Below are positions 1 to 43,027 of a stretch of 43,027 bases of DNA, one piece after another; within the stretch, counting starts at the first letter, position 1; the number at the start of each line of letters is the position of its first letter. The notes under the pieces are model-generated. The model was not told the origin of the DNA and searched no databases. It saw nothing but the letters and a program-made list of their open reading frames with translations. A program made the position numbers and the translations under genes. Location: IMG/VR virus record IMGVR_UViG_3300027608_000061, positions 1 to 43,027 of that record; one strand, written 5' to 3'. The stretch comes from a virus.

Positions 1-3000
1 GCTAGTTCCAGAAGTTCCAGATGTACCTCTAGTTCCAGATGTTCCTGTAGTTCCAGAAGTTCCAGATGTACCTCTAGTTCCAGATGTTCCTGTAGTTCCA
101 GATGTTCCTGTAGTTCCAGAAGTTCCAGATGAACCATTAGCTCCATTAACTCCACTCGTTCCAGAAGTTCCAGATGTTATTCCCGGAGCAGATGTTCCAC
201 TAGAACCAGAAGTACCAGAAGTTCCGGTTGTACCAGAAGTTCCAGATGTACCAGAAGTACCTGAAGTTCCTGAAGTGCCTGTCGTTCCTGAAGTTCCGGT
301 TGTACCAGAAGTTCCGGTTGTACCAGAAGAACCAGTTGTACCGCTTGTTCCAGAAGAACCTGAAGTTCCACTAGTACCTGATGTTATTCCCGGAGCAGAT
401 GTTCCACTAGAACCAGAAGTCCCTGATGTACCAGAAGTTCCTCTTGTTCCACTAGTTCCTGAAGTTCCTGTTGTTCCAGATGTACCAGAAGTACCAGATG
501 TTATTCCCGGAGCAGATGTTCCACTAGAACCAGAAGTCCCTGATGTACCAGAAGTTCCTCTTGTTCCACTAGTTCCTGAAGTTCCTGTTGTTCCAGATGT
601 ACCAGAAGTACCAGATGTTATTCCCGGAGCAGATGTTCCACTAGAACCAGAAGTACCAGATGAGCCAGAAGTTCCTGTTGTTCCTGAAGTTCCTGTTGTT
701 CCAGAAGTTCCACTTGTACCTCTTGTTCCACTTGTACCAGAAGTTCCTGAAGTTCCTGAAGTTCCTGAAGAACCATTCACTCCTGAAGTTCCTGATGAAC
801 CATTTACCCCTGAAGTACCAGAAGTTCCAGATGTACCTGTTGTCCCAGAAGTTCCTGTTGTACCTGAAGTTCCAGAAGAACCATTTACGCCTGAAGTTCC
901 TGAAGAACCATTTACCCCTGAAGTACCAGAAGTTCCAGATGTACCTGTTGTACCAGAAGTTCCGGTTGTACCAGAAGTACCTGAAGAACCATTTATTCCT
1001 GATGTTCCAGAAGAACCATTTATTCCTGATGTACCAGAAGTTCCAGTAGTTCCCGATGTACCAGAAGTACCTCTTGTTCCGCTAGTCCCTGATGTACCTG
1101 TTGTGCCACTTGTACCAGTTGTGCCACTTGTACCTGAAGTACCAGAAGAACCATTTACGCCTGAAGTTCCAGATGTACCGCTTGTACCAGTTGTACCTGA
1201 AGTTCCGGTTGTACCAGATGTTCCTGAAGAACCATTTACACCTGAAGTACCAGAACTACCATTTGCGCCCGAAGTTCCTGATGTTCCAGAAGTGCCGTTT
1301 ACACCAGAAGTACCAGATGAACCATTGACACCTGAAGTACCCGAAGTTCCTGTAGTTCCGCTAGTTCCAGTTGTGCCGCTTGTTCCTGAAGTACCTCTAG
1401 TTCCTGATGAACCAGAAGTGCCACTTGTTCCTGAAGTTCCGCTTACACCAGAAGTTCCTGAAGTTCCACTAGAACCATTAATTCCTGAAGTTCCTGAGCT
1501 ACCATTAGCACCTGATGTTCCTGAAGAGCCATTAATTCCTGATGTACCAGAAGTTCCGGTTGTACCAGATGTTCCCGAAGAACCATTAACCCCAGAAGTT
1601 CCTGAAGTACCAGTTGTTCCGCTCGTACCTGTTGTGCCACTTGAGCCTGAAGTTCCTGAAGTACCACTTGAACCATTAGCCCCACTAGTACCGCTACTTC
1701 CACTTGTTCCGCTTGTTCCTGTAGTACCACTTGTACCCGTAGTTCCTGACGTACCAGAAGTACCTCTTGTACCACTACTACCAGATGTACCTGAAGTACC
1801 TGTAGTTCCACTTGTTGCAGATGTACCAGATGTTCCTGTAGTACCACTTGTGCCTGATGTACCACTTGTACCACTAGTTCCTGCAATTGGTACAAAACTA
1901 CTTTTAAAATTCTCTATTGTAATAATATCTCCTGCTATTACGGGGTTGGTTAAAACAACCGTTGTCCCATTACTTGCAGTATAATCTGTTCCGCTATTTA
2001 AAAGCACACCATTTACAAATACTATAACCATTCCTACAACATAGCCATAAGAAACAGTAAATGTAGTTTGTCCTGCTGTTGCTGTAAATACGTCTGTTCC
2101 AAAAGCACTTGTTCCTGAAACACCGCTTGTTCCTGATGAACCAGAAGTTCCAGTTGTGCCAGAAGTTCCAGATGTACCACTAGTACCAGATGTACCTGTT
2201 GTTCCAGAAGTCCCAGAAGTCCCAGTAGTTCCAGAAGTTCCGGTAGTACCAGATGAACCAGAAGTTCCACTAGAACCATTTATTCCTGAAGTTCCACTAG
2301 TTCCTGACGTACCCGAAGTTCCAGTTGTACCACTAGTTCCAGTTGTACCACTAGTCCCGCTTGTGCCTGAAGTTCCACTAGTTCCAGAAGAACCAGATGT
2401 TCCCGTTGTACCAGAAGTTCCGGATGTTCCAGTAGTACCCGAAGTACCAGTTGTACCTGAAGTACCCGAAGTACCGGTAGTACCCGAAGTACCTGTAGTT
2501 CCAGAAGAACCTGTAGTTCCAGAAGAACCTGTAGTTCCACTTGTTCCGGAAGAACCTGTAGTTCCACTTGTGCCGCTTGTGCCATCTGTACCACTAGTCC
2601 CATCAATTCCAGAAGTTCCGCTTGTACCTGAAGTTCCAGAAGAACCTGAAGTACCACTAGTTCCAGAAGAGCCAGAAGTTCCACTAGTTCCGCTTGTACC
2701 ATCTGTTCCACTTGTACCATCTGTTCCAGAAGTTCCGCTTATGCCAGAAGTTCCACTTGTACCAGAAGTCCCCGAAGTTCCATCTGTACCTGAAGTCCCG
2801 CTTGTTCCTGCAGTCCCACTTGTTCCCGAAGTACCATCAGTACCCGAAGTACCATCAATACCAGAAGTACCGCTAGTTCCCGTTGTACCAGATGTGCCTG
2901 TGCTTCCTGAAGTCCCCGAAGTACCTGTTGTACCCGAAGTACCTGAACTACCATCCCCACCACTTGCCCCATCTAAGTTAACTGTCCAATTACTATAAGT

Positions 3001-3660
3001 TCCTAACCCTTCTGTTCTTGTTGGGAATGTAAAATCTAATTGCCCTGTTGCAGCATTATAAGTAATAACCTCACACTCTTGAAAGTTGTTTAAGTTATGT
3101 ACTATTATTATTGATTGGGCTGTTGAATATGCTAAATCTACATCTACTGTTAAAGTTCCAGAATTACCTAGAGTAAATGTTGTTGTAGAAGATGTTTTAT
3201 ATCTATCCGAGAAACCAGAAGAACCACTTGTTCCGCTAGTCCCTGTTGTTCCGCTAGTCCCTGTTGTACCACTAGTTCCTGTTGTACCAGAACTACCTGA
3301 TGTTCCACTTGTACCATCAGTTCCACTAGTACCAGAAGTCCCACTTGTACCACTAGAACCACTAGTACCGCTTGTACCTGAAGTTCCACTTGTTCCACTA
3401 GTCCCTGAAGTTCCGTTGCTTCCATTAGAACCAGAAGAACCACTAGTACCAGAAGAACCACTAGTTCCTGAAGTTCCTGTTGAACCAGTTGCACCAGAAG
3501 TTCCACTTGTACCATTAGAACCATTTGAACCACTTGTACCACTAGTACCAGAAGTCAAAGAAGCCCCAGCAGTTGAAGATACTATACCATCAGTGGCGAT
3601 TAAATAACCATTAAGGTTTCTAATTTTAATATCACCAGAAATTAAATTTTGTATTGCCAC
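1..3660 (-). CDS. Collagen-like (Gly-Thr-Ser) phage fibre protein, 3' end outside the window
   Basis: Reading leftward from a GTG at 3660, the frame is open to the window edge (at least 1220 residues, no stop). After about 35 non-repetitive residues (MAIQNLISGDIKIRNLNGYL...) the protein is mostly Gly-X-Y triplets, chiefly GTS, GSS, GTT and GSN, over 300 of them. Two non-repeat modules interrupt: residues about 150-235 (contains IIIVHNLNNFQECEVITYN and ends YSNWTVNLDG) and about 515-592 (FTATAGQTTFTVSYGY ... FVNGVLLNSGTDYTASNG). Such collagen-like stretches with small beta modules are known in phage tail and head fibres, where they form trimeric stalks; adhesion is inferred. GTG was chosen because an in-frame TAG lies 9 bases upstream and no ATG fits; it starts 11 bases after the previous stop. 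It is the last gene of the late series visible here. The plus-strand Pro-Glu-Val frames across it are its antisense shadow. Confidence 0.88.
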   Translation of the reverse strand, partial: MAIQNLISGDIKIRNLNGYLIATDGIVSSTAGASLTSGTSGTSGSNGSNGTSGTSGATGSTGTSGTSGSSGTSGSSGSNGSNGTSGTSGTSGTSGTSGTSGSSGTSGTSGTSGTDGTSGTSGSSGTTGTSGTTGTSGTTGTSGTSGSSGFSDRYKTSSTTTFTLGNSGTLTVDVDLAYSTAQSIIIVHNLNNFQECEVITYNAATGQLDFTFPTRTEGLGTYSNWTVNLDGASGGDGSSGTSGTTGTSGTSGSTGTSGTTGTSGTSGIDGTSGTDGTSGTSGTAGTSGTSGTDGTSGTSGTSGTSGISGTSGTDGTSGTDGTSGTSGTSGSSGTSGTSGSSGTSGTSGTSGIDGTSGTDGTSGTSGTTGSSGTSGTTGSSGTTGSSGTTGTSGTTGTSGTSGTTGTSGTTGTSGTSGTTGTSGSSGTSGTSGTSGTSGTTGTSGTTGTSGTSGTSGTSGINGSSGTSGSSGTTGTSGTTGTSGTSGTTGTSGTSGTSGTSGTTGTSGSSGTSGVSGTSAFGTDVFTATAGQTTFTVSYGYVVGMVIVFVNGVLLNSGTDYTASNGTTVVLTNPVIAGDIITIENFKSSFVPIAGTSGTSGTSGTSGTTGTSGTSATSGTTGTSGTSGSSGTRGTSGTSGTTGTSGTTGTSGTSGSSGTSGANGSSGTSGTSGSSGTTGTSGTTGTSGTSGVNGSSGTSGTTGTSGTSGINGSSGTSGANGSSGTSGINGSSGTSGTSGVSGTSGTSGTSGSSGTRGTSGTSGTTGTSGTTGTSGTSGVNGSSGTSGVNGTSGTSGTSGANGSSGTSGVNGSSGTSGTTGTSGTTGTSGTSGTSGVNGSSGTSGTSGTTGTSGTTGTSGTSGTRGTSGTSGTTGTSGTSGINGSSGTSGINGSSGTSGTTGTSGTTGTSGTSGTSGVNGSSGTSGVNGSSGTSGTTGTSGTTGTSGTSGTSGVNGSSGTSGVNGSSGTSGTSGTSGTSGTRGTSGTSGTTGTSGTTGTSGSSGTSGSSGTSAPGITSGTSGTSGTTGTSGTSGTRGTSGTSGTSGSSGTSAPGITSGTSGTSGTTGTSGTSGTRGTSGTSGTSGSSGTSAPGITSGTSGTSGSSGTSGTTGSSGTTGTSGTTGTSGTTGTSGTSGTSGTSGTSGTTGTSGTSGSSGTSAPGITSGTSGTSGVNGANGSSGTSGTTGTSGTTGTSGTRGTSGTSGTTGTSGTRGTSGTSGTS
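380..655 (-). repeat. 117-base tandem repeat inside the collagen-like gene
   Basis: The block beginning GATGTTATTCCCGGAGCAGA (plus strand) starts at 380, 497 and 614, an exact 117-base period. The first two units are nearly identical; the third is partial. A related copy of the start of the unit is at about 174-215. The unit encodes 39 residues (13 triplets). Each copy carries one interruption of the Gly-X-Y phase, reading GTSAPGITSG. This points to recent unequal recombination or slippage extending or shortening the fibre. Confidence 0.85.
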
Positions 3661-3671
3661 GCCAAACTATT

Positions 3672-4199
3672 TTATTGTTGAACTACAACTCTGCAAAATT
3701 CTTCGTCATAAAAAGCAACAGCAACTGTTAGTGAGGCTGCATCTTTATTCCAAACAACTTGATTGCCTGTTGGAGTTCCTGATGTTAATATTGTACCTAT
3801 GTTGTTACCTTGTCTAAATGCGTTTATGCATCTTTTGCCAATTGCTTCTGGGAATGTAACTGTAAAAGTTCCTTCTACTGCATTAGTGGTATATTCATAA
3901 ACGCTGAAGTTACCACCACCGCCGGGGATTACGCCACCACCACCATTTCCATTTCCTAATATTTCAATTGCTAATTGTAGTTTAGCACCACAAAGAGCAT
4001 AAACATAATTTGATGTCCCGGGCAACCCACTTAGAGCTTCGTCAATACCATATTGTAAAGCTTTTCTTTCTAAATAAAGTTGTTGAGCCTTACGAGGGTC
4101 AATGCTTCCATTGAAGAAAGCGTTTTGCTTTGGTATAGAATCATTCCATAAGTATTGCGAAATCTCCGCTATTGATACTACTGTTTGTGGGTCTAACAT
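3672..4199 (-). CDS. Probable virion protein, unknown, with Gly-rich hinge
   Basis: 175 residues. I do not recognise the family. The N-terminal half (residues 1-100) is helical-looking (LDPQTVVSIAEISQYLWNDS...), then a glycine-rich linker (GNGNGGGGVIPGGGGN, about residues 101-117) leads to a beta-rich C-terminal half with Thr/Val alternation. It lies 1 base after the preceding gene and 11 bases before the collagen-like fibre, in the same leftward transcript. The hinge between two domains and the position suggest a fibre-attachment or baseplate-type component, but that is inference from context only. Confidence 0.75.
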   Translation of the reverse strand: MLDPQTVVSIAEISQYLWNDSIPKQNAFFNGSIDPRKAQQLYLERKALQYGIDEALSGLPGTSNYVYALCGAKLQLAIEILGNGNGGGGVIPGGGGNFSVYEYTTNAVEGTFTVTFPEAIGKRCINAFRQGNNIGTILTSGTPTGNQVVWNKDAASLTVAVAFYDEEFCRVVVQQ

Positions 4200-4200
4200 A

Positions 4201-4719
4201 TTAGAAGAAATAAGCTTGGTTAGTAGAAATAAATGTCGCTCTATTTAGTGCAGCTTGTGCTGAATAAATATCAGATGCAAATGTAATTGCTTGGTCTGCA
4301 CTATCAATTTCAACTCTTAAAATTAATTTTGTTTGATACCAGTTAGTACTTGCTGTAAGGTTTGCATTTGCAACTTGGCTTTCAGTCAAACCATAGTAAA
4401 AAGTTTCATTATATGCAGTAAATGCAAATGAAATTGTTTTTGACGTGACCACAGTATTGCCTGCGTTCATCCATTGGACAGTAATACTCAATGCACTATC
4501 TTGCGATAATACATCCAAGTCAATATCTGCATCAACTAAATCCCAAACAACATAATCTGTTGCAGTACCTGCTGGTACTAAAAATGTACCATTGGCTTGC
4601 AATAAATAAACTCTACGAGAAGTTATAGTAACATCTGAACCAGTACTAGTATCTGTTAATGTTATAACAGAGGGGGTACCACTATATTGGGATGCGGTAA
4701 AATTCGGTACTAAGGGCAT
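4201..4719 (-). CDS. Probable virion protein, beta-rich, unknown
   Basis: 172 residues, starting MPLVPNFTASQYSGTPSVIT. It is rich in Thr, Val and Asp with alternating hydrophobic residues, the look of a beta-sandwich structural protein; no catalytic motif, signal peptide or membrane segment is visible. A TATATTTG element lies 18-25 bases upstream of the ATG (4737-4744, minus strand), matching the Bacteroidetes -7 box, but no good -33 box is placed for it. It sits between the small basic gene at 4762-4926 and the hinge protein, so a tail or fibre adaptor role is likely but unproven. Confidence 0.75.
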   Translation of the reverse strand: MPLVPNFTASQYSGTPSVITLTDTSTGSDVTITSRRVYLLQANGTFLVPAGTATDYVVWDLVDADIDLDVLSQDSALSITVQWMNAGNTVVTSKTISFAFTAYNETFYYGLTESQVANANLTASTNWYQTKLILRVEIDSADQAITFASDIYSAQAALNRATFISTNQAYFF

Positions 4720-4736
4720 TGTATTAAAATTTTACC

Positions 4737-4744
4737 CAAATATA
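4737..4744 (-). promoter_or_regulatory. Possible -7 box (TATATTTG) before the 172-residue virion gene
   Basis: The minus strand reads TATATTTG here, matching TAnnTTTG, 18 bases from the ATG at 4719. There is no TTTG at the expected 18-19 base spacing, and the sequence is AT-rich, so a chance match is possible. If real, it would give the tail-adaptor and fibre genes their own transcript. Confidence 0.3.
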
Positions 4745-4761
4745 AGAAATTTATGGCTATA

Positions 4762-4926
4762 TTAGCCCATTTTTATTTTCTTCATAGCCTGAAGCTTGGT
4801 AACTCTTTCAGGAAGCTTTTTGCCCTTGCTAGCTTTGTTCCATTCATCTACATTTACTCCTTTTCTTTCTAGCTCCTTTTTATGGATATTAAAGTAGGCT
4901 TCCTGAGCCTTTGATTTGTATGGCAT
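4762..4926 (-). CDS. Small basic phage protein, 54 residues
   Basis: ATG at 4926 to TAA at 4762, protein beginning MPYKSKAQEAYFNIHKKELE and ending MKKIKMG. It is Lys-rich and helical. The start resembles the short 'M-P-x-K-S-K-A-Q' phage proteins (DUF3008-like), a recognition from memory only. It lies 5 bases after the stop of the 2670-residue gene (stop at 4932). It is shorter than 60 residues and easily missed by gene callers. Function unknown. Confidence 0.7.
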   Translation of the reverse strand: MPYKSKAQEAYFNIHKKELERKGVNVDEWNKASKGKKLPERVTKLQAMKKIKMG

Positions 4927-4931
4927 ATTCT

Positions 4932-7900
4932 TTAGTTTGGAATTTTCTTTAAATTTTCAATTATCTTACCTCTTATACTATCATATTTTTGAGCTTTCAA
5001 TCTTTTCGTTATTTCATTTATTCTTTTTGCCTTTTCTTCTTTAGATACATTTTGTCTAAGTCCCGGAATACCAAGTTCAAATTGTTCCCATGCTCTATCA
5101 AGCGTTTCTCCTGAAGGACGTCTTTTAATAACTTCTCCCATAGGGTAGAATCCTTTACCTTCTTTAGTATCGAAAGATGTTGCAGCTGTTTTAACAAATC
5201 CGGGTTCTACCATATCTGCTATTTTTTTAGCCATAATATCACTTGCTTTATCTGTAAAATCAACATCTTTTTTCCTAGGATTTGCTATATCTGTTACTAA
5301 TTTACCAAGTTGAAAAGAAGCACCATATTGTAATAAATTTAAAAATGGATTATTAGCTGCTATTTCAGCATCAGCTTCAATATAAGATTTAATAAAAGAT
5401 TGGTCTTTTTCCTTTTTTTTATGTGCCGTTTCTGCTCCACTAATTATACTTTCATATTCAGGTATATGGACTAAAACTTTTGGAACACGCACCCCCATAA
5501 TTTCATATGAGCCGTCCTCATTTTTCTCAATTTCTTTGTAAGCATAATATCCTAAAGCATAAAACGCCATACCCATAGTTCCTAATTGTAATGATTTACC
5601 TAATAAATCAGCTTGAGATTCTGTTAAATTTTCAGTTCCCTTAAATATAAGTTGAGCGATGCCCGGGAATGATTCTCCTCCTAAGCCGGGTAATTTACCT
5701 TTGCCTTTAGTTTCAGTTTCTGATTTACCCAAGAAACTTCTTATTATGCCATATTTAGTAGCAAAAGCTCTTCCTACCCAGTTTACAGGGATTTTTACAA
5801 TTGGCAATTCTGATTGAGCTATTTTTCCAACTAACCCTGTATTTTGAGTAAATTGTCTAAATTTTTCAACGAATTTATTGTCATTCATTAAAATAGCCCA
5901 TTTGCCATGTAATAACGCTAATCTATTTATTTTTTCAATTACATCTTCATTAGTTACATCATAATTATCATATTCTTCTTGTAATGCTTTTTTCTGTTTT
6001 TTGGTTAAATTAGGCTCATCCAACTTTTCAGTTATTTCAGCCATTTTAGTTAAATTATATACCATTTGTTGTTCATGAGCATATACAAACTCAGGATTTT
6101 TAATAAAAGATTTAATGAATCCATGTGAACGTCCCGGTATTTCAAGAAAACTTCCTGATGCATTAAGCTCATCGTACATTATTGGTCTACCGTATAATAA
6201 TTCTTTAGTATCAACACCAGACATTATTTCTTTAAAATTAGTAGAAGAAAAGTTTCTAATCCATTCTGAATAATATTTAGCTATAGAACTCCATTTTGGG
6301 TCACCCCAAATAGATTGTTTTTCTCTAATGCTTTTTGGAGTTAAACCATAAACTAATTTACCAATTGCAAATTTTAAAGGTTTTAAAGCAATTAATTGAT
6401 GCGCAACAACTGCCGATAATTTAACCATTGTTATAGGATAAGATAATACAGCAGCTCTTTGCCATCTTAATAATTTATCTCCAATTCTTTCTACTATTGG
6501 CTCATTTCCCAACATATCTTGGCGTCTTCCTTCTTGCCATTTAAATTGTTGCTTTGCTACTTCTTTTTGTGCCAATTCATATTTTTCTACCCTTTCTCTT
6601 AAAGCACCTTTAGATTTATCTAGTGATTTTTTAATATTATTGTATTGAGCAGATAATAACATTGGTTCTAATTGTCCTGCTTTATTTACTCTAGTTAAAA
6701 TGTGGTTTATTACATCTTCTTTTGTAAAATCTGGCAATACATCTTTTATGTCCTCTAATACATTTTGTACTAATTCGTCAAATTTAACAATACCTTGGTA
6801 AACTTTTTCAGCTGCTATTTTAGATAATTCAACAGCAATTTTAGGGTCAAAACCAGCTGTTGCTTGACCACCTAATTTTTTTAAATTATCTAATGCCTTC
6901 GTAACTCTTTCATTAGATTTCTTAATTGTTTCACTAGTTTTTTCTGCTCTTTCTGCTTTCTTTATTTCATTTGATTTCTCCTGCAAATCTTTTAGTTTTT
7001 GATTTTCAATCATCAACTTAGCAGTTTCTTCTCTAGATTTTTCTAAATCTAATTTAGCTTCTTCTAATTTTGCTCTAGATTCTTTTATTTGATTATAAGC
7101 ATCTTTTACTTCTTGCTCTTGCTCTGGTGTTAATTCATTAATACCTTTTGATGCTTTATATTCATCCATCATATCAAGTATTGTAAGTTCTTTATTTACC
7201 CACAATTGTCTTAATCTAAAAATAGTACTTGCTGTACGACCAATTTGTTTATTAGCCATTGCATTGTCCATCATTTCATTTTGAACTTGTAATATTTCCT
7301 TTTGATATTCTTGTATTTTTTTAGGATTCTTAGTGTTAATTATCTCTTGCTGCAATTCATTTTCTCTTCCTTTTAATCTAGCTAAGTCATACATTAAAAT
7401 AGCTTGGTCAAATTCATTTCCTTGCTTAGTTGTTAATAATCTTTCTCTAGTTTCTTTAGCTAAATTTGGATTTAATTTAATTTTATCTTTAACTTTTTGA
7501 ATTACATTTTCTAAGTTAGTATCTTCCAATTTAGATGTAATTTGGTCTAAAGCATCTAATCCAAATTTATTACCAACAAATGCATCATTTACAACATTTG
7601 CCATTTTGATATAACTATCATCTGCTCCTTCAGGAATAAAAACTTCTGTAGGTTTTTTAGATATATCTTCAGATAATATTTTCTTTTTAGCCTTAAACTC
7701 GCTTTTACCTAAAATATCATCAAACATCTTTTTTAATTCAGGAGTCAATTCTTTCCCTGTCAAAGAATTATATACTGATTTAAAAGCTTCAGTTATTGTT
7801 TGTAATACTTTTTGGAATTCTGCACTAAATCCTTTTGCTCCTTGTGTATGATATTTTTCCCAAGATTCTGCTATAAACTCTTGTACATCTCTGTATTGCT

Positions 7901-10900
7901 TGTTTGTTTTACCATTTTTGAATTCATCATTACCTTTTATAAGTTCATCTACTGTTATATTACTATCAGTAGCTTTATTAAATTCTTCAACAATGGTTTG
8001 GGTATATTTTTTACCTATTTCATTCCCTTCTTTTGAACCATTAATTATTTCGACTACCGTAGGGTGCATTATTTCATGAGTAATTGCAACTACAGCTTTC
8101 CCTTTATCTTTAGCTTTATTGAATTCTCTTAAAGCTTCTATGATATTTTTACCATTTTCTATTCTGTATTGTGCATTTGCCTTTTGTTTTAATGCATAAT
8201 CATATTCACCTTTTTTTGAAATAATTTCACCTTCTTTGCGGAATCTTCTGATTGATTCATATTGCCCTAATGCACCGCTTAAATCACTTGAAGATGGTTG
8301 ACTTAAATCTATATCTTTCTTTAATTTATATGATGGTTTTGTTGTAGTTGTTACACCAAAACCTTCTGTAGCTATTTGTCCTTCTTTTGGCAGTCTTCCT
8401 TCTATGCCTTGATTTTCACCATATGTTCTAAATGTTTTATCAAATATATCAATATTTACAGGCGAACCATCAACTGTTTTAATAGCAAATGGATAAGAAG
8501 GATGACCCAAATCTTTTTCAAAAAATACAGGGCTAGTCACTTTTAATGCCGCATAAGCATCTCCTGTTTTTAACCCTTTTAAGAAATCTTCTTGACCTAT
8601 ATCAGCAAACATTTTATCTATTCCTTTTCCTGTTGCCTTATATATTCCTTTTTTTAATTGTGTAGCATCAAAATACTCAACTCCAGTATAACCCATATCA
8701 CGCATCATGGTTGTAACTATCTGATTAGCATCCTTAATAAGTGCAGCTCTAAAGTTCTCATACGAGGTCTTGGCTTCACTCATTGTTTGCCCATCAGCCA
8801 TTCTTCCGCTTTTAAGATAGTTATTGAATAATTCAATTACACTATCTGCATTTCTTGTATTACCAATGCTATAAACACTTTTTACTGCATTTATTAACCC
8901 ATCATACCCTTCCTTATTTTTTGCGTACGATAATAAAGTATTTACAAAACCAACTTTTGCAGAAAGAGATGATTTATGTTTTAAATTATCACCTTTACCT
9001 ATTACTATAACGCCCGGTTTTGGATTATCTGGCATTGTTACAGTAACTTTTTCCCCCGCTTTATTTGTTACTACCCATTGATTTTTATTAGGTCCTTTTT
9101 CAACTATAAATGTACCCTCATCAAAACTATCTGGTAATTTTATTCCATTATTTTTGAAAAGAGAACGATTTGATTGAGTTGAAAAAGCGCCTGCTGATTG
9201 AGGATTTACCGATGCTCCCATTTTACCTTTTTCACCACCATTAAGAGGATAAAAAACACCTCCATCAAAACTACCTATCTTTTTACCATCATGATAAATA
9301 TCTCCTACAAATAAATCATCCCAATGTGTAATTGCAAATGTAAAATCTTCAAGCGATTCTTTTGGTGATATTATTTTAACTCTTCCACTTTTAATTGCTT
9401 TATCTGCTGATTTTTTGTCAAAAGATGGTCTTTTTACTATACCAGAATTACCATACACTGTAGGTTGATATAACGCACCTTTTTCTTTAGTACCCTTCCC
9501 TATTCCAACCCACTCTGATAATGTATTAGTAGCCGTAAGACCTGCTTTTTTTAAGTTTTCATGTATCTTACTTAACATTGCATTTACAGGCTCTATGTCT
9601 TCTTTTGGAACCCCAAAATCTTCAATTTGTGTTTTAATATCTTTTTCAATAGATGGTTCTAAATCTGACTTTACTTTATTTACAAATTCTTGTTGTAATT
9701 TTTTTGCCTGCTCCCATGTATTAACGTATGGTGTTTTTTTAAGTAAATCATTTACATTACCAAATTTACCAACTCTTTTATATAAAGTATTTGGGTCACC
9801 TCCGTTATATGCCATAGCAATAACATCTGGTTCTCCATTATTATAATCTTTATATAATTCATAATCCCATGTTTTAGGGGCTTCAGCTCTATCAAACTTT
9901 ACTTTTGCTACTGGAACAAAACCAAATTGAGAATAAATATTTGTTAAACGAGTGTCATAATGGTCAAGAGAAACCCCACCATCTTTTACTGCATTTACAA
10001 GCAATTGTGCAACTCTATTTTTACCTTCACCGTATGAAAATACGGATATAATATCTCCATCTTTTGTAATAGCTACTCCAGCCTTACCATCATTGGTTAA
10101 AAATAATCTTGAATTTTTATATTCTTCTATTGGGTATACAAATACACTAGATGAGTGTTTGTTACCTTTTAAAGATTTAGATATTGCTTTATGAAATTGT
10201 TCAGCAGAATTTATTTCAGAAAATGAATCATCAAATATTGCATTTGGCAATACTTTTTTAATTTCTGCTGCTTCCGAATCTGGAATTGATATTTTCTTTA
10301 CAGTGGTGACATCTCTGACAACTCTATCGCTTTTTCCCACGACATATCTGGATGGCGCTCCAAGTCCGACCTCAACGCCTTTTCCACTAGGTTCAACTCC
10401 TCCCATTTCGCTGCCAATAGCTGCTCCTGTGTCTTTTCCGTTACCTTGTTTTTTGGTTCCATTTTGTAAAATTAGTTTATTTTCTTGTAATTCCTTATTT
10501 TTTATTATTTCAGATGGTTTATAAGCCATTAATTGGTCAGGAGTGTAATTCCTTAGCATTTCAACAGATGTAACCTCTACAGGCGTCCCATCCTGCTCTG
10601 TTATAGCAAATATCCTTTCCCCATTACTACGCCTTCTTTCAGCTTCTAATGTGCTTTCTATTGGCTCACCTCTTTCTTCTAAATCAGTTGGTATTTTTTT
10701 TACTTCAGTTGGTTTAACTTCTTGGGAAGATTTTTCTTTAAAACCTAATTCACTTAGCTTAATATTAGTAGGCTGATAATTTCTTTTTTTATAACTTTCA
10801 ATATCTAATGGAACAGGAGGTTGGTATAATTCTTGTCCTTGTATATCTTTATCATCTTTAATACTATTATCCCATTCTACTTGAACTTTAATTGGTACAT

Positions 10901-12944
10901 TTTGTAATCCCAATTTATTTGCTGCATCTAATCTATGATGTCCTTCTTTTAACCTAAGCGCGTTATCTTTTACATAATAAACCAAAGTCAATGGTTCTTT
11001 AATCCCATTTTTTGAAATATCATCTTTTAATTTATTTTGCGCTTCTTCAGTCCTACTTAATTCACCTTTAGGTATTTTATTAAGTTCTGAGATAGGGAAA
11101 GCGCCCTCTGTTGCTTCTAATTCTGTCTTTACTTCAATTGGTTTAACTTCTTCAGTTACTTTAACTTCTTCTGGCTTAACTTCTGCTGTTATAATTTTTT
11201 TTGTACCTATAGGCTTACCTTGCAATGCCTCAAATTCAGCTTGACTTACTTCTTCTCCATCTACTGTGTACTTTTTAGTTCCTGTTTCTTTAGCTGGTTT
11301 TTTTGCAATGTTGTAAACTTCAGAATCTATTTTTTTAATTTTTTCTTCATTAGCTTTAACTTCTTCATCTATACCTGCGTGATAAGCTTCATCTGTACTT
11401 TGCTTTTGTTGAATCAAATTGTCGTTTAGCTTCTTTATATCATTTCTTTCAACTAATAATTCAATTGATTTTGCTTTATTTTCACCAGTTACAGCTTCAG
11501 GTATTTTATCTGCAACTTCTGCTGCTTTTTCTACAAAAATAACACCTTCTTGATGCTGTTCAGGAGTAATAATGTTATTGGCTAAATCTCTATTTAAATT
11601 TACGACAGCATCTTCTGCTCCATTTTGAACACCTTGTGTTGCAATTTGAGTAGATAATGTTTTATTATTAGATGATGTTTTTGACCTTTCTATTTGAATT
11701 CCTGTAGCTACTTGAACTACGCCGCCCGGAACTGCAGCAATTCCTTCTATAGCAACATCATCCCAATTTACTTTTTTGCCAGAAGCCAATTGTCCGCTTA
11801 AATCACCTCCCATTCCTCCTCCTACTTGTATTCCTAATTCGCCAAATCCTGCAAGTAATTTTTTAGATAAGCTTTTACCTATCGCCCCAGTTGCCAATTT
11901 ACCCGCTAAACCTGCAGTAGCTGCATCAAATACTAAAATAGGAATACCGTATTTAGCAGCAGTATTTCTTATTTTAGCCATTTTATTTTCATCTGAAAAA
12001 GCTTTTATTAAGCTATCCTTATTTGATATATCAACTCCATTGTCTGAAAGTGAATTTAAAATATCTTGAGATGTAGATAAGTTATACCCTGCTGCTGATT
12101 GTCCTGCTAATAAACCATAAAAAGCGCCGGGTATAGCACCTACTCCTGCAAATGGAACACCCGCGGCAGCACCCATTGCAACAGCGGTAGGAACTGTTCT
12201 TTGACTAGCTTCAAATAATGCTGATAATGAACTAGCCATTGTTTCGGCTACAAATTGAACGCCAAGCGCAGGACTATCTACAAATAATCCTTTTAACCCT
12301 TTTTCTTGATATAATTTTTCAGATTTTGATTGAGGAAGTAATTGCGCATCTGTTTGTAATTTCGCTAGTTCGCCAAGTTCATTTTCTGTTGGTCTTTTAC
12401 CCGCAGATAATATATTAGCTACCTTACCTTGTATTTGCCCCTTAATAACCGAGCTGCTAATATCAGCCAATATGGAAGGCTCTTCCCTTTCTTCTAATAC
12501 TTTTACTTTTGGCGCACCTCCAAATAAAGCACTAGTAAAAGATGGTTCAATAGATATTCTTTTTTGTTCTTTTGTGCCTTCTGGCTTCATTAAAAAACCT
12601 TTCTCAGCAAAAGCTTTACCTTTTTCAAAGTCTGGTGATAATGATTGAGATTCTGTAGGGGAAAATGCTTCTCCAGAAAGATTGCCAATTTGGTCTTTTT
12701 TTTTTACTGGTTCTACAAAAGTCAAAGAATCTATAAATTCATTTTTTGGCTTTTTAAAATCAGAAAAATTTTCAATTAATACATCATGAACTTTTCCAGC
12801 ATAAGTTTTATCTGTAGAAAGTTTTTTATAAAAATCTTGTTCACCTAATTTAAAATCATCAAAATTAGATGATAAAATATCATATACTTTTTTCTTATAA
12901 GGTTGCTCTTGAACTGGCTCTGTAGATATAACTTCTTCTATCAT
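4932..12944 (-). CDS. Giant polyvalent virion protein with ParB-like and zincin-like domains (probable ejected protein)
   Basis: 2670 residues. Visible parts: two N-terminal repeats (residues about 15-75, VYDILSSNFDDFK and VHDVLIENFSDFK); Gly/Ala-rich hydrophobic stretches at about 230-400; a ParB/sulfiredoxin-like motif GHHRLDAANKLG from G668; an acetyltransferase-like stretch at about 910-1040 (NIYSQFGFVPVAKV); a zinc-protease motif HEIMH at 1623-1627 with a downstream EFIAES (E1689/E1693) that could supply the third ligand; a coiled coil at about 1950-2020; a hydrophobic segment near 2450. Mosaic proteins of this kind are known as phage polyvalent proteins, thought to be delivered with the DNA to act on host defences. 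Its place after the pilot-like genes and its membrane-active segments fit an ejected internal protein. Individual enzyme activities are inference. The start follows the upstream gene's stop by 6 bases. Confidence 0.85.
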   Translation of the reverse strand: MIEEVISTEPVQEQPYKKKVYDILSSNFDDFKLGEQDFYKKLSTDKTYAGKVHDVLIENFSDFKKPKNEFIDSLTFVEPVKKKDQIGNLSGEAFSPTESQSLSPDFEKGKAFAEKGFLMKPEGTKEQKRISIEPSFTSALFGGAPKVKVLEEREEPSILADISSSVIKGQIQGKVANILSAGKRPTENELGELAKLQTDAQLLPQSKSEKLYQEKGLKGLFVDSPALGVQFVAETMASSLSALFEASQRTVPTAVAMGAAAGVPFAGVGAIPGAFYGLLAGQSAAGYNLSTSQDILNSLSDNGVDISNKDSLIKAFSDENKMAKIRNTAAKYGIPILVFDAATAGLAGKLATGAIGKSLSKKLLAGFGELGIQVGGGMGGDLSGQLASGKKVNWDDVAIEGIAAVPGGVVQVATGIQIERSKTSSNNKTLSTQIATQGVQNGAEDAVVNLNRDLANNIITPEQHQEGVIFVEKAAEVADKIPEAVTGENKAKSIELLVERNDIKKLNDNLIQQKQSTDEAYHAGIDEEVKANEEKIKKIDSEVYNIAKKPAKETGTKKYTVDGEEVSQAEFEALQGKPIGTKKIITAEVKPEEVKVTEEVKPIEVKTELEATEGAFPISELNKIPKGELSRTEEAQNKLKDDISKNGIKEPLTLVYYVKDNALRLKEGHHRLDAANKLGLQNVPIKVQVEWDNSIKDDKDIQGQELYQPPVPLDIESYKKRNYQPTNIKLSELGFKEKSSQEVKPTEVKKIPTDLEERGEPIESTLEAERRRSNGERIFAITEQDGTPVEVTSVEMLRNYTPDQLMAYKPSEIIKNKELQENKLILQNGTKKQGNGKDTGAAIGSEMGGVEPSGKGVEVGLGAPSRYVVGKSDRVVRDVTTVKKISIPDSEAAEIKKVLPNAIFDDSFSEINSAEQFHKAISKSLKGNKHSSSVFVYPIEEYKNSRLFLTNDGKAGVAITKDGDIISVFSYGEGKNRVAQLLVNAVKDGGVSLDHYDTRLTNIYSQFGFVPVAKVKFDRAEAPKTWDYELYKDYNNGEPDVIAMAYNGGDPNTLYKRVGKFGNVNDLLKKTPYVNTWEQAKKLQQEFVNKVKSDLEPSIEKDIKTQIEDFGVPKEDIEPVNAMLSKIHENLKKAGLTATNTLSEWVGIGKGTKEKGALYQPTVYGNSGIVKRPSFDKKSADKAIKSGRVKIISPKESLEDFTFAITHWDDLFVGDIYHDGKKIGSFDGGVFYPLNGGEKGKMGASVNPQSAGAFSTQSNRSLFKNNGIKLPDSFDEGTFIVEKGPNKNQWVVTNKAGEKVTVTMPDNPKPGVIVIGKGDNLKHKSSLSAKVGFVNTLLSYAKNKEGYDGLINAVKSVYSIGNTRNADSVIELFNNYLKSGRMADGQTMSEAKTSYENFRAALIKDANQIVTTMMRDMGYTGVEYFDATQLKKGIYKATGKGIDKMFADIGQEDFLKGLKTGDAYAALKVTSPVFFEKDLGHPSYPFAIKTVDGSPVNIDIFDKTFRTYGENQGIEGRLPKEGQIATEGFGVTTTTKPSYKLKKDIDLSQPSSSDLSGALGQYESIRRFRKEGEIISKKGEYDYALKQKANAQYRIENGKNIIEALREFNKAKDKGKAVVAITHEIMHPTVVEIINGSKEGNEIGKKYTQTIVEEFNKATDSNITVDELIKGNDEFKNGKTNKQYRDVQEFIAESWEKYHTQGAKGFSAEFQKVLQTITEAFKSVYNSLTGKELTPELKKMFDDILGKSEFKAKKKILSEDISKKPTEVFIPEGADDSYIKMANVVNDAFVGNKFGLDALDQITSKLEDTNLENVIQKVKDKIKLNPNLAKETRERLLTTKQGNEFDQAILMYDLARLKGRENELQQEIINTKNPKKIQEYQKEILQVQNEMMDNAMANKQIGRTASTIFRLRQLWVNKELTILDMMDEYKASKGINELTPEQEQEVKDAYNQIKESRAKLEEAKLDLEKSREETAKLMIENQKLKDLQEKSNEIKKAERAEKTSETIKKSNERVTKALDNLKKLGGQATAGFDPKIAVELSKIAAEKVYQGIVKFDELVQNVLEDIKDVLPDFTKEDVINHILTRVNKAGQLEPMLLSAQYNNIKKSLDKSKGALRERVEKYELAQKEVAKQQFKWQEGRRQDMLGNEPIVERIGDKLLRWQRAAVLSYPITMVKLSAVVAHQLIALKPLKFAIGKLVYGLTPKSIREKQSIWGDPKWSSIAKYYSEWIRNFSSTNFKEIMSGVDTKELLYGRPIMYDELNASGSFLEIPGRSHGFIKSFIKNPEFVYAHEQQMVYNLTKMAEITEKLDEPNLTKKQKKALQEEYDNYDVTNEDVIEKINRLALLHGKWAILMNDNKFVEKFRQFTQNTGLVGKIAQSELPIVKIPVNWVGRAFATKYGIIRSFLGKSETETKGKGKLPGLGGESFPGIAQLIFKGTENLTESQADLLGKSLQLGTMGMAFYALGYYAYKEIEKNEDGSYEIMGVRVPKVLVHIPEYESIISGAETAHKKKEKDQSFIKSYIEADAEIAANNPFLNLLQYGASFQLGKLVTDIANPRKKDVDFTDKASDIMAKKIADMVEPGFVKTAATSFDTKEGKGFYPMGEVIKRRPSGETLDRAWEQFELGIPGLRQNVSKEEKAKRINEITKRLKAQKYDSIRGKIIENLKKIPN

Positions 12945-12950
12945 TATTTA

Positions 12951-14321
12951 TTAATTTAGATTTGATGCGCCCGGTTTTTTCTTTTTAGTTGTTCCTAATC
13001 CAGATACTTTAAATTTACTTCCAGAAACTTTATTTAAAATAGTAGACCTTACATCACCTGTTAATGGTTTTGCATTTTTCCAATCATACTTACCTGTTTC
13101 TTTACCATTTTTATCTAGGGTTGAATAAGCTACAAATACATCATTACCTTTTCTTCCAAATGCTGGATTTAGTGAAACTTTCTTTGTTTCATATGGAAGA
13201 TTTGGGTCTGTTGCCATAATATCATATTCAACTGCATCTTTTGGAACAACAACTTCTTTTATATATTCATCTGAAACTTTAGGACCAAATGTCAATTCTG
13301 TTAAATCAGTTCTTTCTGGAATAGGTTTTTTTGTATCACTATCATCTATATATTTATCAATTGAACCACCAGTAGCATTTGCAGTATTTTCGGCAGCTAC
13401 TAAAGCTCTTTGATTTCTTCCTGCCTCAGCTCTATTAAATATCTTTGTTTCGTAAGCCTCTGTTTTACCACCTCCTGATAATTTGTCTACAATAGGAGCT
13501 TCTGCTAAAGTGTGTGCTAAAAATACACCTTCTCTATTTTTAGGCATTTCTTCATTAGTTCTTTCTTTATATATTTTACCAAGTTTTGCAACTTCTGCTG
13601 CATCATTTAATATATAATCAGCATATTTTTGCGCGCCTATTTTTGTTAACATACCCCTTGAAATTTCTTTCAATTCATTTAAATCAGGATAGTGTTTAAT
13701 AAAATATTTTTCTTCTTTATTTCCCGGTAATGTTTTAGTATAATAATCATCAGGTTTGTCCCCCGGATTTTGTGTAACACTTCTTAATTGGTCTTTATAT
13801 TTAACTGGGTCCCATGCATCAAATATTTTAATTCTAGCTGTGTCCGGGGCAATATATCCAGCTCCGTATGGTAAAGTTGCATCTCTCATAACCTCTATAT
13901 CACCATCAATTTGTAAGCCTTTTGCATATTGCTGACCTGTATATGTTTTATATGCTTTAACTTCTGCTGTTTTTTGTTTAGACCCTTCTAAAAAACTTTG
14001 TAATTCTTTGAAACCAGATTCTAAAGTGCTTTGTGCGTCATAACCATATTTAGATGGATTATTTATTTGCTCTTTATTTTTAATAGCAAAACCCTTTACT
14101 TCATTTAATTTTTCGGTGAACATTCTTCTTTCTTGTTCACCAATACCAGCTGTGTTTAATGATTTCTCCCAATCTTTATAATATTTATCTAATGCTTCAG
14201 CTTTAGCTTTTTGATGCTGCATTTCTTGGATAGCATATTGTGTTGGCTTAGATGAAAAATCTACTGCAACATTACCACTTCTATATGGATTAATTCCTGT
14301 TAATAAACCTGTTGATGCCAT
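12951..14321 (-). CDS. Probable internal virion (ejection) protein, unknown family
   Basis: 456 residues, beginning MASTGLLTGINPYRSGNVAV and ending with a basic tail KKKKPGASNLN. The N-terminal 150 residues are strongly helical with Lys/Glu/Gln (YKDWEKSLNTAGIGEQERRM), the rest mixed. No enzyme motif is visible. It lies between a pilot-like membrane-active protein and the giant polyvalent protein, the usual place for internal core proteins of short-tailed phages (compare the T7 gp14-gp15-gp16 run). The internal core role is inferred from this order. Confidence 0.75.
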   Translation of the reverse strand: MASTGLLTGINPYRSGNVAVDFSSKPTQYAIQEMQHQKAKAEALDKYYKDWEKSLNTAGIGEQERRMFTEKLNEVKGFAIKNKEQINNPSKYGYDAQSTLESGFKELQSFLEGSKQKTAEVKAYKTYTGQQYAKGLQIDGDIEVMRDATLPYGAGYIAPDTARIKIFDAWDPVKYKDQLRSVTQNPGDKPDDYYTKTLPGNKEEKYFIKHYPDLNELKEISRGMLTKIGAQKYADYILNDAAEVAKLGKIYKERTNEEMPKNREGVFLAHTLAEAPIVDKLSGGGKTEAYETKIFNRAEAGRNQRALVAAENTANATGGSIDKYIDDSDTKKPIPERTDLTELTFGPKVSDEYIKEVVVPKDAVEYDIMATDPNLPYETKKVSLNPAFGRKGNDVFVAYSTLDKNGKETGKYDWKNAKPLTGDVRSTILNKVSGSKFKVSGLGTTKKKKPGASNLN

Positions 14322-14337
14322 TATTTATTTTTTAAAA

Positions 14338-15036
14338 TTATGAGCTGTAATCGCCATTAAAGATTTGTGTTGCTTGTCCTAAGTTTTTACCGCCTAAGTT
14401 TTTACTGCCTATGCCTTTAAATGCTCCAGCTCCAGCAAGACTACCAATATTACTTACTCCTTGCCCTACCATTTGCATACCAGCATTATATCTTTCGCCA
14501 GCTGCTTGTGCTTTCATTTGTTCTAATTGTAATTGACGGTCATATGGCGTCATTTTGTTTATATCAAATTGTCTTTGATAATCACCTGATTTAAGCTGAG
14601 TAGCTTGACCAAATTGACCAAGTCTTTGTTGTCTTGATGCTTCCGCTTGTGCGCCTAAATTTTGCATAGCACTCATTTGATTAGCTTGTAAACGACCTAT
14701 ACCACCTATAGCAGACCTTCTATCTTGTAATGCACCAATGCCTTGAGCAGTAGCTCTTTGGGCATTCATTGCACCTAGTTGATATTGTTGAGATTGATAA
14801 GGATTTTCTTTATATCTATTCATTGCCTCTTGATAATATGTATCAATAGACTTATCTGGTTTATATAATGGGCTATTTTTTGCTTGTGCTTCTAAAGCAT
14901 TTTGCGCTTTTTTTTGTTGTTTGCTCGCGCCAATCATGGATGCTGCACCCATTCCAGCTCCGGCTAATGCAGAAGCGCCAGCTATTGCTGTTGCTGCTGT
15001 TACAGTTCCTGTTACTCCTAATGCTATGAAACTCAT
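14338..15036 (-). CDS. Pilot/ejection-type internal virion protein
   Basis: 232 residues. The first 40 residues are hydrophobic Ala/Gly-rich with small-residue packing (TAATAIAGASALAGAGMGAA), suited to membrane insertion. The middle is Gln/Ala/Arg-rich helix (QSQQYQLGAMNAQRATAQG), and the C-terminus again has glycine-rich segments. This layout is typical of short-tailed phage ejection proteins such as T7 gp14 or P22 gp7/gp20, which form a channel across the host envelope. Its ATG overlaps the stop of the cupin gene by 4 bases (ATGA), showing translational coupling. Confidence 0.7.
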   Translation of the reverse strand: MSFIALGVTGTVTAATAIAGASALAGAGMGAASMIGASKQQKKAQNALEAQAKNSPLYKPDKSIDTYYQEAMNRYKENPYQSQQYQLGAMNAQRATAQGIGALQDRRSAIGGIGRLQANQMSAMQNLGAQAEASRQQRLGQFGQATQLKSGDYQRQFDINKMTPYDRQLQLEQMKAQAAGERYNAGMQMVGQGVSNIGSLAGAGAFKGIGSKNLGGKNLGQATQIFNGDYSS

Positions 15037-15527
15037 AATTCTATTTTTTTAGTTTCTTCTAATACTTTTAAATATTCTTGTTTAATATCAGTCCCAGTTA
15101 AATAATTAACATGAGGTTCTAATATTTTTTCTTCTATTTCTTTTACAATATTTTCTTTTTCGTCATCATTTAAATAATTGTACTCTGATTTCATGTCATT
15201 TACTCTGTGAAATGTAGTCCAAATACAATCTTCTAATATGTATAAAACTCTTCTTGTGCCGGGTTTGGTTATTCCAGTATATGGAGCTGTTATTTCATCC
15301 CAATCATCTCCATCTATTGAAACTGCAACTTTACCATAAGATACTATATAAGGATGTTCTGTTTTGTGAACCTTGCTTGTTATTAAAGACCCAGCAGGCA
15401 TAAAAATCTCCCTTATATACATCCCATCAGTAAACATATGTGTAGTAAGACAATGAACTGGCTCACAATTTTCTAGCATAGCTACTTCTAGCTCATCTAA
15501 TCTATCATCGTTTTCCCTAATAATCAT
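15033..15527 (-). CDS. Cupin-like phage protein
   Basis: 164 residues. Residues about 25-110 read as a double-stranded beta-helix (cupin): MYIREIFMPAGSLITSKVHK, then a turn with GKVAVSIDGDDWDEI and ITKPGTRRVLYILEDCIWTT. Proteins of this type recur in phage structural clusters; the function is not known, but sugar or metal binding in the virion is possible. The Lys/Glu-rich C-terminus (from about 115) is helical. The start overlaps the stop of the upstream gene by 1 base and the stop overlaps the next start by 4, so it is tightly coupled with its neighbours. Confidence 0.75.
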   Translation of the reverse strand: MIIRENDDRLDELEVAMLENCEPVHCLTTHMFTDGMYIREIFMPAGSLITSKVHKTEHPYIVSYGKVAVSIDGDDWDEITAPYTGITKPGTRRVLYILEDCIWTTFHRVNDMKSEYNYLNDDEKENIVKEIEEKILEPHVNYLTGTDIKQEYLKVLEETKKIEL

Positions 15528-16081
15528 TATCGGTTGTTCAATGGTGAATTAATATATTTAGTCGTTGCGCTGTTCAAATATACGAAAGAATTGGCACTTG
15601 TTTTCTCAAATTTTATGACCATGTAACCACCCTTCAAGCTATCTCCTTCTACAAGCCCTCCGGGACTGTTAGAATCCCTTAAAAATGATGCTTGATACTC
15701 TGACTCTAAAGTAGTAAAATCAGACACTAAAAGCTCGCTTTCTTGCTTATTACCGCTTGTGCCTCCGGTGTCCATTTGTGTGTATATAATTGGACAAGCC
15801 CATGTGGTATTCCCCGTTTCCATAATGGAAATCCAAGTCTTTTTATCTATTGAAGCTGTGTTAAAAACAGTGGTTATTGAGGCGCCATATTGTGTACCAT
15901 AGAAATTACAAAAATCTGTGTCATTTGTGTGCCTCCAAATACCCCCATCTTTAAACGAGAATAGGGTAGTATTTAGCTCCCCCATCATCTCTGGATGATA
16001 TGAATAAAAAGACTCAAATGAGTTACCTACCTCGTCAAAGGCTATGGTATATGGGTCTTGATGAAAAATTAATATTGCCAT
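15527..16081 (-). CDS. C-terminal part of the tail stabilisation protein, encoded as a separate gene
   Basis: 184 residues. The start, DPYTIAFDEVGNSFESFYSY, followed by LFSFKDGGIWRHTN, NFYGTQYGASITTVFN and a C-terminal beta segment, looks like the C-terminal end of crAss-like tail stabilisation proteins, which normally follows directly after the 'YDAYTNKYIIA' type segment. Here that segment is residues about 1240-1255 of the upstream 1391-residue protein. The two pieces are separated by a Thr-rich linker and a Cys module. The gene begins 13 bases after the upstream stop, in a different frame, with its own ATG. The assignment rests on remembered family patterns. Confidence 0.7.
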   Translation of the reverse strand: MAILIFHQDPYTIAFDEVGNSFESFYSYHPEMMGELNTTLFSFKDGGIWRHTNDTDFCNFYGTQYGASITTVFNTASIDKKTWISIMETGNTTWACPIIYTQMDTGGTSGNKQESELLVSDFTTLESEYQASFLRDSNSPGGLVEGDSLKGGYMVIKFEKTSANSFVYLNSATTKYINSPLNNR

Positions 16082-16094
16082 TTTTTAATTGATT

Positions 16095-19000
16095 TTAACA
16101 TGCAGTACAACCCCCTCCTGTTCTATCCATAGTTATTGTACCTATTCCTCCGGGTTTATTATATCCAACATACCCTAATGATGGCTCAAATACAAAGTAG
16201 TTATCTGCTGATAAACTAGCAAATGAAGTTGCACTAATTGAAGTTGAGTCACAAATAGTTGTACCGCCTGAATAGGTAATTGTAGTTACACTACTTCCCC
16301 CACCCGAACATAAAGTTGCAAACGAAGTTGAAACCTTAAATCCCGGAGGTAAAGTTGTTGTGGTAGAAGTTGTAGAGGTTGTAGTACTTGTACTTGTAGT
16401 AGAGGTACTAGTAGAAGTCGTAGTGCTAGTAGTGGTTGTAGTTGGCGCAGCAGTTGTAGTAGTACTTGTAGTTGTAGTAGTAATATATCTATTAATTTCT
16501 TCCATAGCAATTATATACTTATTAGTATAAGCATCAAATACACCATAAATACATGGATTCCCCATATATACTCCTGTTTCAACTACCCCATTATTCAATT
16601 CTTGTCTATAAGCGCTTAATGTAGAAACAAAGAATGCATTCATATAATTAGTAATACTAATTGGAGTAATACCATCTTGGCTTAATCTACACACAACACC
16701 TCTGTAATTGTCTACAAAATAGTCAGCAAAGTTATTCCAAGCTAGACTTGTTGCTGCATCTCCAATGCCATAATCACCAGAATAATACTGTATTTTATTA
16801 ATTAAAACATCTGTATTAGCTTGTAATGGATTGTTAGCACTATCCTTAACTATTTGTGTTAAAATAGGCACATTACCTACTTTAAACTTTTGATAAACTT
16901 TTAAATATCTATCCCTAACATGCAATCTTATTACATCACCAAAGCTTCTATCGTATTCATCAAAGTTCTCATAATAGAATCTATTGGTACCATTAATATT
17001 AGTATTAAATTGATATGCTTGTCCAAATCTTATTAAAGTAGGAAAATATCTTTTAGTTGCATTTTCATCAATTACTGACGGTCTACCATTACTATTTGTA
17101 ATTAAATTATAGTTATCACTAAAACTAGATTCTATAATATCTATAGTATTGTTTTTTATTATTGAAAAATCTATAGGAAAATCTAAAATAGTAATTTTAT
17201 TATCACCAATTCCATCATTTGTAGATTGAGCTACTATCCAAACTTTTGAATTTGCTGGAATACTTATTTGAACATCCATTTCATATGTAACATCCACGCC
17301 TCCTACGCCTGACTGCGCGATATTGTTAATTTCAGTTGGTAATAAGTTTACCTTGTATTTAGGAGTAGCTGATGCATTACATATTATAGCATACAAAGAA
17401 AATATAGATGTGCCATCAGAAAATATTTTAACCGTACCTTTAAAGCTCGTTAAAACTGATGATGCTGATAAATTATAGAAAAAATAATCACCATCTGCAA
17501 ATTCAGGGAATGACCCAGCACCAAAATATGCAACTTGCTCAGTTTGATTTAGAATCTCATAAGCTGCATTAACAATTACAGGATTAACTGTTATATATAA
17601 TGTTTTAATTAAACTTGTTCCTGCGCCAATTGTTTCTATAAATATAGAATTAGATTGCTCTATATAATTATCACTATATGGAACAGTTCTTTTTCTATAA
17701 AATAAATCACCATTTGTTCCAGATATTGTAGCATAATAATTTGGACCAGCTACTGCTGTCTGAGTATGTTCAAGACCAATATGGTAAGCACTTGCGGTTC
17801 CGGGATTGCCTATCCCAAAACATTTGCCAAATTCATAAAATAATCTTTGATTAGCTGCAACATTAGATGTATAATTATATAATAATATTTGGTAATGTTG
17901 AAAATCTTCTGCGCCAGTAAAATTAAAAGACAAAGAATCCATTTCTCCAGAAACAAATCTTATTTTCAAAAAATTTCCTGTAGCTGTATATGTATTCGGA
18001 TTATTTGGTATATTATATTCAATACTAGCTTCAGTACCAACTATTTCGTAATCATATTGACTTGGTAAAATAAGAGCTGTATTTTGAACATCATATCTTT
18101 TCAAGAACTTAATTCTATCCCCTTCCGTATAATTATAAGAAACTACATTTGTAGTAGAACTAATCTGCTCGTTATATACTTGTATATTACTTATATCAAT
18201 ATAAGCAAATCTTGGTATTGTTGAACCTATTACATTTACACTAGAATATGCTGCTTTACTAATCCAAAATAATCTTTTATTATAAGTAGTATTGTTTGAC
18301 CTTAAAATTTGATAATATATTGCCTCTAACGGAGGTGTATTATAAATATTTAAAAATGTTTGACAAAATCTTATACCATCTATTGATGCAGGTGTATTAA
18401 ATGCAGCATTAGTTATATCTGTTTGTGCGCCTATTGTTCTTCCTTCAGCATCAAAATATTGAACTGCATATTGATAACCAGAATCAGCAGCATTCGCAAA
18501 TGTTGTATTATCTGGAGAACCTGCTGCTAAATAATATTTAACCCCACTTGAGTATAATATAAATCCTGCAGAATATGTAGCCGTTAAAACATTATCCAAT
18601 ATTGTAATTACCCATCCATTTGAAGTCAAAGCGGCTCCAATAGAAGTTAATAAAGTTGATACTAATAAAGGAGTTGAACTAGCATAAGTATAACTTATAC
18701 CAATATCCGAACCTGTACTACTTTGTGCATTTATAACATAAATGCCAGCTGGATTGTTTAATATATTAACTTTTCCCGTATTATTTGTTCCTGTACCAAA
18801 AACATAAACTTTCATTATTGTGCCAATACTTCCGCTATCCGTTCCGTTACAAGTAGCAAAAAATAATAAACCAGCATTATCTAAAAAGAAACCGCTAGAA
18901 TCACTAGTTGTAACTACATCCATAACCATATCAGTCTTATTATACCCTTCTGTAATACCAGAATATAATAACACATTTCCATTCGCCAATTCAGCGGCAT

Positions 19001-20270
19001 TTGCTTTTTGTGGAACCCAGTCTTGTAATTGCGTTGTTTCGTTTATATCTAATAAAGTATAGATGCTATCATTATAAAAATTAAATGTAAATATATCATT
19101 ATCTAATATGCCTAAAACTGTTTTATCTACTTGGGTAATTAAGTAAAAATCACTAGTAATACCATTTGTTGTTTCTCTAAATGCTAATTCTATTTTTTGA
19201 ACATTTACTCCTCCAGTAGAAACGGATATTGATATACGAGCATTATTTGAAAATACATTATCAGTAAATTGTAAAGTTGGTTGCTGCGGCAACGGAACAA
19301 TACTTCTTGAACTCCATACTGATTTCTCATTATTATCATAAACATATCTATATGTAAATTGAAATAATTTATTACGAAGGTTATTTACAGAAAATTCATT
19401 TGAACTTTGTACTGGTACAGGTAACGGACATGCAGTACATCCAACACTTAAAACTTCTGCGTCAGGTGTAACGCCTGCTGTTGTTTTAATTTGTATTGTA
19501 TTTCCACTATAAGATAAATAATATACTGTATCCCTAGTTAGTGTTACAAATGTAGAAGAACTAACGGTGTCACCTCCCGCAGCTGCACACATTACTCCGC
19601 CACTCCATGTTGGAGTATTAACAATACCACCGCCTGTTCTATTACAAGCTCCTGTTATTGTACTTGAATAATAATATGTTGGGGCTATTGTTGTTGTTGT
19701 AGTAGTTGATGCAATTACCGCATCTTCATAAACAACCTTTGCTGGCATTACTGGAGGAGCTTTTATTACCAAAAGATATTCCGCTTTCCATGAAGTGCCA
19801 TAATTAGCTAAAATATTTATATTCCTAGGTGGGTTTAACCCATCATTAAAAAATAATATATCCCCTTCTACATCTCTATAATATATATTAACAGATAAAA
19901 CTTTATAAGAAGGATTAAAATTTAAAATATCAATTCCATCGCTATCTGTTTTACTTTCTAAAACTTTTATAATGGCTTCTGTGCTAGCATTGTAATATAA
20001 AATACTATTATAACCATTACTATTCCAAAGAAAATAATAAGCTCTATCTCTTACTTTGTCCGGATAAAAGCCAATGACTTTATTTTCACCCGCAGGCAGT
20101 GTATATGCTATTTCGGTATTCCCTAGAATATTAGCAACAACCAAATCATTGCCAATCCCTTGTGAATCTTTAGTTATATTTAATGCATCTATATAATCTC
20201 CATTAGAAATTCTATATTGAGCAACATCAAGATTTAACTTACCATTAAACGGGTTATTTATAATTGGCAT
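16095..20270 (-). CDS. Tail stabilisation protein (crAss-like type), main part
   Basis: 1391 residues. The N-terminus (MPIINNPFNGKLNLDVAQYR ... GDYIDALNITKDSQG) matches the crAss-like stabilisation protein, a large beta-rich tail hub component. Residues about 188-197 are a Thr run (STTTTTTIAP) followed by a Cys-containing module (C at TGAC, GVMC, GCTAC) to about 285. The C-terminus repeats this plan: Thr/Ser linker at about 1261-1304 and a second Cys module to the end (TLC, TTIC, GCTAC). In between is a long Asn/Tyr/Thr-rich beta structure. Residues normally expected after about 1255 are in the next gene. It starts 7 bases after the ring gene stop. A structural role in a short tail is inferred from family resemblance. 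Confidence 0.75.
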   Translation of the reverse strand: MPIINNPFNGKLNLDVAQYRISNGDYIDALNITKDSQGIGNDLVVANILGNTEIAYTLPAGENKVIGFYPDKVRDRAYYFLWNSNGYNSILYYNASTEAIIKVLESKTDSDGIDILNFNPSYKVLSVNIYYRDVEGDILFFNDGLNPPRNINILANYGTSWKAEYLLVIKAPPVMPAKVVYEDAVIASTTTTTTIAPTYYYSSTITGACNRTGGGIVNTPTWSGGVMCAAAGGDTVSSSTFVTLTRDTVYYLSYSGNTIQIKTTAGVTPDAEVLSVGCTACPLPVPVQSSNEFSVNNLRNKLFQFTYRYVYDNNEKSVWSSRSIVPLPQQPTLQFTDNVFSNNARISISVSTGGVNVQKIELAFRETTNGITSDFYLITQVDKTVLGILDNDIFTFNFYNDSIYTLLDINETTQLQDWVPQKANAAELANGNVLLYSGITEGYNKTDMVMDVVTTSDSSGFFLDNAGLLFFATCNGTDSGSIGTIMKVYVFGTGTNNTGKVNILNNPAGIYVINAQSSTGSDIGISYTYASSTPLLVSTLLTSIGAALTSNGWVITILDNVLTATYSAGFILYSSGVKYYLAAGSPDNTTFANAADSGYQYAVQYFDAEGRTIGAQTDITNAAFNTPASIDGIRFCQTFLNIYNTPPLEAIYYQILRSNNTTYNKRLFWISKAAYSSVNVIGSTIPRFAYIDISNIQVYNEQISSTTNVVSYNYTEGDRIKFLKRYDVQNTALILPSQYDYEIVGTEASIEYNIPNNPNTYTATGNFLKIRFVSGEMDSLSFNFTGAEDFQHYQILLYNYTSNVAANQRLFYEFGKCFGIGNPGTASAYHIGLEHTQTAVAGPNYYATISGTNGDLFYRKRTVPYSDNYIEQSNSIFIETIGAGTSLIKTLYITVNPVIVNAAYEILNQTEQVAYFGAGSFPEFADGDYFFYNLSASSVLTSFKGTVKIFSDGTSIFSLYAIICNASATPKYKVNLLPTEINNIAQSGVGGVDVTYEMDVQISIPANSKVWIVAQSTNDGIGDNKITILDFPIDFSIIKNNTIDIIESSFSDNYNLITNSNGRPSVIDENATKRYFPTLIRFGQAYQFNTNINGTNRFYYENFDEYDRSFGDVIRLHVRDRYLKVYQKFKVGNVPILTQIVKDSANNPLQANTDVLINKIQYYSGDYGIGDAATSLAWNNFADYFVDNYRGVVCRLSQDGITPISITNYMNAFFVSTLSAYRQELNNGVVETGVYMGNPCIYGVFDAYTNKYIIAMEEINRYITTTTTSTTTTAAPTTTTTSTTTSTSTSTTSTSTTTSTTSTTTTLPPGFKVSTSFATLCSGGGSSVTTITYSGGTTICDSTSISATSFASLSADNYFVFEPSLGYVGYNKPGGIGTITMDRTGGGCTAC
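16359..16488 (-). repeat. Thr/Ser-rich low-complexity coding repeat in the stabilisation gene
   Basis: On the minus strand this stretch is a run of ACT/ACA/AGT triplets encoding about 43 Thr and Ser with one AAP. It is similar in content to the repeats at 26378-26496 and the short runs at 26785-26810 and about 19680-19715. Triplet runs of this kind are prone to length change and, as protein, form flexible stalks. Confidence 0.8.
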
Positions 20271-20276
20271 CTATTT

Positions 20277-21047
20277 CTAAGCTTTTACAGTCATTCTTTG
20301 TGTGTCTAAATTTTGTTCGTAAGCTTGCATCAAGTACAATGGCTTAAATTGGGCGTTAGCAATTCTTCTTTGATTGTAAAATTCTTGCTTTCTATCTCTT
20401 TTATCTCCTAAATTTCCTTTTCTTGTACTTGGCATACTAGCTATATCTCTCCAAGAAAGCCATGACATCATTGCTTCTCTAAATTGAATAGGTAATCTAA
20501 AAGTTTCTTCTGGATTTCCACTAGATAGATACTCTATCATTATATAAGTATAATTGAAGTATTGGTTTAAAAGAACCACTCCATTAGCATCGTCTATGTT
20601 AAATGAACCGACAAATGGTGAACCACTTGGAAGTCCGTAAATATTTTGAAAACCATATCCATCCCAATAATTAAACCATAAAGGCAAATCAGACTGATAC
20701 CAAGTAGCCAATGTATTGTCTTGTGTTAAAGCAAGTCTATCTGGCTGCTGGTCTGCATAATAAGTCATTTTATTATTAAACTTCAAAGGAATAATTTCTC
20801 CTACTGAATTTAATACGCCTATCTTAGTATAGCTTATGTAATCATTAGGTAATTGTGCTGTGTAATTCGTTGTATCTATAGGTATCTTAACTGACCTTAT
20901 TTTGTAAAAAAAGTCAAGACCAAGTTTCTCCATACCCCTTACTGCTATATTATATAATTTAGCATATTTGTGTACGGATTGTTCACTTTCATCAATGTAA
21001 TCATTGATTATTGAATCTAAGGTTATATAATTTCTTGTTTGTGACAT
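20277..21047 (-). CDS. Head-tail connector ring protein (crAss-like type)
   Basis: 256 residues. Pattern SIINDYIDESEQSVHKYAKL, then NIAVRGMEKLGLDFF, LPNDYISYTKIGVLNSVGEI and a C-terminal region with FREAMMSWLSWRDIASMP matches crAss-like ring/connector proteins that bridge portal and tail. It lies in a run of three such proteins. It follows the GroES gene by 2 bases and precedes the stabilisation gene by 6, so they are in one transcript. No enzyme motif is expected or seen. The family call is from memory; the exact ring number is not assigned. Confidence 0.7.
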   Translation of the reverse strand: MSQTRNYITLDSIINDYIDESEQSVHKYAKLYNIAVRGMEKLGLDFFYKIRSVKIPIDTTNYTAQLPNDYISYTKIGVLNSVGEIIPLKFNNKMTYYADQQPDRLALTQDNTLATWYQSDLPLWFNYWDGYGFQNIYGLPSGSPFVGSFNIDDANGVVLLNQYFNYTYIMIEYLSSGNPEETFRLPIQFREAMMSWLSWRDIASMPSTRKGNLGDKRDRKQEFYNQRRIANAQFKPLYLMQAYEQNLDTQRMTVKA

Positions 21048-21049
21048 TT

Positions 21050-21322
21050 TTAATTATTTGAAACGTAAGCTAATATATCATTATGGCGAATCAAGAAATG
21101 CAATTCATCGTTTAATAAAATGGCTTCTCCTGCCCCTTTAATATGAAAAATAACATCATCTTTTTTTGCTTCCATTTTTATTTTAGCTGTACCTCTCCCA
21201 GTTGATATTACTTGAGCTTTGCAGCTTCTCTCTCTGTAATTTTCGGGTATAAATAACCCTCCCTCTGTAACACCTTCTGCCATAAATGGCTTAACTAAAA
21301 TAAAATCTCTAATTGGTTTCAT
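21050..21322 (-). CDS. groES: GroES-like co-chaperonin (Cpn10)
   Basis: 90 residues, slightly shorter than host GroES (about 97). The N-terminus MKPIRDFILVKPF and the following EGGLFIPENYRERSCKAQVI, with STGRG, match the Cpn10 beta-barrel and its mobile loop (the GGLFIP part contacts GroEL); the C-terminal LIRHNDILAYV is the typical final strand. Phage co-chaperonins such as T4 gp31 replace host GroES and enlarge the folding cage for the capsid protein. Here the gene sits between connector ring genes, 5 bases after one and 2 before the next, so a client among capsid or connector proteins is likely. That is inference. Confidence 0.8.
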   Translation of the reverse strand: MKPIRDFILVKPFMAEGVTEGGLFIPENYRERSCKAQVISTGRGTAKIKMEAKKDDVIFHIKGAGEAILLNDELHFLIRHNDILAYVSNN

Positions 21323-21327
21323 ATTTA

Positions 21328-21960
21328 TTAATTGTTGTTATCTACGCCATCATTTGAAGTATCTATCGGTCTTGACCTCTCAAAAGCTAATTGTCCTCTT
21401 ATATATTCAACAATAAATGGTACATAATCGTCTGGTATTATTAAGGTTGAATTTAAATCTGTCGAATCTCCTCCACTAATCATTCTCACAGTTGCTTTAT
21501 ATGAAGTTAATGGTATTGAGCTTTTAATATAAATATTTTTACCCTCAATCCAATAAACAATCTTATTCTGAATAGGTCTTAATTGCTCTATATAGGCAAC
21601 TTGATTCATACTCAATGGGATTGCTGTTTGAGAAGTTTTCTTGTCACCAACGAACTGTAAAGTAGCAATACCTTCATTTTTACCTATACCATAAGGTATT
21701 ACAGGCAAATCCACGCTATAAGTTACATTGTCAACAGTTTCTGCTGCTATCTCTAGATTAGTAAATGTGCTATAAAATGAATTGTTTATATAAGCAATAC
21801 CATCTAACTGAATACTATCTGTATAGTTTTTTTTAACTACAGAACCAATAGCATCATTAAGCCATTGATTAACTAAATTATAAGTGATGCTGCTATCATC
21901 AGATGGCTGCCCATTATAAATTTGTCTTAATATTCTTTCTATAAATATATTTCTTGTCAT
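21328..21960 (-). CDS. Head-tail connector ring protein, second type
   Basis: 210 residues. Beginning RNIFIERILRQIYNGQPSDD and with a later LIIPDDYVPFIVEYIRGQLA, it resembles the connector/ring proteins of crAss-like phages: an N-terminal helix bundle, a beta-rich middle and a C-terminal helix. The C-terminus is Asp/Asn-rich. Its start overlaps the stop of the upstream ring gene by 1 base. No catalytic residues are visible. Order and size support the connector role; the detailed assignment is uncertain. Confidence 0.65.
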   Translation of the reverse strand: MTRNIFIERILRQIYNGQPSDDSSITYNLVNQWLNDAIGSVVKKNYTDSIQLDGIAYINNSFYSTFTNLEIAAETVDNVTYSVDLPVIPYGIGKNEGIATLQFVGDKKTSQTAIPLSMNQVAYIEQLRPIQNKIVYWIEGKNIYIKSSIPLTSYKATVRMISGGDSTDLNSTLIIPDDYVPFIVEYIRGQLAFERSRPIDTSNDGVDNNN

Positions 21961-22655
21961 TATTGTCCTTGTTGAGTTACTTGATTAGCATATTGCTCTA
22001 CCTGACCAATTTGTAAGCTTACACCAACTAATTTTAATGCCCTAGCTATTATTTCTAATAAATCTACATTATCCCAAACTGGCTGTACCGTACCCGTAGT
22101 AGGTGTAACGCCTCCTCCTGTTTGAGTAGCAGCATATACAGGTCTGCCACTTACTGTAGTATAAGCCCAAACTATTGATGGAGCGTCTTTTACATAAGTT
22201 AAAACTGCGGTACCAAGAGTTATAGGATAAAATTGCAGCCCAGTTGGTTCTAATAAATAAATAGGATTAGTTGCAATAGGGTCAATTTGGCTATTATAAT
22301 AAGAATACAAGCTATCTTGTTGCACATATCTAACTCTACTAAATGCACTTGTTCTAACTGCATCCGCTTGCACATAATCATTAGGATAAGTAGCTTCTCC
22401 TGAAGTTCCATTTATTGCTAAAGTTGCTTCTGTAATTAATGGAGATAATCTTTGTCTAATATTTTCGTTTTGGCTATAATTAATTCTTGCTTGTGGTCTT
22501 CCATATTGATATTGCTGAAATTCACCTAATAAATAATCTTGATATGAAATCTGTGCTTGATTTATAATAAGATTAAATTCAGCTGGTGTTAAATATCCAT
22601 TTTGCGCCTTGTTAATTGCGAACTGGCAAATAAGGTACATATCATTAACATTCAT
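21960..22655 (-). CDS. Connector/ring protein, third type
   Basis: 231 residues from the ATG at 22655 (MNVNDMYLICQFAINKAQNG). Earlier in-frame starts run back to a TTG at 22694, but those overlap the -7 element at 22673-22680, so 22655 is preferred. The N-terminal YLICQFAINKAQNGYLTPAE followed by NLIINQAQISYQDYLL is a pattern common in crAss-like connector proteins. The rest is beta-rich with a Gln-rich C-terminus. It is the first gene after the terminator at 22697-22726, so it probably begins its own transcript. Confidence 0.65.
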   Translation of the reverse strand: MNVNDMYLICQFAINKAQNGYLTPAEFNLIINQAQISYQDYLLGEFQQYQYGRPQARINYSQNENIRQRLSPLITEATLAINGTSGEATYPNDYVQADAVRTSAFSRVRYVQQDSLYSYYNSQIDPIATNPIYLLEPTGLQFYPITLGTAVLTYVKDAPSIVWAYTTVSGRPVYAATQTGGGVTPTTGTVQPVWDNVDLLEIIARALKLVGVSLQIGQVEQYANQVTQQGQ

Positions 22656-22672
22656 GTATATAAGTTGTGTTA

Positions 22673-22680
22673 CAAATATA
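22673..22680 (-). promoter_or_regulatory. -7 box (TATATTTG) before the connector-ring genes
   Basis: The minus strand reads TATATTTG, matching TAnnTTTG, 17 bases before the ATG at 22655 and just after the terminator. A TTTTTTG is 11 bases upstream, too close for a standard -33 box, so this is only a partial match to the host promoter. The position after a terminator supports it. Confidence 0.4.
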
Positions 22681-22690
22681 CGAAAAAGAT

Positions 22691-22726
22691 ACAAAAAAGC
22701 CCCGTAATTTTTAGGCTACAGGGCTT
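22691..22726 (-). terminator. Rho-independent terminator after the conserved unknown gene
   Basis: On the minus strand a 10-base stem AAGCCCTGTA / TACGGGGCTT (one T-G wobble; 22717-22726 and 22697-22706) with a 10-base loop is followed by a run of six T (22693-22698). It ends transcripts from the 22750 gene and separates the capsid group from the connector group. Confidence 0.8.
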
Positions 22727-22749
22727 CTTCTATTTAGAGGGGGAAAGAA

Positions 22750-23643
22750 TTACATTAACTTCCTTAATTGTTCTAAAAACGCTTTACCTTCATCTTGAGG
22801 GAACATTGCAAATTCAACTAAATAATTTTGCGGTTTTTTATCTGCTGGTATCTTGCAAATAAAACCTCCATTATTTGACCAATAAGCTGAACCTCTTTTT
22901 GTAGTAGTGTCAATTTTATTATCAATTAAAGCTTTTTTAACTATAAATGCTATTTCAACTTCTTTAGAACCAGCGCTTTGCATAAACTTATTAGGTTGAG
23001 CTTCAGCATATAGTTCATAGTCATTTCTTAATGCATCCATTGATTTAGGCATTCCTAATTCATCTGTAAATGTAATTCCCAAGAAATTACAGTGCTTACG
23101 CATTTCGTCCTCGCTTGCCAATGAAGCATATTTAATTGCTTCAACTTTAGCGACTCTTTTAGCTCTTTCAAGCTCTGCTGTTCTTTGTGGATTCCATTGA
23201 AAGAATGTAATTTTTCTAGTGCCTTTTTTATTAGGATTGTCTAGATTAGCGTTACATAGACTTAAAAACTCTAAAGCTTCTACGTCATAATCAGCTATTC
23301 TTAGCACTCTTCTATTAAAAATTAAGCTTCTTCTGTTTTGTTCAACGAATGATTTTTCTAGTCCTTTCTGGTCTTCTACCCAAATACTTGGATAACCTCT
23401 CAAAAGTCTTATTCTTTCCATTCTACCTTTCTTCTCATTCCAAACATCGTCAATACCTTCCATATGGTATCTGCCATTTTTCTTGGTATCTGATAATTTA
23501 AAAATCTTGAAAGTTGTTGCTGTGTTTGATGAGGTAGATTCCTGCATAGCTTGTGCAGCCTCATCATGTTGTCTTTGTACTTTTACTTGACTTTGTGGTG
23601 AATAGTTAGCATCTGCTAACCCTATTGCCTTTAAACGAGCCAT
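22750..23643 (-). CDS. Conserved virion-cluster protein next to the capsid gene, unknown function
   Basis: 297 residues, beginning MARLKAIGLADANYSPQSQV. A Lys/Arg-rich N-terminal half with TTFKIFKLSDTKKNGRYHME and RIRLLRGYPSIWVEDQK is followed by a helical segment (residues about 150-200) and a C-terminal mixed region. I recall similar proteins directly downstream of capsid genes in crAss-like and related phages, where they are of unknown function. It lies between two terminators (23664-23702 upstream, 22691-22726 downstream), so it needs readthrough or its own promoter; no good -33/-7 pair is seen. An auxiliary or internal capsid role is possible. Confidence 0.65.
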   Translation of the reverse strand: MARLKAIGLADANYSPQSQVKVQRQHDEAAQAMQESTSSNTATTFKIFKLSDTKKNGRYHMEGIDDVWNEKKGRMERIRLLRGYPSIWVEDQKGLEKSFVEQNRRSLIFNRRVLRIADYDVEALEFLSLCNANLDNPNKKGTRKITFFQWNPQRTAELERAKRVAKVEAIKYASLASEDEMRKHCNFLGITFTDELGMPKSMDALRNDYELYAEAQPNKFMQSAGSKEVEIAFIVKKALIDNKIDTTTKRGSAYWSNNGGFICKIPADKKPQNYLVEFAMFPQDEGKAFLEQLRKLM

Positions 23644-23663
23644 AAATGGTTATTTTTTAATGT

Positions 23664-23702
23664 TTAAAAAAGGTAGGGACAATCAATAAAGTTGCCCCTA
23701 CC
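23664..23702 (-). terminator. Rho-independent terminator after the major capsid gene
   Basis: Minus strand: an 11-base stem GGTAGGGGCAA / TTGTCCCTACC (one G-T wobble; 23692-23702 and 23672-23682), 9-base loop, then TTTTTT AAA. It lies 20 bases after the capsid stop. This allows the capsid gene to make a short, abundant message. Confidence 0.8.
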
Positions 23703-23721
23703 CGATTATTTTGGTAACAAA

Positions 23722-25134
23722 TTAGTTACCTTGAACGATAATGAACTGGTTTGCTGCACAAACACGAGTACCTCTGTAGGTAATCATCGCGATTTGATTA
23801 GTCATTGTACCATCTGTAGGGTTTGGAGAACCACCACCATACTGCCATACGCGAATACCGTTACCAACAGTACCACCTTGAGGAGGTTGTTGATACATAA
23901 TAGTGATATTCTTGTAAGCTTGAGCGGTTTTCGCATCCTTAGTTTCACCCATTGGATAGATTAAACCGAAATTACGGAAATAATCTACGTCTGGAGTTAA
24001 ACCAGTGGTAACCTCAGTATTAAATGCGGCATACTTCTTAACAGATAATAAATATCCATCAATCATGATTTCTTGGAAACCATAAGCAACAGAAGCCTCT
24101 TTTGACTTCTCTCCTTGTCCATAAACGAAAGCACCAGCTGGGTAAGCAGCAAAGATACCATCAGAGAAATCTTGTCTTTGGAAAATGTCACATAACCAAG
24201 CATTTTGCTTAGCACAACCATTAACATCCATAATACGAGTAATCTCATGTAATTTAGCGATATCTAATGTACCCGGAGTGTAACCAACAGTTTCACCGTC
24301 AGCAACAACTTTAGGGATGATACCTACTGAACCTGTAGAGTTAGAATCAATTGCAGTATTATTTTGTAAATTACCGCGCATTAATTTATTTTCTACGTTA
24401 TTCTTAAAACGAACAAGAGTCTTGTACATTCCTTTGTAAGTAAATGCAGTAACGCCATTTTGAGCCATATCTGGAGATACAGGGAACTCATAATATGTTT
24501 CAGCCATTTGCGCTAAGTCAGTGTTAGACCAACCATCGCGAATTTCTGTTACATTGTTATCATATCTTTCGTCCAATTGAATCAAAGGATAGATAGCTTC
24601 AGAAGCTTCACCAGCATCTGCGTCACCACCGAATAATAAAACCTCACCAGCTAATAATGAACCAGAACCAGCTGATTGGAAACCTTGAGAAGTTTGTTTA
24701 GGAGCAACCTCAAAAGTAAAAGCATAAGGAGTTGTATCGTCAATTGAGATAATAACCCCCTCAATGTTTGAAGATGCAACACGCAAAGTTTCATTAACTC
24801 TTAAAGGCGTTTGAGTACCACTGTTGTAGTAAGCTTCTGCTCCTAAAGTTAATGTAATAGTAGCACCAGTTGCTGCGGCAACTGTTGCATCGTTTGTAAC
24901 AGCTGGCATTAATTTACCGCGGTTTTCAAACCAGAAGAAGTTTAAGTTTTTAACTTCTTCCATGCCGCTATGAGCAGCTAACCACCATGTAAAATCTTCA
25001 TTGCCATACTTTTGAGTATATTGCTTGTAGTACTGTGGAGTTAATAATTGTAGGTCAACCATAAGTTGCCTATTCTGGGTTTGCAACGCGATTGAACCCG
25101 GCTGCAAAATATTTGAGGTAGGTATTCCTGCCAT
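23722..25134 (-). CDS. Major capsid protein
   Basis: 470 residues. The N-terminus (GIPTSNILQPGSIALQTQNR), an early EDFTWWLAAHSGMEEVKNLN and the C-terminal MITYRGTRVCAANQFIIVQG fit the HK97-fold capsid proteins of crAss-like phages. Residues about 85-180 are a beta-rich insertion. Codon choice differs from neighbours: more AAC, ACC, GGT and GCA and fewer weak codons, as expected for a highly expressed gene. It follows the scaffold gene by 49 bases and has its own downstream terminator. The portal, scaffold, capsid order supports the call. No separate protease was recognised. Confidence 0.85.
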   Translation of the reverse strand: MAGIPTSNILQPGSIALQTQNRQLMVDLQLLTPQYYKQYTQKYGNEDFTWWLAAHSGMEEVKNLNFFWFENRGKLMPAVTNDATVAAATGATITLTLGAEAYYNSGTQTPLRVNETLRVASSNIEGVIISIDDTTPYAFTFEVAPKQTSQGFQSAGSGSLLAGEVLLFGGDADAGEASEAIYPLIQLDERYDNNVTEIRDGWSNTDLAQMAETYYEFPVSPDMAQNGVTAFTYKGMYKTLVRFKNNVENKLMRGNLQNNTAIDSNSTGSVGIIPKVVADGETVGYTPGTLDIAKLHEITRIMDVNGCAKQNAWLCDIFQRQDFSDGIFAAYPAGAFVYGQGEKSKEASVAYGFQEIMIDGYLLSVKKYAAFNTEVTTGLTPDVDYFRNFGLIYPMGETKDAKTAQAYKNITIMYQQPPQGGTVGNGIRVWQYGGGSPNPTDGTMTNQIAMITYRGTRVCAANQFIIVQGN

Positions 25135-25183
25135 GATATTTAGTTTTTATTTTTTTGCGCCTCCTCCAAAGGCAAATATCAAG

Positions 25184-26347
25184 TTACGAACTAAAAGCCC
25201 ATTCTGCCATCCTTAGCCTTTCAGCTTCGGTGCCATTCAGGTCTGGTTTCGCTCCTTGAGGAGTGGGGCTTTGGTTGATATTTATATTTCCGTTCCTTTT
25301 GATATGAGCTAACACTCTTTGAGATGCAGCTTCATTTGCTATTTTTGAAAAGATTTTTTCACGATTCTCTAACAGATATTTATCTGCCATTATTTGTGGA
25401 ATATTTGGTTTTCCGTCCTTGAAAAACCATCTATTTTCTAAATAAGAGTCACTATCAAAATCCATCAAATCATTCTTCATTGCCAATCTTTCGTCTTCAC
25501 CTACATTAAATGAAATCGGTATTTCAACATCCTCGTCTTTTACCGAAACATTAAATCCGTTGAAGGATTGAAAATCAGAATCAAGTGTTTTTTCATAAAT
25601 TGACCTTGCTTGTTGCATAATCTCAAATTCCTCTTGAGATTCAGCTTCTCTTCCAGCCTCATTATAAATATCAGGTAACTTTATTTCACTTTTTAATTTT
25701 TCCAGCTCTGGTCTAATCACTTTCGCTTCAATCATCAACTTTCGTTCTGCGTAATCTACTTGCGATTGCCATGTTTTTACTTTCCCAGCATAATCCTCAT
25801 CGGATTCATCATAACCTTGTTCAGGCTTTAAAGGTACGAAATGTTGGTCATAAAACAAAAGCTCAACATCGTCTGTTGACAAATCTTTGTATTTATTCTT
25901 AATATTCGTTTTAACAATTTCAGCAGCCAAGTCTGGCGTTAATTCTGAACTCGTTAATTTTTCTAACCTTTTTTGCTGATTTAAGATTTCATAAACATCA
26001 TCAGCTTTGCCTTCTTTAATGGCATCGAATAACGACTTGCTTACATCATCTTTAAATTCAAAACTTGGTTGTTCTTTGAGTTTCTTAAACTCTTGTTCAG
26101 CTTGCTCTACGCTATCATAACCAAATCTTTCTTTAACAAATTGATTTGAGTCAAATGATTGAGTAGATACTGCTTGTTCCTCTACTTTTGCTTCCTCTTG
26201 TGGAGGAGGAGCTGCTTGTGCTGGCTCATTTGGTGCAGTAGGGGCTACTTCTACTTGCTGTTGCACTTGTGGTGCATTTTCATCCGAAAACGGATTGTAA
26301 CCTTCTGCCAGCGTAATTGGCGCTGACATGTCTGTATTATCTGGCAT
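25184..26347 (-). CDS. Probable scaffold protein
   Basis: 387 residues. The N-terminus is Pro/Gln/Glu-rich and disordered-looking (residues about 25-65, VQQQVEVAPTAPNEPAQAAP), the centre is strongly charged helix (KTNIKNKYKDLSTDDVELLF, SQVDYAERKLMIEAKVIRPE), and the C-terminus carries a basic helical segment (SQRVLAHIKRNGNININQSP). The overall acidic, helical, low-Cys character and the position directly before the major capsid gene are those of phage scaffolds, which assemble the procapsid and then leave. No sequence motif proves it. Confidence 0.65.
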   Translation of the reverse strand: MPDNTDMSAPITLAEGYNPFSDENAPQVQQQVEVAPTAPNEPAQAAPPPQEEAKVEEQAVSTQSFDSNQFVKERFGYDSVEQAEQEFKKLKEQPSFEFKDDVSKSLFDAIKEGKADDVYEILNQQKRLEKLTSSELTPDLAAEIVKTNIKNKYKDLSTDDVELLFYDQHFVPLKPEQGYDESDEDYAGKVKTWQSQVDYAERKLMIEAKVIRPELEKLKSEIKLPDIYNEAGREAESQEEFEIMQQARSIYEKTLDSDFQSFNGFNVSVKDEDVEIPISFNVGEDERLAMKNDLMDFDSDSYLENRWFFKDGKPNIPQIMADKYLLENREKIFSKIANEAASQRVLAHIKRNGNININQSPTPQGAKPDLNGTEAERLRMAEWAFSS

Positions 26348-26372
26348 AAATGCTTATTTGGTTTCTATTTAA

Positions 26373-26765
26373 TTACGCTGCTGTTGTTGTCGTAGTTGTT
26401 GGAGCTGCTGTTGTTGTAGTTGTTGGAGCTGCCGTTGTTGTAGTTGTTGGAGCTGCTGTTGTTGTAGTTGTTGGAGCTGCTGTTGTTGTAGTAGTTCCAG
26501 AACCAATTGCTATTGTTCCACTCGCACTTATAGTAATAGGATACACTACAGCAGTATTTGTCAATAATTGCACACCATACCAACTTGTTCCATCTCCATA
26601 AATAGGTTGTGTTAATCTACTATCAGCAAATAATACATTAGCGGATGTTAATGTACTCGTTGTTGTATAAACAATTTGCGTTCCTTGATTAACGCCTATA
26701 AGATTTGCCTGAAAGGCGTTTGGGTATGTATTTTTAGATAATACATATGCTATTGAATTTGCCAT
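26373..26765 (-). CDS. Small virion protein with a (TTTTTAAP)n tail
   Basis: 130 residues. Residues 1-90 form a beta-rich domain (YVLSKNTYPNAFQANLIGVN, ADSRLTQPIYGDGTSWYGVQ) and the last 40 are repeats of TTTTTAAP ending in TTTTTTAA. The repeats come from a 24-base tandem repeat. It lies between a second small gene with the same kind of tail and the scaffold gene. A surface (decoration or fibre-anchor) protein whose Thr-rich tail extends outward, perhaps glycosylated, is inferred. No close family is recognised. Confidence 0.7.
   Translation of the reverse strand: MANSIAYVLSKNTYPNAFQANLIGVNQGTQIVYTTTSTLTSANVLFADSRLTQPIYGDGTSWYGVQLLTNTAVVYPITISASGTIAIGSGTTTTTAAPTTTTTAAPTTTTTAAPTTTTTAAPTTTTTTAA
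26378..26496 (-). repeat. 24-base tandem repeat encoding TTTTTAAP
   Basis: The plus strand shows GGAGCT at 26401, 26425, 26449 and 26473, an exact 24-base period, within GTTGTTGTAGTTGTTGGAGC-type units. The copies are nearly identical (one T/C difference), so copy number is likely to vary between phages. Confidence 0.9.
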
Positions 26766-26784
26766 TTTTTATCTTTTTTAAATA

Positions 26785-27165
26785 TTAAGGTGCTGCTGTT
26801 GTCGTTGTCGTTGTATTACCTTGTAATAACAAATATTTACCAATAATACCAAATTCAACAATACCAGCTGCTGCAATAGATGCAATATCTGTTTTGGTTG
26901 TTAAATTAACTCCCAAAACTGAAACCCAGTTAATTGGTACTTCTGGCGCAGGTGATAATTGCCCTGTAATAGAACCATCATCGTTGGTAGTACTGAAACT
27001 AACTGTTCCAGATGTACCCACAAATTGTACTACCGCAGAATCCCATCCAGATAAATCTTGGTAAAAATTATTATTAGCATTAAAAGAATCTGTTGCATCT
27101 ACAACTGTGCTAATTTTTGAACTAAATTTTTGTAGTCTTATTAAAAGTTTACTTACCGTTGCCAT
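26785..27165 (-). CDS. Small virion protein with short TTTTTTAAP end
   Basis: 126 residues. A beta-rich body (FYQDLSGWDSAVVQFVGTSG, SFSTTNDDGSITGQLSPAPE) ends in NTTTTTTAAP, a single copy of the repeat seen multiplied in the next gene. It follows the portal gene by 22 bases and precedes the next gene by 19. Similar length and build suggest that the two adjacent genes are paralogues or at least share a tail by exchange. A capsid decoration or connector role is inferred from position. Confidence 0.7.
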   Translation of the reverse strand: MATVSKLLIRLQKFSSKISTVVDATDSFNANNNFYQDLSGWDSAVVQFVGTSGTVSFSTTNDDGSITGQLSPAPEVPINWVSVLGVNLTTKTDIASIAAAGIVEFGIIGKYLLLQGNTTTTTTAAP

Positions 27166-27187
27166 TTTATTTATTTTTTATGTTATT

Positions 27188-29587
27188 TTATTGTTGTTGC
27201 ATTTGTTGCTGTTCCATCATCATTTGTTCTTCTTCGGGTGAGCCTTGTTGACCTTCTATTTGTTGTTGCTCCATTTGTTGTTGCTCTTGCTGAGCTTGTT
27301 GCTCTAAGGCTTGTTGTCTTTGTTGATTTTGAACAGCTATTGGAACTTCAACATTTTGCAATATATCGCTAATTAATTGTTGTAAATCAACAGGAACCGG
27401 TATATTAGCTTTAGCTAAATCAAACATACCTTGTAAAACAATTTGTTTTTCTTTTCCAAAATTAGTCTTTTCAAGTAATGCTGCATCTCCTTGAGCTTTA
27501 GCTTGCATACTTGCTTGTTGAATTTCAGCGTTTTGTTCGCTATTTGATTGAGCTTTTTCTTGCTCTGTTTTTATATATCTTTTTTGAGCTTGTCTGAAAT
27601 ATAGTTCAGCTAATGGCACATTCTCTTTTGCAATTCTCATTGCTTTGAAAGGGTCTAAATATATTATTAATTGAGGGTTTGATGCAATAGCATTATTCAT
27701 CATAGCTTGCAAATTTGCTATCTCTACTTCTGTTGGTAACATTCTTACTGTTGCAACAAAATTCCTATCTTTTACATCTTCTTGTTTTAATAAATCTCTA
27801 TATCTTTTAGCGCCGTATGTTACGCTTTTATTCAATAAACAAGCTATTTTTTTACAGCTTTCTTCCATTACATATATATATGCATCATACATATATTCAG
27901 TTGCGTTATTAGCTAAAACTCTTGAAGCCTCAATATTTGATGCAGCAACTCTTGGCTGTGCAGCTTGATTCATTAAGTTAGGGTCTTCTCCTAGCTCATC
28001 TTTTAATACTTGATAATGGAATTGGTATAATTGAATTAAAGCTTGCAATTGTGGTGCAAAACCAGTATTAGCTAATTCTGTAATTGGCACTGGTATTCTA
28101 TTACCCTCAGCATCTCTACCACGATAATATAGCTTACCAGTTTGCTCCCATATTTTTTGAACTTCTAATGGTTTTACAGAATCGCCTAAGCCTAAATCAA
28201 GTTCTTGCAATGCATCAACATCAATTGAAGCGCCCGCTGGTACCATCTTAGCTACCATTTGTTGTATCTTCAGTCTAGCTAAAATCATTTGCTCAATAGG
28301 CTCTTCTATTTTTTCAGGTACAGCCACATTACGCATATCGTATGGGTCATACATATAAAAGCTATATGAAAATTCTGCGTTACCAATTTCTTTTGGGTCT
28401 TGAGGGCGAATCATATTTTTCTTGATTCCCCAATGAATCATTTTTTGTGTAACAGGACAATAAACGCCTTCATATATGTTCCATTTCTTTTCTTCTAAAT
28501 ATTCTTGATTTTCATCAATTTTTTCAGGTTTGCCTTTTCTTATAATAGTACTACCATTCTTTTTAGTTTTAGTAACTGTATATCCATCAGAATCTAATGT
28601 TTTAATTTCAAATTTCATTAAATCAATGTTCCATTCATCATAAGGTCTTAACCAAGAAACATTCCAATCTTGCATCCATTTAATCTTATCTGTTAATTGG
28701 TATTCCTTACATGACTGAGCTAACATAAATATATCTTCTTCAGATAATATTCCACCACTAGCTTTACCATATCTAGCCCTTATTTCACTAATTTTCATAG
28801 ATAAAATATGTCCACGATATGTTGTATCTCTAAAATCTGGAAAATCAGAATATGAATAAATTGCGTTTTCCGGACGAATCCATTGAACATGAACCTCCCC
28901 TTCTTCATCCATCCAAGTATATGTACACACTAATCCAACTTCTGCTGAATCATGTAATAATCTTTGCTTTAAAACATCGTTCCAACCATTAGCCTCTAAT
29001 ACATTATTACAACCTATACTATATTGTATCTCTTCAGGTAAATGATTAAATTCAGAAATCCATTGCTCTAATTCGTCTTTATCTTCTGCTACAAATTGGT
29101 CTTTTGGTATAATTGGAATACCTGACGCTTGCTGTAACATTGCAAGATTTTCTTTATTTTGATATATAAACTCAACTTCATCAGCTGCATTTTTCTTCAA
29201 CATTGCTGATGCGCTATCTGTTGCAACAACTGTAACTTTTTCTTTTCTACTCATCCATGACCCAACTAATCTTGCAACAATTGTATTACCAATAATAATT
29301 GATTTCCAATTAATATTTACAAAGTTAGCTTTGCTATTCATTTCCAAGCGGTCCATAAACACACTCATGTCTATTTTACCATTTGCAATTTGTCTATTTT
29401 TTCTAAATCTATTATTTCTCAACCAAAAATAAGTTTGGTTACCGTATATTGTAGAGTAGATACTTTGCGCAACATTTTTACCGTACATGTAATCTTTCTT
29501 AGAAGATACATCGGTAGTAATTTGAAACTTTTTTAAAGCTTCTCCATTACTATTTGCTGCTGATATTGATAAAGGACTATCTGCCAA
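27188..29587 (-). CDS. Portal protein
   Basis: 799 residues. Features typical of crAss-like portals: YFWLRNNRFRKNRQIANGKI near residue 55, KANFVNINWKSIIIGNTIVA near 85-105, helical wing and stem regions, and a long Gln-rich C-terminus (about residues 735-799, QQQ and EEEQMMMEQQQ runs). The portal forms the dodecameric DNA channel at one capsid vertex. It lies directly downstream of the large terminase, the conserved order. The start codon is TTG at 29587; no ATG fits upstream, and the first internal Met is at about residue 34. A TATATTTG element lies 18 bases upstream. Confidence 0.85.
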   Translation of the reverse strand: MADSPLSISAANSNGEALKKFQITTDVSSKKDYMYGKNVAQSIYSTIYGNQTYFWLRNNRFRKNRQIANGKIDMSVFMDRLEMNSKANFVNINWKSIIIGNTIVARLVGSWMSRKEKVTVVATDSASAMLKKNAADEVEFIYQNKENLAMLQQASGIPIIPKDQFVAEDKDELEQWISEFNHLPEEIQYSIGCNNVLEANGWNDVLKQRLLHDSAEVGLVCTYTWMDEEGEVHVQWIRPENAIYSYSDFPDFRDTTYRGHILSMKISEIRARYGKASGGILSEEDIFMLAQSCKEYQLTDKIKWMQDWNVSWLRPYDEWNIDLMKFEIKTLDSDGYTVTKTKKNGSTIIRKGKPEKIDENQEYLEEKKWNIYEGVYCPVTQKMIHWGIKKNMIRPQDPKEIGNAEFSYSFYMYDPYDMRNVAVPEKIEEPIEQMILARLKIQQMVAKMVPAGASIDVDALQELDLGLGDSVKPLEVQKIWEQTGKLYYRGRDAEGNRIPVPITELANTGFAPQLQALIQLYQFHYQVLKDELGEDPNLMNQAAQPRVAASNIEASRVLANNATEYMYDAYIYVMEESCKKIACLLNKSVTYGAKRYRDLLKQEDVKDRNFVATVRMLPTEVEIANLQAMMNNAIASNPQLIIYLDPFKAMRIAKENVPLAELYFRQAQKRYIKTEQEKAQSNSEQNAEIQQASMQAKAQGDAALLEKTNFGKEKQIVLQGMFDLAKANIPVPVDLQQLISDILQNVEVPIAVQNQQRQQALEQQAQQEQQQMEQQQIEGQQGSPEEEQMMMEQQQMQQQ

Positions 29588-29604
29588 TTGAGTGTATTTT
29601 GTGT

Positions 29605-29612
29605 CAAATATA
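29605..29612 (-). promoter_or_regulatory. Possible -7 box (TATATTTG) before the portal gene
   Basis: Minus strand TATATTTG, 18-25 bases before the TTG start at 29587, in the 55-base gap after terL. No TTTG is correctly spaced upstream, so this may be chance in AT-rich DNA. If real, it drives the head-gene set separately from terminase. Confidence 0.35.
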
Positions 29613-29642
29613 CTAAATATTAAGAATTTAGTAAAATTTTAA

Positions 29643-31691
29643 TTAATTAAACACAGGAACATAACTTTTTACAAGCGCTTCTCTCTTGATTTGTTTTTGG
29701 ACCGGCTCCATTAAACATACAATTAACATTAAAAAAGATACGGTAATATCATAGTCTGTTCTATTGTTTGGGTCGAATTTTTTTGCATCTTCTAGCAAAT
29801 TTTCAAAATCTATTGAATCAATATGCGATTCAAAATACATAATCCCCACATCGGTTTGCTTTGTCAAGCTAAACGGTGTAGTAGGAAATCCTTTGTGTCT
29901 ATCAGCTGTTTCTCTTTTTGCTGGGTCAATAGTTGAAAGTGGGTATGAACCAAGATAACCAACTCTTCCTCTATCTCTAAAATAGGATAGATAATCATCA
30001 CTATTATGCTCATACCAAGCTTGATAGCCATAAAATTCAGCTGCTAAAAGAACTTGTTCATGTAAGGTTTCTTTGATTTGAGGTCTTCCGTATAAATGCC
30101 CAATTGCCTTTCCTGTGTCTTCTGGTTTCAATAAATCGTATCTCCTCCCTATCCAAGCTGATGCTTTTGACCCATACTTACCACCTTGACTATTACTATA
30201 ACCATCGATTGCTATTGCGCCATCAGATACCCTAGCTGGCTTTCTAGTTTTTACATCGTAAGTGTGTTTGTTTTCTTCGCCTGCTTGTGGAAACTGAGTT
30301 ATAACCCAATGGAAATCTTCTTCCTTATCATTTATTTCTCTCCACCTAACTACTTGGTCAATATCTCTATAAAATATGACATGACGCTTGACTTTAGGAT
30401 TTTCTTTTAAATAAGACTCTCTTGCCCCTATATTCATTGCATTAAAAATACACTTATCTGAATCTGTACTAAAAGCTTCGTCTATAGTAAGAGGTTCTTT
30501 TCTAATACGAGCAGATAATGCTCTTTGATTGTTTTTTACTGTGTCCCTGTCGGCTAAAATTTGAGCCAAAGTTTTTTCTTCATCTGGATGCCCAAAATCG
30601 TCAAAATTTCTTGTACGCTTTGCAGACATGAAGAATCGATAAAGACCGCTAGAAGTAGTTCCATTATCTTGTCGTTTTTCTTGATTACTTTCTTCCCATA
30701 ATAATTTAAAAGCATCTTGAACACCATCTTTTTCAGTTGTAAGCTTCTCTACTGTGGTGGTATATAATGCTTTACCAATAATTTGCCCTTCATCATCTAG
30801 CAAACAATAACGTACAACCTCGTGTCTGTCATACACATTTACCTCTGTGGTTTTACCGCACTCATCTGCTACATATCTATGAAGTTTTTGTCCATCATAT
30901 GCAACAGTATCTGCTGACTGATGGTCAATAACTGAACCTAACTCATCCTTATCTACATTATCCTCTGCTTTCTTACCCCTTACGTTTGTCTTTTGGAATC
31001 TCATTTCAGACTTTGGATTTACCCCCAAAGACATATCATATTCTGGTCTAAAAAACTTAGGCAGTCTTCTAAATGGATTTACCACTGTCTTTGCAAAGAA
31101 TTTTTTAGCATCAGAGCCTGTTTTAGACTGAATACCACCATTTGTCATCTTTGTCCTTGTAGTGTATTCGGTTACAAATAAACCAGCCACAAATGACTTA
31201 CCAAACCTTCTTTTGGTTACCTCTAACATCCCCATACATAATGGGTCTTGAATACAATATTCCATAAAATAGAACTTCTCTAAATCTGGTATCCTAAACT
31301 TTGGATAACCAATATCAATTGACCACCATTGCAAGTATAAATAATGCAAACCAGTCAAATAGGTAGGTTTGCCGTTATTCATATACCAAAATCCATTCAA
31401 TCTTCTATCCCACTCTTGTCTTTTAAAATCCTCTAATCTTTCATCGTAAAATTCAAGTTCATCATCTTTTTTCTTTTTATCAAATTCGTCCCATTTCTTC
31501 ATTGTGTCAGCATGCCAACTAGGCATCGGTATTCTTTTCCAATACTGCTCACCTATATTTTTGTCCCTCTCGTAAATACCCCTAAATTCTAATTGCTTGG
31601 TAATTATATTATAAACATATCCATCTGGAGGAAGATTACACTTCAATCCTTGGATGTCTATAATAGTACCGCCTTCAATTTTTTCGTACAT
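29643..31691 (-). CDS. terL: Terminase large subunit (ATPase-nuclease)
   Basis: 682 residues. The packaging motor: N-terminal ATPase with Walker A TKRRFGKS (G164 K165 S166), Walker B YVADECG (D276 E277), and a C-terminal RNase H-like nuclease with GAIAIDGYSNSQG (D496). It pumps DNA through the portal and cuts it. The ATPase arginine and coupling motifs are not individually placed. It follows the candidate small subunit by 2 bases and is 55 bases from the portal. Length is usual for large terminases with the extra N-terminal region seen in Bacteroidetes phages (MYEKIEGGTIIDIQGLKCNL). Confidence 0.92.
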   Translation of the reverse strand: MYEKIEGGTIIDIQGLKCNLPPDGYVYNIITKQLEFRGIYERDKNIGEQYWKRIPMPSWHADTMKKWDEFDKKKKDDELEFYDERLEDFKRQEWDRRLNGFWYMNNGKPTYLTGLHYLYLQWWSIDIGYPKFRIPDLEKFYFMEYCIQDPLCMGMLEVTKRRFGKSFVAGLFVTEYTTRTKMTNGGIQSKTGSDAKKFFAKTVVNPFRRLPKFFRPEYDMSLGVNPKSEMRFQKTNVRGKKAEDNVDKDELGSVIDHQSADTVAYDGQKLHRYVADECGKTTEVNVYDRHEVVRYCLLDDEGQIIGKALYTTTVEKLTTEKDGVQDAFKLLWEESNQEKRQDNGTTSSGLYRFFMSAKRTRNFDDFGHPDEEKTLAQILADRDTVKNNQRALSARIRKEPLTIDEAFSTDSDKCIFNAMNIGARESYLKENPKVKRHVIFYRDIDQVVRWREINDKEEDFHWVITQFPQAGEENKHTYDVKTRKPARVSDGAIAIDGYSNSQGGKYGSKASAWIGRRYDLLKPEDTGKAIGHLYGRPQIKETLHEQVLLAAEFYGYQAWYEHNSDDYLSYFRDRGRVGYLGSYPLSTIDPAKRETADRHKGFPTTPFSLTKQTDVGIMYFESHIDSIDFENLLEDAKKFDPNNRTDYDITVSFLMLIVCLMEPVQKQIKREALVKSYVPVFN

Positions 31692-31693
31692 AA

Positions 31694-32077
31694 TTATATT
31701 CTTTTACCAGCTAATTCACCAACGGCATCAGCCATATTTTCTGGTGAAAATGGTTTCTTATTAACTTGAACAACCTCTTTTTTATCAGTTACTTCTTGAT
31801 TTATTCCGGCTAATACTTCTAATGCCTTTATTGAAGCAGAAATCGTTCCTGCATCTACCCATATTTTCTGCAATCTTTCAAAAGTCTTAATCTTAGGGTC
31901 ATCAATATCAATAGCTGTAAGACTAGTTTTATTCAACAACTCAGCCATTTCGTTGGCTTTTCTATTTAAAGCATGGTATAGTTTTCCAATACCATCTTGT
32001 TCATAATAGGCGTTTTTACCTTGTAAATAAGCAACTTGTTTTTCTAAATCCTTTATTTTATCTAATTCTACAGACAT
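31694..32077 (-). CDS. Candidate small terminase subunit
   Basis: 127 residues. A helical N-terminus (LDKIKDLEKQVAYLQGKNAY) with coiled-coil character leads to KLYHALNRKANEMAELLNKT and a second helical part, then a charged tail. It lies immediately before terL and overlaps the upstream gene by 10 bases. Position, size and helix content fit a small terminase subunit, which recognises the packaging site, but no helix-turn-helix is clear, so other roles are possible. Confidence 0.5.
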   Translation of the reverse strand: MSVELDKIKDLEKQVAYLQGKNAYYEQDGIGKLYHALNRKANEMAELLNKTSLTAIDIDDPKIKTFERLQKIWVDAGTISASIKALEVLAGINQEVTDKKEVVQVNKKPFSPENMADAVGELAGKRI

Positions 32078-32748
32078 TCTACTTCTTTTAATTGTTTTGC
32101 ATCTGATTTGTTATAACCAACCCATAAATCACCATTCTCAACTAATTCTGTCATATTATCATTGATAGCTATAATCTCATTTCTATCATTACCATCTGGA
32201 TAATATCTTAGTCTAATAATTCTACCCTCAGTTCCATCATCATTTTGATATATGATTTCATAATCACTTGATATTACCGTATTAACGGCTCTACCTTTCA
32301 ATTCACCACTAGTTATATATAATTTATTATTCATTATTTCAGGTTCAATACCCTCAAGCATACCTTTATATGGCTTGAATATTCTTAGAGCTGTAACAAA
32401 ATTATTTAAAGCGTTCCATATGGAACCTTTCCCTTCTCTCCACATAAAACATTCTTCAATAGGTATTGAGAAATATTGAATATCTGAAGAAGCTTCTGCA
32501 GTAGGTCTTTGATAATTAAAAATCTTATAAGTATCATGAGTAGCATTATGATGAATAAGAATTTCAGCCCCCGTAGGTATATCTTTACCATCAACAACTT
32601 CCGCATTAACTGGTTTAACATAACGCATATTAAAATTATCATATACTCTTTCTAATTTAATCTTTGTACCATCTTTAAACGTATGGCTATTTTTACTTTC
32701 AAGGTCAACTTTAATGATTACTCTATTGCTTGGAGCTTTCAATTTCAT
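32068..32748 (-). CDS. Late-operon first gene with GroES-like N-terminal region
   Basis: 226 residues. Residues 1-80 (KAPSNRVIIKVDLESKN ... AEVVDGKDIPTGAEILIHHN) follow the pattern of a Cpn10 barrel (R-V-I-I-K, a Gly-rich loop, then G-x-E-I-L-I-H-H), but the similarity is weak and loops differ. The rest (YFSIPIEECFMWREGKGSIW, LYITSGELKGRAVNTVISSD) is beta-rich with no motif I recognise. It is the first gene behind the strong promoter at 32767-32796 and overlaps the candidate terS by 10 bases. It may be a co-chaperonin-like or structural protein. Confidence 0.6.
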   Translation of the reverse strand: MKLKAPSNRVIIKVDLESKNSHTFKDGTKIKLERVYDNFNMRYVKPVNAEVVDGKDIPTGAEILIHHNATHDTYKIFNYQRPTAEASSDIQYFSIPIEECFMWREGKGSIWNALNNFVTALRIFKPYKGMLEGIEPEIMNNKLYITSGELKGRAVNTVISSDYEIIYQNDDGTEGRIIRLRYYPDGNDRNEIIAINDNMTELVENGDLWVGYNKSDAKQLKEVECL

Positions 32749-32766
32749 AATTTAATTAATTTAATA

Positions 32767-32796
32767 CAAATGTACTGATTTTAAATAACGGTCAAA
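32767..32796 (-). promoter_or_regulatory. Late operon promoter, TTTG-N18-TACATTTG
   Basis: Minus strand: -33 box TTTG at 32793-32796, 18-base spacer, -7 box TACATTTG at 32767-32774. This matches the Bacteroidetes sigma consensus (TTTG and TAnnTTTG) with a standard spacing. The predicted start is near 32760, about 12 bases before the ATG at 32748. The AT palindrome family (TTTAATTAATTTAA) lies in the leader. Confidence 0.6.
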
Positions 32797-32802
32797 ATTT
32801 AT

Positions 32803-32810
32803 TATATTTG
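32803..32810 (+). promoter_or_regulatory. -7 box (TATATTTG) for the isolated plus-strand gene
   Basis: TATATTTG lies 42 bases before the ATG at 32853, and no correctly spaced TTTG precedes it. The predicted leader is an A-rich stretch of about 36 bases (CAATTAAAACAAAACAAA before ATG), which fits Bacteroidetes translation starts without a Shine-Dalgarno sequence. Confidence 0.45.
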
Positions 32811-32852
32811 CTAAGCCAATCATATATTATATAACAATTAAAACAAAACAAA

Positions 32853-33098
32853 ATGGCAAACATTTTCGCAGCAACGGTTTTACAAATAAACCAGTATGCA
32901 CAACCTACTAACGGAACAGTATTCGCTTTACCAAGTGCAGGTATTGTAGTATCTCCTTCTACAGTAGTAGTAAATGGAGTACAAGCTAACTCTCTAATTG
33001 TGGTTCCACCAAGTGGTTTAAACCAAAGAAGTACAGCTTATCTTGTAACTTCTACAGTTAACCAAGTTCTTGCAGCTGCAAACGCTGCACTAGTTTAG
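32853..33098 (+). CDS. Isolated small plus-strand gene, unknown, probably highly expressed
   Basis: 81 residues (MANIFAATVLQINQYAQPTN ... QVLAAANAALV). Small, Ala/Val/Asn/Ser-rich and beta-like, with few charged residues; no membrane segment or catalytic motif. It runs against the long leftward late operon and has its own promoter element and a clear terminator at 33105-33130. Codon choice (AAC, GTT, CCA, ACA) is more like the capsid gene than like its neighbours, suggesting abundant product. A capsid-cement or decoration protein is one possible guess. Unknown by sequence. Confidence 0.75.
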   Translation: MANIFAATVLQINQYAQPTNGTVFALPSAGIVVSPSTVVVNGVQANSLIVVPPSGLNQRSTAYLVTSTVNQVLAAANAALV

Positions 33099-33102
33099 TA
33101 AA

Positions 33103-33249
33103 TTAGCCCCTTTCATTAGGGGCTTTTTTATTTTCTTTATGCACTGTTTTTAAATTCTTGTAGATTCTTTCAGAATCTTCAATTTTACCATTAGCTGCGG
33201 CAATAGCAATTGCTAATCTTCTTAGTTTTTTTGCGGCTTTGTTATTCAT
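33103..33249 (-). CDS. Small basic protein, 48 residues
   Basis: ATG at 33249 to TAA at 33103, beginning MNNKAAKKLRRLAIAIAAAN and ending KKAPNERG. Lys/Arg-rich helix; I recall similar short proteins starting with M-N-K-K-A-A-K-K-L-R-R in Bacteroidetes phages. Its last codons contain the stem of the terminator that serves the convergent plus-strand gene. Nucleic-acid binding is suggested only by charge. Confidence 0.65.
   Translation of the reverse strand: MNNKAAKKLRRLAIAIAAANGKIEDSERIYKNLKTVHKENKKAPNERG
33105..33130 (+). terminator. Rho-independent terminator of the isolated plus-strand gene
   Basis: Stem AGCCCC / GGGGCT (33105-33110 and 33119-33124), loop TTTCATTA, then TTTTTT. It lies 7 bases after the stop at 33098. 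On the other strand these bases are the last codons of the 48-residue gene. Confidence 0.8.
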
Positions 33250-33257
33250 ATATTTAT

Positions 33258-33383
33258 TTATCTACCCCTTCCTTGACCTCTATAGGCTTTTGGTCTAGGG
33301 CTATGTTTATTATAAGATTTTTTAGCTCGTCCTGTTTTTTGTTTACCAAAGGTAACTTTGGATGAATTTGTTAATTTTGCCAT
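33258..33383 (-). CDS. Small basic protein, 41 residues
   Basis: ATG at 33383 to TAA at 33258, protein MAKLTNSSKVTFGKQKTGRA... ending YRGQGRGR. The 'VTFGK ... GRAKKSYNKH' pattern with an RG-rich end is one I recall as a short conserved protein of Bacteroidetes phages. Function unknown; positive charge suggests DNA or RNA contact. It starts 3 bases after the stop of the 74-residue gene. Confidence 0.65.
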   Translation of the reverse strand: MAKLTNSSKVTFGKQKTGRAKKSYNKHSPRPKAYRGQGRGR

Positions 33384-33386
33384 TAT

Positions 33387-33611
33387 TTATTTTTTGCTTT
33401 GAAAATAATTTTTATCAATTTCTCCTCCGTCCATTTTATTGGGGTAGACCAATATGTCATCATCGTAGAAGTTCCGCACCATGCCGTTGTGGTATAATAT
33501 GACTTTCCAAACAGTGTTTGTGTCGCTTCCGTAATCGAGCCATGCAATTGCTTTTCCATATCCAATTGGGGTTTCAACATCTATTGGGTTATTTAATTCG
33601 TGAATATACAT
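33387..33611 (-). CDS. Small conserved hypothetical protein
   Basis: 74 residues, beginning MYIHELNNPIDVETPIGYGK with WKVILYHNGMVRNFYDDDIL in the middle. It reads as a small beta-barrel-like protein (an aromatic-rich, 'length-control of a control-panel' pattern is not recognised). Its ATG overlaps the SSB stop by 1 base, so it is translated with SSB. A related overlapping frame at 33383-33580 is a shadow. Function unknown. Confidence 0.7.
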   Translation of the reverse strand: MYIHELNNPIDVETPIGYGKAIAWLDYGSDTNTVWKVILYHNGMVRNFYDDDILVYPNKMDGGEIDKNYFQSKK

Positions 33612-33949
33612 TAAATTTGGTTTTCATCTGATTTACTAGACAATAATTGTAAGCTTGTAACCCTAGCATGGAGTTGAGCCACAGTTTCTTTGGTCTTATC
33701 GTTCAAATATGTTTTTGCCTCTGGCTTCCCTTCCATGTAAATCAAAGTACCTTTTTTTAAGTAGTTAGATACATTTGTTTTATCTGTCCAATAAGCACAT
33801 GAAACCCATGTTGTTTTATCAACATCTTCACCTTGTTGATTTTTAAACTTTTCACTGTAAGCCATTGAAAAATTAATCACTGTTTTACCATTTACATTGT
33901 TTACTGTAGCATCTTGTCCTAATCTTCCGATTACTGAAATTCTAATCAT
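33611..33949 (-). CDS. ssb: Single-stranded DNA-binding protein
   Basis: 112 residues. The OB-fold of bacterial-type SSB: MIRISVIGRLGQDATVNNVN, VINFSMAYSEKF, TWVSCAYWTDK, YLKKGTLIYMEGKPEAKTYL. It protects and organises single strands at phage replication forks. The C-terminus (LSSKSDENQI) lacks the usual acidic DDDIPF-type tip used to recruit host partners, so it may act mainly with phage proteins. It lies 17 bases after the primase-helicase gene and overlaps the next gene by 1 base. Confidence 0.88.
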   Translation of the reverse strand: MIRISVIGRLGQDATVNNVNGKTVINFSMAYSEKFKNQQGEDVDKTTWVSCAYWTDKTNVSNYLKKGTLIYMEGKPEAKTYLNDKTKETVAQLHARVTSLQLLSSKSDENQI

Positions 33950-33966
33950 TGTGTTTTGTTTTAATA

Positions 33967-35826
33967 TTAAAAATTAATTTCTTTTCCATTGTCATCTTTG
34001 TATGGCATCCAATTATCAAATGTTTTTTGAACTGACGCATCGGGTCTTAAAATTATATTCTTATCGTTTATAATTTTTTGTAACGAATCTAATCCATTAA
34101 ATAAAAATCTTCTTGTTTGAAAATACATTTGAAATAAAATAAATCCTTTTTTACCAACAATCTTTTGTCTTCTTATTTTTTTACTATGAAATTCACAAGA
34201 CGGATTGCTAGGGTCAGTTTGCGCAAATGGTCTATGATATACAAGAATATTATCAAGCTTATTATTCCACATTGCGCCATCAGTTAAGTCAAATACATCG
34301 GGGCAAGGATAGTTCCCATCAGAAGCTTTTATCATTTTAACAGGATGAGCAATTATCCAAAAGAAAATATTATTTATCTGCGCAAATCTTGAGAATACAG
34401 ACAATACCCATTCAAGATACTTATCACTTCTTGGAAACTTTTGATATTCATTTGTCAATTGGTTAAACGGGTCAATATCTACGCCATCTACATTTTCTTT
34501 TACTATCAATTCTAAAAATACTTCCATTACATATTGCGGAGTAGGTGAAACATCTTTTGGATAAACATAAAATATATGCTTACATACTAAATCGTAAACA
34601 TATTCATAAACTTGTTTAGATGGTCTATGTGGATTCGCAGGACTACAATCACATCCTAAAATTATCTCTACAAAGTCATGGTAATATTCTTCTGGTGGAT
34701 TATCTTCTGGTGAAAATGTTGCAAACTTTTCCCCGTACAACATTATGCGCATAGCTTGATACCATTTTTTAAATGAAGACTTACCATAGTTACCAATACC
34801 AGTAAGAACTGTAATCTCTCCTCTTTTTGGTTTAAACTTATCATCTAAATCAGGCACCCCAATACCATCTACTTTAGCATAACCTTCATCATATATTCGT
34901 AAAGCTTGTTCTTTTACATCAATTCCATAAATAACATCTTTTAACTTTAATCCTTCATCAAATACAGCTTTTTCAACTTCTATTTCTTTTCTAGAAACTT
35001 TATCAACTAATATTTCTTTATCAAAAGATGCACTTCCAAAGTTTTTTATATTAGCCTTATATGCAGAGCGTATTGCTCTATCTGCTTCATTCTTTGTAAA
35101 CTCAGAATTAGTGATAAATTCCATATGAATCATAGAATTAGCTGCCGTTTCATTAATACCAAAACGACAACAAGCCGATGCTAACTTAAATATAAAATTA
35201 TTCCTTTCTCCCGTAACAAAAGCCTCGTTTTTATTAGACAACCAAGTCAAAACGTTCTTAAATATCTTTTGGTCATCATCGTTTTTCTCATAAACCACAA
35301 CCTTTTCAGTTTTTTTAATCTTCTTAAAAACTTCAGCCTTTTTGTTTATGTAAATTTCGGGGTCGTAACTTTCGTAACATACTCTACTTTGGTTAATTCC
35401 ACTTTTATCAATTTCGGGAAAAACTTCTTGTAAAGCTTGAAAGTGTTCTCTATGTTTTTGACCATTAGCTATTTTTACCAAGGCTTTTAATCCATTTCCA
35501 GAAGGGCTTATCCAACAAGCATAAACAAATGGATGTGAAATAATCTCATTTTGCTTATCTCTAATTTCAAATACATTGTCAAAGTCTAAAACTATATACC
35601 CACTATGCGTAATTAACTGAGCATCAGTCCTATCTACTCCAAATTTACCACTAAAACACACTGAAGGAAGGTTAAGTTTTATCTTATTTGCCTTTTCTTT
35701 ATCAATCGTATCTCTGATTTCAGATACAGTTAATTTACTTTTACCTTCTTGTATTCTTTTTAACGCGGCTTCAACAGAAATGTAATTTGGTTCCTTAGAA
35801 AAGATGTTTTTAAAAATTGTTATCAT
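33967..35826 (-). CDS. Primase-helicase with BT4734/VirE-like N-terminus
   Basis: 619 residues. Residues about 1-175 resemble the BT4734-like (VirE N-terminal) domain (SGYIVLDFDNVFEIRD, ACWISPSGNGLKALVKI), an archaeo-eukaryotic primase-like fold. A linker with NNFIFKLASACCRFGINETA is like the C-terminal primase helical domain. From about 320 comes a RecA/DnaB-type ATPase with Walker A GIGNYGKSS (G348 K349 S350), Walker B VDIDPFN (D450/D452) and WIIAHP. It is the likely replicative primase-helicase. It overlaps the upstream gene by 1 base and precedes ssb. No DNA polymerase is present in the window. Confidence 0.8.
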   Translation of the reverse strand: MITIFKNIFSKEPNYISVEAALKRIQEGKSKLTVSEIRDTIDKEKANKIKLNLPSVCFSGKFGVDRTDAQLITHSGYIVLDFDNVFEIRDKQNEIISHPFVYACWISPSGNGLKALVKIANGQKHREHFQALQEVFPEIDKSGINQSRVCYESYDPEIYINKKAEVFKKIKKTEKVVVYEKNDDDQKIFKNVLTWLSNKNEAFVTGERNNFIFKLASACCRFGINETAANSMIHMEFITNSEFTKNEADRAIRSAYKANIKNFGSASFDKEILVDKVSRKEIEVEKAVFDEGLKLKDVIYGIDVKEQALRIYDEGYAKVDGIGVPDLDDKFKPKRGEITVLTGIGNYGKSSFKKWYQAMRIMLYGEKFATFSPEDNPPEEYYHDFVEIILGCDCSPANPHRPSKQVYEYVYDLVCKHIFYVYPKDVSPTPQYVMEVFLELIVKENVDGVDIDPFNQLTNEYQKFPRSDKYLEWVLSVFSRFAQINNIFFWIIAHPVKMIKASDGNYPCPDVFDLTDGAMWNNKLDNILVYHRPFAQTDPSNPSCEFHSKKIRRQKIVGKKGFILFQMYFQTRRFLFNGLDSLQKIINDKNIILRPDASVQKTFDNWMPYKDDNGKEINF

Positions 35827-36545
35827 TATTCAGAAATTGGTTTAAAGGCGTTTCTAGCGGTTTCTAATTCTTTTTGATACTTCCCTCCATTTTTATTAGA
35901 AAGTGTCTGTATTGGTCTTAAAAAGGGTATAGTGTTGCGAATTTTACCCTTCCAGTCTTTAATTTGTTTATTATGCCCATCTTTCCAACCATTAGCCACC
36001 CAAGTATCATATTTTGATTTTAAAGAATATTCATACTCGCTATACACAAATTTATTTTGCTCAAGGTTTTTCTTGCAATATTCTAAAAATTCTTGAAGAG
36101 GCGGCACTGTATTATTTATTTCCTTTCCTTTTATTTCCTTTCCTTTCCTTTCCTTTTTAGCATTGCCTTCGGATAGCGTTTGCAATGCGTTCGCATCTTC
36201 TTCTTTTTTATTCCACCTATAACTAGCTGATTTTCTTGCGCTTAGACTTTTTTCATTTCTTTGGTCTAATCTTGCTTGAACAGAAGAACTACCAAAATAA
36301 TCCCCATTTATTTCAAATAAATCAAAATCATTTACTACGCTTTTTACAATATCGCTATGCAACCTTAAATCATATGCAATACCATCGTAATCCGTTCGCA
36401 ATGCGTTCGCATTATTGTATAAATCTTCAACTATAGCCCAAAAAACACCATAACCCACCATTCCATGTTTTCTTATGAGCATTTTAATCTTTTCATCATT
36501 TCTAGCATTATAATCATGCGAGAAATAGAATGTATCTTTTGGCAT
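35826..36545 (-). CDS. Lin1244/Lin1753-like replication protein (DUF4373)
   Basis: 239 residues. The N-terminus FYFSHDYNARNDEKIKMLIR, GMVGYGVFWAIVEDLYNN matches the Lin1244/Lin1753 N-terminal domain, a winged-helix found in phage and plasmid replication proteins, often as a DnaD-like or initiator-loading partner of the helicase. Residues about 125-145 are a basic Lys/Glu/Gly repeat (KERKGKEIKGKEI) from a pentanucleotide repeat. The C-terminus is helical. It overlaps the primase-helicase by 1 base, and starts 10 bases after the Cro-like gene. Helicase loading is inferred. Confidence 0.75.
   Translation of the reverse strand: MPKDTFYFSHDYNARNDEKIKMLIRKHGMVGYGVFWAIVEDLYNNANALRTDYDGIAYDLRLHSDIVKSVVNDFDLFEINGDYFGSSSVQARLDQRNEKSLSARKSASYRWNKKEEDANALQTLSEGNAKKERKGKEIKGKEINNTVPPLQEFLEYCKKNLEQNKFVYSEYEYSLKSKYDTWVANGWKDGHNKQIKDWKGKIRNTIPFLRPIQTLSNKNGGKYQKELETARNAFKPISE
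36117..36158 (-). repeat. TTTCC/GGAAA pentanucleotide repeat in a coding region
   Basis: The plus strand shows a run of CCTTT-type units (TTTCCTTTCCTTTTATTTCC and following). It encodes the Lys/Glu/Gly-rich linker of the Lin1244-like protein. Such runs are slippage-prone. Confidence 0.7.
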
Positions 36546-36554
36546 GTTGTATGC

Positions 36555-36752
36555 TTAATCGTTAATAAAATCGGTTTTGAGCGCCTCGTTAATACGAGTT
36601 ATTTCTGCATCGGTAAATAATAATTTACCCTGCATCTTTCGTGATAATTCCGATTCTGGTATCTTGGCATTAAGTGATAACCACCTTTGTGTACGCCCAT
36701 CTAAAGACTCTTTGATTCTCTCGTGTAGTCTTAATTCAGTTTTGATTTCCAT
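36555..36752 (-). CDS. Cro/C1-type helix-turn-helix regulator
   Basis: 65 residues from the ATG at 36752 (MEIKTELRLHERIKESLDGR). An upstream TTG at 36779 would add 9 residues but lies in the -7 box, so it is rejected. WLSLNAKIPESELSRKMQGK followed by DAEITRINEAL fits a compact helix-turn-helix of the phage Cro/C1 type. It sits at the point where leftward and rightward transcription diverge and is the first gene of the leftward set, as expected for a switch or early repressor. A palindrome (36848-36861) in the divergent region is a candidate binding site. Confidence 0.7.
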   Translation of the reverse strand: MEIKTELRLHERIKESLDGRTQRWLSLNAKIPESELSRKMQGKLLFTDAEITRINEALKTDFIND

Positions 36753-36776
36753 AAATTTGTTTTGATTATTGGATAA

Positions 36777-36807
36777 CAAAAATAGTGTTATTTTTTATAT
36801 TCCCAAA
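36777..36807 (-). promoter_or_regulatory. Leftward promoter, TTTG-N19-TATTTTTG, for the Cro-like gene
   Basis: Minus strand: TTTG at 36804-36807, 19-base spacer, TATTTTTG at 36777-36784, a full match to the Bacteroidetes consensus. The predicted transcript starts near 36770, giving a leader of about 18 bases to the ATG at 36752. It probably drives the replication genes too. Confidence 0.6.
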
Positions 36808-36833
36808 TATTTTTAACTTTTTTTTAAAATTAT

Positions 36834-36863
36834 TTTGTAGTTCAATTAATTTAATTAAATTTG
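36834..36863 (+). promoter_or_regulatory. Rightward promoter, TTTG-N18-TAAATTTG, with overlapping palindrome
   Basis: TTTG at 36834-36837, 18-base spacer, TAAATTTG at 36856-36863. The perfect 14-base palindrome AATTTAATTAAATT (36848-36861) overlaps the -7 box, so a bound repressor would block this promoter. The predicted start falls at about 36868-36870, at or just inside the ATG at 36867, so the first message may be leaderless or begin at a later Met. Confidence 0.55.
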
Positions 36864-36866
36864 CAA

Positions 36867-37052
36867 ATGGAAAAATGGATAACCGAAGATGAAATAATGC
36901 ACAGGATAAATAATCACCCTGATTTAACCAAAGATGATAAAAAAGACTTTTACTTTAATATACAAATGCTATACACTAGTAAAAAAGGTCAAGAAAAATT
37001 AGATAAACTAGTAATTAAAAACCAAGAAAGAAATAAAAACAAACCCAAATGA
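36867..37052 (+). CDS. Small early protein, unknown
   Basis: 61 residues from ATG 36867 (MEKWITEDEIMHRINNHPDL). An earlier in-frame TTG at 36861 is inside the -7 box and not used. Given the promoter position, the Met at 36897 is a possible alternative start. It is charged and helical with a Lys-rich end. The stop (TGA at 37050) overlaps the next start (ATG at 37049). Unknown function; first gene of the rightward operon. Confidence 0.65.
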   Translation: MEKWITEDEIMHRINNHPDLTKDDKKDFYFNIQMLYTSKKGQEKLDKLVIKNQERNKNKPK

Positions 37053-37144
37053 AAATAGTAATTATAATTTTTTGTGCTTTATGGATATGGTTAATTTACG
37101 AATTTATAAATGCACCTTCAAATAAAGATAATAATGGCATATAA
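37049..37144 (+). CDS. Small single-pass membrane protein, 31 residues
   Basis: MKIVIIIFCALWIWLIYEFI then NAPSNKDNNGI. The first 20 residues are a hydrophobic membrane segment, the end is short and polar. It overlaps the previous gene by 4 bases (ATGA) and ends inside the start of ninG, the typical coupled spacing. Small size leaves the call moderate. Membrane location is likely, role unknown. Confidence 0.5.
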   Translation: MKIVIIIFCALWIWLIYEFINAPSNKDNNGI

Positions 37145-37679
37145 TAGTACAATAATAACAAAGAAAAAACGTTGCGTTAATTGTGGCAACATTGACTATT
37201 GGTTTTCTAAAAAGATGTGTAAACAATGCGCTACCGTACAATCTACGCAAAAAAGATTAGAAGAATTTGAAGATGAAACAGAAAGTTTTCAGAATCTTGT
37301 TCAAGACCTTGACCATGTGTTTAGTCAATACATTAGAAATAGATATGCAGATAAAACAGGTATTATTGAATGTTACACTTGTGGTAAAAAACATACAATT
37401 GCAGAAATACAATGCGGTCATTTTATGGGTAGGTCAAATTTAGGTACAAGATGGCTAGAAGCTAATTGCAGACCACAATGTATGGAATGCAATTACTTTA
37501 AAACTGGTAATATAGAAGAGTTTGAATACAAATTACACGAAGAAAACAATGCTATAGTTGAATATTTAAGAGAAACAGCTAGGCAAACAGCAAAACCTAC
37601 AAAAGATGAGCTAAAAGGCTTAATCCTAGAATATAGGGCAAAGCTAAACTTGGTAAAAAAGAAATTTATTGAAAAATAA
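37134..37679 (+). CDS. ninG: NinG-like recombination protein
   Basis: 181 residues from ATG 37134 (earlier in-frame starts add 8 residues, overlapping the membrane gene). Residues 14-32 carry a CxxC...CxxC zinc ribbon (C14, C17, C29, C32), and the C-terminal half has IIECYTCGKKHTIAEIQCGH, GTRWLEANCRPQCMECN, matching the lambda NinG (Rap) family with an HNH-like Cys/His site. NinG works with recombination enzymes on branched DNA, likely as a structure-specific nuclease. It is the last gene before the terminator at 37728-37758 and pairs functionally with RusA at the right edge. Confidence 0.85.
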   Translation: MAYNSTIITKKKRCVNCGNIDYWFSKKMCKQCATVQSTQKRLEEFEDETESFQNLVQDLDHVFSQYIRNRYADKTGIIECYTCGKKHTIAEIQCGHFMGRSNLGTRWLEANCRPQCMECNYFKTGNIEEFEYKLHEENNAIVEYLRETARQTAKPTKDELKGLILEYRAKLNLVKKKFIEK

Positions 37680-37727
37680 TTTATATTTTTACGGTGGTTA
37701 TCATAGTTTGTAGATTTAGTAGTTTAG

Positions 37728-37758
37728 CCCCATGTTTTAGAATGACATGGGGTTTTTT
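37728..37758 (+). terminator. Rho-independent terminator of the first rightward operon
   Basis: Stem CCCCATGT / ACATGGGG (37728-37735 and 37745-37752), loop TTTAGAATG, then TTTTTT. It lies 48 bases after the ninG stop. No T-run on the other strand, so it acts rightward only. Confidence 0.85.
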
Positions 37759-37923
37759 ATCGCTCAAACATGAGCCGATTATCAGTCATTTACGGCTCAA
37801 AGTTGCTTTATTAGGTAACTTTTATGATTGATAAGTTTACTATTAGAGAATTTTGTAACCAATTTGGGAACATTTATTCGTACTAAAAAGTGTGATTAAC
37901 TTACATAAATTGGTAGTGATAAA

Positions 37924-37977
37924 GTAAAGCTGATACTTGACTAGACCTTCCCTTGTCGTAAAGCTATAACTTGACTA
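37924..37977. repeat. Pair of near-iterons GTAAAGCTnnnnCTTGACTA
   Basis: GTAAAGCTGATACTTGACTA at 37924-37943 and GTAAAGCTATAACTTGACTA at 37958-37977, identical at 17 of 20 bases, 34 bases apart start to start. Placed next to an AT-rich tract they could be replication-initiator sites, but only two copies are seen. Confidence 0.6.
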
Positions 37978-37983
37978 AATGAC

Positions 37984-38015
37984 AAAAAAAGGCTCCCAAG
38001 TAGAAACTTAGGAGC
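37984..38015 (-). terminator. Leftward Rho-independent terminator in a region with no leftward gene
   Basis: Minus strand stem of 10 base pairs GCTCCTAAGT / ACTTGGGAGC (one wobble), loop TTCT, then C and seven T. It would end a leftward transcript that starts in the AT-rich tract before the plus-strand gene at 38132. Strong shape, unexplained context. Confidence 0.75.
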
Positions 38016-38061
38016 GATACCAGTTAAACCTTTAACTATGTCTTATGCGGATACAAATATA
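37984..38061 (-). ncRNA. Candidate leftward small RNA
   Basis: The minus strand has a -7 box TATATTTG (38054-38061), then about 60 bases containing a hairpin AGTTAAA-GG-TTTAACT (38022-38037) and a terminator stem GCTCCTAAGT / ACTTGGGAGC (38006-38015 and 37992-38001, one T-G wobble) with loop TTCT, a C and seven T (37984-37990). No reading frame fits between. A predicted transcript of about 60-65 bases has two hairpins. No TTTG is correctly placed upstream, and no gene is on this strand here, which is why a terminator is surprising. Confidence 0.45.
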
Positions 38062-38066
38062 TACAA

Positions 38067-38115
38067 AAATTTAATTAAATTTATTTTTTTAATTAAATTA
38101 ATTAAATTAATTTTG
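38067..38115. repeat. AT-rich palindromes and TTAATTAAA repeats before the second rightward operon
   Basis: Perfect 16-base palindrome AAATTTAATTAAATTT (38067-38082), then AATTAAATTAATTAAATTAA-type repeats to 38111. The core is shared with 36848-36861 and with 32751-32765. The TAATTTTG at 38108-38115 is a TAnnTTTG match and the probable -7 box for the gene at 38132. Confidence 0.6.
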
Positions 38116-38131
38116 TTCCAAAACACACAAC

Positions 38132-38329
38132 ATGGCAAGAAGCATTTCCCCCGATTCGGTTTCCAGTAAGGTTGCTGATTTAACATTAGGCGAACATCTT
38201 AGGTTAGATAACCCATACACATCTGTAATGGTTATGGTATCCAATTTAAAGAAAAAAGACGCTCACAAAGATAAATTATTTAAGATTAAAGCTATTGATA
38301 ACGCAACCATTGTAACCAGAATAAAATAA
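38132..38329 (+). CDS. Small early protein, unknown
   Basis: 65 residues, MARSISPDSVSSKVADLTLG to IVTRIK. An N-terminal Ser-rich helix-prone part leads to YTSVMVMVSNLKKKDAHKDK and a short beta end. The family is not recognised. It is the first gene of the second rightward operon, 17 bases after the predicted -7 box, and 6 bases before the next gene. Early position suggests a regulatory or anti-host role, but nothing in the sequence shows it. Confidence 0.65.
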   Translation: MARSISPDSVSSKVADLTLGEHLRLDNPYTSVMVMVSNLKKKDAHKDKLFKIKAIDNATIVTRIK

Positions 38330-38335
38330 ACTATT

Positions 38336-38698
38336 ATGCACATACAAACTATTAACTACACTAGAACTTTTAATTTAGGAAACTATTCTTCTGAAAAAAT
38401 TGGCGTTGAATTTGCTCTTAATGAGGGCGAATCTGCCACCAAAGCTCTTGACTATGCAAGAGAACTTGTGGAAGAGTATCACAAACAAAATGTAATTAAA
38501 TTAAAAGATTTAAATGAATTTTACCAAGAGATACCTGATGAAATTATTCCAACCCAATCTAAAAAAACTTTAGCAGAAAAAACAGCAGAGTTTATCAATG
38601 CTTGCAAGACTAAAGATGAGTTAAGAGCTTGGGAATTAATGGCTAAAAATAATCCAGACCTAATGGAAATCTATAATGCAAAACTTAAATCTTTATAA
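38336..38698 (+). CDS. Conserved hypothetical early protein
   Basis: 120 residues. The N-terminus (INYTRTFNLGNYSSEKIGVE) followed by EGESATKALDYARELVEEYH is a pattern I recall in Bacteroidetes phages without a function. The C-terminal part (KTLAEKTAEFINACKTKDEL) is helical, with Lys/Glu. It is 6 bases after the previous gene and 2 bases before the exonuclease, so translated as a set. It may assist the recombination nucleases; this is context only. Confidence 0.7.
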   Translation: MHIQTINYTRTFNLGNYSSEKIGVEFALNEGESATKALDYARELVEEYHKQNVIKLKDLNEFYQEIPDEIIPTQSKKTLAEKTAEFINACKTKDELRAWELMAKNNPDLMEIYNAKLKSL

Positions 38699-38700
38699 CT

Positions 38701-39429
38701 ATGAATTGGAATGAAACACTAATCAGAGCAAGCTCTGTAGGGTATATAATGACCGAACCAGTAACCAAAGCGGACAAAGAAGCTGGGTTACTTTCTAAGA
38801 CCGCACAAAGACATTTGCTTGATGTTTATATTTCTAATAAGTATAATAGGAGTAAAGATATTCAAACAAAGCAAATGAAAAAAGGAGTTGAAGTAGAGCA
38901 AGAATCGATTGATTTATTGTCTATGTACTTAAAGAAACCTTTTGCTAAAAATACGGAAAGATTTTCAAATAAATACATAACAGGGCTACCAGATATTATT
39001 GATGATGGAATTATTGATATTAAATCTAGTTATGACCTATGGACATTCTTAGGTAATATCCCAGATAAACTTGATAATTTATACTATTGGCAAATGATGT
39101 CATATATGTGGCTTACAGGTAAAACCAAAGCTACTATTGCTTATTGTCTTGTAAATACACCTGATAATATAATCCAACAAGAGAAATATTACTTACTTAA
39201 AAAGTTAGATGTAATTTCAGAAGAAAGCCCAGAGTTTGTAAGAGAAGCTATGAAGTTAGAATTAAACATGAAGTTTGATGATATAGCTATGGAAGAAAGA
39301 ATACTTATGTTTGAAGTTAATAGAAACGAAGATGACATTTTACGCATTGAGCAAAAAGTAGAAAAAGCAAGAGAATTTTTACAAGATATTGAAAACACCC
39401 ACAAAAACTTTAATAATGGCAAAATCTAA
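38701..39429 (+). CDS. PD-(D/E)XK exonuclease (YqaJ/lambda-exonuclease-like)
   Basis: 242 residues. Active-site pattern GLPDI (D98) followed by IIDIKSS (D106, K108), the PD-(D/E)XK arrangement of phage recombination exonucleases; an upstream Glu (EVEQESIDLL, about 60-65) fits the conserved acidic helix position. YYWQMMSYMWLTGKTKATIA matches the later helix of YqaJ-type nucleases. Such enzymes resect ends for single-strand annealing. It overlaps the next gene by 14 bases. Its annealing partner is not obvious here; SSB could serve. Confidence 0.75.
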   Translation: MNWNETLIRASSVGYIMTEPVTKADKEAGLLSKTAQRHLLDVYISNKYNRSKDIQTKQMKKGVEVEQESIDLLSMYLKKPFAKNTERFSNKYITGLPDIIDDGIIDIKSSYDLWTFLGNIPDKLDNLYYWQMMSYMWLTGKTKATIAYCLVNTPDNIIQQEKYYLLKKLDVISEESPEFVREAMKLELNMKFDDIAMEERILMFEVNRNEDDILRIEQKVEKAREFLQDIENTHKNFNNGKI

Positions 39430-39697
39430 AAAAGAAAAACAATTAAACCTTCCGCAAGATGCACAACCACTAGACGGATGCGATTTCTGTATGCAATTTG
39501 ATTATGATGAACCTCATGTAATTGGCGCAAGCGAAGACTCTGATGGTGTAATGGAATTAGTAATTAAAGCTTATTTAGATGCAGGCGTTACGTTTGTATG
39601 TCCCACTACACAAAAGAAATTAAGAATATATGCTAGACCATTATCAGATACCGGAAAGGCAATTCTAAATCAACAAAAGGAAGTTAAAAATCCATAA
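39416..39697 (+). CDS. Small acidic hypothetical protein
   Basis: 93 residues from ATG 39416 (MAKSKKEKQLNLPQDAQPLD). An in-frame start at 39389 would add 9 residues inside the exonuclease gene and is less likely. CDFCMQFDYDEPHVIGA and VTFVCPTTQKKLRIYARPLS carry Cys residues that might bind a metal, but spacing is not a standard zinc finger. Unknown family. Its stop overlaps the next start by 1 base. Confidence 0.65.
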   Translation: MAKSKKEKQLNLPQDAQPLDGCDFCMQFDYDEPHVIGASEDSDGVMELVIKAYLDAGVTFVCPTTQKKLRIYARPLSDTGKAILNQQKEVKNP

Positions 39698-40125
39698 TGG
39701 AATTTAAAAGCGCTTTAGAAGAAGGCTTTCAATATGAAATAATAGTGTTAAATATTATTAAAAAAAAATATCCATTAGCATATAAAATTGAAGGTTATTT
39801 TAAAGAATATGATATTTATGTTCCAGAAAATGACATTAAAATTGAGGTTAAATTTGATAAAAAGTCCCTTGTAACAGGAAATTTAGTGGTAGAAATAGAG
39901 ATGTTTAATAAACCAAGCGCTTTATTTACTACTAAAAGTGATTATTGGGTTTTTTGTGATGGAGCTGAAATAATGTGGATTGCCCCAATTAAAATTAAAG
40001 ATATTATAATTTGGAATGAATTAAAAGCTGTTACTTTTATTGGAGATGGAGATACTCAAAAAAAAAGAGCTATCCTTGTTCCCAAATATTTAATTAGAAA
40101 CAAATCGAAGATAAATAAAATATGA
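39697..40125 (+). CDS. Second PD-(D/E)XK nuclease-like protein
   Basis: 142 residues. KEYDIYVPENDIKIEVKFDK has the nuclease pattern: D39, then E50-V-K52, and a later beta-alpha part (ALFTTKSDYWVFCDGA) seen in restriction-like nucleases of phages and resolvases. The substrate is not known; a Holliday-junction or end-processing role is inferred from its place beside the exonuclease and NinG/RusA. It overlaps the previous gene by 1 base and ends 2 bases from the convergent minus-strand gene. No clear terminator is seen between the two. Confidence 0.65.
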   Translation: MEFKSALEEGFQYEIIVLNIIKKKYPLAYKIEGYFKEYDIYVPENDIKIEVKFDKKSLVTGNLVVEIEMFNKPSALFTTKSDYWVFCDGAEIMWIAPIKIKDIIIWNELKAVTFIGDGDTQKKRAILVPKYLIRNKSKINKI

Positions 40126-40127
40126 CC

Positions 40128-40412
40128 CTAAGATTTTTTATGTGCATTGGCAAACTTCCTTGCAGCTTCAACGCTACCAAACCCCCAAGCTTTTAATGCT
40201 AGGGCTTTCCTTGTTGGTTCTCCATTTGGTTTTTTCATTGCGCCTAACATGCCAGCAAAACGAGCTGCAAAAGAAACTCTACGAGGATTAACACCAGACT
40301 TTACAGGAGCTTTTAAATTGCCACCAGTTTCAGAATTATACGATGCTCTGCCTTTAGCGTTTAATCCGCCTTCAGGATTTTTACCTTCTTTACGTTGCCA
40401 AGCTCCAGCCAT
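40128..40412 (-). CDS. DUF6321-like small phage protein
   Basis: 94 residues. The start MAGAWQRKEGKNPEGGLNAK and RASYNSETGGNLKAPVKSG is the characteristic pattern of a small conserved phage protein family (DUF6321 in my recollection), found near virion and early genes alike. The C-terminus is Ala/Lys-rich and basic. It follows the 51-residue gene by 2 bases. Function unknown; its strong conservation and positive charge suggest nucleic-acid or capsid contact. Confidence 0.75.
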   Translation of the reverse strand: MAGAWQRKEGKNPEGGLNAKGRASYNSETGGNLKAPVKSGVNPRRVSFAARFAGMLGAMKKPNGEPTRKALALKAWGFGSVEAARKFANAHKKS

Positions 40413-40414
40413 AA

Positions 40415-40570
40415 CTATTTCTTTTCTTCTGATTTAATTTTCTTTTCTTGCTTTAACATTTCAGCAGTTGGTTTTTTACCACTTCCTTTGTTAGCACGAA
40501 TATTATCCCATAAACCGCGTGGAGAATACGAGCCATCTGCTCGCTTCATCATTTTTAATTTACTTTTCAT
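40415..40570 (-). CDS. Small basic protein, 51 residues
   Basis: ATG at 40570 to TAG at 40415, protein MKSKLKMMKRADGSYSPRGL... ending KKIKSEEKK. The 'KMMKRADGSYSPRGLWDNIR' pattern is one I recall among small phage proteins next to DUF6321 genes. It starts 1 base after the stop of the DUF5856-like gene. It is Lys-rich; function unknown. Confidence 0.65.
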   Translation of the reverse strand: MKSKLKMMKRADGSYSPRGLWDNIRANKGSGKKPTAEMLKQEKKIKSEEKK

Positions 40571-40571
40571 A

Positions 40572-40943
40572 TTACTTTAAACTTAATAAATACAATGTTT
40601 CAGCTATTAATGTAGCAATTTCATCTACTTGATTTTGAACCCAAGATTCTTGATAAATTTCTTTTCTTTCTTCTTGAATTGTCTTGTATAAAGATTTAAA
40701 ATATTTAACTACTTGTTCTGAGTTTTTATAATCTGCTGGGCTATCAATTTGATACTGCATAGGTCTATCGTAAATACCACTTACGCTTTCTACTAATCCA
40801 TCTGTTAAACCAAGGATACCATCATAGAATTTACCCAAGGCTTTATGAACAGCATATGAATCGGTTTGATGGTGCCAAACAACGGCTTGTTCAAATGAAT
40901 CTTTAAGATAAGATACAAAGTATGAGAATTTTTCTTCAGCCAT
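40572..40943 (-). CDS. DUF5856-like helical protein (ferritin/Dps-like four-helix type)
   Basis: 123 residues. FVSYLKDSFEQAVVWHHQTD, SYAVHKALGKFYDGILGLTD, GLVESVSGIYDRP matches the phage DUF5856 pattern (H-x-x-T-x-S-Y-A-x-H-K-A-L), also seen in T4-like phages. A four-helix bundle related to ferritin/Dps is likely from the spacing of His and Glu; metal binding is possible, unproven. It lies between the RHH gene and the small basic gene, all leftward, with a 27-base gap upstream containing no clear promoter. Confidence 0.7.
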   Translation of the reverse strand: MAEEKFSYFVSYLKDSFEQAVVWHHQTDSYAVHKALGKFYDGILGLTDGLVESVSGIYDRPMQYQIDSPADYKNSEQVVKYFKSLYKTIQEERKEIYQESWVQNQVDEIATLIAETLYLLSLK

Positions 40944-40970
40944 AATATAAAATTTTAGCTAAGATACGAA

Positions 40971-41246
40971 TTATTTCCAATTCTCAGACTTCCATATAGC
41001 CAAATCTAGACCTTTTAAATTTTCAGGGGGTGTTGGTAGGTAATTAGCTATTTCCTCCAAATTTGGGGCTTCTGTGTTATAAGGAGGCATATTCTTAAAA
41101 GGCGCTCCTCTTTTAACTTGCTTTTCGCCATAATTATCCATTAAATAATTTAACACAGATTGCGCCGATGTCAAATTCTGCTCTTTTTGAATCATATCCA
41201 ACTTATATAAGTCAAATCTAACTCCAATTGGTTTGCTTTTTGCCAT
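40971..41246 (-). CDS. Ribbon-helix-helix regulator (Arc/MetJ type)
   Basis: 91 residues. Residues about 7-45 (IGVRFDLYKLDMIQKEQNLT, SAQSVLNYLMDNY) fit a ribbon-helix-helix: a short beta strand IGVRF and two helices. The C-terminal 45 residues (Pro-rich, NMPPYNTEAPNLEEIANYLP) are unlike usual RHH tails. It is the first gene of a leftward set, directly behind a promoter that carries two identical palindromes, so autoregulation is likely. That inference rests on position and on the site geometry, not on any known homologue. Confidence 0.65.
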   Translation of the reverse strand: MAKSKPIGVRFDLYKLDMIQKEQNLTSAQSVLNYLMDNYGEKQVKRGAPFKNMPPYNTEAPNLEEIANYLPTPPENLKGLDLAIWKSENWK

Positions 41247-41254
41247 ATAAATAT

Positions 41255-41297
41255 TTTGTAGCTACAAAGATAGGATAAATTTACCAATGTAGCTACA
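41255..41297 (-). promoter_or_regulatory. Promoter with two TGTAGCTACA palindromes before the RHH gene
   Basis: Minus-strand -7 box TATCTTTG is at 41265-41272. A perfect 14-base palindrome TTTGTAGCTACAAA (41255-41268) overlaps it and the start point, and TGTAGCTACA occurs again at 41288-41297. The centres are 31 bases apart, about three helical turns, so two dimers would lie on the same face and one would cover the upstream promoter region. No well-spaced TTTG is seen. Confidence 0.65.
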
Positions 41298-41299
41298 CT

Positions 41300-41327
41300 C
41301 CCATACCCCTATATACCCTATCCCCCC
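41300..41327 (-). other. G-quadruplex motif upstream of the RHH promoter
   Basis: The minus strand has four G runs of 6, 3, 4 and 3 (41322-41327, 41316-41318, 41306-41309, 41300-41302) separated by loops of 3, 6 and 3 bases. This meets the usual quadruplex formula and is striking in an AT-rich genome. It lies 3 bases beyond the second palindrome. Confidence 0.75.
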
Positions 41328-41332
41328 TACCA

Positions 41333-41540
41333 TGCATAACACTAGCAATGGCATGCCCATACCACCACATAAACCATACTACCAAGACCATGTAACCAAC
41401 CATACCCATAACCCACCTATCCCAACAGCAGTAAGCATCACAGAGAATAGCAAGAGCCAACCCAAAGCAAGGGGTACTCAGTGCAGGAGAATCAAAGCCC
41501 CCAAAAAAAAATGCGCCCTAAAATATATGGTGTACCCTTA
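41333..41540. other. C-rich, strand-asymmetric spacer without a convincing gene
   Basis: Between the quadruplex motif and about 41530, the plus strand is unusually rich in C and A and poor in G and T (for example CCACCACATAAACCATACTA). The only frame (41332-41541, 69 residues, Pro/His-rich) lacks family features and ends near the spacer's end, so it is not called as a gene. It might be a packaging, replication or recombination site, or incoming DNA. Confidence 0.5.
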
Positions 41541-41600
41541 ACCAAGTGTTGATGTAGAACTTTTCAATTATTTTCTAATATAAATGGAAAAAATATTTCG

Positions 41601-41608
41601 TATATTTG
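41601..41608 (+). promoter_or_regulatory. -7 box (TATATTTG) for the right-hand rightward genes
   Basis: TATATTTG lies 13 bases before the ATG at 41622. No TTTG at standard spacing upstream. The placement in a 70-base AT-rich stretch between the C-rich spacer and the gene supports it. Confidence 0.45.
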
Positions 41609-41621
41609 GTAAAATTATTTT

Positions 41622-41912
41622 ATGGCACTATCGTCAATGAAGAAAATGGAAATGGCACAAGACTCTACCGCAGCTCAAATGTTAAAAGCAAGAGCATCTA
41701 AGGATACTACAAAACCGTATAACAGAGAAGATTTTATCCAAAGAGTAAATGATATTACTTCAGGTAAAATAAAATTACTAGAAGAAAAACCTATTGATAG
41801 AAGCGTTAAAGGAACAAAAAAATATTATATAAAAGACAATAACGGAACCAAATTTGAAGTGTCAAAAGAAAAGTTTGAGGCATTTGGAAGACGTAAATAT
41901 ACAAACGAATAA
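41622..41912 (+). CDS. Small basic protein, unknown
   Basis: 96 residues, MALSSMKKMEMAQDSTAAQM to YTNE. Lys/Arg-rich, helix at the start, then a beta-like part (GTKKYYIKDNNGTKFEVSKE). No recognised family. First of three short genes that follow with 2 and 10 base gaps and share a terminator at 42502-42527. Small basic phage proteins like these may coat DNA or bind RNA, but there is no evidence for either. Confidence 0.65.
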   Translation: MALSSMKKMEMAQDSTAAQMLKARASKDTTKPYNREDFIQRVNDITSGKIKLLEEKPIDRSVKGTKKYYIKDNNGTKFEVSKEKFEAFGRRKYTNE

Positions 41913-41914
41913 TC

Positions 41915-42208
41915 ATGGCAGCAATAATGATGATGAAAAAGAAGGTTGAAGAAATTGAACCAATGGATTCAGGCGTAAGAGTTAGAAGAGGCGCAGCCCA
42001 ATACTACAAAGGAAAAGCAGAGGCAGAAGCTCAGAAACCAATGGCTAGTGGCTCATCAACATTTAAAAAAGTTGAATTAAAGAAACCAATGTTATCTGAA
42101 GAAGAGGTTACAAGAGTAAGCAACATTAAAAATTCTGCTAGAGCAACAAGAGTCTTAGATAGAATGAAGAAAAGAAAAGGCATGGGCAATTCAAGAATGA
42201 TGGACTAA
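41915..42208 (+). CDS. Small basic Met/Lys/Arg-rich protein
   Basis: 97 residues, MAAIMMMKKKVEEIEPMDSG to MGNSRMMD. It has many Met and Lys residues, an RVRRGAAQYYKGKAEAEAQK segment and a basic C-terminal helix (ARATRVLDRMKKRKGMGNS). No known fold is recognised. It shares spacing and composition with the two neighbours, suggesting related or jointly acting DNA-binding proteins. Function unknown. Confidence 0.65.
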   Translation: MAAIMMMKKKVEEIEPMDSGVRVRRGAAQYYKGKAEAEAQKPMASGSSTFKKVELKKPMLSEEEVTRVSNIKNSARATRVLDRMKKRKGMGNSRMMD

Positions 42209-42218
42209 ACCAAACAAT

Positions 42219-42449
42219 ATGTTATTAGAACAAATTACCACAGACTACGAAGATGATGACAACCAGCAGCCAGCCCCAAAAGGCATGGTAAGAACCGAAA
42301 TGGGACGCTTAGTTAAGAAAGCTGACCAAGATGCCTTTGAAAAGAAAAGTAGAGCCGCAATGCAGGCGCAATTGAAAAGCAGAGGTGCTTCATCTTTAAA
42401 AGAAAAGAAAGTCGGATATGCTTTAAAAGCAATGAAAAAGAAAAAATAA
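42219..42449 (+). CDS. Small charged protein, unknown
   Basis: 76 residues, with an acidic start (MLLEQITTDYEDDDNQQPAP) and a basic end (KEKKVGYALKAMKKKK). The segregation of acidic and basic halves is typical of small phage proteins that assemble or bind DNA, but no family is recognised. It is the last gene before the terminator. Confidence 0.65.
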   Translation: MLLEQITTDYEDDDNQQPAPKGMVRTEMGRLVKKADQDAFEKKSRAAMQAQLKSRGASSLKEKKVGYALKAMKKKK

Positions 42450-42501
42450 TTATCCAATAGGAACAAAGATGGTTCGGTTGATGTTTTCTCGTTTGACTTA
42501 G

Positions 42502-42527
42502 CCTCCCTTAAAAAAGGAGGTTTTTTT
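42502..42527 (+). terminator. Rho-independent terminator of the small basic gene set
   Basis: Stem CCTCC / GGAGG (42502-42506 and 42516-42520), extended by TT / AA pairs around an A-rich loop, then seven T (42521-42527). It lies about 50 bases after the stop at 42449. Confidence 0.8.
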
Positions 42528-42539
42528 ATGTACATAAAG

Positions 42540-42558
42540 TTGTACAATGTTATAACAT
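42540..42558. promoter_or_regulatory. Adjacent palindromes before the CopG-like gene
   Basis: TTGTACAA (42540-42547) and ATGTTATAACAT (42547-42558), both perfect and sharing one base, lie 29 bases before the ATG at 42587. A weak -7-like TATCTTGC follows. These are candidate operators for the small RHH protein encoded next. Confidence 0.5.
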
Positions 42559-42586
42559 AATGTATCTTGCATCAAAGTGAATCATT

Positions 42587-42739
42587 ATGAAACGTACAAC
42601 AATTTATCTAACTCCAGAAGTTCATGAGAAACTTATAAAACTGGCAGACAAAAAAAGATGGTCGGTAACTAAGACAGTAGAATTTATTCTGTTAAAAACT
42701 TTAAAAGATAAAACTAATGTCAAAGAAAGTAATACTTAA
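42587..42739 (+). CDS. CopG-like ribbon-helix-helix regulator, 50 residues
   Basis: ATG at 42587 to TAA at 42737, MKRTTIYLTPEVHEKLIKLA, ending NVKESNT. The pattern TIYLTPEVHEKLIKLADKKR then WSVTKTVEFILLKTL is a canonical ribbon-helix-helix (strand, helix, helix). It is too short for most gene callers. It overlaps the rusA start by 23 bases, so the two are coupled. A repressor of its own operon acting on the palindromes just upstream is likely. Confidence 0.75.
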   Translation: MKRTTIYLTPEVHEKLIKLADKKRWSVTKTVEFILLKTLKDKTNVKESNT

Positions 42740-43027
42740 CATAACACCCCAGACCCATGTTAGGGCAACTCAGGGTGACTCCATCTTCTTCAGGATACCA
42801 AGAGAAAAATTACGCCCCGCCGGTCTAAGCCGATTACTCCGTTTAGAAAAATACAATAAGTACAAAGTAGACTTATGCGCAGAAGCCAAAGCCAAGCAAT
42901 TCATCCTTCCCCCAGTAGGAGCCTCTATTATCTTCTTTCTTCCAGTCCCACCGTCTTGGTCTAAGAAGAAAAAAAAATTACACCATGGCAGATTCCACCA
43001 ATCCAAACCTGACATTGACAATCTTCA
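42717..43027 (+). CDS. rusA: RusA-like Holliday-junction resolvase, 3' end outside the window
   Basis: At least 103 residues, starting at ATG 42717 (MSKKVILNITPQTHVRATQG). The start IFFRIPREKLRPAGLSRLLR and KYNKYKVDLCAEAKA, then VPPSWSKKKKK and the RusA active-site signature SKPDIDNL at the window edge, identify a RusA resolvase, which cuts four-way junctions during recombination. The usual D-D-D site (the DxDNL motif and a later Asp) is only partly visible here. Codons are more GC-rich than in the surrounding genes, a possible sign of transfer. It overlaps the CopG-like gene by 23 bases. Confidence 0.8.
   Translation, partial: MSKKVILNITPQTHVRATQGDSIFFRIPREKLRPAGLSRLLRLEKYNKYKVDLCAEAKAKQFILPPVGASIIFFLPVPPSWSKKKKKLHHGRFHQSKPDIDNL

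Follow-up and report, generated by a model that had tools for sequence, protein, structure and literature searches.

A crAss-like phage muzzle protein encoded by two genes, with a variable array of stalked modules at the break

The muzzle locus of the window

The window analysed in this study is a stretch of viral DNA of 43,027 nucleotides (IMG/VR record IMGVR_UViG_3300027608_000061). Two consecutive genes on its minus strand are assigned by sequence comparison to the muzzle ("stabilisation") protein of crAss-like phages. The first is an open reading frame of 1391 residues (16095-20270). Its residues 1-1262 (16485..20270) make up the front chain of the muzzle, as judged from phrog_14478, profile comparison and unsplit relatives, and extend as far as the conserved MEEINRY where the break lies; the last residue of the conserved segment FDAYTNKYIIAMEEINRY is residue 1262, at base 16485. 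Next comes a stalk rich in Thr and Ser, about 46 residues long (16347..16484), whose length varies among relatives. The C-terminus of this frame is a four-cysteine display-type module of 83 residues (16098..16346), shared with two related contigs, L005 and L034. The stop codon TAA (16095-16097) and the 13-base A-rich leader of the second gene (together 16082..16097) separate the module from the back chain of 184 residues (15527..16081). The ATG of the back chain lies at 16081, 13 bases past the TAA and in a frame different from that of the 1391-residue protein. The initial annotation, made from the letters alone, had recognized the Cys module, the stop, the 13 bases and the new start in another frame, and all of these were found in the sequence. 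It had also placed a Thr/Ser stalk between the two chains, which is present but somewhat longer than the 43 residues given.

Both chains matched when profile searches against stabilisation proteins were run, as had been proposed, and the 184-residue protein fell into no independent family. The 1391-residue protein matched phrog_14478 (E 3.7e-53). The 184-residue protein matched phrog_18548 (4e-17) and phrog_38031 (1e-13), the Pfam family crAss_MUZ_C (PF25729; E 1.6e-4, 22.5 bits with a curated cut-off of 27) and, also below the curated cut-off, the last 41 positions of crAss_MUZ (PF25731; positions 1183-1223 of 1224, E 5e-4). Because the 184-residue protein matches crAss_MUZ_C, the end of crAss_MUZ and two PHROGs, the split pair is not a product of chance. 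The idea that an unrelated gene merely happens to lie downstream of the muzzle is refuted by the unsplit muzzles, with whose C-terminus the 184-residue protein aligns end to end. The proposal that this gene is the C-terminal end of a crAss-like stabilisation protein was confirmed by these Pfam, PHROG and profile comparisons and by its fusion to the rest of the protein in unsplit relatives. The genes compared for the crAss-like assignment were the muzzle and the neighbouring structural genes.

Direct searches of the PDB with single sequences gave no match, but a profile built from related muzzles reached the crAss001 muzzle gp44 (7qok_A, E 1.9e-25), which argues for homology of the C-terminal part to the Crassvirus muzzle (stabilisation) protein. 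In the profile alignment, the break maps to gp44 residues ~1192 to ~1198, where two strands are connected by a tight turn. gp44 is one chain with the turn at this site, whereas the window protein is broken there. By the gp44 domain limits given in PMC10172136, the break is located past the IG2/crass region and within the propeller. The C-terminal part of the unsplit muzzle of contig L014, modelled with AlphaFold2 (mean pLDDT 76, higher near the break site), contains the corresponding hairpin, with strands at 258-261 (EINRY) and 268-272 (LKYHQ) and a short loop of lower confidence between them. The best PDB match of this model was again 7qok_A (E 8.4e-16), followed by tail proteins of other phages, among them Pa223, SU10 and P22, and the model supports the propeller-containing nozzle-type fold of the muzzle family. 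By profile and predicted fold, gp44 (PDB 7qok; PMC10172136) and the window protein belong to one muzzle family.

Split and unsplit muzzles among relatives

The related contigs and phages compared here (L-numbers) are mostly metagenome contigs of uncultured phages, and some are near-identical; no relatives turned up when bacterial and archaeal genomes were scanned. The muzzle is encoded by two reading frames in the window and in 41 IMG/VR contigs of its clade, in which an insert lies between MEEINRY and QDPYTI. Since 41 related contigs have the same gene pair, the split cannot be put down to faulty sequencing or assembly of the window contig. A single reading frame with a short loop and no module is present in 20 other IMG/VR contigs (L014, L030, L033, L077-L080, L084-L088 and L091-L098). 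The initial annotation had suggested a search for an unsplit version; besides these 20 contigs, it was found in three of the four named phages (phi38:1, elemoE and cr118_1), the fourth, phi46:3, being split. These relatives without the module (L014, L030, L033 and 17 more) have one gene at this point, not the two that had been named as evidence against the proposed insertion. In the closest relatives with an unsplit gene (L014, L030 and L033), inserts did not exceed about 30 nt. A split without an insert was not seen among the relatives, a pattern behind which there are few independent events.

In a tree of 53 rows, the split clade forms one well-supported group (99) with the unsplit relatives outside it, and the unsplit L014 is nested inside the split clade (96). 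The position of L014 indicates that its gene was fused again or replaced. The tree makes the unsplit gene ancestral and implies a single fission at the root of the split clade, reversed once by re-fusion in L014. The split Cellulophaga phage phi46:3 clusters with the unsplit phi38:1 and elemoE on long branches, with its exact placement unsure; its position among unsplit phages points to a separate split. The same hairpin is also broken in L101 and L102, which are absent from the tree. Their front chain carries an Ig-like domain, and their back chain is extended at its N-terminus by a further domain of about 125 residues. Big_9 was detected in the front-chain extension of phi46:3 (E 2.8e-20) and in the front chain of L101 (E 1e-5). 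The breaks in phi46:3 and in L101/L102 are apparently independent of that in the window clade. With about three independent origins, one of them from the distant L101/L102 pair, the link between insert and split comes mainly from one clade. The insertion may have caused the break, or it may have filled an existing one. A further candidate, Maribacter phage Panino (L037), is annotated with two genes and looked split; a frameshift upstream (5560-5800) accounts for this, and its hairpin is intact.

Purifying selection acts on the separate C-terminal gene (dN/dS of the back chain 0.12-0.23, window versus relatives). A stop and a next start as close as the 13 bases in the window would allow a frameshift or readthrough to join the frames into one uninterrupted muzzle chain. 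This is extremely unlikely, however, because each of the three possible frame relations between core and back chain is represented in a set of 28 split loci (16, 9 and 3), because in most split relatives a conserved A-rich leader stands directly 5' of the ATG that belongs to the back chain, and because one or two whole genes lie between the front and back chains in several of them.

Stalked modules at the break and elsewhere

The insert ranges from 0 to 2.9 kb (0.2 to 2.9 kb in the 41 split contigs). Across all inserts, we counted 114 modules in about 34 families, arranged as arrays of zero to eight beads, each a Thr stalk with a module. The insert of L022 is a stalk with no module, and the unsplit L014 has no insert. 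The initial description of a conserved protein split with an added module holds; the arrangement is, however, not peculiar to the window phage but clade-wide, and the module is one of the roughly 34 interchangeable families. Many relatives also have small separate genes between the muzzle halves, of about 70-150 residues and of the MNVTLTLNSGxGxDLGPNF type (for example L007 7150-7722, L011 7325-7992 and L010 6306-7976), some with stalks and modules. In L011, L016, L017, L031 and L099, tandem C-x-NGG-(S/T)A motifs stand directly past the conserved end, with few or no Thr stalks.

The inserts differ even between close relatives. Among 27 close pairs, defined by flanks averaging at least 88% DNA identity (~88-95%), a median of 6% of the insert could be aligned at flank-level identity, compared with 100% of both flanks. 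L004 and L006, for example, have flanks 93% and 96% identical, yet only 2% of their inserts can be aligned to that standard. The opposite case is L007 and L009, whose flanks are just 75% and 85% identical but which have in common a module without differences over about 240 nt; the pairs L004/L034 and L006/L034 show a similar trend. These comparisons show rapid turnover of the arrays and horizontal exchange between phages, as in Ig-like accessory domains. The simplest reading is that single modules are exchanged, perhaps through the repetitive DNA of the stalks, a route of recombination suggested by the sequences. The module-sized exchange of DNA would also be expected if the array were a mobile or selfish element (intron, intein or homing gene) parasitising the muzzle gene. 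We regard this as very unlikely, since no Rfam intron or other RNA family was found within the window, no nuclease or intein match was found among the modules tested, the inserts read as Cys or Ig-like folded domains on stalks, and related modules occur on a second likely virion protein as well.

The C-terminal module of the window is predicted with high confidence by AlphaFold2 (pLDDT 93, pTM 0.81). It occurs in L005 and, as a diverged copy, in L034, and its four cysteines are invariant across ten related modules. It had no match in Pfam, in the PDB at E below 1, in named phages or to any known binding domain. Among predicted viral structures it gave one weak match (A0A6J7WGP7; E 0.085, probability 0.99, TM 0.71). 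No Ig fold was recognized in the window module; the Ig-like Big_9 was found only in phi46:3 and L101. A second Thr stalk and Cys module lie inside the front chain (residues 184-285; 19416..19721, minus strand), by position in the IG1 region, and among the close relatives examined are present only in the window and L005. The four-Cys frame of this in-chain module matches that of the C-terminal module, and the two are distantly related. An iterated search from the C-terminal module alone did not reach the in-chain module, and profile pairs between the two gave modest support (P from 0.025 to 3e-5). The muzzle core of L003 has another insertion of a stalk and module at residues 388-504, and the cores of L004 and L006 are of similar length.

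Stalks are also found on a pair of likely virion proteins encoded on the minus strand of the window, one of 126 residues with domain A and a Thr stalk (26785..27165), the other of 130 residues with domain B and a Thr stalk encoded by 24-bp DNA repeats (26373..26765). Domains A and B form one protein of 209-216 residues in 12 related contigs and two proteins in 47 rows including the window; fusion or fission may have occurred, in either direction. In seven of the 47 split rows a stalk and a module extend the domain-B protein, and in three of these rows the modules give matches to the Cys profile (E 1e-8 to 2e-6). Seven of the 47 split pairs are without a stalk, and the tree has a single change between the fused and the split state. 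No annotated relatives of the A and B proteins were found, and a role in the head is a guess from gene order. Elsewhere in the window, a large collagen-like open reading frame with GTSG-type repeats (1-3660) runs off the end, and GroES-type matches occur at 21050-21322 and 32068-32748 (phrog_3188, E 4e-14; phrog_13932, E 2e-5), one of the two genes sitting within the structural gene block.

The split could be a neutral fission, in which a chance stop and a new start at a tolerant hairpin became fixed and unneeded arrays gathered later. Such a history would fit a single origin for the whole window clade, the stalk without a module in L022 and the ability of L014 to manage without an insert. However, every break seen has added sequence, including the separate ones in phi46:3 and L101, both Ig-like, and the C-terminal module is held by purifying selection (dN/dS 0.13, window versus L005) and has a confidently predicted fold, so that we consider neutral fission rather unlikely.

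A possible display site at the tail tip

Our preferred interpretation, which we consider probable, is that the two chains together close the muzzle propeller and that the freed C-terminus serves as a docking site for swappable display arrays. By analogy with crAss001, the muzzle would be a hexamer closing the tail tip, whose chain became split in the course of evolution where a beta-hairpin of the C-terminal propeller part turns. The front chain (1-1262) ends at this hairpin with the Thr-rich stalk and the folded four-cysteine module. The back chain has its own start codon and opens with the hairpin's second strand; non-covalent pairing with the front chain would allow it to complete the propeller. 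Selection on the back chain and its conserved start site suggest that both chains work together. The freed C-terminus would extend from the tail tip and act there in display, its stalk probably pointing outward from the virion and, if the hexamer holds, present in six copies. With a start codon of its own, the essential C-terminal part would be unharmed if the array were lengthened, truncated, frameshifted or swapped, which would leave the array free to change. The likely use of the array would be to bind ligands of the host-surface or mucus type, or to vary such binding, and we infer that the modules bind ligands on the host surface.

It is also conceivable, and we suggest it tentatively, that these phages generally make docking sites for exchangeable display arrays out of essential virion proteins by splitting the chain. 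This suggestion is based on the approximately three fissions at the muzzle hairpin and on the stalk-bearing A/B likely virion protein, which occurs both fused and split. A common pool of stalked Cys modules may pass from phage to phage and between tail and head.

Ig-like accessory domains (Fraser and others) are dispensable, horizontally exchanged surface additions to phage structural proteins, the known cases being attached at ends, in loops or through programmed frameshift. One such domain sits at the same muzzle break in phi46:3 and L101. The present case differs in that the site of addition divides an essential protein into two chains, and in that the modules of the window clade are small domains, many with cysteines, on Thr stalks. 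The muzzle pair of the Pachyviridae (phi46:3 gp111/gp112 and phi13:2 gp120/gp121), whose genes are annotated as structural proteins, is likewise encoded by two genes, with the same hairpin broken and the front chain extended. Its extension of about 500 residues contains Big_9 and no Thr stalks, unlike that of the window clade. Diversity-generating retroelements (DGRs) of crAss-like phages also produce hypervariable surface proteins in the same broad phage group, by means of a reverse transcriptase and point changes at adenines (PMC12386605, PMC10136315), whereas in the window clade whole modules are swapped. Insertions are described as a source of length variation in muzzle proteins; the relevant passages on gp44 locate them in the IG2 and crass domains and do not mention a split propeller that bears a terminal array (PMC10172136). 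No description of a split muzzle was found in the open-licence literature searched. Muzzle insertions and Ig-like virion additions are already known; a repeated cut of one hairpin in an essential tail-tip protein, carrying a hypervariable array, was not found described in that literature.

The C-terminal piece of the muzzle is filed under unknown function in PHROGs, which calls for caution in annotation. The break gives a natural split site within a very large virion protein. If our interpretation is true, the arrays are hypervariable tail-tip domains of environmental crAss-like phages that form a defined class and are predicted to act in host binding. With the essential end supplied from its own start, the broken end would be free to carry any array, and the case would show how the surface of a conserved gating machine can change quickly.
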